Assembly: GCA_013287605.1 (NCBI GenBank)
Contig: JABDDM010000010.1
Span: 1 to 53,334, forward strand
DNA from: Ignavibacteria bacterium
GTDB lineage: Bacteria; Bacteroidota; Ignavibacteria; Palsa-1295
Length of the DNA: 53,334 nt
Direction of reading: 5' to 3'
Shown here: positions 1 through 53,334 of the stretch, one piece after another
Numbering within the stretch: position 1 is the stretch's first letter
Layout of the letters: the number at the start of each line of letters is the position of its first letter
Made by a program: the position numbers and the translations under genes
The notes under the pieces: generated by a model
The model's database searches: none
What the model saw: only the letters and a program-made list of their open reading frames with translations
Told to the model about the DNA's origin: nothing

Positions 1-328
1 CGATGGCAAGGTAGACAACAGTGCTCCGAAGGACGATCTCCGGAAGTGCGGATCCTGGGTCAATGATAGGGCTCATAGGCTTGGATATATCCAGATTCAA
101 CCGCGAATTTACGTCAGATCGGTGTGTCTTTCAGCAAGAGCCGGAATGTTGGACAGATTTGCTCAGTTACACTTGTATCTCTACGGGCTTTCCGGTGTTT
201 ACGTTAGGAGAGCTGGCGATGGTTGTAGAGTGTGTGTGTCGTTCCAGAAGAGTCGTTATCGTGCGAGTGTTTTTACTTCGCCCTCGTTCCGTCAAGCCAT
301 AGGTCTTTGATAAAAACTTTTTAGCTAT
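1..328. other. 5' edge, no supported gene
   Basis: I see no convincing gene in these bases. The open frames here are short and low in protein-like character, with Ile/Gly/Leu runs or Arg/Ser-rich translations, and have no ribosome site. The stretch probably holds the promoter and leader of the large secreted protein that begins at 329, but I found no exact TAnnTTTG box. A near-match with two extra bases (TA, four bases, TTTG) lies around 300-310. Confidence 0.5.
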
Positions 329-3300
329 ATGAAAGTGATCTTGCGTTCGTCATTACGATGGTTGCAGTGTGCAATCTTATCCATCGTTGCTGTTGGATCG
401 TTCGTTGATGGTGCTGTCGCCCAGGGAGTAAACTCTTCCGGTTCGGACTTTTGGGTTGCGTTTATGCCCAATTTTATTGGCGGTAGAAACGTAACGCAGC
501 TATTCATTGCGTCCGGGACTTCGAATCTAGTCAAGGTGACGGTCAATAATTCGACGCAGTCCATCAAGATGCTTCCGAACACCGCCATCACCGTTGATTT
601 GAATGGTGCGGGCGTCACGCGTAATACCGAAACCGCGGCTGACCTAGGAATTCATGTGGTTTCTACTGCACCGCTTACGATGTATGGGTATGATGTCTGG
701 GACGGGGGGGCAGGATTTATTGGGGGTTCGCCAGACGGGTTTCTCGCATTGCCTACTTCAAGCCTGGGCACGCAATATTATACCGTTAATTACTACGACG
801 CTTCCTTCGCTGGTACCCCGACGGTTGGGCAGTATGTTGTCGTGGCAACACAGGACAACACTGTAGTTAATTTTACGACGAAGGCGCACACCCGCGGACC
901 AAACGGCACCGCAGGCCACAATCCAGGTGATAGTTGGAGCGCCATACTAATGAAGGGCCAGACCTATATGGTGCAGTCCACTGGCAATTACATTGGCACC
1001 GAAGATCTTACGGGTTCGCTCGTCACGAGCAATCATCCGATCGCGCTGCTCTCAGGTCATCAGATTTCGCCGATCGACGTTAGTATGTCATCCGCCGATC
1101 ACCTACTCGAAATGGTCCCACCGATTGACAAGTGGGGCACACAATATTTTGATATGCCGATGGCAGGCCGCCTCATTTGCGGTGATTACCTGCGTGTGCT
1201 CTCTGGTGAGGATGGAAACCAGATCACCTATAACGGCAATGGACCGTTCCAACTCAATGCCGGCGAATGGGCAGATCTGCCAACCGTTACTTCGCCGGAA
1301 GTCTTCACTTCGATCAACCATAAGAAATTCCTGACCATTCAATATTCCTACTCGCAGGGATATCAGGGTGACCCAGGAACCGCAGATCCATTCATGATTC
1401 TCATGACGCCGCAGGAACAGTTTGAGAAGCGAATGATCTTCCGTACGCCTCTTCCGGCGAAGAATGGCACATTCAATAATTATCTTACCGTCATCTCGCA
1501 GCTCGATTCACTTTATACAATCAAGATCAATGGGAGGTCGCTCCCATCGTTCGGAGCGGTAGGGCAACAGACGTTCACGAATACAAACCCGGTCATGGCG
1601 GCGATGAGAGTTCATTTGCCCAGCGGATCGAATACGTATATCGCTACTGCCAACGTGCCGTTTGGTATGTATCAGTATGGTTTTAGCCTGTACGAAGGCT
1701 ATGGCTGGCCAACGGGGATGGCATTGAATATTTCCTCACCAGACACCCTGCCGCCGTTACAGGATACGATCGCAAATTGCGGTAACTATACGGTGAAGCT
1801 TCGAGAGGTGCGGCACATTCCAGAATTTTCCTTTGAAGATACGCGCATTGCCGAAGTCGATTTCATCACCGAGCCCAACGATCCTCGCTGGAATATTCCT
1901 TCGTACAATTACACGTTTACGCTGGATCCGTTATTCAACCCGGGCGACTCCATTGCGAATTACTCGTTGACGATCATTGACCCGACCAAGGATGCATATG
2001 CTGCGGTCTACACGGTTGATAAGGCCGGAAATGGCATTGTGTATCAGTACTCTTACGCCGCGCCGAAGCTCTCGTTCACGCCAGCCCCGGACTATGTGTT
2101 CACTCCAGTAACACTCGATCAGGATAGCTGCAAGACGATCACGATCAAGAATGTGCAGACAAACGGCAAGCTCGATCTGACAAATCTTCAACTGCAGGGT
2201 ACCGCAAAGGGAGGAACATTTACGTTTACTCCAAACACCTTGAAGAGTTTGAATCCTGGTGAGAGCGCAACCCTAACGGTTTGCTATGCACCGAGTGATA
2301 CGGGAATCACATCCTACGATACCCTTTTATTCAACTCCAATTGTCCGGCGCAACGTTTACCGCTGAAGGGTTTGGGAGTTACGCCGCTTATTTACGCGGA
2401 AAATCTTGATTTTGGTATTGTTGATTCGGGATCATCGAAATGCCTCCCACTTAAGATCACGAATCGTGGCACGGCCGTGCTTCGCATCACGAAGGACCAG
2501 TTGCCAAATGCTGCCGACTTCTCCGTCACGCCCACGCCGCCGACGGTGTACCCAATCGTACTGCAGCCTGGTGAATCGATCACGCTGAATGCATGCTTCC
2601 ATCCAACACATTCGGGGACGTTCTCGACGACAGATCTCTTCTCGACGAACAACCCAACAAAGTATCTCCATTCGATAAAAGATACTTCGCTGTTGATCGG
2701 TCGCTCGTTCAAAGCTGGAGCAAGGTTAACTACATACTCCGAAAGCTTCCTCGCACATTGCGGAGAGACCCCGACGATCATCGACACTGTTTACGATCCT
2801 GAAGCACTTCCCGATGAGATCCTGAGTGCGGACATTTCAGGAGCTGATGCACCGAGCTTCTCGATCACTGGATTCACGCCTGGCAATGGCACATATCCGG
2901 TGATCCTGGACAAATTGCCAGCACCTGGCGTCTTCTATACGATTAAGTTTGATCCGATGGTCAAGGGTATGCTTTCAGGAGTGCGCACAGCCTTGCTCAA
3001 CATTCACACAAGATCTGGAACGTTGCTAACTGCCACGCTCAGTGCTGATAGCAAATCGCCACTTCTTACCGTGACGCCTGGGGCAACACAAACAGTTAAC
3101 CTTGGTACGACGCTGATCAATCAAGGGCTTACAGGCACATTCATTGTGAAGAACGACGGCAACGATGATCTTGTCATTACTTCAGTAGTCGTTAGCGGAG
3201 CTGACGCAGCGAATTTCAACGTGCTGCCCCAGGCTTACACGCTCGCTCCCGGTGCCTCAATGATTGAGAATATCACGTTCACTGCAGGTGCGCAGGCACG

Positions 3301-4495
3301 GCAGTATGATGCGATCGCAACAGTCAATCCGACTGGAAATACTTGCACAGCACTTCAGACACAGGGCATGAGAGCTGCTTCGAGTTCGACTGGTTTCACT
3401 GCCCAGGGTGCGGATTTTCAAACCGTCTATACCTGCAAGTCGAAGGACCTGACGGCAACCTTCTCCAATGTTAGCTCAAATGATACTGCCTTTATCCTAT
3501 CGGCAATACCTACGAATATTAATGGCTGGAATAGCGCAAGTGATTTCCAACAAGCGCCGGCTGGGAATTTCCCCGATACGGTACTTCCGCGTCAGACATT
3601 GACACTGCCTGTGCGCTTTACACCGACAGCAACCGGTGCTCGCGATGCGGGTCTCGTATTTTCATTCATTTCATCCTCCTCGAAAGTGACAGATACACGT
3701 CTGGCGCATTTGCAGGGCATCGGGTCGAATGTTTCTGAGATCGCTGGTGCTGGCAGCATTTTGAAAGACACGACGTATCAGGGGCATGCGGGTGATCCTG
3801 TGATTGTACCGATCGTGATCAGCCAGCCATTCCAGACAGCGACCAACGAGGTCTATGGCTATGATTTCTCGGTTAGTTGGTTCGAGGATGCATTCCGATT
3901 CAATCCTACTTTAACCACCGCCCCGAATGGTATAACGATTACGCCAGGCGGCGGTGCGGTTGACCCTGTCACCCGCATTCAGACATATACGTTCCATGCG
4001 ACGAGTCAGAACCCACTGACAAACGAGACGCTGCTTGCGACACTCTCGCTTACTGTAATGCTTGATACAAACGCTTCAACAGCCATCACGCTGAACGGCG
4101 TCAGCTTCAACGATAAGAGCGGGCAACCACTCTGTTATATCGCCACAACTCAAAAGAACGGCGAATTCGCTTTCCAGAAGTTGTGCGGGGATTCGGTCGT
4201 GCAGATAGCATTGCGTGGTTCGTTCACCTCGCTGACTATCAGCCAGCCAGAGCCGAACCCGATGAAGTCGATTGCAAAGATCGCTGTCACCGTCAGAGCA
4301 GCAACAGCAGTAGTGACTGTAGCTGTGTTCGATGCACTTGGTAACCAGGTCTCTTCAATCATGGATAGCAGAGTTCTTTCAAAGGGCACGCATGAAGTGC
4401 AGTTTGATGCCACGCACCTTGCCTCAGGTCCATATTTCCTGAGAGTGAGCGATGGTCTTAGCACGATGACAGAGCGAGTGGTAGTCCAGAAGTAA
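329..4495 (+). CDS. Large secreted T9SS cargo protein, IgGFc-binding-like N-terminus
   Basis: 1388 aa. A signal peptide covers about residues 1-32 (hydrophobic core, then AVAQ). Residues ~40-470 resemble the IgGFc-binding N-terminal family (FWVAFMPN near the start, then a GYDVWDGG segment). The middle holds several choice-of-anchor D / HYDIN-like Ig folds with recurring ITNRGTAVLRITK and VKNDGNDDLVITS style strands. Residues ~1180-1300 look cohesin-like (GDPVIVPIVIS, then YDFSVSWF). The last ~80 residues are a T9SS type A sorting domain (QPEPNP, VFDALGNQV, LASGPYFLRV). Inference: it crosses the outer membrane by T9SS and is anchored or released as an adhesin-like surface protein. Ligand unknown. 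It is followed by a strong terminator, so it is monocistronic. The ATG at 329 is chosen because the signal peptide follows directly; no Shine-Dalgarno is visible. Confidence 0.85.
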   Translation: MKVILRSSLRWLQCAILSIVAVGSFVDGAVAQGVNSSGSDFWVAFMPNFIGGRNVTQLFIASGTSNLVKVTVNNSTQSIKMLPNTAITVDLNGAGVTRNTETAADLGIHVVSTAPLTMYGYDVWDGGAGFIGGSPDGFLALPTSSLGTQYYTVNYYDASFAGTPTVGQYVVVATQDNTVVNFTTKAHTRGPNGTAGHNPGDSWSAILMKGQTYMVQSTGNYIGTEDLTGSLVTSNHPIALLSGHQISPIDVSMSSADHLLEMVPPIDKWGTQYFDMPMAGRLICGDYLRVLSGEDGNQITYNGNGPFQLNAGEWADLPTVTSPEVFTSINHKKFLTIQYSYSQGYQGDPGTADPFMILMTPQEQFEKRMIFRTPLPAKNGTFNNYLTVISQLDSLYTIKINGRSLPSFGAVGQQTFTNTNPVMAAMRVHLPSGSNTYIATANVPFGMYQYGFSLYEGYGWPTGMALNISSPDTLPPLQDTIANCGNYTVKLREVRHIPEFSFEDTRIAEVDFITEPNDPRWNIPSYNYTFTLDPLFNPGDSIANYSLTIIDPTKDAYAAVYTVDKAGNGIVYQYSYAAPKLSFTPAPDYVFTPVTLDQDSCKTITIKNVQTNGKLDLTNLQLQGTAKGGTFTFTPNTLKSLNPGESATLTVCYAPSDTGITSYDTLLFNSNCPAQRLPLKGLGVTPLIYAENLDFGIVDSGSSKCLPLKITNRGTAVLRITKDQLPNAADFSVTPTPPTVYPIVLQPGESITLNACFHPTHSGTFSTTDLFSTNNPTKYLHSIKDTSLLIGRSFKAGARLTTYSESFLAHCGETPTIIDTVYDPEALPDEILSADISGADAPSFSITGFTPGNGTYPVILDKLPAPGVFYTIKFDPMVKGMLSGVRTALLNIHTRSGTLLTATLSADSKSPLLTVTPGATQTVNLGTTLINQGLTGTFIVKNDGNDDLVITSVVVSGADAANFNVLPQAYTLAPGASMIENITFTAGAQARQYDAIATVNPTGNTCTALQTQGMRAASSSTGFTAQGADFQTVYTCKSKDLTATFSNVSSNDTAFILSAIPTNINGWNSASDFQQAPAGNFPDTVLPRQTLTLPVRFTPTATGARDAGLVFSFISSSSKVTDTRLAHLQGIGSNVSEIAGAGSILKDTTYQGHAGDPVIVPIVISQPFQTATNEVYGYDFSVSWFEDAFRFNPTLTTAPNGITITPGGGAVDPVTRIQTYTFHATSQNPLTNETLLATLSLTVMLDTNASTAITLNGVSFNDKSGQPLCYIATTQKNGEFAFQKLCGDSVVQIALRGSFTSLTISQPEPNPMKSIAKIAVTVRAATAVVTVAVFDALGNQVSSIMDSRVLSKGTHEVQFDATHLASGPYFLRVSDGLSTMTERVVVQK

Positions 4496-4517
4496 CTTCG
4501 TTGGCTTCATGGAACAG

Positions 4518-4549
4518 CCCGGGATGACGAAAGTCATTCCGGGTTTTTT
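4518..4549 (+). terminator. Rho-independent terminator
   Basis: CCCGGGATGAC and GTCATTCCGGG form an 11-bp stem with one G-T wobble around a GAAA tetraloop. Six T follow. It lies 22 bases after the stop of the large secreted protein. Confidence 0.9.
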
Positions 4550-4572
4550 ATGCCTTCACCAGGGAAATGGCC

Positions 4573-4603
4573 TTGTTTTTGGGCAAACTATATCTTATAT
4601 TCG
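4573..4603 (+). promoter_or_regulatory. Bacteroidota-type promoter for the DUF1761 gene
   Basis: TTG at 4573-4575, 20 bases, then TATATTCG at 4596-4603. This fits the -33 TTG / -7 TAnnTTTG pattern with one mismatch. The gene starts 63 bases downstream. Confidence 0.5.
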
Positions 4604-4666
4604 TGTCCGATTTGCTCTATCTTGTTTTGTTCGATATCACTTCCGTAAGATCACAAAAGGCCGTCT

Positions 4667-5083
4667 ATGCAACAAACCCGTGTAAACTGGTTGGCTGTGC
4701 TCGTGTGTGTCATTCTACACATGCTTCTTGGCGGGGCCTGGTATTCTGTGTGGGGGCTGCAATGGATGGAGCTGAGCCACGTTACAATGCTGGACTCCTC
4801 ACATGCTGGGCCGATGCCTTACGTTGAAGCGGTGGTGTGTGCTATTCTGGTTGCAGTACTTCTGAGCTATCTTCTGCCGAAGCTTGGGGCAATGACCTTC
4901 GGAGGCGGCCTAAAGTGGGCGTTTCTGATTTCGGCTGTCTTTGTCTTCGCAAGTGGCACTGTGACCTATGCGTTCAGCCTCAGACCGTTCGAACTCAGCC
5001 TTATTGATCATCTCTATCCTTTGATATCGTTCAGCTTGATGGGAGGTATCGTCGCAGCTTGGCGAAGGAAAGCAAAGGCGTAG
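4667..5083 (+). CDS. DUF1761 family membrane protein
   Basis: 138 aa with four predicted membrane segments (about residues 6-24, 47-67, 80-99 and 111-130). The start NWLAVLVCVILHMLLGGAWY matches the DUF1761 pattern of an Asn-Trp followed by a helix with Gly-Gly-x-Trp-Tyr. Family function is unknown. The gene stands alone between a terminator and a gene-free stretch, with its own promoter-like sequence. ATG 4667 gives the full first helix; an upstream in-frame extension is not needed. Confidence 0.7.
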   Translation: MQQTRVNWLAVLVCVILHMLLGGAWYSVWGLQWMELSHVTMLDSSHAGPMPYVEAVVCAILVAVLLSYLLPKLGAMTFGGGLKWAFLISAVFVFASGTVTYAFSLRPFELSLIDHLYPLISFSLMGGIVAAWRRKAKA

Positions 5084-5418
5084 AACTTCCCCGGTGGTCA
5101 GGAACAACAGTATGTTCTTTACATGGGGGAATAGTGATCGAGAATGCGTGAATAATTTATTTTTATTCAGATAACTTTTGGTGATGAGATGCGTATTTAT
5201 CTTATACCAAAGCTCCGAGTCACAATTGGCAAGGGGAAATCTGGGAGCCGGGGAGTTGCAGCCTTGGCTGTACTAGCAATTATTTTTACTTTACATCTTT
5301 AGTCATAATTCCGTAGTTTTTACTCAACATTTGCCTGTTGGCATCCTTTGTGCACTAAGTGCAGACAGGAACAAAAACAGGTAAATAAATTCAAAGATTA
5401 TACTGAAGTTTATTTCGC
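5084..5418. other. Gene-poor spacer before the TPR gene
   Basis: No coding frame of credible quality. Just after the DUF1761 stop there is a loose hairpin (TTCCCC at ~5088 with GGGGAA at ~5126, inner GAACA/TGTTC) without a T run, so it is a poor terminator. The rest is AT-rich and likely carries the promoter of the downstream TPR gene. I found no exact TAnnTTTG box. Confidence 0.4.
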
Positions 5419-5946
5419 TTGACGACAATGAAATCGACAATGAAGAACGCAACCGGAGAAACCACGGGTGACTCCCTGAAGGAGCAAGCCCAGGAGCATT
5501 TGCAGAAGGCCTACAGGTTGCAGATGTCGGGTCACTTAAACGAAGCAATCGAAAGCTACAAGCAATCGATCGAGATACTGCCGACTGCGGAAGCGCACAC
5601 CTTCCTTGGTTGGGCCTACAGCTTTCTCGGCGATTACGAACAGGCTATCGCCGAATGTAAGCGCGCGATTGATCTTGATCCTGATTTTGGTAACCCGTTC
5701 AACGATATTGGTGCGTATCTGATCCAGATGGGTCAGCTTGAAGAAGCAGTGCCATATCTTGAACTCGCAATGAAGGCGAAGCGCTACGCAACGCCGCACT
5801 TCCCGCACTACAATTTTGGACGGATCCTCGAACGCAGGGGATTGTGGTTCGAGGCGCTGGGTGAGTACAAATCATCGCTAAGTATTGAACCGAACTATGC
5901 ACTTGCTCGCGATGCATATTATCGCCTGCAGGCACTGTTGAACTGA
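5419..5946 (+). CDS. Tetratricopeptide repeat protein
   Basis: 175 aa from TTG 5419, or 172 aa from ATG 5428, which may be the true start. There is no signal peptide or membrane segment. At least three TPR units can be read: AQEHLQKAYRLQMSGHLNEA, then AHTFLGWAYSFLGDYEQA followed by AIDLDPDFGNPFNDIGAYL, then YKSSLSIEPNYALARDAYYR. A fourth, more divergent unit lies at ~115-145. Such proteins are cytoplasmic scaffolds, and no partner can be named from context because the gene is flanked by a spacer and its own terminator. Confidence 0.8.
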   Translation: MTTMKSTMKNATGETTGDSLKEQAQEHLQKAYRLQMSGHLNEAIESYKQSIEILPTAEAHTFLGWAYSFLGDYEQAIAECKRAIDLDPDFGNPFNDIGAYLIQMGQLEEAVPYLELAMKAKRYATPHFPHYNFGRILERRGLWFEALGEYKSSLSIEPNYALARDAYYRLQALLN

Positions 5947-5971
5947 ACTAAAAGGAAGTGATGTCCAACAA

Positions 5972-6003
5972 AAGGGGCAGACCAGGTCTGCCTCTTTTTT
6001 CTT
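5972..6003 (+). terminator. Rho-independent terminator of the TPR gene
   Basis: AAGGGGCAGA and TCTGCCTCTT pair across a short CCAGG loop (one G-T wobble). The 3' arm runs into TTTTTTCTTTT. It lies 26 bases after the TPR stop. Confidence 0.85.
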
Positions 6004-6085
6004 TTACTTCGCCGTGTATCATACGAATTCGTACTAGTGTCTATCTGTTGCAATCAACTTTGTAACGGACCATTTTAAAAAGCTC

Positions 6086-6625
6086 ATGGATAGACGTTCC
6101 TTCCTTCAGACTGCTTGTCTTGGTACTCTCGGAATTGTTGTTGGCAATTCGCTCATCGACCTTAATGGAGTCGCAACGCTAAGGGCCTCATCTCGTACCA
6201 CGAAGACGGGACAGTTCAAGGAGATCCCGCTCCGGATAGAGGATACGCCCGATCTCAAACCTATCGGTGGCGCTTATCACCTAGAGATCGAGGATCTGGA
6301 GAAGAACATCCTCGTCGTGCACGTATCGGAGAATAAGTATGTGGCAGTCGATATCAAGTGCACGCATAAGGGCTGCGACGTCGAGTACAAGAAAGAAGAT
6401 AAGGGCTTTGTTTGCCCGTGCCATGGTTCGGAGTATGATCTTTCCGGTGAGGTAGTAAAGGGGCCGTCAAAGACTGCACTTCAGAGCTACCGCGTTACCG
6501 TAACGGATGAAGAGATTATTGTTCATGTTCCCGTACCAGGGGAGTCTCCCGCGCCCACGGGTAAAGTGACCTCGATGGACTCGCTAAAACAAATGACACC
6601 GAAGGATACGATGAAGATGAAGTAA
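6086..6625 (+). CDS. Tat-exported Rieske [2Fe-2S] protein
   Basis: 179 aa. The N-terminus DRRSFLQTACLGTLGIVVG is a twin-arginine signal. Cluster ligands are complete: C92-T-H94-x2-C97 and C110-P-C112-H113, where C92/H94/C110/H113 hold the cluster and C97/C112 can form the usual disulfide. Residues ~45-170 form the Rieske fold. The tail after the domain is short, Thr/Lys/Met-rich and non-membrane. There is no adjacent cytochrome b, so it may be a lone periplasmic or membrane-anchored electron carrier, or a bc/alternative complex III subunit encoded elsewhere. It is monocistronic, with terminators on both sides. Confidence 0.85.
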   Translation: MDRRSFLQTACLGTLGIVVGNSLIDLNGVATLRASSRTTKTGQFKEIPLRIEDTPDLKPIGGAYHLEIEDLEKNILVVHVSENKYVAVDIKCTHKGCDVEYKKEDKGFVCPCHGSEYDLSGEVVKGPSKTALQSYRVTVTDEEIIVHVPVPGESPAPTGKVTSMDSLKQMTPKDTMKMK

Positions 6626-6647
6626 TACAGCTTCATTCGAAAATTGT

Positions 6648-6675
6648 AAAAGCCCCGACAAATGTTGGGGCTTTT
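6648..6675 (+). terminator. Rho-independent terminator of the Rieske gene
   Basis: AAAAGCCCCGAC and GTTGGGGCTTTT pair perfectly apart from one wobble, around an AAAT loop. The arm ends in TTTT. Confidence 0.85.
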
Positions 6676-6765
6676 GGCTTAGTGCATGTCTTTAAGCCAT
6701 ACCTGAAAGACACCGCTAGGACGATTTTGCCCCATCCGTGTTCTTTCCCTTGACAAATCCTACTA

Positions 6766-8652
6766 ATGCGGATCACCCAAGACCAGGTCGAACAGGTTCG
6801 GAGTGCGAGCAATATCGTCGATGTGATCGGCGAGACGGTGCAGTTACGCCGGCGCGGCCGCAATTACACTGGGCTTTGTCCATTTCATAAAGAGAAAACT
6901 CCTTCCTTCAGCGTCCTTGAGGATCGCGGAATCTTCAAATGTTTTGGATGTGGAAAAGGCGGAGATGTGTTCGGCTTCGTTATGGAGCTTGAGAAACTGA
7001 CCTTCCCCGAAGCGGTCGAGCGTCTCGCGCAGCGCGCGAACATTACACTCCAACTCGAGCACGATCCCCTTGAACAACAGCAGCAATCCGAGCGTGAATC
7101 GGTCTATGTGGCCGCGCGAGCAGCCGCAGGGTGGTATTATAAAGCGCTACAGTCACCGGAAGGGGCTGTCGCGATGAGTTATGTCAAAGCGCGCGGACTT
7201 GGCGATGCCGTACTCAAGAAATACGGAGTCGGATTCGCTCCACCAAAACAAGGCGCTCTCCTCGGCCAGCTCATTGGGGAGGGAATCACAGAACATTCGC
7301 TAGAGGCTGCGGGAGTTGTTTCGCCGGGAAATCAGGGACAGCCATACGAGAGATTCCGCGGCCGATTGATCTTCCCAATCCTTTCGGCGACGGGCCGGGT
7401 CATTGGATTTGGGGGTCGGGTTATTCCTGGGGTCGATGCTATCTCAAATCAGGCTAAGTATGTGAATTCACCCGAGACATCTATCTACAATAAGTCGGTT
7501 GTTCTCTATGGTCTGTTCCAGGCGAAGGATGCAATTCGGAAAGAGGAGAAGGCATATTTGGTCGAGGGATATCTGGATGTGCTCGCTATGGCCGAGGCCG
7601 GAATCGAAAACGTGGTTGCAGCAAGTGGCACATCACTTACAAGCGGCCAACTTGATGTTCTTAAACGATATACGCGCTCTGTCGTACTCCTTTTCGATGC
7701 CGATCAAGCTGGAAAGAACGCCGCAATGCGCGGTATCGAATTGGCGATTGAAGCGGGCTTCGACGTCAATACGGTAATCCTTCCGCCAGGTGAGGATCCC
7801 GACTCTTTCATTCGCGCAAAGGGAGCCGAGGCATTCAAGAACGCGCTGAAACAGGAGCAGTCGTTTATCGAAACCAAGGCCCAGATATTCGAGGAACAAG
7901 GCATGCTCAGTGATCCCAGCAGAGAAGCGCAGGCCATTCGTTCGATCGTCGAGAGTATCCGGAAGGTGCCTGACGGGATCAAACAGGAGCTGTTTGTTCG
8001 TAAGCTTGCAACAAGATTTCGTCTCTCGGAAACGATGCTTCTGACCGAACTTCGGCGTTCGACTGAGAAGCATCAACGAATCGCAACTCGAAGAGAGGAG
8101 TTGAGGGAAACCCGTGATGACTTTCGCAATGAGCAAATCCAAGACCCTCCGTCTCAAGAGACCGTCGCCCCGGAGGCAGAACGTGTGCTGCTAAGGGCCG
8201 CTTTGCTACGGCCAGAACCCGTTCGACGGTTGTTGGAGCAGGATGACTTTGATATCAGTCTTGTCTCAGATACGAAGATTAATCACATCCTCGGCAAACT
8301 CTTCGAACATACATCCGATGGAGGTCAATATGGGACAGTTGATCTGCTCGCTGAATTCCGCGGCGATGAGTCGTCCCAAAAGATCATTATCGATTGCTCA
8401 CAGCTTGAACAACAACCGAGCGAGCAATGGAAAGAACTTGAGACGAACGCAGCGCTTGTCGCCTTGCAGATGGCTGAGCAGGCTATGATCACCATCCTCA
8501 ATACTCAGATCACCCGAAAACTCGAAGCGCTGAAAGTAAAGCTCGCCGGCCCTGTCGATGCGGATGCAGAGATCATGATCAGTGAAGTTCAGCGATTGAA
8601 AGAACTGCACGAGAAACTCAAGGACAAGTTCTCATCTCTTTCGAGTGCATGA
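6766..8652 (+). CDS. dnaG: DNA primase DnaG
   Basis: 628 aa, a normal length for DnaG. It synthesises RNA primers at the replication fork with DnaB helicase. The zinc-binding CHC2 domain is at the N-terminus (CPFHKEKTPSF, then FKCFGCGKGGD). The catalytic core and TOPRIM follow: YLVEGYLDVLAMAEAG carries the conserved Glu and LLFDADQAGKNAA the Asp-x-Asp. The C-terminal ~170 residues are helical and variable, fitting the helicase-binding domain. ATG 6766 gives MRITQDQVEQVRSASNIVDV, a typical DnaG start. The stop overlaps the next gene by 4 bases (ATGA), suggesting translational coupling. Confidence 0.97.
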   Translation: MRITQDQVEQVRSASNIVDVIGETVQLRRRGRNYTGLCPFHKEKTPSFSVLEDRGIFKCFGCGKGGDVFGFVMELEKLTFPEAVERLAQRANITLQLEHDPLEQQQQSERESVYVAARAAAGWYYKALQSPEGAVAMSYVKARGLGDAVLKKYGVGFAPPKQGALLGQLIGEGITEHSLEAAGVVSPGNQGQPYERFRGRLIFPILSATGRVIGFGGRVIPGVDAISNQAKYVNSPETSIYNKSVVLYGLFQAKDAIRKEEKAYLVEGYLDVLAMAEAGIENVVAASGTSLTSGQLDVLKRYTRSVVLLFDADQAGKNAAMRGIELAIEAGFDVNTVILPPGEDPDSFIRAKGAEAFKNALKQEQSFIETKAQIFEEQGMLSDPSREAQAIRSIVESIRKVPDGIKQELFVRKLATRFRLSETMLLTELRRSTEKHQRIATRREELRETRDDFRNEQIQDPPSQETVAPEAERVLLRAALLRPEPVRRLLEQDDFDISLVSDTKINHILGKLFEHTSDGGQYGTVDLLAEFRGDESSQKIIIDCSQLEQQPSEQWKELETNAALVALQMAEQAMITILNTQITRKLEALKVKLAGPVDADAEIMISEVQRLKELHEKLKDKFSSLSSA

Positions 8653-9365
8653 CCGAATCGACCCCGGCTTATTTCGATACTCGCGCCGCAAGTTGGTCTG
8701 GCCAGTACAATGCGGACCCCCGATTCGTTAGGAGGCAATCGCGCATAATGGCATTGCTCAACAAACACGTTTTTTCGAAGCGCTCGATCGGCAACGCCCT
8801 TGATTTCGGCTGTGGTTCGGGCGTGTTCTCTCGGGCTTTAGTCAGAGATGGCTGGCGAGTGACTGGCGTCGATGTCTCTCAAGGCATGATCGATGCTGCC
8901 AGGGCCGGTTCAATTGGCGCGACTCCGGATCATCTCTCTTATATCAATGGATCAATCCAGGATGTCGAGGGACAATACGACCTCATCGTGAGCTTGAGTG
9001 TGATCGAGTATATTCAAGATGATACTGTGGTGCTAAAGAAACTCGTGGATTCGCTCGCTTCGGATGGTATGCTGATGGTCTCGGTACCCAATAAAGTAGG
9101 AATGCTCAGACGATTGGAGAAGTTGGTATTCGGGATCAGAAACGTTTCCGGTAACAGGCTCTTTGCCGGAACTGGAGATTATCTCAAGTACCAGCGGCAT
9201 CAATATTCTGCTTCTGAACTTGACCGACGGCTTGGGGACCTGGGTATGAAGAAAGTGGAGGGGATTTATCTTAATGCGGGACTCGCTGCAAGCGAATCTG
9301 CAATGGCTCTACTCGAACAAGGTTGGTGGGCCGCGATGTATTGCGCCCTTTACGAGAAAGCCTAG
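8649..9365 (+). CDS. Class I SAM-dependent methyltransferase
   Basis: 238 aa, cytoplasmic. Motif I is ALDFGCGSGVFSRALVRDGW, followed by VTGVDVSQGMIDAAR (acidic residue for SAM ribose) and YDLIVSLSVIEYI (motif II region). The overall look is UbiG/BchM-like, methylating a small molecule, but the substrate cannot be read from sequence. It is coupled to dnaG by a 4-base overlap. Its stop codon lies in a CTAG tetranucleotide that also supplies the stop of the convergent gene on the other strand. Confidence 0.8.
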   Translation: MTESTPAYFDTRAASWSGQYNADPRFVRRQSRIMALLNKHVFSKRSIGNALDFGCGSGVFSRALVRDGWRVTGVDVSQGMIDAARAGSIGATPDHLSYINGSIQDVEGQYDLIVSLSVIEYIQDDTVVLKKLVDSLASDGMLMVSVPNKVGMLRRLEKLVFGIRNVSGNRLFAGTGDYLKYQRHQYSASELDRRLGDLGMKKVEGIYLNAGLAASESAMALLEQGWWAAMYCALYEKA

Positions 9366-9676
9366 AGCTTCGGTCCCGCCATCTTCGTCTTCCGCTCGCG
9401 AATAGCCGCGAGGAGTGCGTTTGGAAAGGAGAGCGTGCTTCCAGGATGTGTGCGGAGCCACCACGATTGGAAGACCATAGAGGCAATCGCTCCACCAATC
9501 GCGAACGGCAAAAAAAACATGCTCATGATGCTGAGATAGAAGCCATCCGAAAGCTTTGCACCAGCCGCAGTCATGCTTTCCTTGCACATCGGACACGATT
9601 GTGCGAACGCGTTGCTCGCCGAGACAAGCGCGACGATCAATGCTGATATTCCGGTGGCAAAACTCTTACGCATCAT
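9362..9676 (-). CDS. Small exported membrane protein with CxxC, end of oxidase cluster
   Basis: 104 aa. A signal peptide or first helix (residues ~5-25, ending NAFAQ) is followed at once by SCPMCKESM, a CxxC pair on the outer face. A second membrane segment spans ~50-70 (MSMFFLPFAIGGAIASMVF). I do not recognise a named family. Last gene of the oxidase cluster, it overlaps the DUF983 gene at ATGATG/TGA. The location and exposed CxxC suggest a copper or redox role in oxidase assembly, but that is inference. Start could be ATG 9676 or 9673. Confidence 0.65.
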   Translation of the reverse strand: MMRKSFATGISALIVALVSASNAFAQSCPMCKESMTAAGAKLSDGFYLSIMSMFFLPFAIGGAIASMVFQSWWLRTHPGSTLSFPNALLAAIRERKTKMAGPKL

Positions 9677-10158
9677 GATGGATCAGGATATAAGTCTCCA
9701 CAAAGATACAAAACTCCAGCCCAAAGCCCGCGTGAACGGGGGAAGAACCAGACCGGGAAGAGACCATTGAAGGGTACCAGAACGGCGATCTCGAGCATGG
9801 TCGAGGTGCCAATCACAAACTCCAGTAGGATGAACCCGAATACGAAAAGAAACTCCGTCACAAGAATATTCAGGTACATCGCTCCGGTGTATGAGCCTTG
9901 TTCTCTCGAAAAGATGACACCGCAGTTGGAGCAGATAGGCTCCATCTGAAAATACTTACGAAACATTGTTTTCTCTCCGCACGCTGGACACGCTTTCCGA
10001 AGGCCGCGACCAATCGAGCGTAGTGCCAACGGTAGCGTAAACGCCGGAGCTTGCGGCCCATCGCCGAACGGTGAGGGTGTTTGCTTCCCATCAGCATTGC
10101 TTGGCACCTCTCGAAATTCGAGTGGGCTAATTGCAGGCAACAGCGGATCGGTTAACAT
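9673..10158 (-). CDS. DUF983 family membrane protein
   Basis: 161 aa. The first ~50 residues are soluble, then comes a zinc-ribbon-like segment (ACPACGEKTMF and ICSNCGVIF, two CxxC pairs) and two membrane helices at ~95-140. This layout is DUF983, a family often encoded beside cytochrome oxidase genes. Its role is not established here; assembly or heme/copper handling is the usual suggestion. It lies 3 bases after the DUF420 gene and overlaps the next gene by 4 bases. Confidence 0.75.
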   Translation of the reverse strand: MLTDPLLPAISPLEFREVPSNADGKQTPSPFGDGPQAPAFTLPLALRSIGRGLRKACPACGEKTMFRKYFQMEPICSNCGVIFSREQGSYTGAMYLNILVTEFLFVFGFILLEFVIGTSTMLEIAVLVPFNGLFPVWFFPRSRGLWAGVLYLCGDLYPDPS

Positions 10159-10161
10159 GGC

Positions 10162-10590
10162 TTAGACCGAATGAGGGTAGATCTGATAGAGCATCACATA
10201 GATGAGAACCCCGGTCGCGCTCACATAGAGCCAGATAGGATATGTCCAGCGCGCGATCTTACGATGTGAGTTGTAGCGTGCGCGCAATCCGCGAACAAGC
10301 GTGATCGTTGCAAGCACAGGAACAGCGACTGCCAGGATCGTGTGGGTAGTCAGGAGCACAAAGTAGAATGGTCTTACGATACCTTGACCGCCAAATAGCA
10401 CAACCCCTGCAAGAGCGTGATATGTGAGATAACTCGCAAGAAAAATAATGCTCACAGTAAAGGCAGCGATCATGAGTTGGCGGTGACGCAGGGTATTTCC
10501 GCGTTTGATCTCGCGTCTGGCAAAAAGCAGGATAACGGCGCAGAGTCCATTCAATCCTGCGTTGATCATCGGTAGATCCTGAACAGTCAT
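10162..10590 (-). CDS. DUF420 (CtaM-like) oxidase assembly protein
   Basis: 142 aa with four membrane segments (about 5-23, 43-65, 76-100 and 115-135). The Asn-Ala-Gly-Leu-Asn start, the internal LRHRQLMIAA, the FYFVLLTTHTILA segment and HRKIARWTYPIWLYVSATG match DUF420, whose Gram-positive members (CtaM) are needed to mature heme-copper oxidases. Conserved His residues sit in several helices. It is packed against sco (1-base gap) and DUF983, so it is part of the oxidase operon. Confidence 0.75.
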   Translation of the reverse strand: MTVQDLPMINAGLNGLCAVILLFARREIKRGNTLRHRQLMIAAFTVSIIFLASYLTYHALAGVVLFGGQGIVRPFYFVLLTTHTILAVAVPVLATITLVRGLRARYNSHRKIARWTYPIWLYVSATGVLIYVMLYQIYPHSV

Positions 10591-10591
10591 A

Positions 10592-11251
10592 TCAGTTTGT
10601 TTTCTCCTGGCGCATGAGGTCGCCGATCGCTGTCAACACCTTTGGCTGCACTTCATCTGAGCCGCCATCAAAATAAGCCCGGACATGTCCGCGCTTGTCA
10701 ACAAGCACGAATCGCTCACTGTGAACGATCGGACTCCCTTTGTCGCCGCCGACGGAATCGACAGGTAAATGAAATCCATTCTTCGCAAGCGTAAATATCT
10801 GGCCACGCGGTCCGGTGAGAAAGTCCCATTGTGTCGTATCAACGTTGTAACTACGTGCGTATTCGCGCAAGGCCTGAGGCGTATCGCGATCGGGATCGAC
10901 GCTAAAGGAGACAAGTTTCACTTGCGGGGTTTTTGTAAGACTCTTCTGAATCGACGCAAGCTTCGATGTCATGATCGGACAACTCCCAGGGCAGTGCGTG
11001 AAGATGAGATCTGCGATCCAGATGTGTCCTTGAAGGTTTGCATCGGTGAATTGCCTTCCGTTCTGGTTCGTGAGCTGAAAGGATGGCACGACGCCGTAAT
11101 CGGGGAGCTGTTCAGTCGGGGTGCGCAATTCCTGCTCCTTCAGCCAGCCATTAAGGGCAAAAATGCCGACTCCCAGAAGTACGACACCGAGTAATGTCCA
11201 CAAAAACCACTGCGTTCGATTTGAATTTGGTTGCATCGTGAATGGAATCAA
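10592..11251 (-). CDS. SCO1/SenC copper chaperone
   Basis: 219 aa. One N-terminal membrane anchor (~14-35) is followed by a thioredoxin-like domain. The copper-binding motif is C87-P-G-S-C91 and the distal ligand His177 (IVHSERF). VDPDRDTPQALREYA is the family signature. SCO proteins deliver copper to the CuA centre of subunit II, outside the cytoplasmic membrane. The gene follows ctaE by 16 bases. ATG 11251 or the in-frame ATG at 11236 could start it. Confidence 0.9.
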   Translation of the reverse strand: MIPFTMQPNSNRTQWFLWTLLGVVLLGVGIFALNGWLKEQELRTPTEQLPDYGVVPSFQLTNQNGRQFTDANLQGHIWIADLIFTHCPGSCPIMTSKLASIQKSLTKTPQVKLVSFSVDPDRDTPQALREYARSYNVDTTQWDFLTGPRGQIFTLAKNGFHLPVDSVGGDKGSPIVHSERFVLVDKRGHVRAYFDGGSDEVQPKVLTAIGDLMRQEKTN

Positions 11252-11267
11252 TCGCGCAACCTAACAC

Positions 11268-11873
11268 TCATGAGATGTAAATGAGTGCGTAAACGCTGAT
11301 CCAGATTGCGGTTTGCAAATAAAGAAACATTGCGAGGTGCGGAATGCTGTTGGCCGAACGAACATATGTGCGCCAACGCGAGACGCGACGGATCATCCCG
11401 ATCACTACGATCGCCGATGCGAGAATATGAAGAAGAAAGATACCGGTGATGATGAGATAGATGCCGCCAAAAACTGTCATGATATCAAGGCCATTTTGGA
11501 GGAGGTTCGTCCACTCTGTGGCATTGATCGCAACGAAAAGTGCGAGAAAAATAAGTGTGGCCGCAAGCGAGAGCCGCAAGTTCTTAAGGGTATTCCTGTG
11601 ATGTGAGCGAACGCCGAGTCCGACGCTCATCGAAGCGAGTAGAATGAGCGGACATGTCCAGAACATGAGCGATGGATCGAGCGCAGGCGATCCAGGTGGT
11701 GGCCAGGAAAGTGAGCCGCCACGCAGAACGAAGTAGCCACCCAGCAGACCAACATACATCATCACATCCGCTCCCAACAACAACAGGAAAGCGAAGCGGC
11801 CGCTATTGATCAACTCACCGCCGGCGTGCGTCGAGTCTCGAAGTCCCGCTTTTTCGTAGACGATCTCGCTCAT
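11268..11873 (-). CDS. ctaE: Cytochrome c oxidase subunit III
   Basis: 201 aa with five membrane segments, the short bacterial form lacking the first two helices of the longer type. After a polar N-terminus, GRFAFLLLLGADVMMYVGL starts the first helix and LRGGSLSWPP follows it. HILASAIVVIGMI and the terminal FLYLQTAIWISVYALIYIS are typical of heme-copper oxidase subunit III. It starts 2 bases after the 43-aa peptide gene. Alternative: a quinol oxidase subunit III, but the CuA subunit next door argues for cytochrome c oxidase. Confidence 0.85.
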   Translation of the reverse strand: MSEIVYEKAGLRDSTHAGGELINSGRFAFLLLLGADVMMYVGLLGGYFVLRGGSLSWPPPGSPALDPSLMFWTCPLILLASMSVGLGVRSHHRNTLKNLRLSLAATLIFLALFVAINATEWTNLLQNGLDIMTVFGGIYLIITGIFLLHILASAIVVIGMIRRVSRWRTYVRSANSIPHLAMFLYLQTAIWISVYALIYIS

Positions 11874-11875
11874 GC

Positions 11876-12007
11876 CTATTGTGCTGACTTATACCAAATG
11901 ATGTATGCGATCGAGCCAGCAATCAGAAGCACGATCGTGGACCATAAGATTGCACCCAGAATCTTGTTCCGGGATTTTATCGTGAACTCGCGAAGTGTAG
12001 AATCCAT
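11876..12007 (-). CDS. 43-aa single-span membrane peptide in oxidase operon
   Basis: A complete ORF (ATG at 12007, stop TAG 11878-11876) encoding 43 aa. A basic N-terminus (MDSTLREFTIKSRNK) is followed by one hydrophobic helix from about residue 16 to 38 and a short KSAQ tail. It fits exactly into the gap between ctaB (10 bases upstream) and ctaE (2 bases downstream), with the spacing of a real operon member. No family recognised. It may be a small oxidase subunit (subunit IV-like) or an assembly peptide. The positive-inside rule places the N-terminus in the cytoplasm. Confidence 0.6.
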   Translation of the reverse strand: MDSTLREFTIKSRNKILGAILWSTIVLLIAGSIAYIIWYKSAQ

Positions 12008-12017
12008 CGTTATCGCG

Positions 12018-12917
12018 TTACCGTTTGTCGAGTACCATTAATGCAAGCAGTGCAGGTAGATAAATGATCGATGCAAACAGTAGTCGCTTTGCCGCAGCAT
12101 TCGTACGCTGAAACGCAGTTTGGATTCCACTGACTGCAAACCCTACTCCAAGGATGAAAGCCCCGACAAAGTAGATCCAGCCGGTTAGCCCGAGCATCGT
12201 CGGAAGCAGACTGATCGGGATCAATCCAAGCACATAAACGATCACCTGATGCGCAGCGCGAAATCCGTCTGGATCGATCACCGTGAGCATCGGGAATCCT
12301 GCGCGCGCGTAGTCCTTGCGATACATCCATGCGATCGCCAGAAAATGCGGGATCTGCCAGAAGAACAGAATAGCAAAAAGCACCCAACCGCGAATGTCGA
12401 TCGAACCCATGACGGCAACCCAGCCGATGAGTATCGGGATCGCTCCGGGAAATGCACCGATGATGGTGGAGAGTGACGTTCGCTTCTTAAGCGGTGTATA
12501 AACAAAGAGATAACCCACGAGTGTACCAATCGCAAGCAGAGCGGCGAGACTTCCAACAAATGCCTGCATCAGAATCACCCCCGCGATGGAAGTCGCTACG
12601 CCAAAGATCAATCCTGTCGAAACCGGCATGCGCCCCGATGGCAGCGGACGCTTCTCCGTGCGCCGCATTTGTCCATCTGGGATAACTTCGAGCACCTGAT
12701 TGAGCGCGCCGCCGCCACATGTCACAAGCGCGGTGGCAATCATCGTCTTCACAAAGAACGCAACATCGAACTTGCCATGCGAAGCGAGCCAAAAAGAGGC
12801 TGCCGTCGTGATCAGCGCATAGAACCCAATGCCAGGCTTCGAGAGATCGTAGAAATCCCGTGCGTACTGTCGCCAGTTAAATGGAGCCTGAAGATCGTGT
12901 TGGATCGCTTGTTCCAC
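12018..12917 (-). CDS. ctaB: Heme O synthase (protoheme IX farnesyltransferase)
   Basis: 299 aa, polytopic (about eight to nine helices). It adds a farnesyl tail to heme B, giving heme O. The prenyltransferase motif is ALNQVLEVIPDGQMRRT, with Glu at the first acidic position of the canonical NxxxDxxxD. RPLPSGRMP and the second acidic loop (YRKDYARAGFPMLTVIDPDG) are present. It sits 10 bases after ctaA, so both heme A enzymes are co-transcribed with the oxidase. Confidence 0.93.
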   Translation of the reverse strand: MEQAIQHDLQAPFNWRQYARDFYDLSKPGIGFYALITTAASFWLASHGKFDVAFFVKTMIATALVTCGGGALNQVLEVIPDGQMRRTEKRPLPSGRMPVSTGLIFGVATSIAGVILMQAFVGSLAALLAIGTLVGYLFVYTPLKKRTSLSTIIGAFPGAIPILIGWVAVMGSIDIRGWVLFAILFFWQIPHFLAIAWMYRKDYARAGFPMLTVIDPDGFRAAHQVIVYVLGLIPISLLPTMLGLTGWIYFVGAFILGVGFAVSGIQTAFQRTNAAAKRLLFASIIYLPALLALMVLDKR

Positions 12918-12927
12918 TGTGGATTCG

Positions 12928-13941
12928 TTAACTGATCGTTGAGGGTATGACGGCAGGCTCGCGATGAAGCGACTCCTCTTGTTTCGCCGCTTTTGATTCG
13001 TAATGGTGATATGCCTGCAGACTTATCACGAGCATTGTGCATAATAACAACGTTCCGCCGGATACGTGCAATGTGGTCGGCGTCACCGCTTTTTCGCTAA
13101 GAATTGTGATCGCACCGAGAGCGATTTGCAGGAGTAGCACAACGACTGCGAAGATCGCTGGTCGCGAAAGCTTACGATCATATCTGTAATCCCGCAGTAT
13201 GACTGCCACAGTTGCAAGCACAAAGCCCGAAGCGATCAATGCTCCAACGCGGTGCGCAAAATTGAGAACGATGCCACTCGATGTAAACTCAGGAATGATG
13301 CGTCCATTGGCAAGCGGGAAAGTCGCGATCGCAAGCCCGGCGTTTTCGTGACGCATTAGCGCACCGAGCATTATCTGGAATGCAATGGCACCGACTGTCC
13401 AAGCCGATAGCTTTCGAATATCGATCGAACTCGTTTGCAATGTTCGCTCGACATTCGGCCAAGCTTTCGAGGTAAAAAGCGCTATCGTGACCGTAAGGCA
13501 AAACACACCCTGCGCAAGCATGGAATGGCCAGTCGAGATCGAAGTCGGAAGGAGATATTTCACCGTCAGACCACCAAGATATCCCTGGATACAAACTCCA
13601 ACGAACGCAATCCACCCAAGGATCTTCAGCTTCTTGCCATACTTTGAGAGTTGAAGCCAGATAGCCTCGACCGTGATGAACGCGCCCACGAGCGTGGCAA
13701 GTAGACGATGACTGTGTTCATAAAAGATGTTACCAACCCACTTGGAATACGGGAAGGTGAGCATGAATTCGCCGTATGTGGTTGGCCAGTCAGGAACGGA
13801 GAGGCCGGCCTCATGCGATTTGACCAGACCTCCAACGAAGATCAGGAAAAATGTGGTGACCGCAGTAAGCAATGCAAAACGGTGGAGCCATTTGGAATGG
13901 ACTCCACCGTTAAGAAGATCGAAACGGGACTGACTATCCAT
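12928..13941 (-). CDS. ctaA: Heme A synthase (COX15/CtaA)
   Basis: 337 aa with eight membrane helices. It oxidises heme O to heme A. The first half carries FVGGLVKSHEAGLSVPDWPT and EHSHRLLATLVG, the second half LGALMRHENAGLAIATFP and NFAHRVGALIASG, giving the four heme-binding His positions of the two-fold COX15 fold. Its start overlaps the end of ctaD by 8 bases, indicating coupling. Confidence 0.93.
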   Translation of the reverse strand: MDSQSRFDLLNGGVHSKWLHRFALLTAVTTFFLIFVGGLVKSHEAGLSVPDWPTTYGEFMLTFPYSKWVGNIFYEHSHRLLATLVGAFITVEAIWLQLSKYGKKLKILGWIAFVGVCIQGYLGGLTVKYLLPTSISTGHSMLAQGVFCLTVTIALFTSKAWPNVERTLQTSSIDIRKLSAWTVGAIAFQIMLGALMRHENAGLAIATFPLANGRIIPEFTSSGIVLNFAHRVGALIASGFVLATVAVILRDYRYDRKLSRPAIFAVVVLLLQIALGAITILSEKAVTPTTLHVSGGTLLLCTMLVISLQAYHHYESKAAKQEESLHREPAVIPSTIS

Positions 13942-15778
13942 GAGTGGCAGTAGCCTTCATTTGCTGTGCGCGCTCAAGCCAACCTTCGGGTGGTTCGTTC
14001 TGAGGCCAGTAATCCTCAGTATGTCCCGGCACGCTGTATTCGTAAGGCCCACGAAAAACATGCGGGGTTTCGCTGAAATTCCCATGAACCGGCGGCGAAG
14101 GCAATGTCCATTCGAGCGTGTTGGCGTGCCATGGGTTCATGCCGGAGGGCTTGCCCTTGAACATGCTCCAGAATAGATTGAACAAGAATAGAAGCGTCGA
14201 AGCGCCGAGTATGAATGCGCAGACTGACATGAACGCATTCAAGCCCTGGAAATGGCTCAAGTGCGGGTACTGGGTGTAGTCGTAGATACGGCGCATCATC
14301 CCGCCAATGCCAAGTATGTGCATCGGGAAGAAGACGCCATTGAATGTGAGGAAGACCAACCAAAAATGGATCTTGCCCAGCGTCTCATTCAGCATTCTGC
14401 CAAACATCTTCGGAAACCAGTAGTAAACACCGGCAAAGATCGCGAAGATCGATCCACCGAATAGCACATAATGAATGTGGCCGACAATAAAATACGTATC
14501 GTGGATGAAAATATCGACCGGCGTTGAAGCCATGAAGATACCGGAGAGTCCGCCGATAACGAACATCGCAACAAAGCCAACAGCAAAGAGGAATGCCGTC
14601 GTGAACTTGAAATTGCCGCCGTACAACGTACCAAGCCAGTTGAACGTCTTGATCGCGGACGGCACGGCGATAAGCATTGTCGAGATCATGAACGTCGTCC
14701 CCAGCAGCGGATTCATGCCCGATTGGAACATGTGGTGTCCCCACACAAAGAAGCCTAACACAGCGATACCGCAGATCGAGAAGACCATCGCCTTGTATCC
14801 AAAGATCGGCTTGCGCGCGAAAGTCGCGAGGATATCAGAAGCGATGCCCATCGCAGGAAGGATCATGATGTACACTTCGGGATGTCCGAAGAACCAGAAC
14901 AGATGCTGCCACAAGAGCACCTGACCGCCACCGGAACGCCCAACGAGTGGCTGTCCAGCGACAAGAATAGTCGACGGGATGAAGAAGCTTGTATGTACCG
15001 TGCGATCGAAGAGCAGCAGCACCAGCGCCGACGTTAGCACCGGGATCGCAAGCAGAAGCAGAATCGCAGTTACAAAGATCGCCCAGATCGCCAATGGCAT
15101 CCGGAAGAAGCTCATACCTGGACAGCGCATGTTTACGACTGTGGTGATATAATTCACCGCACCCATGAGCGATGCTACGCCGGAAATAAGCAGGCTGATG
15201 ATCCACAGATTCTGTCCGACGTTCACTCCCGAAAGTTCGGAGAGATCGGAGAGCGGGGGGTAATTCGTCCAACCTCCTCCAGCGGCGCCGCCTTTTACGA
15301 AGAAGCTCGAAAACATGATGATGCCCGCAACCAGCGCAAACCAGAACGAGAGCATGTTGATCTTCGGGAATGCCATATCCGGTGCGCCGATGTGCAGTGG
15401 GATAAGAAAATTCGCGAACGTGCCCATGAGGAATGGCATCACGGCGAAGAAGATCATGAACGTGGCGTGCATCGTGAATGCAGAGTTATAAAACTCCGGC
15501 AGGATCACGCCGCCCGCGACCATCGTGGAAGGAAGGAAACTCAAGAACTTGAACGCATGACCGGGCCAGCCAAGCTCTAACCGAACGATCATTGCAAGCC
15601 CTCCGCCTACGAGCAGGAAGAACAGGCTTGAGAACATGAACTGAATGCCGATCCTCTTGTGGTCCTGCGAGAAGATATACTTCTGCACGAACGAAAGCTC
15701 ATGATGCCCGTGGGCATCGTGGGCTCCAGGTTTGGTTGGCTTCTTTCTTACGATCGCCGGTGCTACAAGCGTTGCCAT
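13934..15778 (-). CDS. ctaD: Cytochrome c oxidase subunit I
   Basis: 614 aa with twelve or more helices. This catalytic subunit holds heme a, heme a3 and CuB, and reduces O2 while pumping protons. Ligands are visible: the early His in AFTMHATFMIFF, the CuB site FWFFGHPEVYIMILP (His-Tyr pair and the Glu that marks A1-type oxidases), WGHHMFQSG, and HDTYFIVGHIHYVLFGG for CuB/heme ligation. The N-terminal ~30 residues are Lys/His-rich and soluble. Expression is with ctaC upstream (80-base gap containing a tandem repeat). Confidence 0.97.
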   Translation of the reverse strand: MATLVAPAIVRKKPTKPGAHDAHGHHELSFVQKYIFSQDHKRIGIQFMFSSLFFLLVGGGLAMIVRLELGWPGHAFKFLSFLPSTMVAGGVILPEFYNSAFTMHATFMIFFAVMPFLMGTFANFLIPLHIGAPDMAFPKINMLSFWFALVAGIIMFSSFFVKGGAAGGGWTNYPPLSDLSELSGVNVGQNLWIISLLISGVASLMGAVNYITTVVNMRCPGMSFFRMPLAIWAIFVTAILLLLAIPVLTSALVLLLFDRTVHTSFFIPSTILVAGQPLVGRSGGGQVLLWQHLFWFFGHPEVYIMILPAMGIASDILATFARKPIFGYKAMVFSICGIAVLGFFVWGHHMFQSGMNPLLGTTFMISTMLIAVPSAIKTFNWLGTLYGGNFKFTTAFLFAVGFVAMFVIGGLSGIFMASTPVDIFIHDTYFIVGHIHYVLFGGSIFAIFAGVYYWFPKMFGRMLNETLGKIHFWLVFLTFNGVFFPMHILGIGGMMRRIYDYTQYPHLSHFQGLNAFMSVCAFILGASTLLFLFNLFWSMFKGKPSGMNPWHANTLEWTLPSPPVHGNFSETPHVFRGPYEYSVPGHTEDYWPQNEPPEGWLERAQQMKATATHG

Positions 15779-15801
15779 AAAGAAGAGATTCGCGAATGAG
15801 A

Positions 15802-15830
15802 ACTTGTGGTACTAAAACTTGTGGTACTAC
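15802..15830. repeat. 15-bp tandem duplication in ctaC-ctaD gap
   Basis: AACTTGTGGTACTA occurs twice, at 15802-15815 and 15817-15830. The copies are perfect and one base apart. They lie just upstream of the ctaD start. Confidence 0.9.
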
Positions 15831-15858
15831 GTGAACATGTAAACGAGATGCGGAGTGC

Positions 15859-16653
15859 TTAAGGCGTCAGATTGATTGCCGGTGCGGCCGCCGGCGCAGG
15901 GGCCTGCGATTTCACCCAACGATCCATCGAATCCTGCGAGATGATCGAGACAGTGCCTTTCATGCGATAATGTCCCAAACCGCAAAGCTCTGCGCATGCT
16001 ATTTCGTATTGAGCTTCTTTGATCGGCTTGATCCAGACAGCCGTCGGCATTCCCGGGACAGCATCCTGCTTGATCCTGAATTCAGGCACGAAGAAGCTGT
16101 GGATCACATCCTGACCTTCAAGCTTGATCTGTACCGGCTGATTCACAACAAGGAAAAGCTGATTGATCGTCTGAATATCATCGGCAGTACCAAATTTCTT
16201 ATCTGGTCCAGGATACGTAATATCCCATTCAAACTGACGTGGCTTAATCTGGATCGCAGGCGCGTTTTTCGGGAATTTGTTCGGGTCGCGGATCTCGGAC
16301 CAGAGCGAATTACTAAAGACAGCGAGAAAGACAAGGATGACGGCTGGAATCGCGGTCCAGGTTATCTCCAGTGTGTTATTGCCATGCGTGTAGATCGCTT
16401 TGCGCCCATTTTTGTAGCGGTACTTCCAAAGGAAGACGATGAGCGCCCCCTCTACGAGGAAGAACACAAAGAGCGTGATCCAGAGGATCAGATAGAACAT
16501 ATCGTCGATCTGTCCGGCATAGCTTGACGAAGCATCCGGCAGCCACCAATGCTTATACCTTGGCGGTACAGCTTGCGCCATCAAAAGCGTCGGCACCAAA
16601 AAAAGTAGAACTGGAACAACCCAACTGAAGCGGGACAATCGTCGTAGATTCAC
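15859..16653 (-). CDS. ctaC: Cytochrome c oxidase subunit II, GTG start
   Basis: 264 aa from GTG 16653. I prefer this start because GGAGG lies 5 bases before it, and the longer in-frame TTG at 16665 would put that ribosome site inside the gene. A signal segment ends LLMAQA (~25-28), then two membrane helices follow (~50-77 and ~97-116) and a periplasmic cupredoxin domain. CuA ligands are His185 (DVIHSFFVPE), Cys220, Glu222, Cys224, His228 and Met231 (CAELCGLGHYRM). No fused cytochrome c domain. The C-terminus is Ala/Pro-rich. It receives electrons from a periplasmic donor. Confidence 0.95.
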   Translation of the reverse strand: MNLRRLSRFSWVVPVLLFLVPTLLMAQAVPPRYKHWWLPDASSSYAGQIDDMFYLILWITLFVFFLVEGALIVFLWKYRYKNGRKAIYTHGNNTLEITWTAIPAVILVFLAVFSNSLWSEIRDPNKFPKNAPAIQIKPRQFEWDITYPGPDKKFGTADDIQTINQLFLVVNQPVQIKLEGQDVIHSFFVPEFRIKQDAVPGMPTAVWIKPIKEAQYEIACAELCGLGHYRMKGTVSIISQDSMDRWVKSQAPAPAAAPAINLTP

Positions 16654-16733
16654 GTATTCCTCCAAAAGGCCATCAAAACAACTCTGTCAAACACTCGAGA
16701 GACGCAGATGCATCGTGTCCTCGTCAAAATAGG

Positions 16734-16758
16734 AGGTGGTCACCTGAGGTGACCACCT
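16734..16758 (-). terminator. Hairpin between lipoprotein gene and ctaC
   Basis: AGGTGGTCACC, TGA loop, GGTGACCACCT: a perfect 11-bp stem 12 bases after the lipoprotein stop. On the minus strand it is followed by a short, mixed T-rich stretch (TCCTATTTT), so termination may be partial. It could let some transcripts run into the oxidase genes. Confidence 0.7.
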
Positions 16759-16769
16759 TAAAGCAAAGT

Positions 16770-17585
16770 CTACTGAGCCTTCAGGGTGAAGTCGACCGTC
16801 TTCGAATCCTTTGCAGCGACGGTTACCTTCTGATCCTGCGTAACTCCGGCGGCGTCCGACTTGGTCGATTCGTGCCAGCATTCGATAGTATAATCTCCTG
16901 CAGGGACGCCCTTGATCTCATACTTACCGTCAGCACCCGTCACAGCGAAAAACGGATGGGGGAGAACTCCTGCATAGGAATTCATCCAGCCGTGCACATC
17001 GCACTTGATCGGAATCATGACTTCCTGCTTCGTCATCTTATGTTCTTTCGCAGGTGTTCCCGGCGGCTGTCCTTCATTGAAGGATTCGTTCGCTGCGGAA
17101 ACAGAGTGTACATTGTGCAGAGTTTGGTCGTCGTTTTCGACTTTCATTGTCTGACCGACCATGATTCCAAATACATGTGGCTCATAGGTGCAACCCTTTT
17201 GCGCCAGCGTGATCGCAGTTGCGGGAGCGGCATAAGTCTTTCCACCAAGGCCATCCTTAACATAGACAAACGCATTAACGAGCGCACCACCGTTGTTGAC
17301 CCAATGATCATCAGAGACCGGACTTGTCTTGTGTGCAGCGCCGCAGTATGCATCGCCACCCATGTTAATTACTTTCGCGACCGGAGCAGCTCCATCGAGC
17401 TTCACCGTACCAACGATCGTAGCGCCGTTGGTCATATCAACCGTCGCAACGGTAGCAGCAGCGTCGGACTTTCCGCCCGAATCGTCTTCCTCGTCAGAAT
17501 CCTTCTTGCCGCAGCCAACCAGGCCGACAACGAGTGTGAGGCTTAACATGTAACCGAGCTGCCGTAACGAGGGATGAATGATCAT
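16770..17585 (-). CDS. Cupredoxin-like lipoprotein upstream of oxidase
   Basis: 271 aa from ATG 17585, chosen because a lipoprotein signal follows (hydrophobic core, then LVGCGKK lipobox). A charged Asp/Glu/Ser linker comes next. Residues ~55-190 look like a cupredoxin: TLHNVHS supplies the first His, and KCDVHGWM supplies Cys, His and Met. Residues ~205-270 are a carboxypeptidase regulatory-like (transthyretin-like) strand domain (GADGKYEIKGVPAGDYTIEC). It is probably a periplasmic, lipid-anchored copper electron carrier or copper-binding protein. Position just before ctaC suggests it may feed the CuA site. Transcribed from a perfect TATCTTTG box 65 bases upstream. Confidence 0.75.
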   Translation of the reverse strand: MIIHPSLRQLGYMLSLTLVVGLVGCGKKDSDEEDDSGGKSDAAATVATVDMTNGATIVGTVKLDGAAPVAKVINMGGDAYCGAAHKTSPVSDDHWVNNGGALVNAFVYVKDGLGGKTYAAPATAITLAQKGCTYEPHVFGIMVGQTMKVENDDQTLHNVHSVSAANESFNEGQPPGTPAKEHKMTKQEVMIPIKCDVHGWMNSYAGVLPHPFFAVTGADGKYEIKGVPAGDYTIECWHESTKSDAAGVTQDQKVTVAAKDSKTVDFTLKAQ

Positions 17586-17649
17586 AGCTTCTAAGGGTTT
17601 CAGTAAATTAGCCAGCGCACAATCTGGCATGATTATCAAATTTCAGGTG

Positions 17650-17657
17650 CAAAGATA
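17650..17657 (-). promoter_or_regulatory. TAnnTTTG (-7) box for the lipoprotein/oxidase cluster
   Basis: Minus-strand TATCTTTG, an exact match to the Bacteroidota -7 element. No TTG is at the ideal distance; the nearest is 12 bases upstream. It lies 65 bases before the lipoprotein start. Confidence 0.55.
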
Positions 17658-17744
17658 AGAACATTTTCGCAACCGAATAGATTAGCGACTTTCCTTCACA
17701 CAGACATCGGAATAAATGGACCCCAAAAATCGTTGACCTGCTCA

Positions 17745-18605
17745 ATGAAGCGAAATACTCCTACCCTGGCTGAGGCCGAAAACATTACGAGAAAGATCGC
17801 TCTTGGCCATTACGAGAATTTCCCTGTTGGATCAATCCTCATTCCGAAAAAATCTCGGCAGCATTTCTACAATCTCTACGCGTTCATGCGCACTGCAGAC
17901 GACTTCGCGGATGATGAAGGCCGCAACATCGAAGAGCGCATCACTTTGCTCGAGGATTGGAGAAAGCAGTTGAAAGAAGCATTCACAAGCAAGGAGCTAA
18001 CACATCCAGTCTTCATAGCACTGCGCCACACCATCGAAAGCTGTCAACTGTCGATCGATCCCTTCAATAGACTACTTGACGCGTTCACGTTTGATGTTCA
18101 TGACAGTCCGAAATTCACTACGGAGGACGATCTCTTCTGGTACACCGCTCGCTCGGCGGCCCCGGTTGGAGAATTGGTGCTCGCGCTTTTTGGATATCGC
18201 GATGCAGAACGTATAAAGCTTTCCAATGACATTTGCTCGGCGCTGCAACTGATAAATTTTGTTCAGGATACGAAGGAGGATCTTGGGCGGGGTCGATGTT
18301 ATTTTCCAAGTGCCGACTTGCCGACCGAACTTCGTGCCGACCCAGCTTCGGCTTTGCTCGTCGATCGTGATCTGCGTATCCAAATAATGGGACTTCAACT
18401 CGCGCGAGCAAGAGGTCTTCTTAAGAACGGCGAATCACTTCCCAGACTCGTCACCGGAAGGCTTCGCTTTGAGCTAAGGGCCATAGTCATTGAAGCGAGG
18501 ATGATGATCAGGAAGATAGATGTACTAGGCTGCGATACAATAAGGGAGCGGCCAAAGCTATCGAAGATTGAACATGGGCTGGCTTTGGCGAAGGCTTTTC
18601 TCTGA
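17745..18605 (+). CDS. Squalene/phytoene synthase family, HpnC-like
   Basis: 286 aa from ATG 17745; a TTG 12 bases earlier is possible. All-helical trans-isoprenyl diphosphate synthase head-to-head family. HYENFPVGS near the start is typical of HpnC. The two Mg-binding motifs are D52-D-F-A-D-D57 (within RTADDFADDEG) and D175-T-K-E-D179 (within NFVQDTKED). HpnC acts with HpnD and HpnE to build squalene for hopanoids, but no partner is nearby, so a carotenoid-type phytoene/dehydrosqualene role cannot be excluded. It stands alone and diverges from the oxidase cluster. Confidence 0.8.
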   Translation: MKRNTPTLAEAENITRKIALGHYENFPVGSILIPKKSRQHFYNLYAFMRTADDFADDEGRNIEERITLLEDWRKQLKEAFTSKELTHPVFIALRHTIESCQLSIDPFNRLLDAFTFDVHDSPKFTTEDDLFWYTARSAAPVGELVLALFGYRDAERIKLSNDICSALQLINFVQDTKEDLGRGRCYFPSADLPTELRADPASALLVDRDLRIQIMGLQLARARGLLKNGESLPRLVTGRLRFELRAIVIEARMMIRKIDVLGCDTIRERPKLSKIEHGLALAKAFL

Positions 18606-18614
18606 GATGAGGGC

Positions 18615-18645
18615 TTGACATGGCCTCAGAAATTGCTTATATTTG
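18615..18645 (+). promoter_or_regulatory. Consensus Bacteroidota promoter
   Basis: TTGACA at 18615-18620 and TATATTTG at 18638-18645, with exactly 20 bases between TTG and the -7 box. It starts 10 bases after the hpnC-like stop, so it serves what lies downstream. Confidence 0.8.
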
Positions 18646-19007
18646 CCGCGTTCCTAGGGAATTGTGTTGTACTGGCTTTTTTCCGATAGATCCGACCACC
18701 CTGCCAATTGCTACTACGTTGAAGTCTTGACGAAATTGGGGTAAAATTTTGTGACCCCGATATCGTGTTACCTTTTACCACTTCATCGGTCTTATTCTTA
18801 CAAGCGAGCAACAAGTGCCGCTTGAGTGTGTGTCACTAACGTAGCAGCCAAGCCTTAAGCAATCATTGATACTGATTTCGAACTCGTAGCAATACGATGA
18901 ACAGTGTGTTCGCTTTCGTCCCTCACAGGCCGCGAGCCGCCTCAATTGTTCAATCGTCTAAGCTTCGATCTGTGTGATTGAGTATCAATTGAATAAGCTC
19001 AAAGGCT
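18646..19007 (+). other. Long transcribed leader, no ORF
   Basis: About 355 bases separate the strong promoter from the next start codon. I see no credible ORF here. Near the end, CTCAATTG/AATC at ~18950 and GATTGA/CAATTGA at ~18975 can fold into a hairpin just before the start codon. It could be a regulatory 5' UTR or hold a small RNA. No known riboswitch motif was recognised. Confidence 0.4.
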
Positions 19008-19370
19008 ATGTCAGTAACTTCTCAGGCAGTACCCGCTCGTTATTCGGCCACAACCGACCTTCCTCATTTCTCGGGCTACCAGGCGCGCAACGAACCCATT
19101 GTTCGCCGGCCGGATGCGAAAAACCCTCTTGGCGACCTCATCAGCGATGAGTTGTTCGAACAGCTCTCGCGGTATGACCTCATTAACGAAAAAGCGCTCC
19201 GCGATTTTATTATACGCCAGACTTACCGAAAGGTGAGGCAGGAATATCAATTCTCACGCGCCGAAGCAATCGAATTTGTGCAGGCGAGTTATCCCTACCT
19301 GCAAGGCGATACGATCCGGAAGATCATTTACAAGATCAACCCGGCAGCAGGCAAGAAGCCGCTGTTGTGA
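19008..19370 (+). CDS. Conserved-looking hypothetical protein
   Basis: 120 aa, soluble, no signal peptide. I do not recognise it. The N-terminal ~45 residues are Ser/Ala/Pro-rich and probably flexible. Residues ~46-110 are helical and charged (LFEQLSRYDLINEKALRDFI, then QTYRKVRQEYQFSRAEAIEF), ending QGDTIRKIIYKINPAAGKK. The paired-helix look suggests a small binding or regulatory protein. It is the only gene behind the 18615 promoter and ends at a bidirectional terminator. Confidence 0.65.
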   Translation: MSVTSQAVPARYSATTDLPHFSGYQARNEPIVRRPDAKNPLGDLISDELFEQLSRYDLINEKALRDFIIRQTYRKVRQEYQFSRAEAIEFVQASYPYLQGDTIRKIIYKINPAAGKKPLL

Positions 19371-19461
19371 ATCGGGGTATTTGTCGCAGTGATTTCAAGC
19401 ATGATCGAATAGAGTGTGCTGACACTCTGGACTAGAGTGGAGCATTCCCTGATAACATAAA

Positions 19462-19494
19462 AAGCCCGCGGCTTCTGGAAGTGCCGCGGGGCTT
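19462..19494. terminator. Bidirectional terminator between convergent genes
   Basis: AAGCCCGCGGC pairs with GCCGCGGGGCTT around a 10-base loop. Minus-strand reading gives TTTTTATG after the stem, plus-strand reading TCTATTTT. It serves both the small hypothetical gene (+) and the metalloprotease gene (-). Confidence 0.85.
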
Positions 19495-19499
19495 CTATT

Positions 19500-22400
19500 T
19501 TACCGCGTGACTACAAAGCGGCTGAACTTCGTCTCTTCTGCCGTCATCATCTGAACCCAATAGGTCCCCGCCGGGAGTGTGGCAACTGGATACGGAAAGT
19601 CATACGAGCCCGTATGAAGATATTGATCCACAGGGGTCGCAACGATCCTGCCGAGTAAATCTTTGACCACGATCACCACATGCTCGCTTTTCCCAAGCGA
19701 GAACGGGATCGAAGCCGATGCACCCTTCGAAATCGGATTCGGATGAAGACTGCCCAAGATCGCGGAAGACGCTGGAGCGTTCGATGTCACTGACCTGAAT
19801 TCGCTCTTCGGCCCTTCGAGCACTTCAAGATCGTCAATGCCGGCCTCGACAATAGCACCTACATTATCCGTGGCGATAAACCGAAGCTGTATTTTGTCCG
19901 ATGGGACAACATAAGAGCTGACCGGCACAACGTAGGCTGTCCATCCAGGTGCGATCTCGTTTGTATTCTGAATGGTCTTCCATGAAGCGCCGCCATCCCC
20001 GGAGATCATCGTAGTCCATTTGGGTATACCTGGGTTGCTCCCAGCATCGTTTCGATAGTAATACCAGTATTTGATGACCGGATTAGCGTATGTCGAGAGG
20101 TCAAGAAGGGGTGTGGTAAGCGTTGTCGAGCCATTGTCGACGTCATCATATCCAATATCTCTGCTCGCGATTGCCTTGTTTGCATTCCCAGTCAGATAGC
20201 AGTAGCTGCCATTCGGTGAGTGGTCGGTGTCCTGCTGGACGAAGTCGGGAAGCACGACGTAGGTACCGAAGGGAATATCGCGCGTCCAAAGGCCTGTCGT
20301 TGCATTGTCCGAAGGTTGCGAAAGCGACCAACCCCGATCCTGCTCAGCATCGTCAAGCGAGATCCTGCGGAAGCCGACTAGAAACATCGCAGTTGAGGAA
20401 ACGCCTTCTCCAGCATCAGCATAATTTGTTTTCGCCGATACATAGTATTGGACAATGTTGCCTGGACGGACTTTTGGAATGAGGCCAGTAAAAACATTTC
20501 CGCCTTGCGTGGCAAGCAGCGCAGTTTCGAATATCTTTCCGCCATCGATGGAATAATGCACCATCACCGAATTGGCATCGAGCGCGCCGACCTTACCGCC
20601 ATACTTAACATTCGCCGTCACGGAATAGCCGGCAACCAGCGAGTCCTGATCAGGGATCTGATCGACCGAGATCGAGACGAAGGCGCTCAGACCTATATTG
20701 TGCAGATTGAAGGCTTTAAGTATCTGAGCGAGATGAGGAGTGCCGTTGGTAAGGTTGTTGTCGTCATCATCCGTTGCTATGATCGCGCTAAGAACACTTG
20801 TAAATGCATCGAGCATTGGACCGGGTGCCATGTTGCCGATGCCATCTGGATTCAAATATCCCATCATATGGAAAAGGTGTTCGGCGGTATCATGCCCGAT
20901 CAACTTGCGCAGGTCCCAGATGGCACCAGAGATGATCTCACCTGAAATATGAATGTCGGGGTTCAGATCCTTCGGCCACTTCCTCGTATTGTCGCACGTG
21001 CGCAGTATCGATCCCTTCTGGAAAAACCCGATGCCGATCCTCGGATCGTCGCGCATGAATGCGCTGACAAGATCGGCAAATCCCTCACCAAGTGAGCCAT
21101 CGACAATGTTTAAGCCTCCATGCTGAGTATAGCGCGAATCGATAACGCGATGACCGAACTCATGGAACACAACATCGGCAATCTCGCCGGTGTTCGTGCA
21201 CTGACCACCGGCCTTGAAAAAGTTAACTGATACTGTGGTGGGATCATAGTACGCGTTACATATCTGATTCAAATTGACGTTGACCGTAAGTCTTGCATCG
21301 AGGTTTGTCAGATTTGGATCCAGATGCCGAACATATTCTCGAGCGATACCAACATGATAGTATGCATCGCGCTCTGCTGGATTGGAATTCGCATCCGACC
21401 AGAGTAAATCGATCGGCGTCGCGCCGCTGGCTGTAAGTGCAAGGCGCCCATTAACTCCATCCTTTCGTATCGCACGATCGAACGGACCCAGGAACGTGGA
21501 AGAGATCGTGTATGGTGACGTCACCCCGCTTAGGCTCCATCTGCCCAGTGAATCGGTCGTCGTGGTTTGACCATTGACGATGATACTCTCGTTTGGCATA
21601 AAAACGCTTACGAGCGTATCGTAGCTTGATTGCGGATGAATGAGCGCACTGAGTGTGCCGCTTGTGGAGGCGAGCGGTTCGTCATGTCCGCCGATGTATT
21701 CATAGATATCGTGGGCGTCCAGCATTTCGCCAGTATTTGCGTCAATACGCATACGCCAAAGGTGCGGGCCAGATAAATCTTTCACTAAGCCTTCATAGGC
21801 GAGCCGAAGTTGACCGGATTCGCCTGCGACAGTGTAAATGAGTTGCGCGGGAGTATTCAGCTCTGCCGAAACCGTAAAATTCTTTTCGGCGTAATCTCTC
21901 ATGCTGGACGACGCAGATTGAGAAGAAAGGGTGGGCTCGATGGCGTTTGGCTCTGTTCGTGGCAGGTTCGTTTCGATCATCATCGGCTTGCCACTGAGTG
22001 CACCAATCAGCAGGGATGCCTTGCGATCGACCACAGGGATGCCGTTATAAGAAATTGTATAGCTGGAATGCCAAAGCTTTCCTATGAGTGCAGTACTCCG
22101 TCTCAAGAGTGTGGACGATGAAGGTAAGCCTAGGACGGAGCGTTTGATCTCAGCGAAGTATAGATCCGAAGCCGTTTGGACCTTCGAAGGAGTCGCCGCA
22201 TCCTGAATGATACGAAGCGTTTGGGCCGGATCAATGGTCAGAATATTTGCCGATCCGTCAGCGTGTGCGTGTAGGAGATGAAGTCCTGCAGGCACGCTGC
22301 CAATATCCTGCACTGTGGCGGAAGGCAGTTGTGCTCGAGCAGACGAGAAACAAGCAGCAAGAACGAGCGAGGCAGAAAACGCGCGGATCAGGTTCGTCAT
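19500..22400 (-). CDS. Secreted HExxH metalloprotease with T9SS sorting domain
   Basis: 966 aa from ATG 22400, chosen because a signal peptide follows (TNLIRAFSASLVLAAC, then SSARAQ); longer in-frame starts would bury it. Residues ~30-250 resemble an FTP/PepSY propeptide. The gluzincin active site is VFHEFGHRVID (His413, Glu414, His417) with the third ligand Glu439 in GEGFAD, as in M36 fungalysin-like proteases. A carboxypeptidase-like strand domain precedes it. Later domains (~600-860) are Ig- and MAM-like beta folds. The C-terminal ~85 residues are a T9SS type A domain (LHPNP, VKDLLGRIV, LPAGTYWVQM). It should be matured and exported across the outer membrane. Confidence 0.85.
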   Translation of the reverse strand: MTNLIRAFSASLVLAACFSSARAQLPSATVQDIGSVPAGLHLLHAHADGSANILTIDPAQTLRIIQDAATPSKVQTASDLYFAEIKRSVLGLPSSSTLLRRSTALIGKLWHSSYTISYNGIPVVDRKASLLIGALSGKPMMIETNLPRTEPNAIEPTLSSQSASSSMRDYAEKNFTVSAELNTPAQLIYTVAGESGQLRLAYEGLVKDLSGPHLWRMRIDANTGEMLDAHDIYEYIGGHDEPLASTSGTLSALIHPQSSYDTLVSVFMPNESIIVNGQTTTTDSLGRWSLSGVTSPYTISSTFLGPFDRAIRKDGVNGRLALTASGATPIDLLWSDANSNPAERDAYYHVGIAREYVRHLDPNLTNLDARLTVNVNLNQICNAYYDPTTVSVNFFKAGGQCTNTGEIADVVFHEFGHRVIDSRYTQHGGLNIVDGSLGEGFADLVSAFMRDDPRIGIGFFQKGSILRTCDNTRKWPKDLNPDIHISGEIISGAIWDLRKLIGHDTAEHLFHMMGYLNPDGIGNMAPGPMLDAFTSVLSAIIATDDDDNNLTNGTPHLAQILKAFNLHNIGLSAFVSISVDQIPDQDSLVAGYSVTANVKYGGKVGALDANSVMVHYSIDGGKIFETALLATQGGNVFTGLIPKVRPGNIVQYYVSAKTNYADAGEGVSSTAMFLVGFRRISLDDAEQDRGWSLSQPSDNATTGLWTRDIPFGTYVVLPDFVQQDTDHSPNGSYCYLTGNANKAIASRDIGYDDVDNGSTTLTTPLLDLSTYANPVIKYWYYYRNDAGSNPGIPKWTTMISGDGGASWKTIQNTNEIAPGWTAYVVPVSSYVVPSDKIQLRFIATDNVGAIVEAGIDDLEVLEGPKSEFRSVTSNAPASSAILGSLHPNPISKGASASIPFSLGKSEHVVIVVKDLLGRIVATPVDQYLHTGSYDFPYPVATLPAGTYWVQMMTAEETKFSRFVVTR

Positions 22401-22681
22401 GGATGGGCACGGGAAACAGTTGGACGACGGCAAGTCGAGATTGATGCTGTTAGTATACAAATAGGAAGACCCATATGGCTCCCGAGAGTTACAGAGTTGC
22501 ACAATTTTTGTAACCAACGCACCTTTTTGCGTTCTAGTAAGGTGCAAGGGACGGGGCGATCAGGCTGCGCCTATTACGCAACTATTTCGCGAAAACAGGT
22601 TTTAGAGGAAAACTACAGAAATGGGTTCACCAGAAGAACCACCAGATTTTGCTTCAACGCTCAAACGCTAACCAATTCGAC

Positions 22682-23842
22682 ATGAAACATTTCGTTACAG
22701 CATTTCTTTTCTGCTTCGCTATCGTGGTTGCTGCGGACCTGGCATCTGCCCAGAGTTCCAGCGGGGTGCCGCTGGTTGTAGCGCCACAAAAAACGACGAA
22801 CTCTTACCCAGCCAGTCTGGGAAAGAAGCCTCACCTTCAACCTCAGGGTAAGGTAGGCGCACTGACCTTTGCTGACACAGCGGCGAACGGCATCGGTTAC
22901 TTCTATTTACCTTATGTCCAAGACAGTGCTGGGGTTGACCATGTTCCCCATCCATACCTGGCGTATTTGGGTTTCGCCGAGCGCTTTACCTTGGCAGCGA
23001 AAAGTAAGTGGTACATCGATTCGGCTGAAATCGTATTCGCGACATCCTCGTTCGACAGCGTAAATCCGAAGGATCGCATTACGCTTCGCGTTCTGCACGG
23101 AGACTATTTTGTCTCGCAGGCTGGCAGCCCGTTTAATGGAGTTCCATTCCCGTTCAGCATGAAGAAACAAATTGATTCTGCCCAGGTTGATCCTGCCCTC
23201 ATTCCAGTCGCTGCAGATGGCGCAACGACGTTCCCATTCAATAGCTACAGCTTGAATTTCCATCATAAGCTTCTCACTGAGCCGATGTTCTATCTCGAGC
23301 TGACACTTGGTGATACTTCGAAGAATCACATCGCCGCCATGGCTGACAATTTGAGCGACGACACGCATCCAGCCTTTGACACATCGAGGGATCGTTCGTA
23401 TTGGATTGGTGCAAAACCTTGGGACAAGCTGCAAATTTATGCCAACTTGTTCGCCGGAAGTTGGTATAGCGTGAACCAAGCTAATACTACTGATACTCTT
23501 TGGAAGTACCCGAACTTTGTGATGACGGCCTTTATCTCTGACACATCTTCGGCCGGAGTTGCCAAGTCGATCACGAGTACTGGTTATGAATTGGGACAGA
23601 ATTATCCTAACCCGTTCAACCCAACGACGGACATTGTCTACACTATCCCCCGAACCGGTCAGGCCTCGATCGTGGTTTCGAACTCGATCGGCCAGGAAAT
23701 GTTCACCGCTTTCAGTGGTGTTCAAAGCGCAGGGGAGCATAGAGTGACTGTTGATGCTTCCAGTCTGCCTTCTGGTACGTACTTCTACACTCTGAAGTCC
23801 GGTACCACCACACTCACACGCCGCATGGTGCTCGCGAAATAA
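22682..23842 (+). CDS. Secreted T9SS cargo protein of unknown function
   Basis: 386 aa from ATG 22682, which puts the signal peptide (KHFVTAFLFCFAIVVAADLA, then SAQ) at the N-terminus. Residues ~30-290 are beta-rich and not recognised, with WYIDSAEIVF and RITLRVLHGDYFV strands. The last ~85 residues are a textbook T9SS type A domain: LGQNYPNPFNPTTDIVY, SIGQEMFTAF, LPSGTYFYTLKSG, RRMVLAK. It diverges from the metalloprotease gene and shares the intergenic region with it, so the two may be co-regulated. Confidence 0.8.
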   Translation: MKHFVTAFLFCFAIVVAADLASAQSSSGVPLVVAPQKTTNSYPASLGKKPHLQPQGKVGALTFADTAANGIGYFYLPYVQDSAGVDHVPHPYLAYLGFAERFTLAAKSKWYIDSAEIVFATSSFDSVNPKDRITLRVLHGDYFVSQAGSPFNGVPFPFSMKKQIDSAQVDPALIPVAADGATTFPFNSYSLNFHHKLLTEPMFYLELTLGDTSKNHIAAMADNLSDDTHPAFDTSRDRSYWIGAKPWDKLQIYANLFAGSWYSVNQANTTDTLWKYPNFVMTAFISDTSSAGVAKSITSTGYELGQNYPNPFNPTTDIVYTIPRTGQASIVVSNSIGQEMFTAFSGVQSAGEHRVTVDASSLPSGTYFYTLKSGTTTLTRRMVLAK

Positions 23843-23866
23843 TTTCTTCGAACTGGTTTTGGCAAG

Positions 23867-23901
23867 GTGCGCAGCTCAATGAGTTGCGCACTTTCTTTTT
23901 T
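23867..23901 (+). terminator. Rho-independent terminator
   Basis: GTGCGCAGCTC and GAGTTGCGCAC pair (one wobble) around AAT. TTTCTTTTTT follows. Confidence 0.9.
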
Positions 23902-24373
23902 GGTCCCTAACATGCGCAAAAGTCGCGGCGACAGGAACTGATCTGCTGATATTATATGTTTATTATGCTGTAGGCCAAAATCCCGATTGCCCAGACGTCT
24001 TGTGCATCTACGGCGCGGATGCGAAATCCATCTTCAGAGCATACATGTCCTATCGGACTGATTAGTCCTATGAGTCCTATTCGACCATCCACCTTGATTG
24101 TCGCACCCAAATGGATTCCCGCCTCCCTAGGGAATGACAAGGACGAAAAGTGATCGCGCGAAGCGCCAGCAATTCTGCCATGTCATTCCGTCATTCCCGC
24201 GAATGCTGGAATCCATCCCCAGCACAATGCCAATAGCTTTCTTTTAGAATGAGAATTATGAATAAAGTTTTCACGCGCATTAGGTTTGCTAGAAGCAAAA
24301 TGTCGATTCCGGCTCAGAATCGAGGATGACCTATTGTATGGTTGCTAATTTGATGAAGGAAGTTTTCACACCC
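23902..24373. other. Gene-free stretch with a repeat element
   Basis: No gene. A minus-strand frame here translates to Ile-Gly-Leu repeats made by short direct repeats (AGTCCTAT-like) near 24065-24085, and has no coding support. The stretch contains the inverted repeat at 24111-24217. Confidence 0.6.
24111..24217. repeat. Inverted repeat element, ATGGATTCC...GGAATGAC arms
   Basis: The left arm at 24111-24139 begins ATGGATTCC and ends GGGAATGACA. The right arm at about 24190-24217 is its near reverse complement, beginning GTCATTCCCGC and ending GGAATCCAT. An extra TGTCATTCC sits at 24181. It looks like a REP/MITE-type intergenic element. Similar GGAATGAC/ATTCC repeats are known from many bacterial genomes. 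Confidence 0.6.
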
Positions 24374-25093
24374 TCACGCTGCTGCCACGGCGAAGACGAG
24401 GACCTGGATGGATGCTGGCTGGGCAAGTTGAAGCTCTGAAGCGACGGCCGAGATTGTTGAACCCGTCGTAAGCACATCATCTACAAGGAGCAGGCGCTTA
24501 CCACGAAGCAATTCATCTGCGCGCTTCGTGCGGCGAAAAGCGCCTTGGACATTTTCCAGACGCTCTGCGACGGTCAGTTGTGCCTGAGAGCGTGTTGGAC
24601 GGACACGGCGGATCACTTTGTGGGAGAGAAGAGGTATTTTGAATCCGGCTCCAATCCCGGCAGCTAATTCCTCAGACTGATTGAACCCTCGTTCTGCTTC
24701 GCGAGTCCTGTGGAGGGGGACTGGGATAATGGCATCGATCTCATTCTTGCAAGCGAGTGCCTTCAGCGCAACCGAGGCGCCGGCTGCGCGGACCAGCCTT
24801 GGCATCTCGCCATACTTGAATGAATGGACGATCGATTGAATCAGCGAGTCTTTTATAAAATATACTTGCGCTCGCACGGAAGTTATGCACTCGATTGAAG
24901 TAAGAGGCATTGCCCGATCCATGAGCAACGCAGGATCGGGAATCGGCATGCGATCAAATTCTGCATGGCAGACGGCGCAAAGATATTTTTTCAGCGAAGC
25001 TGAATCGGTTGGCGGACGAAATGCGAGACGCTCAGCAGCGACCGTCGGTCGTCCACAATGAATGCAACGCTCGGGGAGTACGAGGCTCAACAT
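24374..25093 (-). CDS. comF: ComF family phosphoribosyltransferase-like protein
   Basis: 239 aa, cytoplasmic. The N-terminal zinc ribbon is CIHCGRP and later LCAVCHAEF. The PRTase core has VPLHRTREAERGFNQSEELA, RRVRPTRSQAQLTVAERLEN and the diphosphate-binding loop LLLVDDVLTTGSTI. ComF proteins are linked to DNA uptake and handling of imported single strands, although the exact reaction is unsettled. It is the last gene of the phhB-to-comF operon, 8 bases after uvrB. Confidence 0.9.
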   Translation of the reverse strand: MLSLVLPERCIHCGRPTVAAERLAFRPPTDSASLKKYLCAVCHAEFDRMPIPDPALLMDRAMPLTSIECITSVRAQVYFIKDSLIQSIVHSFKYGEMPRLVRAAGASVALKALACKNEIDAIIPVPLHRTREAERGFNQSEELAAGIGAGFKIPLLSHKVIRRVRPTRSQAQLTVAERLENVQGAFRRTKRADELLRGKRLLLVDDVLTTGSTISAVASELQLAQPASIQVLVFAVAAA

Positions 25094-25101
25094 GACACAA
25101 C

Positions 25102-27153
25102 TTACTTAGCCTTGGTATGCTCCAGCACTTTTTCGAGACTTTGGATCTCGTCGCGAATATCGACAGCTTTTTCAAATTCCATTTCTTTTGCTGCGAGCTT
25201 CATCTCGAGCTTCATCTGCTCGATCAGATCGCTGAGTTGTGCCGGGCTCAAATGCTTGAGCACAGCATTCGGAGTGAGCTGACGTTTGCGTTCTTTCGCT
25301 TTGTCTGCGGCGGCTTCCTTACGAGCCTCCTGTTTTGCAGAGACATCTGCGATCGATGTCGACTGCATAATGTCGTCGAAGGACTTCATGATCGTCTGGG
25401 GTACGATACCATGCTCGACGTTATATGCATGCTGGATCGAGCGCCGACGTGTTGTTTCGTCCATCACAGCTTGCATCGAGTTCGTGATCTTATCGGCGTA
25501 AAAGATGACTAAGCCATCCGCATTTCTCGCTGTTCGTCCGGCAGTTTGCATGAGTGCTTTCTCGCTGCGGAGAAAGCCCTCTTTGTCGGCATCAAGTATG
25601 GCAATGAGAGAGACCTCCGGCAGATCGAGCCCTTCGCGCAAGAGATTTACCCCGACGAGAACATCGAACTCTGCCAGGCGAAGATCGCGCAGGATCTCGA
25701 CACGCTCCAATGCATCAATATCGCTGTGCAAATAGCGGATCTTGACACCGACGTTCATATAGTAGTCTGTCAGATCCTCGGCCATCCGTTTTGTGAGCGT
25801 AGTGATGAGCACACGCTCCTTCTTTACCACGCGCTTGCGGATCTCGCCAAGCAGGTCATCGATCTGATTTGTGACTGGCCGCACTTCAATGATCGGATCA
25901 AGCAGACCGGTTGGACGAATGATCTGTTCGACGACGATTCCTTTCGCCTGGTCAAGTTCGTACTCGGAAGGCGTCGCGCTGACATAGATCACCTGATCGA
26001 CCATCGATTCGAACTCGACGTGATTCAGCGGGCGATTATCAATAGCACTTGGGAGCCGGAAGCCATGCTCGATGAGCGTCACTTTGCGTGCACGGTCGCC
26101 AGCGAACATGCCTCGTATCTGGGGCATTGTTTGATGCGATTCATCGATGATTGTAAGGAAATTCTCAGGGAAGTAATCGATGAGCACACTTGGGCGTTCG
26201 CCGGCCTTACGGCCTGTCAGATGACGCGAGTAATTTTCTACGCCACTACAGTATCCGAGTTCACGAAGCATTTCCAGATCAAAGCGAGTGCGCTGCTCGA
26301 TCCGCTGAGCTTCCAGGAGCTTGCCTTGCAGGCGAAAGACCTGAAGCTGGTCCTCGAGTTCGTTCTCGATCAGCTTGATGGCTCGTTCGAGATCGGGACC
26401 GCTGGTCACGAAATGTTTCGCTGGATAGAGCATCGCGCGATCAAGCTCACCCAATGTCTTGCCATCAACTCGATTGATCTGAGAGATCTTTTCGATCGTG
26501 TCACCAAAGAATTCGATACGAATGCCTTCTTCGTCTTCCTGTGCGGGGATCACTTCGACAACATCACCGCGAACGCGAAACGCACCGCGCTGGAATTCAA
26601 CATCATTGCGCGAATAGTGAATGTCGCTAAGCGCACGCATAAGATCGTTGCGCACCACCTGCTGGCCCTTTTGAAGGCGAACTACTTGTCGTGCATATTC
26701 ATCAGGCGAACCGATGCCATAAATGCAGCTTACTGAAGCTACAATGATCACATCGTCGCGACCTTCCAGAAGCGCGCTGGTGGCCTTCAGGCGTAGGCGG
26801 TCGATCTCGTCGTTAACGGCAAAATCCTTTTCGATGTACGTGTCGGTCGAAGGGATGTAGGCTTCCGGCTGATAGTAATCGTAGTAGGAGATAAAGAAGG
26901 CGACTGCGTTATTTGGAAAGAATTGACGAAGCTCGCCATAAAGCTGCGCAGCGAGTGTTTTGTTATGGCTGATGACAAGCGTTGGCTTGTTGACGGCGGC
27001 AATGACATTGGCGATCGAAAAGGTCTTGCCCGAACCTGTAACACCAAGCAGCACCTGCGCCTGATCTCCGCGCTCGATCCCTTGAATGAGTTGCCGAATG
27101 GCCTCCGGCTGATCGCCGGAAGGTTGGTATTCTGAGGTAAGTTGAAAAGGCAT
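25102..27153 (-). CDS. uvrB: Excinuclease ABC subunit B
   Basis: 683 aa from ATG 27153, giving [19 protein letters not shown], the standard UvrB start; longer in-frame starts overlap miaE and are rejected. It is the damage-verifying subunit of nucleotide excision repair. Walker A is [10 protein letters not shown], the beta-hairpin region [19 protein letters not shown], the helicase motif [11 protein letters not shown] (DEAD-box-like), and [17 protein letters not shown] is motif V. The UVR domain at the C-terminus ([20 protein letters not shown]) binds UvrC. It lies within a repair/metabolism operon. Confidence 0.97.
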
Positions 27154-27190
27154 AGCTAAGAGAACAATCGCTGGTGCTGGAAAAGATGCT

Positions 27191-27766
27191 TCATCCGTGC
27201 ATGGCTGGCTCGCCGCGTAACGATTCAATAATGTTGCCTTCGAGAACATTAAGTTCTTCCAGACGCGCATCGACAGTTCGCCGATCAGCATAGGTGCGCG
27301 CGAGCCGCACGAAAAGTGTTCGGTGCTGAGCTTCGCTTTCTACGAGTGAAGAATAGAATTGGCGCAAATCTTCTTCCGCGATATGCTGTGCAAGCAGTTG
27401 GAATCGCTCACAGCTCCTCGCTTCAACGATCGAGCTAACGAGAAGCGTATCGATCAAACGATCGGGCTCATTTGTCCGAATGAGCGTGTGAAGTGCCTGA
27501 ACATATTTGTCGCCGGCGTCGTGCTTCAGCTTGTAGCCGCGTTCATAGATCTTCTGCGTAACGCTCGCAAAATGCTCCATCTCTTCCTGCGCTAGAAGAG
27601 CCATCGCTTCAACGAGTTCGCGCCGTTCGGGATAGCGATTGATGAGTGAGATCGCCATCGTCGCCGCCTTTTTCTCGCAGTGCGCGTGGTCCACCAGAAC
27701 ACGAGCGGGATCAGCAAGCACGGCCGCAACCCACTCTGCATTCGTGGCAGATGTCAGGCCGAGCAT
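27191..27766 (-). CDS. miaE: tRNA-(ms2io6A37) hydroxylase MiaE-like
   Basis: 191 aa, all-helical ferritin-like diiron protein. Likely metal ligands are Glu31 (AHCEKKAA), Glu62 and His65 (AQEEMEHF), Glu115 (IVEARSCE), Glu145 and His148 (ESEAQH). This spacing fits MiaE, which hydroxylates ms2i6A at position 37 of UNN-decoding tRNAs using O2. The start shares one base with the stop of the upstream peptidase (TGATG), so translation is coupled. Confidence 0.88.
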
Positions 27767-29169
27767 CAGTGCGAATGCATTAACCGTTCGACATCGACTC
27801 GTTTGCGAGGGCTCGCAGCAGAGAGGATGACCGGTGCGCCATCAGTAATGAGAATGTCGTCTTCGATGCGGCACCCGATATTCCACCACTTCGGATCGCA
27901 ATCACTTCCGGCTTTCATATAAATGCCAGGCTCGACGGTAACGACGTTTCCAGCGCGGAGTGTATCGTAGGGGCCGGCATCATGGACATCAAGTCCGAGA
28001 TAGTGAGAGGTCCCATGCATGAAGTACTGTTTGTAATTCGCGGTGTCTTTTAGGATTCCGAGTTTAAGTAAGCCTCGCTTGATCACACTAAGCGCAGCGA
28101 AGTGAGTCTCCTTAAAGCTGTTGCCTGCCCGTGCGGCCGCAATGCCGCTATCCTGCGCTTCAAGCACGAGATCATAGATCGCTGCCTGCGCCTGCGTGAA
28201 GTGACCATCAACCGGATAGCTCCTGGTAATATCTGCGGTATATCCATGATACTCGCCACCCATATCCATCTCGACAAAGTCACCTGTTTTTGTCTGACGC
28301 CGGTTCGTCTCGTAATGAAGGATCGTTGAATTCTCACCACTGCCAACGATGGAAGGATAGCCAACGTACTCGCAGCCGTTCTTTGCGAAGATGTATTCGC
28401 CGAGCGCCTGAATTTGATATTCATACCATCCCGGCCGCACACTCTTGATGATCTCGTTGTGGGCCATATTGGAGATCGAGATTGCGCGCCGGAGTAATAC
28501 CATTTCCTCTGGCGTCTTGACTGCGCGAAGCACAGCGAGCATATGCTGCGGACTCATCACGACAAGCTTCCGATATTTTTTAGCGAGTGCATCCTTCGTC
28601 GATTCCCAAAACATCCATGTTGTGTCAAGCAGCGGCATTGCCATTTGACGATCGAACGGTTGATAGAGAAGCGTGTCGGCTGTTGGAAGGGCAAGCTTCA
28701 GGTAACTTGCAAGAGAATCATAGGAGAGAGCGTAATGAAAGCCGAGGACACTGATGGCGCCGTCCGGTCCTAGCCGTTTACCTGTCCATGTTTCCTGTGC
28801 AGGATCGCGCTGCTGTACGAAGATGATCTCTCTCGTCGTACCGCCATCGCCCATGGCCATCGGCTTACCAAATAACAGGAGCGCGGAATGCGATTCGAGA
28901 TGTCCAGTCAGGTAGTAAAAATTGGGATCCTGATGATACATGTAGTCATCATCATTCGAGCGAACGCGTTCTGGTGCTGCCATAAAAAGAGCCACGGAAG
29001 TCGGCCCCAACTGACCAAGCACTTTCTCGCGCCGTCCAGCATGGAATGAAGGTGGAAGCCTGTCGGTATCGTAACGGCCATACTTCGCAAGTGTGTCGAC
29101 AGAGACGCTCTGCGACTGCGCAGCGGAACAGGGAAGTGTAAGAAGGGCAACTAGGATCGCGAACTTCAT
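27766..29169 (-). CDS. Exported Xaa-Pro aminopeptidase (M24B)
   Basis: 467 aa. A signal peptide (KFAILVALLTLPCSAAQSQ) sets it apart from cytoplasmic PepP. The aminopeptidase P N-terminal domain spans ~45-185 and the pita-bread catalytic domain ~220-450. Metal ligands are the Asp pair in YTADITRSYPVDG, His in HGTSHYLGLDVHD, Glu in VEPGIY and Glu in GCRIEDDILIT. It removes N-terminal residues preceding proline from peptides in the periplasm. It is coupled to phhB upstream (4-base overlap) and miaE downstream. Confidence 0.9.
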   Translation of the reverse strand: MKFAILVALLTLPCSAAQSQSVSVDTLAKYGRYDTDRLPPSFHAGRREKVLGQLGPTSVALFMAAPERVRSNDDDYMYHQDPNFYYLTGHLESHSALLLFGKPMAMGDGGTTREIIFVQQRDPAQETWTGKRLGPDGAISVLGFHYALSYDSLASYLKLALPTADTLLYQPFDRQMAMPLLDTTWMFWESTKDALAKKYRKLVVMSPQHMLAVLRAVKTPEEMVLLRRAISISNMAHNEIIKSVRPGWYEYQIQALGEYIFAKNGCEYVGYPSIVGSGENSTILHYETNRRQTKTGDFVEMDMGGEYHGYTADITRSYPVDGHFTQAQAAIYDLVLEAQDSGIAAARAGNSFKETHFAALSVIKRGLLKLGILKDTANYKQYFMHGTSHYLGLDVHDAGPYDTLRAGNVVTVEPGIYMKAGSDCDPKWWNIGCRIEDDILITDGAPVILSAASPRKRVDVERLMHSH

Positions 29170-29471
29170 GCAATCAAGTCGATAGCTTTTGCGAGATCGA
29201 AATCATTTTGTGTGATCCCGCCAGCGGAATGTGTAGTGAGGATCACGCGCACCTTCTTGTAGTCGTGCAAAAGCAAATCAGGATGATGATCGGCCTCCTC
29301 GGCAAGTTCGGCGATCGACTGAATGAAATTTACCGAGTCAATAAAATCGTGACGTGTAAAATCTTTTTCGATCGCATTGTCCTTTTCAGAGAATTCCCAG
29401 CCGGTGGGAAGTTTGCTCAAGCTCGCAGTTACTTCTTCTGCGGATAATTTATCGTTAGGGCCTCGCTCCAT
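29166..29471 (-). CDS. phhB: Pterin-4a-carbinolamine dehydratase
   Basis: 101 aa, the usual length. The signature HHPDLLLHDYKKVRVILTTH holds the catalytic His pair and the third His. The enzyme dehydrates the 4a-hydroxy-pterin produced by aromatic amino acid hydroxylases and recycles the cofactor. No hydroxylase gene is adjacent. It is the first gene of the operon running to comF; a CAAGTTTG near-match to the -7 box lies upstream. Confidence 0.93.
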   Translation of the reverse strand: MERGPNDKLSAEEVTASLSKLPTGWEFSEKDNAIEKDFTRHDFIDSVNFIQSIAELAEEADHHPDLLLHDYKKVRVILTTHSAGGITQNDFDLAKAIDLIA

Positions 29472-29519
29472 AGTTCAGATCGTTGTTAATTATTCACACA
29501 AACTTGATTAAGGATGAGA

Positions 29520-29535
29520 ACGTGTCCCTGGACAC
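29520..29535. repeat. Perfect palindrome downstream of first GT39-like gene
   Basis: CGTGTCCCTGGACACG reads as a hairpin of 6-7 bp. It lies 20 bases past the GT39-like stop and before phhB. There is no T run, so it is either a weak terminator or an operator for the phhB operon. Confidence 0.5.
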
Positions 29536-29554
29536 GATCTTGTGATTGCTTTGC

Positions 29555-31177
29555 TCAATGTGCTTCGACCGGCTTTGCTCGGTAAACCATCCACCAGCCG
29601 ATTGTTGTATCCAGCGAGTAATTGTCGCGCAGCATTTCTTTGTAGCCTGGGATCCCCTCCAATGCGTGGTAGGGAAGATCTCGCAACAATTCATTGGATG
29701 GCGCTGGTGGCCCAAAGGCAGTGACGAAATACTTTGGTCGAATCACTCGAATTGAATCTACGAACTCCTGTCGCCACTTTTGTTCATAAGGTGGGAAGCT
29801 CCCGTCAGGTTTCGATATCATGATATGAACAATTGATGTGAACTGCGATGATGACTCCAGTCCTGTCCGATACATCAACCAGGGATCCAGACATGCAAAT
29901 TCGACTCGGTCTGTAGGTTTTGAATTCGACCGGATATACGAAGCCAACTCAACTTGTTTGCGGTACCCGTTAACAGAATCTGGGCTGTGTTTGTCTTGGA
30001 TAAATGTTAAGCGGTCAGGCGCGTTCGCAGCAATGGCCTGATAATAAAACTTCGCATACTTCCATGGATAAAATAAAAGCAGACTGACGAGCAGCAAGAC
30101 GACGCACGCCAGTTTGTAAGACTTCTCATTGCCCCTGAAATATCGTTCAGTCGTGACTGCAAGGAGGATGGCTGATAATTGGTAAAGTGGCTCGAAATGA
30201 TATCGAAAATACTTTCCCATCCACATGATGGAAATGATCGACCCGACAAGATATCCCGCGATAAGTAATGCTTCGGGGCTCCAGGTTCTTCCGACTTTCC
30301 TCTTTCCTGTAGCGCTATTACGGAGCCAGACGATAAGTGCAAATGCGAGTGCAACAAGAAATACTAACCAGTGCTTCCAAATTCCTGGATCCAACAGCGA
30401 ATGCCGGTACTTCATTGTTCCATACACTTCCACATTGAACTTGATCAAGGCGGTGTAGATGGACGCCATCCTTCCAGGCATCGCAAAGTATGGCGAGAAT
30501 GCTGCTACAATTGCTGCGACCACGCCAAATGCGTAAACAGTAGCAACCAGCCATCGTCCGTTATTGAGCGTGAGAAGTATGACGACACCTAGCCAAAGCG
30601 AAAGGAGTCCAAACGTTGGACGCAACAGTATAACCAAGCCCATGAGCAGCCCCGCGGCAGCAGCAAGGAATATCTGTTTGCCTGCAGGAAACGGGCGGTC
30701 TTTGATTCGGAAATACAAGATCGTTGCGAAGACCACGGTGATCATTGCGAACGCATCTCGTTGACCGCCAGACCAATCCGAGTTCGACAAATAGATTTCG
30801 CACGAAAGCAACGCCGCAACGAGCGCAGTAAATGGTTTGTGTGAGCGGCGAACCAGGAGATAGATGCCTAAACCCTGAAATAAGTGCAGCGTGGCGTCAA
30901 ACGCACCAAATCCAATTTCTGAGTTGCCAAACAGAAGCCAGGAAATTCCATGAAAATAGAAAATCCCAGGAAAATTTTGATCGAACGTTCCGACGTAGGG
31001 AATTCGGCCAAATTTTAACCATTGCCACGCGATCGATTGATAGAGCGCATTGTCCCAATTTAGTGGACGGACCAGATTGATAACTAAGATGACGGCGCAT
31101 CCAGCAATCGCAAACCACCATTCGCGTTCTTGCCAGACTGATGTTTTGACTGATGAGGACTCGGGGGAGAGAGACAT
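29555..31177 (-). CDS. GT39-like polytopic membrane protein, copy 1
   Basis: 540 aa with about ten to eleven membrane helices and a C-terminal soluble domain of ~150 residues. The first outer loop has WDNALYQSIAWQWLKFGR and YVGTFDQNFPG, with acidic residues where GT-C glycosyltransferases (PMT/ArnT type) keep their catalytic Asp. WMGKYFRYHFEPLYQLSAIL and YSLDTTIGWWMVYRAKP are shared by all three paralogs. It probably transfers a sugar from a lipid-linked donor at the outer face of the inner membrane, but donor and acceptor are unknown. It has its own TAAGTTTG box between it and prfB. Confidence 0.75.
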   Translation of the reverse strand: MSLSPESSSVKTSVWQEREWWFAIAGCAVILVINLVRPLNWDNALYQSIAWQWLKFGRIPYVGTFDQNFPGIFYFHGISWLLFGNSEIGFGAFDATLHLFQGLGIYLLVRRSHKPFTALVAALLSCEIYLSNSDWSGGQRDAFAMITVVFATILYFRIKDRPFPAGKQIFLAAAAGLLMGLVILLRPTFGLLSLWLGVVILLTLNNGRWLVATVYAFGVVAAIVAAFSPYFAMPGRMASIYTALIKFNVEVYGTMKYRHSLLDPGIWKHWLVFLVALAFALIVWLRNSATGKRKVGRTWSPEALLIAGYLVGSIISIMWMGKYFRYHFEPLYQLSAILLAVTTERYFRGNEKSYKLACVVLLLVSLLLFYPWKYAKFYYQAIAANAPDRLTFIQDKHSPDSVNGYRKQVELASYIRSNSKPTDRVEFACLDPWLMYRTGLESSSQFTSIVHIMISKPDGSFPPYEQKWRQEFVDSIRVIRPKYFVTAFGPPAPSNELLRDLPYHALEGIPGYKEMLRDNYSLDTTIGWWMVYRAKPVEAH

Positions 31178-31228
31178 TTAGCAGATAGTGCTGTGTGGCT
31201 TCGTTCTCGATTCTTATTGAAGTGCTCT

Positions 31229-31236
31229 CAAACTTA
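31229..31236 (-). promoter_or_regulatory. -7 box for GT39-like copy 1
   Basis: Minus-strand TAAGTTTG, an exact TAnnTTTG match, 52 bases before the start of copy 1 and just past the prfB stop. No TTG is at the usual distance. Confidence 0.5.
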
Positions 31237-31254
31237 GGTCTTGGCGCTCAGGAA

Positions 31255-32410
31255 CTACACGTCGTCGCTATCTTCGCCATCCGCGACCTTCAGCTTGCCA
31301 CCTTCATAGAGAAGATAATTCTTCATGAAGTCGGTGATGTCGCCATCCATGACTGCCTGTACGTCGGTTTTTGCAAACTTGGTACGATGGTCTTTTACCA
31401 TCGTATATGGCTGGAAGACATACGACCGAATCTGTGACCCCCAACTGATGATCTTCTTTGATCCTTCGATCGCGGCAAGGCGTGCTTCTTCGACCTCTTT
31501 GTCTATATGTGCAATTCGCGATTTCAGCATCTTCATCGCTCGTTCGCCATTCTGAAACTGCGAACGCTCTTCCTGACAAGCAGCCACAACGATATGCTGC
31601 ACACCGGTCGAGTCGGTGTACTTATAAGTTAGTCGCACCGCAGTCTCGACCTTATTCACGTTCTGACCGCCTTTGCCGCCGGACCGATATGTATCGCGCT
31701 GCAGCAATGCCGGATTCAAAACGATCTCAGTGGTCTCTTCTTCGAGAATGGGGTAAGAGTAAACGCTGGCAAAGCTCGTGTGGCGTCTGGCGTTCGAATC
31801 ATAGGGTGAAATTCGCACGAGACGATGGACACCGTTCTCGGCTTTGAGATACCCAAAGGCATTCTCGCCCTTGATCTCAAGCATAGCCGATTTGATGCCG
31901 GCTGCTTCACCTGGTTGTTCATCCATGAGCGCGACCTTGAAGCCCTGACGCTCCGCCCATCGCGTATACATTCGCTCGAGCATCTCTGCCCAGTCGTTTG
32001 CTTCCGTGCCACCCTGGCCTGCATTGACAATGATAATTGCGTCCTTATTATCGTCGGGACCCGAAAGCATCACAGCAACTTCCTGCTGGGTGAGATCGCT
32101 TGACATCCGCTCGAACTCCTCATTGACCTGAGGCATGAGAGAAGGATCTTCTGCGGCAAGCTCCAGCAGACCTTCTGCATCATCGAGGCGTGTCTTTAAC
32201 TTCCGGTAGGCGTCGCGTTCCTGTTTAAGGCGCGATGCTTCCTGCATCAGCTTTTGAGCTGTTCTGTTGTCGTTCCAGAAGTCGGGCTTCGAGGACTCTT
32301 CTTCTAATTGGTCTATACGGCGTTCTTTGCGACCGAGGTCAAAGAGAGTCGCCGAGGTCCGCGAGACGGTCGCGTAGTTCGGCAATAGAGGTGGATGAAA
32401 TCTCAGTCAT
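31255..32410 (-). CDS. prfB: Peptide chain release factor 2, programmed +1 frameshift
   Basis: The true start is ATG 32410. It reads 23 codons (start TEISSTSIAELRDRLADLGD) to an in-frame TGA at 32341-32339 inside CTTTGAC. A +1 slip joins it to the long frame ending at 31255, for a product of ~384 aa. The start in that long frame (TTG 32385) is an artefact. RF2 recognises UGA and UAA. The GGQ motif is in RSGGKGGQNVNK. The anticodon-like tripeptide is SPY (RISPYDSNARRHTSF), not the usual SPF. The C-terminus is longer and more acidic than in E. coli. It lies between two GT39-like paralogs. Confidence 0.93.
32338..32344 (-). promoter_or_regulatory. prfB recoding site CTTTGAC
   Basis: Minus-strand CTT TGA C at codons 23-24 of prfB, identical to the classical RF2 autoregulatory slippery site. 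Low RF2 lets the ribosome slip to GAC and continue. No strong internal Shine-Dalgarno is seen just upstream (GGCGACTCT), unlike the AGGGGG in E. coli. Confidence 0.93.
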
Positions 32411-32524
32411 GATTGCGGTCGCGAAAAAATCGTTACGAATGAAAAAATCGTCTTGTCTATGGACGCCTTCTAACCGATTCCCGGCAAATAAAATTCGGAC
32501 AAGGCCAACGCGGAGTACTTTGCG

Positions 32525-34132
32525 TTAATGAGCATTAAGTGGCTTCGCACGATAAACCAGCCAATAGCCGATCGTTGTATCCAGCGAGTAATTCGCATTG
32601 AGCATCTCTTTGTAGCCCGGGATTCCCTCCAGTGCGCGATAGGGTGCATTTTGGAAAAACCCTCCATCGGGTCCGAGGGCAGTTACGAAAAATATTGGCC
32701 TGATGACTCGGATCGAATCTACAAACTCCTGCCGCCACTTTTGTTCATATAGTGGGAAGCTACCGTCTGGTTTTGAAACCATTATATGAAGGAGTGAGGT
32801 AAATTGTGAAGAAGGCTCCAGTCCAGTCAGGTAGAATAAGCGGGGATCCATACACGCAAATTCGACTCTGTCTGTGGGCTTTGACTTTGATCGTATATAC
32901 GAAGCCAGTTCAACTTGTCTGCGATAGCCGCTCAAGGAATCGGGGAAGTCTTCGGATGCGACGAATGCTAATCGATCAGGTGCGTTCGCAGCAATAGCCT
33001 TATAATAAAACTTGGCGACCCTCCATGGATAAAATACAATTAGGCCGACCAGGATAAGGCCAATGCACGCAATCGTACGGTACTTGTCATTGCGCTGGAA
33101 ATACCGTTCGATCGTGACTACAAGAAGGATGAATGAGAATTGGTACAGCGGCTCGAAATGATATCGAAAAAACTTTCCCATCCACATGATTGAAACGAAC
33201 GCTCCGACAAGATAACCCGCAATGAGCAGTAATTCAGGGTTTCGTTTTCCGTTAGTTTTTTCTGTTCCGCTAACTCGTTTACGAAGCCACACAAAGAGCG
33301 CGAACGCAACAGCTATGAAGAACACCAACCAGTGTTTCCAAACCGTAGGCTCCCAGGGTGAGCGCCGATACTTCGTCGCTCCGTACACCTCTGTGTTGAA
33401 CCTTATCAAGTCGGTATAGAGTGATCCCAGCATGCCAGGCATTGCTAAGTAAGGCGAGAACGCAATTACAATGGCAGCAATTACTCCAAACGAATATGCA
33501 GAAGCGGTCAGCCATCGTCCTCTCTCCAGCGTCAAAAGCATGACTGCCCCAAGCCAGAGTGTGCAGAGTGCATACGTAGGTCGCAAAAGGATCATCAATC
33601 CCATGAGCAGTCCTGCGGCAACAGCGAGGAATATCTGCTTGCCGGTAGTGAGAGGCCGGTCATTAATCCTGAAATACAAGATAGTTGCGAATACTAATAC
33701 GACCACTGCGAATGCATCGCGCTGACCGACAGACTCACCCGGCAAGTAAACTTCGCACGAAAGAAGTGCTGCGGTTAGCGCGGTCAGGGGTTTGTGCGAG
33801 CGGCGGACCAGGAGATAGATGCCCATCGCCTCCAACAGATGAAGCGAAGTCTCCAGCACTCGGAATCCAAATTCCGAAGTCCCAAACAAAAGGATGGAAA
33901 TTGCATGGAAGTATATAACTCCCGGAAAGTTTTGATCGAATGTTCCGACGTAGGGCATTCTGCCATATCGAACCCACTCCCACGCGATTGATTGATAGAG
34001 CGCGTTATCCCAGATGAGAGGACGGACGAGATTGACCGCTAATACGATGCAGCATCCCCCAATGGCGAACCACCATTCGCGTTCTTGCCAGAGTGATGTT
34101 CTTGGTGAGGAGGATGTGGAAGAAGAAGACAT
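32525..34132 (-). CDS. GT39-like polytopic membrane protein, copy 2
   Basis: 535 aa, closely similar along its whole length to copies 1 and 3 (EREWWFAIGG, WDNALYQSIAWEWVRYGR, YVGTFDQNFPG, WMGKFFRYHFEPLYQFS, YSLDTTIGYWLVYRAKP). About ten to eleven helices precede a soluble C-terminal domain. The paralogs also share long nucleotide stretches near their 3' ends, which points to recent duplication. It follows copy 3 by 7 bases and is probably co-transcribed with it. prfB follows 114 bases downstream. Function as in copy 1: a likely GT-C glycosyltransferase with unknown substrate. Confidence 0.75.
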   Translation of the reverse strand: MSSSSTSSSPRTSLWQEREWWFAIGGCCIVLAVNLVRPLIWDNALYQSIAWEWVRYGRMPYVGTFDQNFPGVIYFHAISILLFGTSEFGFRVLETSLHLLEAMGIYLLVRRSHKPLTALTAALLSCEVYLPGESVGQRDAFAVVVLVFATILYFRINDRPLTTGKQIFLAVAAGLLMGLMILLRPTYALCTLWLGAVMLLTLERGRWLTASAYSFGVIAAIVIAFSPYLAMPGMLGSLYTDLIRFNTEVYGATKYRRSPWEPTVWKHWLVFFIAVAFALFVWLRKRVSGTEKTNGKRNPELLLIAGYLVGAFVSIMWMGKFFRYHFEPLYQFSFILLVVTIERYFQRNDKYRTIACIGLILVGLIVFYPWRVAKFYYKAIAANAPDRLAFVASEDFPDSLSGYRRQVELASYIRSKSKPTDRVEFACMDPRLFYLTGLEPSSQFTSLLHIMVSKPDGSFPLYEQKWRQEFVDSIRVIRPIFFVTALGPDGGFFQNAPYRALEGIPGYKEMLNANYSLDTTIGYWLVYRAKPLNAH

Positions 34133-34139
34133 TTATCTG

Positions 34140-35762
34140 TTAGTGATCTTTGAATGGCTTTACCCGATAAACCAGCCACCAGCCGATCGTTGTGTCAAGC
34201 GAGTAATTGGAGTTTAACATCTCTTTGTAGCCTGGGATCGCCTCCAACGACCGTGAAGGAACATCTGGCAAAAACTCATCCTGAGCAGGTGTGGGACCTA
34301 AGGCGGTAACAAAGAACTTTGGTCTGATTGTCCGAATCGAATCGAGAAACTCCTGCTGCCACTCTTGCTCATACTGCGGGTAACTTCCATCCGGTTTTGT
34401 GATCACGATATGCATTACAGAGGTAAACTTCGAAGTCAATTCAAGCTCGGTTCGATAGCTTAGCCAGGGATCGGCACACGCAAATTCGACTCGGTCAGAA
34501 GACTTTGAATTCAATCGGATATACGATGCTAACTCCACTTGTTTGCGATAGCCACTCAGCGCGTCAGGATACTGTTCGGCTGCGACGAATGCTAACCGGT
34601 CATGTGCGTTCGATCGAACAGCCTGATAATAAAACTTTGCAATCTTCCATGGATAGAATAGGGCAAGACTTACAAAAAGCAATGCGATGCACGCGATTGT
34701 CCGATACTTGTCGTTGGCTCGGAAATATCTCTCGATGCTCACCGCAAGAAGAATAACTGAGAATTGATACAGTGGCTCGAAATGCGTTCGAAAGTATTTT
34801 CCCATCCACACGATCGAGATGAATGCTCCCGCAAGATATCCTGCGATAAGAAGCAATTCAGTGTTCCTCGCTATCCAGTCTTTCCGCCTGACGGAGGAAC
34901 GACTACGCATGCCAACCCATAGCGAGAATGTAACAGCGATAATCACAAGCGACCAATGCTTCCATGCATCTGCTTGCCACGGTGTGCGTCTGTATTTCGA
35001 TGTTCCATATACGTCCATGTTAAACTTAACGAGAGCGGTATAGATGAAGTCCATCATGCCCGGCATCGCGAGATACGGCCAGAACGAAGCTGCAACAGCC
35101 CCGATAGCACCGATTGTGTACACAGTGGCAATGAACAATCGACGCTCCCTCAATGTGAGAAGCATAATAACACCGAGCCAAATCGCGAACAGGGCATAGG
35201 TAGGGCGAAGAAGGATCACAAGTCCCATCAGCAGTCCGATAACAAGCGCGATACATAGCTGCATTGCAGTTCGAAGCGGATGATCGCGTAAACGGAAATA
35301 CATGATCGTTGCAAAGACCAAGGCGACCATTGCAAACGCATCACGCTGGCCAACAGACCAATCAGAGCCCGATAGATAAATAGCGCACGAGAGCAGCGCC
35401 GCGGTTAATGCGGTAAGCGGTTTGTGCGAGCGGCGGACCAGATAATAAATGCCCATGGCTTCGAGGAGGTGAAGCGCCGTTTCGAGCACGCGAAATCCAA
35501 TTTCCGAGGTCCCAAATAGTAAGCAGGAAATTGCATGAAAATAGAGTATGCCAGGGAAATTCTGGTCGAAGGTGCCAACATAAAGCTTTCTGCCGAACTC
35601 TACCCACTGCCATGCGATTGACTGGTAGAGAGCATTATCATGGTGAAGAGGACGAGCAAGATTGACTGCTAAAATGAGGGCACAGCCACCAATGGCAAAC
35701 CACCATTCCCGCTCATGCCAAACTGATATTTTTGAAGAGGGGGACGTTGAAATGTCCGACAT
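34140..35762 (-). CDS. GT39-like polytopic membrane protein, copy 3
   Basis: 540 aa from ATG 35762. I prefer this over the in-frame start at 35795 because it aligns with the N-termini of copies 1 and 2 and because a TAACTTTG box overlaps 35795. The sequence keeps EREWWFAIGG, NALYQSIAWQWVEFGRKLYV, TFDQNFPG, WMGKYFRTHFEPLYQFS and YSLDTTIGWWLVYR. The first loop has HHDNALYQ in place of WDNALYQ, so the Asp is kept. It is the first gene of a two-gene operon with copy 2. Confidence 0.75.
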   Translation of the reverse strand: MSDISTSPSSKISVWHEREWWFAIGGCALILAVNLARPLHHDNALYQSIAWQWVEFGRKLYVGTFDQNFPGILYFHAISCLLFGTSEIGFRVLETALHLLEAMGIYYLVRRSHKPLTALTAALLSCAIYLSGSDWSVGQRDAFAMVALVFATIMYFRLRDHPLRTAMQLCIALVIGLLMGLVILLRPTYALFAIWLGVIMLLTLRERRLFIATVYTIGAIGAVAASFWPYLAMPGMMDFIYTALVKFNMDVYGTSKYRRTPWQADAWKHWSLVIIAVTFSLWVGMRSRSSVRRKDWIARNTELLLIAGYLAGAFISIVWMGKYFRTHFEPLYQFSVILLAVSIERYFRANDKYRTIACIALLFVSLALFYPWKIAKFYYQAVRSNAHDRLAFVAAEQYPDALSGYRKQVELASYIRLNSKSSDRVEFACADPWLSYRTELELTSKFTSVMHIVITKPDGSYPQYEQEWQQEFLDSIRTIRPKFFVTALGPTPAQDEFLPDVPSRSLEAIPGYKEMLNSNYSLDTTIGWWLVYRVKPFKDH

Positions 35763-35792
35763 TGGTGATTGGGCAATGATTGATACGAGAGA

Positions 35793-35800
35793 CAAAGTTA
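35793..35800 (-). promoter_or_regulatory. -7 box for GT39-like copies 3 and 2
   Basis: Minus-strand TAACTTTG, an exact TAnnTTTG match 31 bases before the preferred start of copy 3. No good TTG is at the -33 distance. Confidence 0.5.
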
Positions 35801-35893
35801 CGAATACATCGAATGCGGGCGCCGAGTATGGCGCTTTGCCTTATGCAAAGCAATCTGAAAGAACGGTTGAAGCACTGAAATCCTCGAATATCC

Positions 35894-35924
35894 TTGTGAG
35901 GGAGCCGTGAAATGACTATCTTTG
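35894..35924 (+). promoter_or_regulatory. Consensus promoter for the small ORF pair
   Basis: TTG at 35894-35896, 20 bases, TATCTTTG at 35917-35924. Both elements are exact. The first small gene starts 45 bases downstream. Confidence 0.75.
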
Positions 35925-35968
35925 TACAGTCAAGTTAACGCGATAGTGTATTTAAACTGAACGTTACA

Positions 35969-36289
35969 ATGAACAGGAAGCAAGGGCTGATTTTCTGGCT
36001 CGGATTCCTAGCATTGAGCTTTTGTGTTCTCAACCCGCCGTATCACAGGGTCAACTGGGAGAACGGAAATCGAATTGAATCCGCCCTCAAATTCGAATTG
36101 ATCTTTAATCGTGTCCTCAACGACGATGGTCTTACGTCTCCCATCTTTAAGCTTGATGTCACCCGACTCTCAACCGAAGAACTAGGGATCATGCCAATCG
36201 CGACGGTTAGTCTCATAACATTTTCCCGCAAGGAGTTGGACGTATTGGCGGCGGCGCAGCATCTTCTCGCTGGAGATCACAATGCTTAG
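35969..36289 (+). CDS. Small membrane-anchored hypothetical protein
   Basis: 106 aa. One N-terminal hydrophobic segment (LIFWLGFLALSFCVLNPP) acts as signal anchor. The rest is soluble and mixed alpha/beta (VNWENGNRIESALKFELIF, then LDVTRLSTEELGIM). Not recognised. A perfect promoter precedes it and its end overlaps the next ORF by 8 bases, so both are probably expressed together. Confidence 0.55.
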   Translation: MNRKQGLIFWLGFLALSFCVLNPPYHRVNWENGNRIESALKFELIFNRVLNDDGLTSPIFKLDVTRLSTEELGIMPIATVSLITFSRKELDVLAAAQHLLAGDHNA

Positions 36290-36515
36290 CCAGAATAGAT
36301 TTAATGAGATCAAGGAATTATGCGATGCGCCACGCTATGTGCAGGAGCTGATCGAAATGTCGAAAAAGCGACAGGCGCCAGAGCGTGAACTGGAAATCCT
36401 TACCGCGTTGCAGTTCTGCTCTCGGCTCGCTGTTAACTTGATCCCGATCGAAGAGTACGACGAATATCTTTCGGAAAATCGACGGCTCGCCAGGATTGCA
36501 GCGAATGTTATCTAA
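36282..36515 (+). CDS. Small hypothetical protein, helical
   Basis: 77 aa, soluble, highly charged and helical (RFNEIKELCDAPRYVQELIE, then KKRQAPERELEILTALQFCS). It overlaps the upstream gene by 8 bases, typical of coupled translation. No family recognised. No terminator follows; the next ORF is convergent and ends 14 bases away. Confidence 0.55.
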   Translation: MLSQNRFNEIKELCDAPRYVQELIEMSKKRQAPERELEILTALQFCSRLAVNLIPIEEYDEYLSENRRLARIAANVI

Positions 36516-36528
36516 CGGTAGGATATGA

Positions 36529-36813
36529 TCAGGCAAGGGCCTCCTTGAACTTTGCTCGGAGAGCTTCTACCGATTCGGTGCAGTACTGCTCTTTCGTGTT
36601 TGGAGCCTTGATGATCGATTTCACACGTCGCGAAATACCACGGGCAATCGCTTCGACCAAGGACACCTCGGTGAGTTCGTAGATGACCGCGGAGTTCATA
36701 TACACGTTATCGGTAACCCATTGATTTTTGAAGGCGGGGTGTTTCTGCAGGAGTTCGACACGGGCTAAGTTGATGATTTTCATATCAAAGACCAGATGCA
36801 ACTTTCGCACCAT
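36529..36813 (-). CDS. Possible small hypothetical protein
   Basis: 94 aa from ATG 36813, or 85 aa from ATG 36786. The frame stays open for a further ~100 codons upstream, but that part is Arg/Ser-rich, crosses a plus-strand promoter and looks non-coding. The C-terminal part reads as plausible protein (KIINLARVELLQKHPAFKNQ, AVIYELTEVSLVEAIARGIS). No family recognised and no clear promoter. Treat as tentative. Confidence 0.4.
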   Translation of the reverse strand: MVRKLHLVFDMKIINLARVELLQKHPAFKNQWVTDNVYMNSAVIYELTEVSLVEAIARGISRRVKSIIKAPNTKEQYCTESVEALRAKFKEALA

Positions 36814-36901
36814 CCTCTGAAAGTATGCCTGGCGGACTGAATTGGCAGCGCATTTTTGTTCCAACTTTTTTGTGGCGGGTCTATTTTTTTGTTTGAACCT
36901 C

Positions 36902-36932
36902 TTGACAATGGCTCTTTCATCGCTTATCTTTG
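36902..36932 (+). promoter_or_regulatory. Consensus promoter of candidate ncRNA
   Basis: TTGACA at 36902-36907 and TATCTTTG at 36925-36932, exactly 20 bases between TTG and the -7 box. This is the best promoter match in the window. Confidence 0.8.
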
Positions 36933-36938
36933 CCCTGC

Positions 36939-37174
36939 ATGTGTCAAGTAAACGCGACCCGCTTCTATAGGAAACGCGATTACCGTAAACGCGCGAAATG
37001 GGCTTGAAGCAACCAAATGTCTTCAGGATCGGCTTGTTGGCACGTGCGCTCCACAACGCGAAAGACTTAGCAGGGTTAGTCTGCATGACGGAGTCCGTAT
37101 CCCAAAGATCGATGCTCTTGAATCCTCTCGTGTTCAATTATTCGTTAGCCCGGCGAAAGCCGGGTTCTTTTTCT
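36939..37174 (+). ncRNA. Candidate non-coding RNA, ~235 nt
   Basis: The segment starts about 7 bases after a perfect promoter and ends at a perfect GAAA-tetraloop terminator. No ORF starts and stops inside it: the one open frame, from ATG 36998, runs straight through the terminator. The first 60 bases hold three AAACGCG boxes (36950, 36972, 36987) and a CAACGCG at 37054. I could not match it to tmRNA, SRP RNA, RNase P or 6S. It may instead be a leader of the 37260 gene. Confidence 0.45.
37147..37172 (+). terminator. Rho-independent terminator of the candidate ncRNA
   Basis: AGCCCGGC, GAAA tetraloop, GCCGGGTT, then CTTTTTCT. An 8-bp stem. Confidence 0.85.
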
Positions 37175-37259
37175 GTCGGTCATGACAGAACCACGAACAA
37201 TGTACTAGTCTTTGCAGACCACATCTCTTGGTCACGACCACTAACATTTGAACCGAGAT

Positions 37260-37499
37260 ATGGAATACGAACAAGGATTTGTGGTTGAACTGGAAGGTCT
37301 CTATGCGACTCATTTCTTCGGTGATTTCAATCACGAAGGAGAGTGGTTCCTACCGCTCGGTAAGGAAACGAGGTGCTTCGTTAGCGTTGAAGACGCGGCT
37401 GGTATTCTCGAAGACTGCCTCGCGTTCGCTGATCAGAACGACGAGAACGTAGCGCGTCTGGCTCCCGTAAAGTTCATACATAAGATCGAAATGGTTTAG
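37260..37499 (+). CDS. Small acidic hypothetical protein
   Basis: 79 aa from ATG 37260 (an in-frame start 12 bases earlier is less likely). Soluble and acidic (EYEQGFVVELEGLYATHFFG, then CFVSVEDAAGILEDCLAFAD). The hydrophobic pattern suggests a small alpha/beta domain. Not recognised. The nearest upstream signal is the ncRNA terminator, so it may depend on read-through or on an unseen promoter. Confidence 0.5.
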   Translation: MEYEQGFVVELEGLYATHFFGDFNHEGEWFLPLGKETRCFVSVEDAAGILEDCLAFADQNDENVARLAPVKFIHKIEMV

Positions 37500-37521
37500 C
37501 ACTACTATGGTTTAGGCCATC

Positions 37522-37548
37522 AAAAAACCCCGAGAGCTTTACGGGGTT
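37522..37548 (-). terminator. Terminator-like hairpin oriented to the minus strand
   Basis: AACCCCG and CGGGGTT pair around a 9-base loop. The T run (TTTTTT) lies on the minus-strand side only. It would stop a leftward transcript coming from 37.6-38.0 kb, where no minus-strand gene is visible, or it may work poorly for the plus-strand gene before it. Confidence 0.6.
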
Positions 37549-38079
37549 AAACGCCTGGATGGATCAGTACTACAGCGCTTTAATGGACTGAATGTGAACA
37601 GGTCGAGAGAACCATACGAAGGTACAACAAGATGAGCCCGAATACAAGCGGTCTGCGTCGCGACGGTATTCGTTGACTAACGCTAGTTCTGAGGCTGGCA
37701 AACGGTGAAAATTATTTTCACGTCGTCGAGAAACTCAAGGCATAGTCACCGTCACCGAATTGCTATTTGGTCCAATCGCGGGAAAGATTGTCTCATTAGG
37801 ATCCTTGGTATGTGATTGAGGTAGTACTAATCTACAGAGTCACCAACATCGTGAAACGCGGATTGTAACAGATCAGAAGTCGAACGGAAGGAGGCCAACG
37901 CCGCATGTTTCTTCCTACGCAGAAAAGCGGCCGTTCAAGAATTGCCAAAAGCATCACATTGTTCGTTTGGGTGCTAGGAAACTAGGTCCTCAACGTATAT
38001 ATTCGCACCAGCCTGCACTGAATCTCACAGGGCTTTTTTGTCCGCCCGAAAAGAATTGAATTGTTTGGAGGAAGTGCAT
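37549..38079. other. Gene-poor stretch before the caspase-like gene
   Basis: No ORF of normal size. It holds a possible 26-codon ORF at 37905, a hairpin-prone GTAGTACTAATCTAC at ~37821, and a block (37776-37803 plus TCACCAAC at 37840) resembling part of the leader of the Cas6-like gene (47949-47972 plus TCACCAAC at 48018). It could be a long leader, a leftward small RNA, or decayed sequence. Confidence 0.4.
37905..37985 (+). CDS. Possible 26-aa peptide with strong ribosome site
   Basis: ATG 37905 to TAG 37985. GGAAGGAGG lies 10 bases before the ATG, unusually strong for this window. The peptide is basic then hydrophobic (MFLPTQKSGRSRIAK, then SITLFVWVLGN). It could be a leader peptide for the gene at 38080, or chance. 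Confidence 0.25.
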   Translation: MFLPTQKSGRSRIAKSITLFVWVLGN

Positions 38080-39786
38080 ATGCCAGCTAGGTCTAGTTCC
38101 GTACTGAAAAGCTACTCGTCGAATCTCAATCCGTTCGGTCTAAGAATAGTCTTGCTCCTCGGATTGCTCGCGATTCCAGTGCGAGCGTTCTCGCAACTCG
38201 CCAGCGAGCAAGTACAAAACGACCCAAAGAATGAAGCCTCGTCCGGTGGCGTCTGTTATGCCAGCGCATTCTTCGTTGCGGGACCTCCTATGACCATCGT
38301 CAAGAATATTCGTTACTTCCCAAAGGATTCTGTCCTGGAAAATTATATGCGACCTGGAGATGTGATTGGCATCTCTCTCTACGTCGTCGATACGATGAAT
38401 TTTGTTGCGAACTGCATGTGTACCGATCAGAACCCAGTGCAGCAACCTGGCGCATTCTTCGGGAAGGTCGGGTATCATTGGTCCATGAGCGGTCCAGGCA
38501 CGCTTATTCAGCCGTCGAAAAGCTCGGAACGCAATTCAGTGATGTACCAGATTCCACTTTGTCCATCGGAGTCGACGATTGTCGCAACGCTTACTTGTGT
38601 CGTGTCTGATGATTCTACGATGGATAGAGTCTCGCAGGCGTTAGACAATCCTCTTACCGGGACTATCACGATCACAACGGAGTATCATCCGAAGCGATAT
38701 CTACCGTCAACTTCTGGCCCAGTCTTTAAAGCTTGGTTGAATTCGTTCGACCCACTGGCACTCCGGGTGAAAATTAAGGTCGATTCCTTGAAACCGCAAG
38801 CACCGAAAGTGCTCACCCTCACTCCCGGATCGGCTTGCAGTCCAAGCGTCGTGATGTGGGAAGCGCTTACTCCAATTGACGGAGGATTTAATATTCAGGA
38901 GGATACAGCAGCGGATCTTTGTCCGGCTTATTTGACACTCCTTTCCTGCGAGCGATTCGATACCGATAGGTTCAGATTCACCTGCTCACCGAATACAGAT
39001 TGTACCCCATCGGATGGCATTCGACACATTACTGATCCTCTCTTCTACAAATGGAGCCTCGTAAATGGCGGCGGCGAATTTCCACTTGGCACCGATGGGC
39101 CGTGCGTTGTTTTTCGGCGGTCCCGATCTTCCACAACTCAAGTCAAATGTGTTATCACTGATAGTCAAAAGGAAGGACTCGATTCCTCTGTTGCGCTCAC
39201 GTACACTGTCTCAAAGTCCATGAAACCAAAGGCTTTTGTTGCAGTAGGCGATGACGTTATACCGCAGACCGGCACGATCCATATGTCGAACCGATCAAAG
39301 AATCCGAAATATCCGAATTCCGACGCAAATTTCGAGGGCGCTGCACAACTAATGCTTGCCAGTTTTCAAAAACTTGGCTATGATACTACTTTGCTGTATC
39401 ATGCGGACCTAGGTTCAATTCTCAAAGTGCTTCACGATCCATGTAATCAGGCAATGTGCATCTGTGCTCACGGCACAAGTGACAAGTCAGGCAGAGCTGG
39501 TGCGATGGCGCTTGATACGACAGATAAGCAGCTAGGAAACATTCAGGTCTTCTCGAACTCGGATGTTGCGAAGGAGTCGCCGTTCGGCTGTCAATATCAA
39601 CCTCTGCTTCGTGAAGTCGATCTTCTTGGTTGTTCGACCCTGAAGGCAAATTGGTATACGGTATTTCCGAATGCGGTCGTGGAAGGATATTCTAAAGATG
39701 AGGAGACGTGGGAGTTCGCGAAGACGGCACAACATTATTACAGACATGGTGGGCTTGCTGAAGCCCACGATTTATCATCGCCGTAA
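38080..39786 (+). CDS. Exported protein with caspase-fold-like C-terminal domain
   Basis: 568 aa from ATG 38080, chosen because GGAGG lies 8 bases upstream and the signal peptide (GLRIVLLLGLLAIPVRAFSQ) then sits near the N-terminus. Residues ~40-370 are beta-rich and Cys-containing, not recognised. Residues ~385-560 start with KPKAFVAVGDDV and look like a caspase/CHAT-type alpha/beta fold: CICAHGT gives a His-Gly (His464) and VDLLGCST gives a Cys (Cys518) after a beta strand, the order of the catalytic dyad in clan CD peptidases. There is no T9SS domain, unlike its neighbours. Function unproven. Confidence 0.6.
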   Translation: MPARSSSVLKSYSSNLNPFGLRIVLLLGLLAIPVRAFSQLASEQVQNDPKNEASSGGVCYASAFFVAGPPMTIVKNIRYFPKDSVLENYMRPGDVIGISLYVVDTMNFVANCMCTDQNPVQQPGAFFGKVGYHWSMSGPGTLIQPSKSSERNSVMYQIPLCPSESTIVATLTCVVSDDSTMDRVSQALDNPLTGTITITTEYHPKRYLPSTSGPVFKAWLNSFDPLALRVKIKVDSLKPQAPKVLTLTPGSACSPSVVMWEALTPIDGGFNIQEDTAADLCPAYLTLLSCERFDTDRFRFTCSPNTDCTPSDGIRHITDPLFYKWSLVNGGGEFPLGTDGPCVVFRRSRSSTTQVKCVITDSQKEGLDSSVALTYTVSKSMKPKAFVAVGDDVIPQTGTIHMSNRSKNPKYPNSDANFEGAAQLMLASFQKLGYDTTLLYHADLGSILKVLHDPCNQAMCICAHGTSDKSGRAGAMALDTTDKQLGNIQVFSNSDVAKESPFGCQYQPLLREVDLLGCSTLKANWYTVFPNAVVEGYSKDEETWEFAKTAQHYYRHGGLAEAHDLSSP

Positions 39787-39853
39787 TGAAGGCTGCAACA
39801 TAGCAGTGATTAGAAATGCGATTCCATCGTGATGAGATGAAAGGGAAAATGTG

Positions 39854-41947
39854 ATGCGAGATACTAAGATCGGTGTACTAACACTGCTTACACTACTCTT
39901 GCCGGCGGTCGCCTTGTTTGGTCAATCGCGTTGGGTTTGGCAAAATCCGACACCAAATGGAGGGCACGGAATCTTGACGGTTGCGGCGACCAGCAAATCG
40001 GTTGCAGTCGCTGGAGCCGGGCCTGCAATAAGTCAAACAACGGACGGCGGGAAGACATGGCAGAGTACGTTCACATTCGAAAGCGCGCGCGATTTCGTTG
40101 TCTCATTCTCATTTCCGGATCAGTCGAATGGTTTTGCCATCAGCAGATTCGGCTCGGTTCTCAAAACGTCTGACGGAGGCGCAACATGGAGGATTGTCTT
40201 GACTGATACTCTGTCGTTGTATGGTGCTTGTTACTTCGTGAACAAGACGACAGGCTGGCTCGTAGGAAACGGCGGTACTATCCAAAAGACGACCGACGGC
40301 GGCACTACGTGGTCTGTCAGCATCAATCAAACCCGCAACTACCTCTCTGCTGTTAACTTCTCGGATGCGAATCACGGGTGGTTCGTAGGTGACTATGGCA
40401 CGATTTGCACCACAACAGACGGTGGTACAACTTGGGGTGGTAAAGTGAATGCAGTCCCGGCTGATCTCTACTCCGTTTATTTTGTCAGTCCTTCCGTTGG
40501 CTGGATCGCAGGAGGTGGGGGGCGAATTTATTCCACTATCGATGGGGGAGCGACATGGTCACTCCAATATTCCGACGCAGCTTTCTCGATTCAATCCCTC
40601 CGATTCCTTGATACGCAAACGGGCTACGCAGCCGGGGGCGCGAGCGCTGTTCTAAAAACGACCGATGGCGGTTCGACTTGGAAGAAACTGCAGACGAATG
40701 CTGGCGAATGGATATGGAGTCTCTCAGCCCCTGACGCAACGACAGTTTACGCAACGGGAGATAGTGGGCTTGCCACTGTTTCTACCGATGGCGGAGCTAC
40801 ATGGGCTACTCCCGCATCGACAAATCTCAGCAATCTTTCCGCGGTGCAGTTCTTCGATAGTAACACCGGCTATGTCTGCGGCGATGGCGGCACCATCCTC
40901 TCCACGAGCGATGGTGGCGCACATTGGCAGAGCGGCATTACATCCACTCCGCAGTTTCTTTCCTCGCTAGACTTTACTTCTGCTACGAACGGCTGGGTTG
41001 CTGGAGATTCTGGAGTAATACTCAGTACCCTGAATGGCGGATCGAGTTGGCAGTTGAATAAAGTAGGCAGCGCGAACTTCTTCGATGTCAAGTTCGCAGC
41101 TGCAACCACAGGCTGGATCGTTGGGGCTGATGGCACCATTCTAAAGATCGCTCATGGTAGTTCATGGATGAATCAATCGAGTGGCACATCGAAGAATCTG
41201 TTTCGTCTCCAAGTTGCAGACGCGTCCAACGTTTGGATCGTAGGAGATTCAGGCGTGATTCTCAAAACCTCGGACGGTGGCACTTCGTGGCACCCGATTA
41301 ACTCTGGTATTTCAACTGCTTTGCTTGGCCTCGATTTCATTGATGGGAATACTGCCTGGGCTGTAGGGACATTCGGCACTGTGATCAAGACCACAAATGG
41401 CGGTTCAACCTGGTCGGTGCTCTCAACAGACACGCTGGAGGATTATGACGCAGTCAAGTTTGCCGGAAACGGCCGCTTCGGTCTTGTCACAACTGCGAGC
41501 GGGAAAATACTCGCGACGACTGATGGAGGGAACTCCTGGCAATTGGATCGGGAAATTGGATTCCCCTTACTGGCGCTGGAGTTGAAAAACAACATCGCAT
41601 GGGCCGTCGGGGGGACAGGGAGTATCCTGCGAAAGCAAAATGTATTTAGCGGCGTCAGCCCTGATCGTTTGGTTTCGGATCAGGAGGCGTTCACACTATT
41701 CGAAAATCATCCCGATCCATTCAGCACTTCCACTCGAATTCCTTATTCTCTCAAAAAGGGTGGCTTCGTTACGCTCAAGATCTATGATATCCTGGGCAAC
41801 GAAATCGAAACCTTAGTACAGGGTAGGGTTGAGAGTGGAATGCATGAGGCAGCGTTCCAACCGAACGGGTTGCCCGATGGCACGTATCTCTATGAGCTAA
41901 ACGTCGAAGGCCGTTCGCAAAATCGACGGATGGTCTTGCTGCACTGA
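39854..41947 (+). CDS. Ycf48-like beta-propeller T9SS cargo protein
   Basis: 697 aa from ATG 39854 (GTG one codon earlier possible; AAGGG lies 9 bases upstream). A signal peptide (VLTLLTLLLPAVALFGQ) is followed by about 13 repeats of ~45 residues, each with a TTDGGTTW-like turn and a GW(F/I)VG strand. This is the Ycf48/BNR propeller pattern, enough for two seven-bladed propellers. The C-terminal ~85 residues are a T9SS type A domain (FENHPDPFSTSTRI, YDILGNEIETL, LPDGTYLYEL). Likely a surface protein; ligand unknown. Convergent with the next gene. Confidence 0.85.
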   Translation: MRDTKIGVLTLLTLLLPAVALFGQSRWVWQNPTPNGGHGILTVAATSKSVAVAGAGPAISQTTDGGKTWQSTFTFESARDFVVSFSFPDQSNGFAISRFGSVLKTSDGGATWRIVLTDTLSLYGACYFVNKTTGWLVGNGGTIQKTTDGGTTWSVSINQTRNYLSAVNFSDANHGWFVGDYGTICTTTDGGTTWGGKVNAVPADLYSVYFVSPSVGWIAGGGGRIYSTIDGGATWSLQYSDAAFSIQSLRFLDTQTGYAAGGASAVLKTTDGGSTWKKLQTNAGEWIWSLSAPDATTVYATGDSGLATVSTDGGATWATPASTNLSNLSAVQFFDSNTGYVCGDGGTILSTSDGGAHWQSGITSTPQFLSSLDFTSATNGWVAGDSGVILSTLNGGSSWQLNKVGSANFFDVKFAAATTGWIVGADGTILKIAHGSSWMNQSSGTSKNLFRLQVADASNVWIVGDSGVILKTSDGGTSWHPINSGISTALLGLDFIDGNTAWAVGTFGTVIKTTNGGSTWSVLSTDTLEDYDAVKFAGNGRFGLVTTASGKILATTDGGNSWQLDREIGFPLLALELKNNIAWAVGGTGSILRKQNVFSGVSPDRLVSDQEAFTLFENHPDPFSTSTRIPYSLKKGGFVTLKIYDILGNEIETLVQGRVESGMHEAAFQPNGLPDGTYLYELNVEGRSQNRRMVLLH

Positions 41948-41978
41948 GCGCAATCGATTTGAAGATAAAGACGCAAAT

Positions 41979-44168
41979 CTATCGTTCGACGACAATTCTG
42001 CTTGTGCTTGCACCACCGTGAGGGCTGCGTAACCTAAGGTAGTACGTGCCTGCTGTTAGGGGATTAACATTCAGCTCCATCGTCTCGTCAGATGTGAATC
42101 CATCATTACGGAGCACGCCGAGTGCGTCGAAAAGCTCGAAGCTAAAGGTCTCATGCATGGGGTTGTTAAGCTGAACCGCGATCCAATGCTTCCCGGGATT
42201 GGGAGTGATGCTCTCAACGAGTTGCGGGAGGGTGCCGTGCATAAAATGTAGAATGGTACTATCGCCGCACCGAGGCAAGCGCATGATCCTGACCGTGTCA
42301 TTCGGAAGAAGTTGTGCCAGACAATGAGGGCCGCTTGGTCCGATGACTATCTCTGGAAGCACTATCGTCGCTTTGCTACTATCTGTCAAGCTCACTACGA
42401 AACTTAGCCAGCCAAGAATTGTCTCACCGTCGAGATGCAGCGCTGACGTGGATTGTAGATTGGCTGATAATGTGTTGCCCGCCAACGTGACATTGTTAGA
42501 GCTGATGGCAGCCAGCGCGGGTATGAATTCAAATGAACTGAAAATATTCGGTTGAACATCGAATGCAAGACTGATCGATGTCGGTGGAAGCGTCAAATGA
42601 AGACTGGTTGCACAATAGACTGGTATCGACACTTGCTCACCTGCTACAACCTCGATCTGCAATGGTTTTGTATATATGGTGATATCGCTCGGGCTTCCGG
42701 GCCGAATTTGAAGAACGAGTGAGATGGTCGTGTCTGTAGTCTCAAACTCGTCGTCTATGAAGTGTCCATGCAGTTGAACATTTCGCAGTCCGGGGCCCAA
42801 AGGTGTAATGCTTCCATTGGTTGTATCGGGAAGCGAATAGTCTGGATGTTGGTGAATTCTCCCAAAGGAATATTCTTGGGAGTCCAAGCCGTCAATGGAG
42901 AGATCGGTCAGTCGAGCAAAACTGCACGTCGTATTCTGGTAAGAGAAACTGAACTGAGTAGTGTCGCATGCATATAGTACAATAGTGTCGATCGTGTTCG
43001 ACTTAGGAAAGTAATGAAGGTCTAATCGTGGTGCGAGAGCACGAATCGAGAGTGTCCCGTCTCCGCCATCAGTTGTTTTCCATAATCGGGCATTTGCGTC
43101 GCTCATATAGACCACCGCGCCATAGCCAACCGCTGAAATGTTGTGGTGTTCTCCATCGTCGTCCATTTCTCGCGTGAAGGGTCCATTGACGATCTTCCAG
43201 GAAAGTCCTTGATCGGTAGTTCGGTAGACACCATCGCCATTCAGTTCTTCCGAGGTATAGGTCGCGCATGCCGTCCCTGAAAGGAACATCCCTGCTTCGG
43301 CATGCAGCGAGCTATCCCAATGAGCGAACGGGGCAGAGGACCTTGTGAAAGTGTAAGTATCATCCGTATCGCGCAATTCATTGAAAGACTGTCGTAGCAT
43401 TGTCTTTGAATGTGCATAGCCGAAAATCGAAGGAGTTGGCGAAGGATAATTTGGGTCGAGCGTATCCCCGCGCCAATTGTATCCCTGATCCGTGGAGTAA
43501 ATGAGGTAGTTGTTGAGTGTCGAATCAATATAGAGCAGCATCAAAAGACTATCGCGGTTTCCAGTGATTGTTGTTATGTTTCGCTGCGTTCCGAGGAACA
43601 TGTTGTGAAGGAACAGTACAGAATCCCAGGTGGCACCATCATTCATTGAATGCCAGAGATTAACTGCGGAGCCATCCTCACAGCGTGCTGCGTAAATGCG
43701 CCCATCGACAACGTAGATCGAGGAGAAGGACTCGCCTTTGGGGGTGATACGCTTCCAGGTTGTGCCGGTATCAAACGTTTCGTAGATACCTCCGGCAGGG
43801 AGCTTAAGATGCTGATCCAGGTATTCAAACGCTGCAATGTAGCCGTGGCTCTTGCCGACAAAAAAGATCTGTGAAATTTTTGCTTGAAGTGTGTCAAAGA
43901 AGGGAATTGGCGTCCAACTAATGCCTCCATCGGTTGTACGAGTGAGTTGAGCCAGAGCCCTCACGCGCATCGGGGGATTTCCGACCCCCAAGACTTGTGG
44001 TGGGGAGAAGACGAAGCCGCACCTTGAATTGAAGAAATAATTGTTCACGAATTGGTAATCGGTACCAATGGTTGCTTTAACTCGACAGGGGAGTTGAGTC
44101 CAGTGCGCATTCTGCGCAGCACACGGGACGGCAAGAAGGGTGTAAAGGAAGGCTGCGAAGATTCTCAT
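41979..44168 (-). CDS. T9SS cargo protein with Asp-box and cohesin-like domains
   Basis: 729 aa from ATG 44168, where the signal peptide starts (RIFAAFLYTLLAVPCAAQ). Residues ~20-390 carry irregular propeller-type turns (TTDGGISW, NDGATWD, DQGYNW, TDQGLSW). Residues ~395-520 include Ig-like strands. Residues ~520-640 look cohesin-like (EVVAGEQVSIPVYCATS, LDGETILGWLSFVVSL). The end is a T9SS type A domain (SITPNPGKHWIAV, LFDALGVLRND, TAGTYYLRLRS). Functionally similar to the Ycf48-like neighbour, with which it converges. Confidence 0.8.
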   Translation of the reverse strand: MRIFAAFLYTLLAVPCAAQNAHWTQLPCRVKATIGTDYQFVNNYFFNSRCGFVFSPPQVLGVGNPPMRVRALAQLTRTTDGGISWTPIPFFDTLQAKISQIFFVGKSHGYIAAFEYLDQHLKLPAGGIYETFDTGTTWKRITPKGESFSSIYVVDGRIYAARCEDGSAVNLWHSMNDGATWDSVLFLHNMFLGTQRNITTITGNRDSLLMLLYIDSTLNNYLIYSTDQGYNWRGDTLDPNYPSPTPSIFGYAHSKTMLRQSFNELRDTDDTYTFTRSSAPFAHWDSSLHAEAGMFLSGTACATYTSEELNGDGVYRTTDQGLSWKIVNGPFTREMDDDGEHHNISAVGYGAVVYMSDANARLWKTTDGGDGTLSIRALAPRLDLHYFPKSNTIDTIVLYACDTTQFSFSYQNTTCSFARLTDLSIDGLDSQEYSFGRIHQHPDYSLPDTTNGSITPLGPGLRNVQLHGHFIDDEFETTDTTISLVLQIRPGSPSDITIYTKPLQIEVVAGEQVSIPVYCATSLHLTLPPTSISLAFDVQPNIFSSFEFIPALAAISSNNVTLAGNTLSANLQSTSALHLDGETILGWLSFVVSLTDSSKATIVLPEIVIGPSGPHCLAQLLPNDTVRIMRLPRCGDSTILHFMHGTLPQLVESITPNPGKHWIAVQLNNPMHETFSFELFDALGVLRNDGFTSDETMELNVNPLTAGTYYLRLRSPHGGASTSRIVVER

Positions 44169-44359
44169 AGTGAGATTCAGGACAGGTAACATCTCAGCAG
44201 CAATCTACCGGACACACTTTCTCCAATGCTGCCTTGACCAGTTGGATCAACCTACAAGTTCAACGCCCCATTCCAGAATGTACTACCTAAAAAATACTCA
44301 GAAGCCGGGTCGCATTGTTGTATATTGTCGCCAGCTCAAAATACAAATCTTAATTGCCC

Positions 44360-44572
44360 ATGTCCATCTCATTTCGTAAGTCAAAGAAAATTGGTCCATT
44401 TCGAATCAGCTTGTCGAAGCGTGGAATCTCAACTTCAATTGGGGAAGGGTCAGTCAGAGTCACCGCTAATCGGAATGGGATTTATGCAAGCGCAGGTGCC
44501 GATGGAGTGCGTGATCGTGAGAAACTGGCCGACAAAGCTTTCTGGCGAAGGCTGTTCCATTTCGGAAAATGA
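44360..44572 (+). CDS. DUF4236 family protein
   Basis: 70 aa from ATG 44360. The start SISFRKSKKIGPFRISLSKR and GISTSIGEGSVRV are the DUF4236 hallmark (a beta meander beginning with RxSxKxGP). NRNGIYASAGADGV follows. The function of the family is unknown. Its stop overlaps the next gene by 4 bases (ATGA). It is too short to be caught by many gene callers. Confidence 0.75.
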   Translation: MSISFRKSKKIGPFRISLSKRGISTSIGEGSVRVTANRNGIYASAGADGVRDREKLADKAFWRRLFHFGK

Positions 44573-44796
44573 CGAGACTAACTCCGAGCGATAACGTTTG
44601 TCCAATCTGCGGTTCAGACAATCACTGTGCAGTTGCACAGAGTGTCGCCGTGTCAGAATGCTGGTGTGACACCGCTGTAATCACGGATGAAACAATCGGG
44701 CGGGTGCCGGAGGAATTGCGAGGCAAAGTCTGCATCTGTCCTCGATGCGCGGGTCCTAAGAGCGCTCAGGATGCCGAACCGATTATTAGCAAGTAG
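44569..44796 (+). CDS. Cysteine-rich CWC family protein
   Basis: 75 aa. CPICGSDNHCAVA followed by SECWCDT is the Cys-rich CWC pattern, and a further CICPRCAG closes a likely zinc-binding fold. It is coupled to the DUF4236 gene by a 4-base overlap. Function unknown; the pair may act together. Confidence 0.75.
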   Translation: MTRLTPSDNVCPICGSDNHCAVAQSVAVSECWCDTAVITDETIGRVPEELRGKVCICPRCAGPKSAQDAEPIISK

Positions 44797-44820
44797 GTAT
44801 GAACTAACGTCACAATGTCG

Positions 44821-45663
44821 TCACTTTTTTACTTCGAACTTCCTAACAATATATCCGGACTTCGAGATCACGCGCGCGAAGTAAGTCCCGAGCGGAAGCT
44901 TCGATGTCGGAACGCTAATGCTGAAAGAGTTACCCTCATGTGAGAGGCTCTCAAAAACCTTTTTGCCTCTCAGGTCTTCGATCACAATCCGCTCGATTGA
45001 CTCGTTCAATGATGCTTCAACGATCACATGATCGCCGGCTGGATTTGGATAGACACTCACGGTGCCGCTGAATCCGATCGGAACCTCATCCGCAACCACA
45101 TCAGTCGCTCTTCCAATCATCATCACTGGATGAAGCTCACGATTGTTTGCAGCAAATCCTGTTTGGCCGTGATACGGGTCGTAGTAACCAAAACCCCGAA
45201 TAGCAATCTTTACTGGAATTGGAAGATAGCGGAAGGATGTCTTGGCCGGCCCGTATGCTGTATCAATGAACATCCGTGCTTTTTGCCATGCTCCACGCCA
45301 ACGGTCTGAGACCGTAAGACAGTCCGGATTCGGAATCTCCCCAACCATCTGCGAGTCGGTCACAGGATCTCGGAGTTGGAGGTGATAGTCGCCGTCAGCC
45401 TCAAGTTTGTAGGCGATCAGATTGCATATCACGCTATAGAGCGTGTCTTCACTTGCGATTCGCGCATCGTTGGCCCTTGTAACAATTTTTGGAAATCTTG
45501 CCTGTACTGCAATCAAGCTGACGATCGCATTTTGGAAATCGATCTTCAGTGTATCAGCATCGGTTAGGTTTTTTACAGACCATCTCTCGGACCCGCAATC
45601 TGTATTCTGCGCACGCAGACCAGCCGCGACAAAAAAGCAAACGAAGACTATGTAGAACTTCAT
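44821..45663 (-). CDS. T9SS cargo protein with an ERWxVK-type domain
   Basis: 280 aa from ATG 45663, preceded by AGGAGAGG six bases upstream; longer in-frame starts would hide the signal peptide (KFYIVFVCFFVAAGLRAQ). Residues ~24-170 carry a domain I have seen as an unnamed conserved protein: SERWSVKNLTDADTLKIDFQ, then EADGDYHLQLRD and EIPNPDC. Residues ~195-280 are the T9SS type A domain (VSVYPNPAGDHVIV, IEDLRGKKVF, LPLGTYFARV). It is presumed exported to the surface or medium. The catalytic role, if any, is unknown. Confidence 0.75.
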   Translation of the reverse strand: MKFYIVFVCFFVAAGLRAQNTDCGSERWSVKNLTDADTLKIDFQNAIVSLIAVQARFPKIVTRANDARIASEDTLYSVICNLIAYKLEADGDYHLQLRDPVTDSQMVGEIPNPDCLTVSDRWRGAWQKARMFIDTAYGPAKTSFRYLPIPVKIAIRGFGYYDPYHGQTGFAANNRELHPVMMIGRATDVVADEVPIGFSGTVSVYPNPAGDHVIVEASLNESIERIVIEDLRGKKVFESLSHEGNSFSISVPTSKLPLGTYFARVISKSGYIVRKFEVKK

Positions 45664-46060
45664 CGTGTGCCTCTCCTGGCCGACGAGATGATAGAGCTTC
45701 CGGTGGTTCCGGATTAACTCATCTCTGCAAGCTGGAACGGCAGAGCCGACGTTTCGAGATTGCCAACGACGTCGGTAGCAAACTATTCTGCCATCCTGGT
45801 TTGCAGAGATGGAAAAAATGGAGGCACAATTGTGAGCATTAACGTGCAAATTCCATTCCCGAATGTCCAAACCAGGAGAACTCAGGTTGAGGGGATTCTC
45901 TAGATCAGTTTGACAACACCCCAACAGTATGCACCCTCAGAGAGAATCTATACTAGCGTGGCAGAAAATTCTAGTATCTTCGCATTACTGCTTTGCGACT
46001 TAGATCCTTACGCGGCAGCGACCCCTTAAAATAATCGTCACAGAAAGCCCATCGGTATAC
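45664..46060. other. Divergent intergenic region
   Basis: Nearly 400 bases between the T9SS gene (-) and the comM-like gene (+). No supported gene. The only promoter-like sequence found is the box at 45975 for the plus-strand gene. Confidence 0.5.
45975..45982 (+). promoter_or_regulatory. -7-like box TATCTTCG
   Basis: TATCTTCG, one mismatch from TAnnTTTG, 79 bases before the comM-like start. No TTG lies 20 bases upstream. Confidence 0.35.
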
Positions 46061-47644
46061 ATGTTCTCTAAATGCCTCTCCGGTACTACGCAAGGTATCA
46101 CTGCGTACACTGTCGAAATCGAAACTCACGTTGAGGGCAATGTCCCCAACTTCATTATGGTCGGACTTCCCGATTCTGCCGTAAAAGAAAGCAAGGAGCG
46201 TGTGATCGCTGCGATGAAGAATTCGGCGATCCAGTTCGAATTCTCGAAGCGCATTACCGTAAACCTGGCGCCTGCTGACATTCGCAAGGAGGGGAGTGCT
46301 TTCGACCTTCCGATCGCGTTGGGATTGCTAGCCACAACGGGCAGCGTCGAAGCGCAGCGTCTCAATCAATTCATGCTCTTGGGTGAGCTTGCACTTGACG
46401 GAACATTGCGGCCGATCCACGGAGCGCTGAATATCGCGCTGCATGTTCGTAAGCTGAAAGAGACTTTTCCCGAACTCAAAGGGATGATCCTGCCCGACGA
46501 AAACGCGAAGGAAGCTGCGCTCGTCTCGGAGATTGATGTGTATGCTGCAAAGACATTGCGAGAGGCTGTTGAACTCTTGAATGGAACTTCTCAAAAGACG
46601 AAAGTAGAAGTTGATATCCAATCTTTATTCAGTGAAGATGTCTATGAGATGCAGCATCTGGATTTTGCTGAAGTCAAAGGTCAGGAAGCAGTTAAGCGTG
46701 CACTTGAAGTAGCAGCAGCCGGTGGTCACAATCTGATCATGGTTGGCTCGCCAGGTTCGGGAAAGAGCATGCTGGCAAAGCGCTTTCCCTCGATCCTGCC
46801 GCCACTCGAATTCGATGAAGCACTCGAAACGACGAAGATCCATTCGGTTGCGGGTATTCTTCCTCCGGGCGTGCCGCTCGTTACGATGCGTCCGTTTCGA
46901 TCGCCGCATCACACGATCTCGGATGCTGCACTTGTTGGCGGCGGTATGCGGAACATTCGACCTGGTGAAATATCACTTTCGCACAACGGAGTTCTCTTCC
47001 TTGATGAACTTCCTGAATTCCAGCGCAATGTATTGGAAGTGTTGCGCCAACCACTCGAAGATGGTTGTGTCACGATCTCGCGGACAGCCATGACCGTCGA
47101 CTATCCGGCAAACTTCATGCTGATCTGCGCCATGAATCCATGTCCGTGCGGGAATTTTGGATCGACCGTGCATTCATGCACGTGTACTGAGCAAACGATC
47201 CAGCGATACATGAGCAAGATATCGGGACCGCTCCTCGATCGTATTGATATTCATGTCGAAGTGCCAAGCGTAAAGATCGAGGAGCTGTCGAAGAAATCTT
47301 CCGGCGAACGCTCGAGCGCAATTCGCGAGCGTGTACTCCGAGCGCGAGAAAAGCAGCGCGAGCGCTATCGCAGTCTCAACGGAAAATCGACTGGTCCGCG
47401 CGTGTACAAGAATGCCGATCTCAGTTCGAAGCTCGTACAGGAGTATTGCGAGATCATGGAAGACTCCAAACAGATTATGAAGATGGCGATGACCAGGATG
47501 GGCCTTTCAGCCAGAGCCTACGACCGCATCCTCAAGGTTTCAAGGACGATTGCAGACCTCGCAGGGGCCGAATCGATCACAACCGCTCACGTTAGTGAAG
47601 CCATTCAATACCGCACTCTTGACCGCCAATTTTGGAATGGGTAG
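46061..47644 (+). CDS. comM: YifB/ComM family Mg chelatase-like AAA+ ATPase
   Basis: 527 aa, typical length. The N-terminal ChlI-like (Lon-protease-type fold) domain spans ~20-170 (VEGNVPNFIMVGLPDSAVKE). Walker A is MVGSPGSGKSMLAKR, Walker B VLFLDELPEF, and PCPCGNFG plus SCTCTEQTIQRYMSKISGPL form the zinc-linked insertion of the family. The C-terminal domain carries MTRMGLSARAYDRILKVSRT. ComM is a hexameric branch-migration motor that extends integration of foreign DNA in natural transformation, which fits the presence of comF in the window. Confidence 0.92.
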   Translation: MFSKCLSGTTQGITAYTVEIETHVEGNVPNFIMVGLPDSAVKESKERVIAAMKNSAIQFEFSKRITVNLAPADIRKEGSAFDLPIALGLLATTGSVEAQRLNQFMLLGELALDGTLRPIHGALNIALHVRKLKETFPELKGMILPDENAKEAALVSEIDVYAAKTLREAVELLNGTSQKTKVEVDIQSLFSEDVYEMQHLDFAEVKGQEAVKRALEVAAAGGHNLIMVGSPGSGKSMLAKRFPSILPPLEFDEALETTKIHSVAGILPPGVPLVTMRPFRSPHHTISDAALVGGGMRNIRPGEISLSHNGVLFLDELPEFQRNVLEVLRQPLEDGCVTISRTAMTVDYPANFMLICAMNPCPCGNFGSTVHSCTCTEQTIQRYMSKISGPLLDRIDIHVEVPSVKIEELSKKSSGERSSAIRERVLRAREKQRERYRSLNGKSTGPRVYKNADLSSKLVQEYCEIMEDSKQIMKMAMTRMGLSARAYDRILKVSRTIADLAGAESITTAHVSEAIQYRTLDRQFWNG

Positions 47645-47676
47645 TATGCTGCGAGAAAATTATAACGACTTCTTAC

Positions 47677-47707
47677 TTGCAATTCGGCCAGAGTCTTAGT
47701 ATATTAG
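47677..47707 (+). promoter_or_regulatory. Promoter of the Cas6-like gene
   Basis: TTG at 47677-47679, 20 bases, TATATTAG at 47700-47707. The -7 box has one mismatch from TAnnTTTG; the spacing equals that of the consensus promoters in this window. Confidence 0.6.
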
Positions 47708-47713
47708 GAGCCG

Positions 47714-48113
47714 GGAGAAAGCTTCCCCTGAATAGCTTTCTCATAGCTACTTCCGGAGGAAGTGATGGTGCAGCCGTTGATTGCGTGAAATTCCTGTTCC
47801 TGGCGCTTTCCCTGTCAAGTTCTTTTTCAGTTATCAGAGTGTTGAGTCCTGTAAATGCGTGTACCAGAGCACGTCAGGACCAGTGGATCGGTTAAAAATA
47901 ACTCGCTGCCTCTTACAGAGATGTGTCTTTTCACATCCTTTCAAGCTGTCGCGAAGGTTGTCTCATTTGGATACGTAGAGTCGTTGCTGTTTGTAGAACC
48001 GGATAAATCCTAGCGGATCACCAACTTGCGAGATTAATGCGAGTTGAATCCACGTCCTGCCAGCATTGGACTTAAGTATTCTTTTCATCACTTACGAAGC
48101 ACACGAGGACTTC
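47714..48113 (+). other. ~400-nt structured leader of the Cas6-like gene
   Basis: Right at the predicted start is a hairpin: GAGAAAGCT (47715-47723), 10-base loop, AGCTTTCTC (47734-47742). A second, ACTTCC/GGAAGT at 47749-47763, contains the GGAGG of a 7-codon ORF at 47765-47788. A third is GATGTG/CACATC at 47920-47937. There is no CRISPR repeat pattern and no long ORF. Confidence 0.5.
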
Positions 48114-49154
48114 ATGCGTGTCCATATAAGGCTTACTCCGTCGGCGACCCATGGCCACATGCCGATTAATTATAATGCGTTCGTTTCCGAGTTCGTCTAT
48201 GAGGCGATCCAGCCTGATGTGCCGTTCGCAAAACAGCCGAAAGCAGGTCAGCAAGGTATTCCGTATTATACGTTTTCGAATCTCTATATTCCAGAGGTTC
48301 AGCAGGAAGACCGTACACTTCGTTTCGGGCAAGTTGAAATCGAGCTGACGATCTCGATGCTGCTCGAACCTGAATACAACGAGGAATTGCTCGCCAGACT
48401 CCGCAGCGTTCCTTCGCTGCTGTTCCCAACCAATATCGGTACAGAACTGCTTGTTTCGCAAATCACGCTCGTTGACGAGGCGACATCCGTCGCAAACTAT
48501 GCACGTTTTCGTATGCTTTCACCGCTTGCTTCGCCGATGTGGGATGCAGGGGATGGCAGTGAACCGCGATATGTGCATTATGGCGAGCCAGAGTTTACGG
48601 AGTCGATCCGTGGAATTCTCGTAGCGAAATACGAGCGCTGGAAAGGTCACAAGCCGCATGATACGCGTTTTCGTTTTACGCTCGATGAGAAATATGTGCA
48701 ACGCCGCCGCGGGCGGATCTCGAAACTTGTAACATTCCACGAAGGTGAAGAGGACGAGAAGAAGGTCAAAGCGATCGTCGCCCCGTTTGAAGTTGAGGGG
48801 AACCCCGAATTGATCTGGCTCGGTTATGTGGCGGGTTTTGGAGAGAAAAATCTTTTGGGCTTCGGTTGTGCCGATCTGGTCACAACCCCGGCGCGCGATC
48901 AGCGACAGCATCAGGAGCGGCCTGCCGGTCAGCATGAACCAGACCGGCGTAACGGCAGTGCGCCCCGCCCGGTGCGAAAGTTTGACGATCAGCGGAATGA
49001 TAGAGGCTATCAGCAACCGCGTAATGATGATCGATCTCAGAATTGGGACAGGCCAACTCCAAAACTCCGAGAGGAACGCTCGAACGCAGGACAGCCTTAT
49101 GCGGGCGGCGTAATGAATCATCACAGAGGCGGCGGGAAATTCAGTCCGCGCTAG
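48114..49154 (+). CDS. Orphan Cas6-like RAMP protein with disordered C-terminal tail
   Basis: 346 aa from ATG 48114 (GAGG 5 bases upstream; MRVHIRLTPS is the first strand of the Cas6 ferredoxin fold). INYNAFVSEFVYEAI matches the first helix and YYTFSNLYIP the FTFS strand. GFGEKNLLGFGC at 241-252 is the glycine-rich loop typical of Cas6. Cas6 cuts CRISPR precursor RNA, usually with a His between that helix and the FTFS strand; residues 31-50 here have no His. Residues ~257-346 form an added low-complexity tail rich in Arg, Gln, Asn, Asp and Pro, ending HHRGGGKFSPR, like RNA-binding disordered regions. No array or cas gene is near. tRNA-Ala begins 21 bases after its stop. Confidence 0.75.
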   Translation: MRVHIRLTPSATHGHMPINYNAFVSEFVYEAIQPDVPFAKQPKAGQQGIPYYTFSNLYIPEVQQEDRTLRFGQVEIELTISMLLEPEYNEELLARLRSVPSLLFPTNIGTELLVSQITLVDEATSVANYARFRMLSPLASPMWDAGDGSEPRYVHYGEPEFTESIRGILVAKYERWKGHKPHDTRFRFTLDEKYVQRRRGRISKLVTFHEGEEDEKKVKAIVAPFEVEGNPELIWLGYVAGFGEKNLLGFGCADLVTTPARDQRQHQERPAGQHEPDRRNGSAPRPVRKFDDQRNDRGYQQPRNDDRSQNWDRPTPKLREERSNAGQPYAGGVMNHHRGGGKFSPR

Positions 49155-49175
49155 TGTGAGGGTTCAAGTTTCTTC

Positions 49176-49249
49176 GGGGTCGTAGCTCAGTTTGGCAGAG
49201 CGCCTGCATGGCATGCAGGAGGTCAGGGGTTCGACTCCCCTCGGCTCCA
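49176..49249 (+). tRNA. tRNA-Ala (anticodon GGC)
   Basis: 74 bases. The acceptor stem GGGGTCG pairs with CGGCTCC (G-T wobbles allowed). The anticodon stem CCTGC/GCAGG holds loop ATGGCAT with anticodon GGC. The T arm is AGGGG-TTCGACT-CCCCT. CCA is not encoded. It lies just downstream of the Cas6-like gene on the same strand. Confidence 0.95.
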
Positions 49250-49513
49250 CATTTTCTTACTCCTTCCTGCACGATGGACCCCTTCTCTTTTATTGAAAAT
49301 AGATAAGCTGTTTTTCTAATCTCCTCCCTAATCGCTGAGAATTCTCGTTCCGGAGCCAACTAATCAGATTCTTATTCGCGGTGAACAGCTTGTAACTTCG
49401 AAGCAAACGAAGCACTTGTAATGAATAACTTTTGTTACAATCGAGCTTCCAAACCCATGACTATAGTGGTGGGGGAGCGTCCAGCCCTGTAAGATTTTGT
49501 TTACCCTTCGCCT

Positions 49514-51586
49514 ATGAAACACAATCTTGTTATCCGTGTCTTAGTCCTTCTTGTTCCTACTTTGTTCTTTGCGCCTAACCTGAAGGCTCAGTGGGAGCCT
49601 GATCGCAGACTCTCGACTACTGATACTGCCGCAAGCTTGAACGAAAACATGGGGCAATGTCTTGCTGCGAGTGGTGATAGTGTGCATGTCGTTTGGTGGG
49701 ACCGCAAGAACAGTGGCAGTCGGATTTATTACAAACATTCATTCGATGGCGGTGTGACGTGGGGACCTGATGCCGTTATTCCAGGCACTCCGAATCATGC
49801 AGACTTCCCGTCGATCGCTGTAAGTGGTGCTACAGTACACGTCGCGTTTCGTGATTCCAGCACCGGTCAGTACATCACATACTACAAACGATCCCTGGAT
49901 GGTGGGATGACATGGGGTCCGAATATTTCGCTTGGAGTTTATTACTGGTGGCCATCGATCACAGCAACTGGATCCATGGTCTTTGTGGCACTGAATGATT
50001 TGCATCCGGGTAACACGGAAGTCTATTGCCGCCGCTCCACTGACAATGGCAATACCTGGGACACCGTCCATCAGATCTCGAATGCTCCTAATCGTTCGGA
50101 AGACCCATCGATTGCTGCTGGCGGAGGCTGCGTTCATTTGGCATGGAACGACAACCGGACTGGCCTAATGCAGACCTGGTACCGCCGCTCCTCAGACCAG
50201 GGAGTTACATGGGGACCGGAGACTCAGTTATCGAATACGACTGTGTTTTGCTATTTCCCGATCGTCCATGTTTCAGGAGCGAATGTAGATCTTGCTTATG
50301 GTGATGAGGGCAGCGGTCAATTTGAAATCTTTTTCAAACAGTCTACAGACTTCGGAGCAACCTGGGGGACTTCAAGGCAACTAACACATAGCGGGGGCAA
50401 GGCTGTTTATCCTGTAATTGCTCGTGACAGCTCGAATATTCATATTGTTCATTCGAGCTTTGGCGGTGATGCGTATTATCTGCACTCAAGCGATGGCGGA
50501 GCAACCTGGGATTCATCGAAGAGTTTGGTCAGTGTCGCCAATAAACCCACCAATACGTTTATCGTAGCAGTTGGACATACGCTGCATGTCATCTGGCTCG
50601 ATGCGCGGAATGGCTACCCAGCAGTATATTACAAGCGCAGTTCTATCATAAGAGCTGCGATCTTCAATGCCCCGAACACCGTGGCCTTCGGCGATGTGAA
50701 AATCAACTCAGCCAGGGATACGACCATTGTACTTCGAAATTTTGGGACGGCGCAAGTGAAGATTCTCAAGTACAGTATCGTTGGCTCGACTGGGTTCATT
50801 CTAGCCGATAGTTCAATGCATACAATTGCAGCGCATGACAGTGGGACAATCAAAGTGCACTTCGATCCCGTCAGCGCTCAGTCATATGTTGCTTCGGTCA
50901 TGATCATGACAGACGAAGCAACTTTAGGTTCGCACCAGATCCAGCTTACCGGTAGAGGAATTGGTCCGAAACTCGATCTAAGCGTGGCAACGCTAGATTT
51001 CGGCAAAGTTGATTCGGGAGCGAGTCTTAGAAAAACATTTACCATTACAAACAACGGTACGGCTGCTGCGACCATAAGTTCATTCCAACTCACTGGCTCG
51101 AAGATGTTTGCGGTAGATACACCGACGACACCATTCGCTATTTCAGTAAGTGCCCAACGTGTCATTTCCATAGCATTCAAACCTGTGACGTCAGGTCCAT
51201 TAAGCGCAACGCTTACGATTGGCTCAGCGGAAGGAGTTCAGTCACAATTATTGCTAGCGGGAATCGGCTTAGGGAAAAAAGATACGGCAAGCAGGGGAGT
51301 CCGCTTCCCGACGACCAGCTCGGTGATAAGTTTACTTGAAGTCTCACCGAACCCTGCTTCACAGCGCGCTACCCTCAAGCTCAATCTCGCAAAACATCTG
51401 GAAGATGTGAATGTGAGTTTCTACGATGCTGCGGGACGGCTTGTACTTACGCAGCATATCGGTGCGTTGAACGAAGGGATGCAAAGGATTCCAATGGCCC
51501 TCCCGCGAATGTCTGGAGTCTCATTGTTGCGTGTCAGTTCTGGTGGACAGTTGATCGGGACAGCAGAGCTTATCATCACTAGGTGA
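49514..51586 (+). CDS. Asp-box (BNR) T9SS cargo protein with choice-of-anchor D
   Basis: 690 aa. A signal peptide (LVIRVLVLLVPTLFFAPN, then LKAQ) is followed at ~30-380 by six or more Asp-box repeats (SFDGGVTWGP, SLDGGMTWGP, SSDQGVTWGP, SSDGGATWDS), the sialidase-type propeller pattern, though no catalytic sialidase residues are evident. Two choice-of-anchor D Ig folds lie at ~390-590 (FGDVKINSARDTTIVLRNFG and LDFGKVDSGASLRKTFTITN). The C-terminal ~85 residues form a T9SS type A domain (LEVSPNPASQRATL, FYDAAGRLVL). Presumed surface-exposed or released; ligand unknown. Confidence 0.85.
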   Translation: MKHNLVIRVLVLLVPTLFFAPNLKAQWEPDRRLSTTDTAASLNENMGQCLAASGDSVHVVWWDRKNSGSRIYYKHSFDGGVTWGPDAVIPGTPNHADFPSIAVSGATVHVAFRDSSTGQYITYYKRSLDGGMTWGPNISLGVYYWWPSITATGSMVFVALNDLHPGNTEVYCRRSTDNGNTWDTVHQISNAPNRSEDPSIAAGGGCVHLAWNDNRTGLMQTWYRRSSDQGVTWGPETQLSNTTVFCYFPIVHVSGANVDLAYGDEGSGQFEIFFKQSTDFGATWGTSRQLTHSGGKAVYPVIARDSSNIHIVHSSFGGDAYYLHSSDGGATWDSSKSLVSVANKPTNTFIVAVGHTLHVIWLDARNGYPAVYYKRSSIIRAAIFNAPNTVAFGDVKINSARDTTIVLRNFGTAQVKILKYSIVGSTGFILADSSMHTIAAHDSGTIKVHFDPVSAQSYVASVMIMTDEATLGSHQIQLTGRGIGPKLDLSVATLDFGKVDSGASLRKTFTITNNGTAAATISSFQLTGSKMFAVDTPTTPFAISVSAQRVISIAFKPVTSGPLSATLTIGSAEGVQSQLLLAGIGLGKKDTASRGVRFPTTSSVISLLEVSPNPASQRATLKLNLAKHLEDVNVSFYDAAGRLVLTQHIGALNEGMQRIPMALPRMSGVSLLRVSSGGQLIGTAELIITR

Positions 51587-51707
51587 AGGTGTGATGTAAA
51601 TCCTCATTAGCTAAGTAGATCCCCTGCGAAGAGCTGGGGATCTCTGCACTGGTAGCAGTCCACTTACTCCCTAACCAACTTCCAAGAAGTCGGTATTTCT
51701 GGAGATG

Positions 51708-51774
51708 TCACAAGCTTTCTAACAACTATGTGACAATCGGGTGACAACTCATGCATTCGCAAAAAATAGTTTTG
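51708..51774 (+). promoter_or_regulatory. Phased TNACAA repeats and promoter before the desaturase
   Basis: TCACAA at 51708, TAACAA at 51720, TGACAA at 51731 and TGACAA at 51742: the last three are exactly 11 bp apart. The last two lie in GTGACAA. TAGTTTTG, an exact -7 box, starts at 51767, 25 bases after the start of the last repeat, so the last repeat overlaps the -33 position. The desaturase starts 41 bases later. Confidence 0.6.
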
Positions 51775-51815
51775 TAGCGCAATTCACTACAAGCCATTTC
51801 AAGCGAGAACCTCAC

Positions 51816-52865
51816 ATGAGAACAATCGAAAACATCCCTGTCGTCACTGACTCAGGCTATGAGCCAAAAGCCGCTTACAATGCTTTGGACCGATTCCTAT
51901 TGCGCCTCATCAACGATCCACGCGATCTGCCATTTATGCACTTCGTGATTGAAGCGTCAGTGGTGATCGTGCCGCTGGCGTTCGCACTCTACTTCAGTGC
52001 GGTCCCATGGATTGTCGCAGCGCTTTATTTGCCGTTGAACATTCTCTTCTACATGGACCGCTTCATTCTGATGCTCCACAACACAAGTCATCGCCCGCTC
52101 TTTCGCAAGAAGTATCGTGGCCTTACGTACTACATCGTTTGGATACTCGGACCGCTCTTCGGAGAATCACCCGAGACATACTTCGCCCATCACATGGGTA
52201 TGCATCACGTTGAAGAGAATCTCGAAGAGGATCTCAGTTCGACAATGACATATCAGCGTGACAGTTTCGCAAGCTGGCTTAGATATTCCGTTCGGTTCTT
52301 CTTTGGTAGTGATATCAACTTGATAATATATCTGGCGAAGAAAGGGCGGCGGAAGCTTCTTTCGCGCGTCATTTCAGGTGAAGTTGCGTATGCCCTGCTG
52401 GTTGCAGTAGCATGCATAATAAACTGGCAAGCAACGATCGTCGTCTTCATCGTGCCGTTTATCGCGTGCCGCATAGCGATGATAGCCGGGAATTGGGGAC
52501 AGCACGCATTTATCGACGCTGCGCGCCCCGACGACCCGTTTGCGAGCAGCATCACCGTCATCAATTGCCGCTATAATCAGCGATGCTTCAACGACGGGTA
52601 CCACATCGGTCATCATCGCAAGTCAACACTCCATTGGACAGAGTTGCCCGCAGAGTTGCGGACGAACATGGATCTCTATATGAACCGTGGTGCGATCGTA
52701 TTTGCAGGAATAGACTTCATCACAGTCTGGGTCTTTCTCATGCTCAAACGATATGACCTGCTCGCAGCACGCTTTGTCGAGCTTCAGAATCCTGCTCGCA
52801 GCACGGAGGAAGTAATCGCGCTCCTTAAGAACCGAACACAGGCCATACGGGCAGCATCCAAATGA
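51816..52865 (+). CDS. Membrane fatty acid desaturase family protein
   Basis: 349 aa from ATG 51816; an earlier in-frame start would lie inside the promoter. Four membrane helices (~43-62, ~65-85, ~105-122 and ~195-225). The three His boxes of the di-iron desaturase/hydroxylase superfamily are complete: HNTSH (88-92), HHMGMHH (125-131) and DGYHIGHH (His 263, 266, 267). It probably inserts a double bond or hydroxyl into a fatty acyl or carotenoid chain; the substrate cannot be told. Repeats with 11-bp phasing overlap its promoter and recur before the next gene. Confidence 0.85.
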   Translation: MRTIENIPVVTDSGYEPKAAYNALDRFLLRLINDPRDLPFMHFVIEASVVIVPLAFALYFSAVPWIVAALYLPLNILFYMDRFILMLHNTSHRPLFRKKYRGLTYYIVWILGPLFGESPETYFAHHMGMHHVEENLEEDLSSTMTYQRDSFASWLRYSVRFFFGSDINLIIYLAKKGRRKLLSRVISGEVAYALLVAVACIINWQATIVVFIVPFIACRIAMIAGNWGQHAFIDAARPDDPFASSITVINCRYNQRCFNDGYHIGHHRKSTLHWTELPAELRTNMDLYMNRGAIVFAGIDFITVWVFLMLKRYDLLAARFVELQNPARSTEEVIALLKNRTQAIRAASK

Positions 52866-52928
52866 CAATCTTGTGACAAACCTTCAACCAATCGGTGACA
52901 ATTCACCAATCTCATTTCGCCAGTTTTG
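52863..52928 (+). promoter_or_regulatory. Phased TGACAA repeats and promoter before the last gene
   Basis: TGACAA at 52863, 52874 and 52896: 11 and 22 bp apart. CAGTTTTG, one mismatch from the -7 box, starts at 52921, again exactly 25 bases after the start of the last repeat. This is the same architecture as upstream of the desaturase. Confidence 0.6.
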
Positions 52929-52967
52929 TACAACGAAATTCATTTCACTCGTTTTTCATAAAACGTC

Positions 52968-53334
52968 ATGAAAACTTACCTCGTATTTCTAGTCGCAATG
53001 ATTACCGCAGCATTTACCGTTCAAACAGCATCCGCACAACTCGTACCGGTTCCGAAACAAGATCCTTTATTCCCGGATGAGGGCAAGACGACGCTCACCG
53101 TTTGGACCGGTGTTCCCTATATCTCAATCGCTGAATATGCTTATGGCGTCAGCGATGGATTTGCCGTCGGTGTTGTCGGTGGGTTCACTCCGACCTCGAA
53201 GGCGATTGGCGTTCGTCTACGTGGCATCGTCGCGCAGCCATCGGATGACTTTCGACTCTACGTCAAATCTCCGATCCTATTCTACCCGGCCTCAGGAGAT
53301 TCTCATCGCGAGCCATGGTTTCTCGTATGGCCGA
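52968..53334 (+). CDS. Exported, probably outer-membrane protein (partial, 3' end cut)
   Basis: The first 122 codons are present, with no stop before the window edge. A signal peptide (KTYLVFLVAMITAAFTVQTA, then SAQ) is followed by beta-rich sequence with alternating hydrophobics (TTLTVWTGVPYISIAEYAYG, FAVGVVGGF, AIGVRLRGIVAQP). This resembles a porin-like or lipid-binding beta barrel. It lies 102 bases after the desaturase and behind the same repeat motif, so a joint role in lipid or envelope adaptation is inferred. Not recognised further. Confidence 0.65.
   Translation, partial: MKTYLVFLVAMITAAFTVQTASAQLVPVPKQDPLFPDEGKTTLTVWTGVPYISIAEYAYGVSDGFAVGVVGGFTPTSKAIGVRLRGIVAQPSDDFRLYVKSPILFYPASGDSHREPWFLVWP

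Follow-up and report, generated by a model that had tools for sequence, protein, structure and literature searches.

Is a cas6 gene that stands apart from any CRISPR locus still the gene of a crRNA-processing enzyme? This question is raised by an ORF of an Ignavibacteria bacterium, found in the window analysed here (the whole stretch of DNA, 53,334 nucleotides). A first-pass annotation had placed the ORF between a transformation ATPase and a tRNA gene. This location was confirmed, as the ATPase is ComM by its Mg_chelatase/ChlI domains and the tRNA is tRNA-Ala (GGC). The features of the locus are as follows.

46061..47644, + strand: comM (YifB-like, Mg-chelatase/ChlI AAA ATPase), the left border common to same-family genomes
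47645..48113, + strand: upstream gap of 469 bases from comM to the cas6-like gene, free of arrays and without a DNA match in same-family genomes
48105..48109, + strand: GAGGA, a possible ribosome-binding site read from the sequence
48114..49154, + strand: Cas6-like gene (ORF of 346 aa plus stop, and family matches)
48114..48887, + strand: Cas6 core, residues 1-258, double RRM/ferredoxin RAMP fold (AlphaFold model, Foldseek to Cas6)
48219..48263, + strand: altered catalytic loop, residues 36-50, with K43 in the His column and P50 in the Lys column (alignment of 62 homologues)
48834..48866, + strand: retained glycine-rich loop GFGEKNLLGFG, residues 241-251 (homologue alignment)
48888..49151, + strand: basic C-terminal tail, residues 259-346, predicted to be disordered
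49176..49250, + strand: tRNA-Ala (GGC), the right border common to most same-family genomes

The frame is intact over 346 codons, from the ATG at 48114 to the stop codon ending at 49154, and the protein starts with MR, as is typical of Cas6. The base composition of the gene resembles its surroundings. The synonymous codon preference exceeds that of random sequence by about 6 s.d. for the core and about 3 s.d. for the tail. Thus, both the core and the tail are host-like coding sequence.

Cas6 family and fold

It was found that the protein passes the curated cut-offs of Pfam PF01881 (Cas_Cas6_C; E 1.2e-19, 71.8 bits against a cut-off of 23) and of NCBIfam TIGR01877 (cas_cas6; 68.7 bits against 58.65). 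The PADLOC Cas6b model matches it at 4e-30, and Cas6 chains of the PDB match it by phmmer at 1e-6 to 9e-5. PF10040 does not match the protein; a search of its own genome with that model was uninformative, since the model misses the query too. An AlphaFold model was built from an alignment of 63 sequences. Its pLDDT is mostly above 90 across the core, with the exception of residues 31-50, which are of low confidence. The model contains two RRM/ferredoxin domains with the Cas6 fold, and Foldseek matched it to Cas6 chains with E values of 2e-16 to 1e-13 and target TM values of 0.78-0.83. The top-ranking entries are 3qjj from P. horikoshii and 3ufc from P. furiosus, followed by 5yi6 and then by the catalytic P. 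furiosus Cas6 3i4h. The first-pass assignment to the Cas6-type RAMPs thus withstood both the curated cut-offs and the comparison with solved Cas6 structures, and the fold prediction, which might have spoken against a RAMP, returned Cas6. Judging from sequence and model together, the protein is a genuine and very divergent Cas6 relative.

Matches were found in 69 of 294 genomes of the class, the genome of the window included, and the identity to any homologue is 33% or less. The nearest relative (L110:9111-9905, genome G226) is an Ignavibacteria/Bacteroidota type I-B Cas6 (Cas6b) with 31% identity and the same domain architecture. It differs from the present protein in that it keeps the canonical LHEHGF motif, heads a type I-B operon (cas6-cas8b-cas7-cas5-cas3), and has no tail. 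The Cas6-like protein is probably of the type I-B/III kind and has diverged fast; its end branch in the tree measures 1.46 changes per site with no close sister, and searches of genome contigs, viral contigs, plasmids, and phages with the protein returned no close relative. A distant Cas6 relative (24%) lies on a single IMG/VR contig (L204:3770-4480).

Low identity might suggest that the protein is not a Cas6 at all, or that the contig was mis-binned. However, the curated cut-offs and the fold speak against the former, while the comM and tRNA-Ala borders, which are common to same-family genomes, and a comM about 75% identical to those of the same family speak against the latter. Either error is very improbable.

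Active site

Is the active site of Cas6 retained? At the position of Lys43 in the Cas6-like protein, 57 of the 62 aligned homologues carry a His, and at that of Pro50, 58 of the 62 carry a Lys. Where K43 falls depends on the alignment, as the loop is several residues shorter, while His is absent from the loop either way; the first-pass observation that residues 31-50 hold no His is correct. Position 168, Asn in 61 of 62 homologues, is Ile. On the other hand, Tyr29, invariant among the aligned homologues, is retained, as are G241, G243, K245, G249, and G251 of the glycine-rich loop, which are common to all 62.

The catalytic triad of P. furiosus Cas6 consists of Tyr31, His46, and Lys52; the activity of Y31A and H46A was undetectable, and K52A caused a 40-fold loss (PMC3652601). 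The His and the Lys of this enzyme fall in the same alignment columns as K43 and P50. Two of the three triad positions are therefore changed, with the Tyr and the glycine loop kept, and by the P. furiosus standard the canonical site appears from the alignment to be gone. The protein remains in the Cas6 family despite this, because the His is usual but not universal in Cas6. In Sulfolobus solfataricus, Cas6-1 has an active site that likewise lacks the canonical His, and Sulfolobus Cas6 without the His is still active through basic residues (PMC3652601). Since this is so, the inactivity of the present protein can only be inferred, and the loss of the His does not decide between a host-RNA role and crRNA processing in trans. 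The Sulfolobus proteins Cas6-1 and Cas6-3 differ from it in being demonstrated active enzymes of a CRISPR-rich genome, and their fold match (4ill/4ilm) is weaker.

Both by sequence and by fold, the closest solved structures are the Pyrococcus Cas6 paralogues, namely 3ufc (P. furiosus) and 3qjj/3qjl/3qjp (P. horikoshii PH0350), the latter of which reportedly binds RNA. Their loop also has no LH motif, the best phmmer matches to them lack the His, and 3ufc has been called non-catalytic (PMC3652601). A Cas6 fold without the catalytic His, as found here, is the pattern of the non-catalytic Pyrococcus type. The paralogues differ from the Cas6-like protein in that they are archaeal, share only 19-22% identity with it, and have no 88-aa tail.

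Homologues without the catalytic His

Five of the 62 aligned homologues are also His-less, four of them in one Nitrospirota clade (L111, L113, L117, L120) and one in Ignavibacteriales (L158). Like the present gene, they have no cas gene or array nearby. They differ in having no tail, and the Nitrospirota proteins have K/R in the Lys column. In the tree, they are separate from the Cas6-like protein; a placement beside another His-less group was discarded, as its support is weak (80/32) and may reflect long-branch attraction. An array or a cas gene lies near 20 of 25 His-bearing loci and 0 of 4 His-less loci (Fisher p = 0.005), counting loci flanked by 5 kb or more on both sides after removal of a microsatellite, in a comparison that was picked after seeing the data, includes a non-independent Nitrospirota clade, and detects cas genes from few seed families. 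The comparison is suggestive of a link between loss of the His and isolation of the locus. The microsatellite, CACAAGT at L120, had appeared as an array.

Several other observations concern these homologues. In the Nitrospirota clade, isolated genes without the canonical His (L111:10001-10756, L113:2042-2806, L117:10001-10768, L120:10001-10765, and L112:3693-4454, Ca. Magnetobacterium casense being among the hosts) each lie amid non-cas genes, with Cas1 elsewhere in most genomes; of four Nitrospirota genomes in the clade, three have a strong Cas1 match and the fourth has a weaker one. The isolated Ignavibacteriales homologue (L158:9962-10753) has a Glu in the Lys column. One genus has two Cas6 genes per genome (L004, L005, and L061 versus L008 and L009, in G056, G047, and G100). 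Where both could be read, one Cas6 has an LH-like His and the other does not (KRLKDLG).

CRISPR context of the window, the genome, and the family

The first-pass annotation had reported no other cas gene and no array in the 53 kb, and I reached the same result. A PADLOC scan of 34 of the larger ORFs of the window yielded no further cas protein, and array searches of the window were empty. The typeIV_DinG and RT_UG29 matches of PADLOC were rejected, since they fall on a helicase-like ORF and a DnaG-like primase. No cas8b, cas7, cas5, or cas3 of a type I-B locus lies beside the cas6-like gene in the window.

The assembly of this genome comprises 2.2 Mb in 101 contigs and is 67.7% complete, so that about a third is missing. 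In this assembled part, Cas1 and the type III RAMP family PF03787 gave no match, and clustered repeats with a GAAAC or GAAAG end, as in Cas6-type arrays, were absent; array-pattern matches were fewer than in the control and unclustered. The sole match to the Cas3 model is Mfd by its sequence. The search covered Cas1, PF03787, Cas3, and the GAAAC/GAAAG repeats. Within this scope, no complete CRISPR locus that the protein might serve was found in the assembled 68% of the genome. Is a CRISPR system common in the family? No Cas6 homologue was found in 12 other same-family genomes. Cas1 is present in 3 of 13 family genomes, adjoining a Cas2-like gene, and two of these also have Cas9-like fragments (Cas2 and Cas9 named by eye). 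Thus, the Cas1 loci detected in the family look like type II. Type II systems do not use Cas6.

It may be speculated that the protein is an atypical Cas6, possibly with a lysine-based site, which processes crRNA in trans for a type I-B/III system in the unassembled third or on a plasmid. In type III loci, Cas6 mostly acts in trans (PMC12669027). K43 lies near the position of the His, and the Sulfolobus enzyme is active through basic residues; the incompleteness of the genome leaves room for such a system, and several isolated His-less Nitrospirota genes occur in genomes with Cas1 elsewhere. In contrast, the assembled genome yielded no Cas1, RAMP, Cas3, or GAAAC/GAAAG-type array, the family's Cas1 loci look like the type that has no use for Cas6, the His and Lys columns are both changed, and the tail was found in no crRNA processor compared. 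I regard crRNA processing in trans as credible but rather unlikely.

The comM-tRNA-Ala gap and the C-terminal tail

Are the position of the gene and its tail conserved? Of 11 same-family genomes compared, 9 have tRNA-Ala (GGC) 60 to about 2000 bases after comM. The gap is either empty or contains a small membrane-like protein, an ABC-F-like ATPase, or a TauE-like protein (names by eye). Thus, the borders recur while the cas6-like gene does not, and what lies between them varies, as same-family genomes carry other genes or nothing there. The region downstream of comM in L099-L109 varies within the family, a 132-aa membrane-like protein being among its contents, and may be an insertion spot.

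The tail consists of 88 aa (16 R, 10 P, 9 Q, 9 G, 8 D, and 6 N; net charge +7). It is basic and of low complexity, and the AlphaFold model predicts it to be disordered. A tail of about 90 residues had been described as unusual for Cas6 and rich in Arg, Gln, and Asn. The former holds, as the tail is absent from all of about 100 homologues examined, whereas its composition is rather R/P/Q/G/D-rich. A homology search in its own genome found only the tail itself. A frameshift origin is unsupported, as the frame is open and codon-biased, and comparison by eye with the small gap proteins of relatives (about 132 aa, one membrane-like segment) showed no likeness.

Alternatively, the gene may be a decaying remnant, which lost constraint after its CRISPR system vanished and whose tail is drifted read-through sequence. 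The very long branch, the changes at near-invariant positions (H, K, N168), and the lack of a system to serve would agree with decay. However, the 346-codon frame is intact, the synonymous codons of core and tail are host-like, the fold is confident, and the glycine loop and the Tyr are kept. Decay is rather unlikely.

Proposed retention of Cas6 as a single gene

What, then, is the most plausible explanation? I propose that this is a type I-B/III Cas6 kept as a single gene, its CRISPR system lost or never co-acquired, and that it is most likely an RNA binder (probability roughly 0.48). In favour of this explanation are the Cas6 family membership and fold, the lack of Cas1, RAMP, Cas3, and Cas6-type arrays in the assembled genome, the lack of Cas6 in the 12 same-family genomes, and the isolation of the other His-less homologues. 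The intact frame and the host codon preference of both core and tail point the same way. So do the Pyrococcus paralogues as the closest structures, with 3ufc called non-catalytic (PMC3652601), and the change of two triad positions with Tyr and glycine loop retained. On the basis of sequence and model, an RNA binder is more likely than a canonical crRNA processor. Against this explanation count the 68% completeness, the activity of Sulfolobus Cas6 without the His (PMC3652601), the lack of a close relative to show selection or tail conservation, and the uncertainty of the His/Lys alignment in detail.

Under the single-gene explanation, the CRISPR system would have been lost or never acquired with cas6, or it may lie in the unassembled part, and the lone gene would stay in the comM-tRNA-Ala gap. 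With His and Lys lost, CRISPR repeats would no longer be cut in the usual way. A short RNA may be bound in the Cas6 cleft and by the conserved glycine loop; the tail, which is basic and predicted to be disordered, may add non-specific RNA affinity or contact a partner. A bolder version is that the Cas6 was domesticated outside CRISPR, with a dead core and a newly gained disordered RNA-binding tail acting on host RNA in a cell with no class 1 system; this is possible but on the whole doubtful. The first-pass interpretation is supported in part: the gene is indeed an orphan in its contig with a Cas6 fold, no His, and a tail, while the roles offered there, host-RNA repurposing and trans-acting crRNA processing, are both possible.

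There is precedent for Cas6 acting on non-CRISPR RNA, as Sulfolobus Cas6-3 also processes such an RNA (PMC4041471). Solo Cas4 genes outside CRISPR loci are documented (PMC5704561). The open-licence literature searched did not describe any solo Cas6 that bears a tail and lacks the usual active site. If functional, the protein would indicate that a crRNA processor can be retained as an RNA-binding protein. If Cas6 was domesticated in this way, and its isolated His-less counterparts behave alike, such retention would have occurred more than once. The Cas6-like protein is small enough for direct testing.

Other features of the window

Elsewhere in the window, prfB (RF2; 31258-32411, - strand) seems to contain, close to its start, the programmed +1 frameshift (CTT TGA C) that is usual for this gene. 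It is flanked by three similar membrane-protein paralogues of about 540 aa (29558-31177, 32528-34132, and 34143-35795, - strand).
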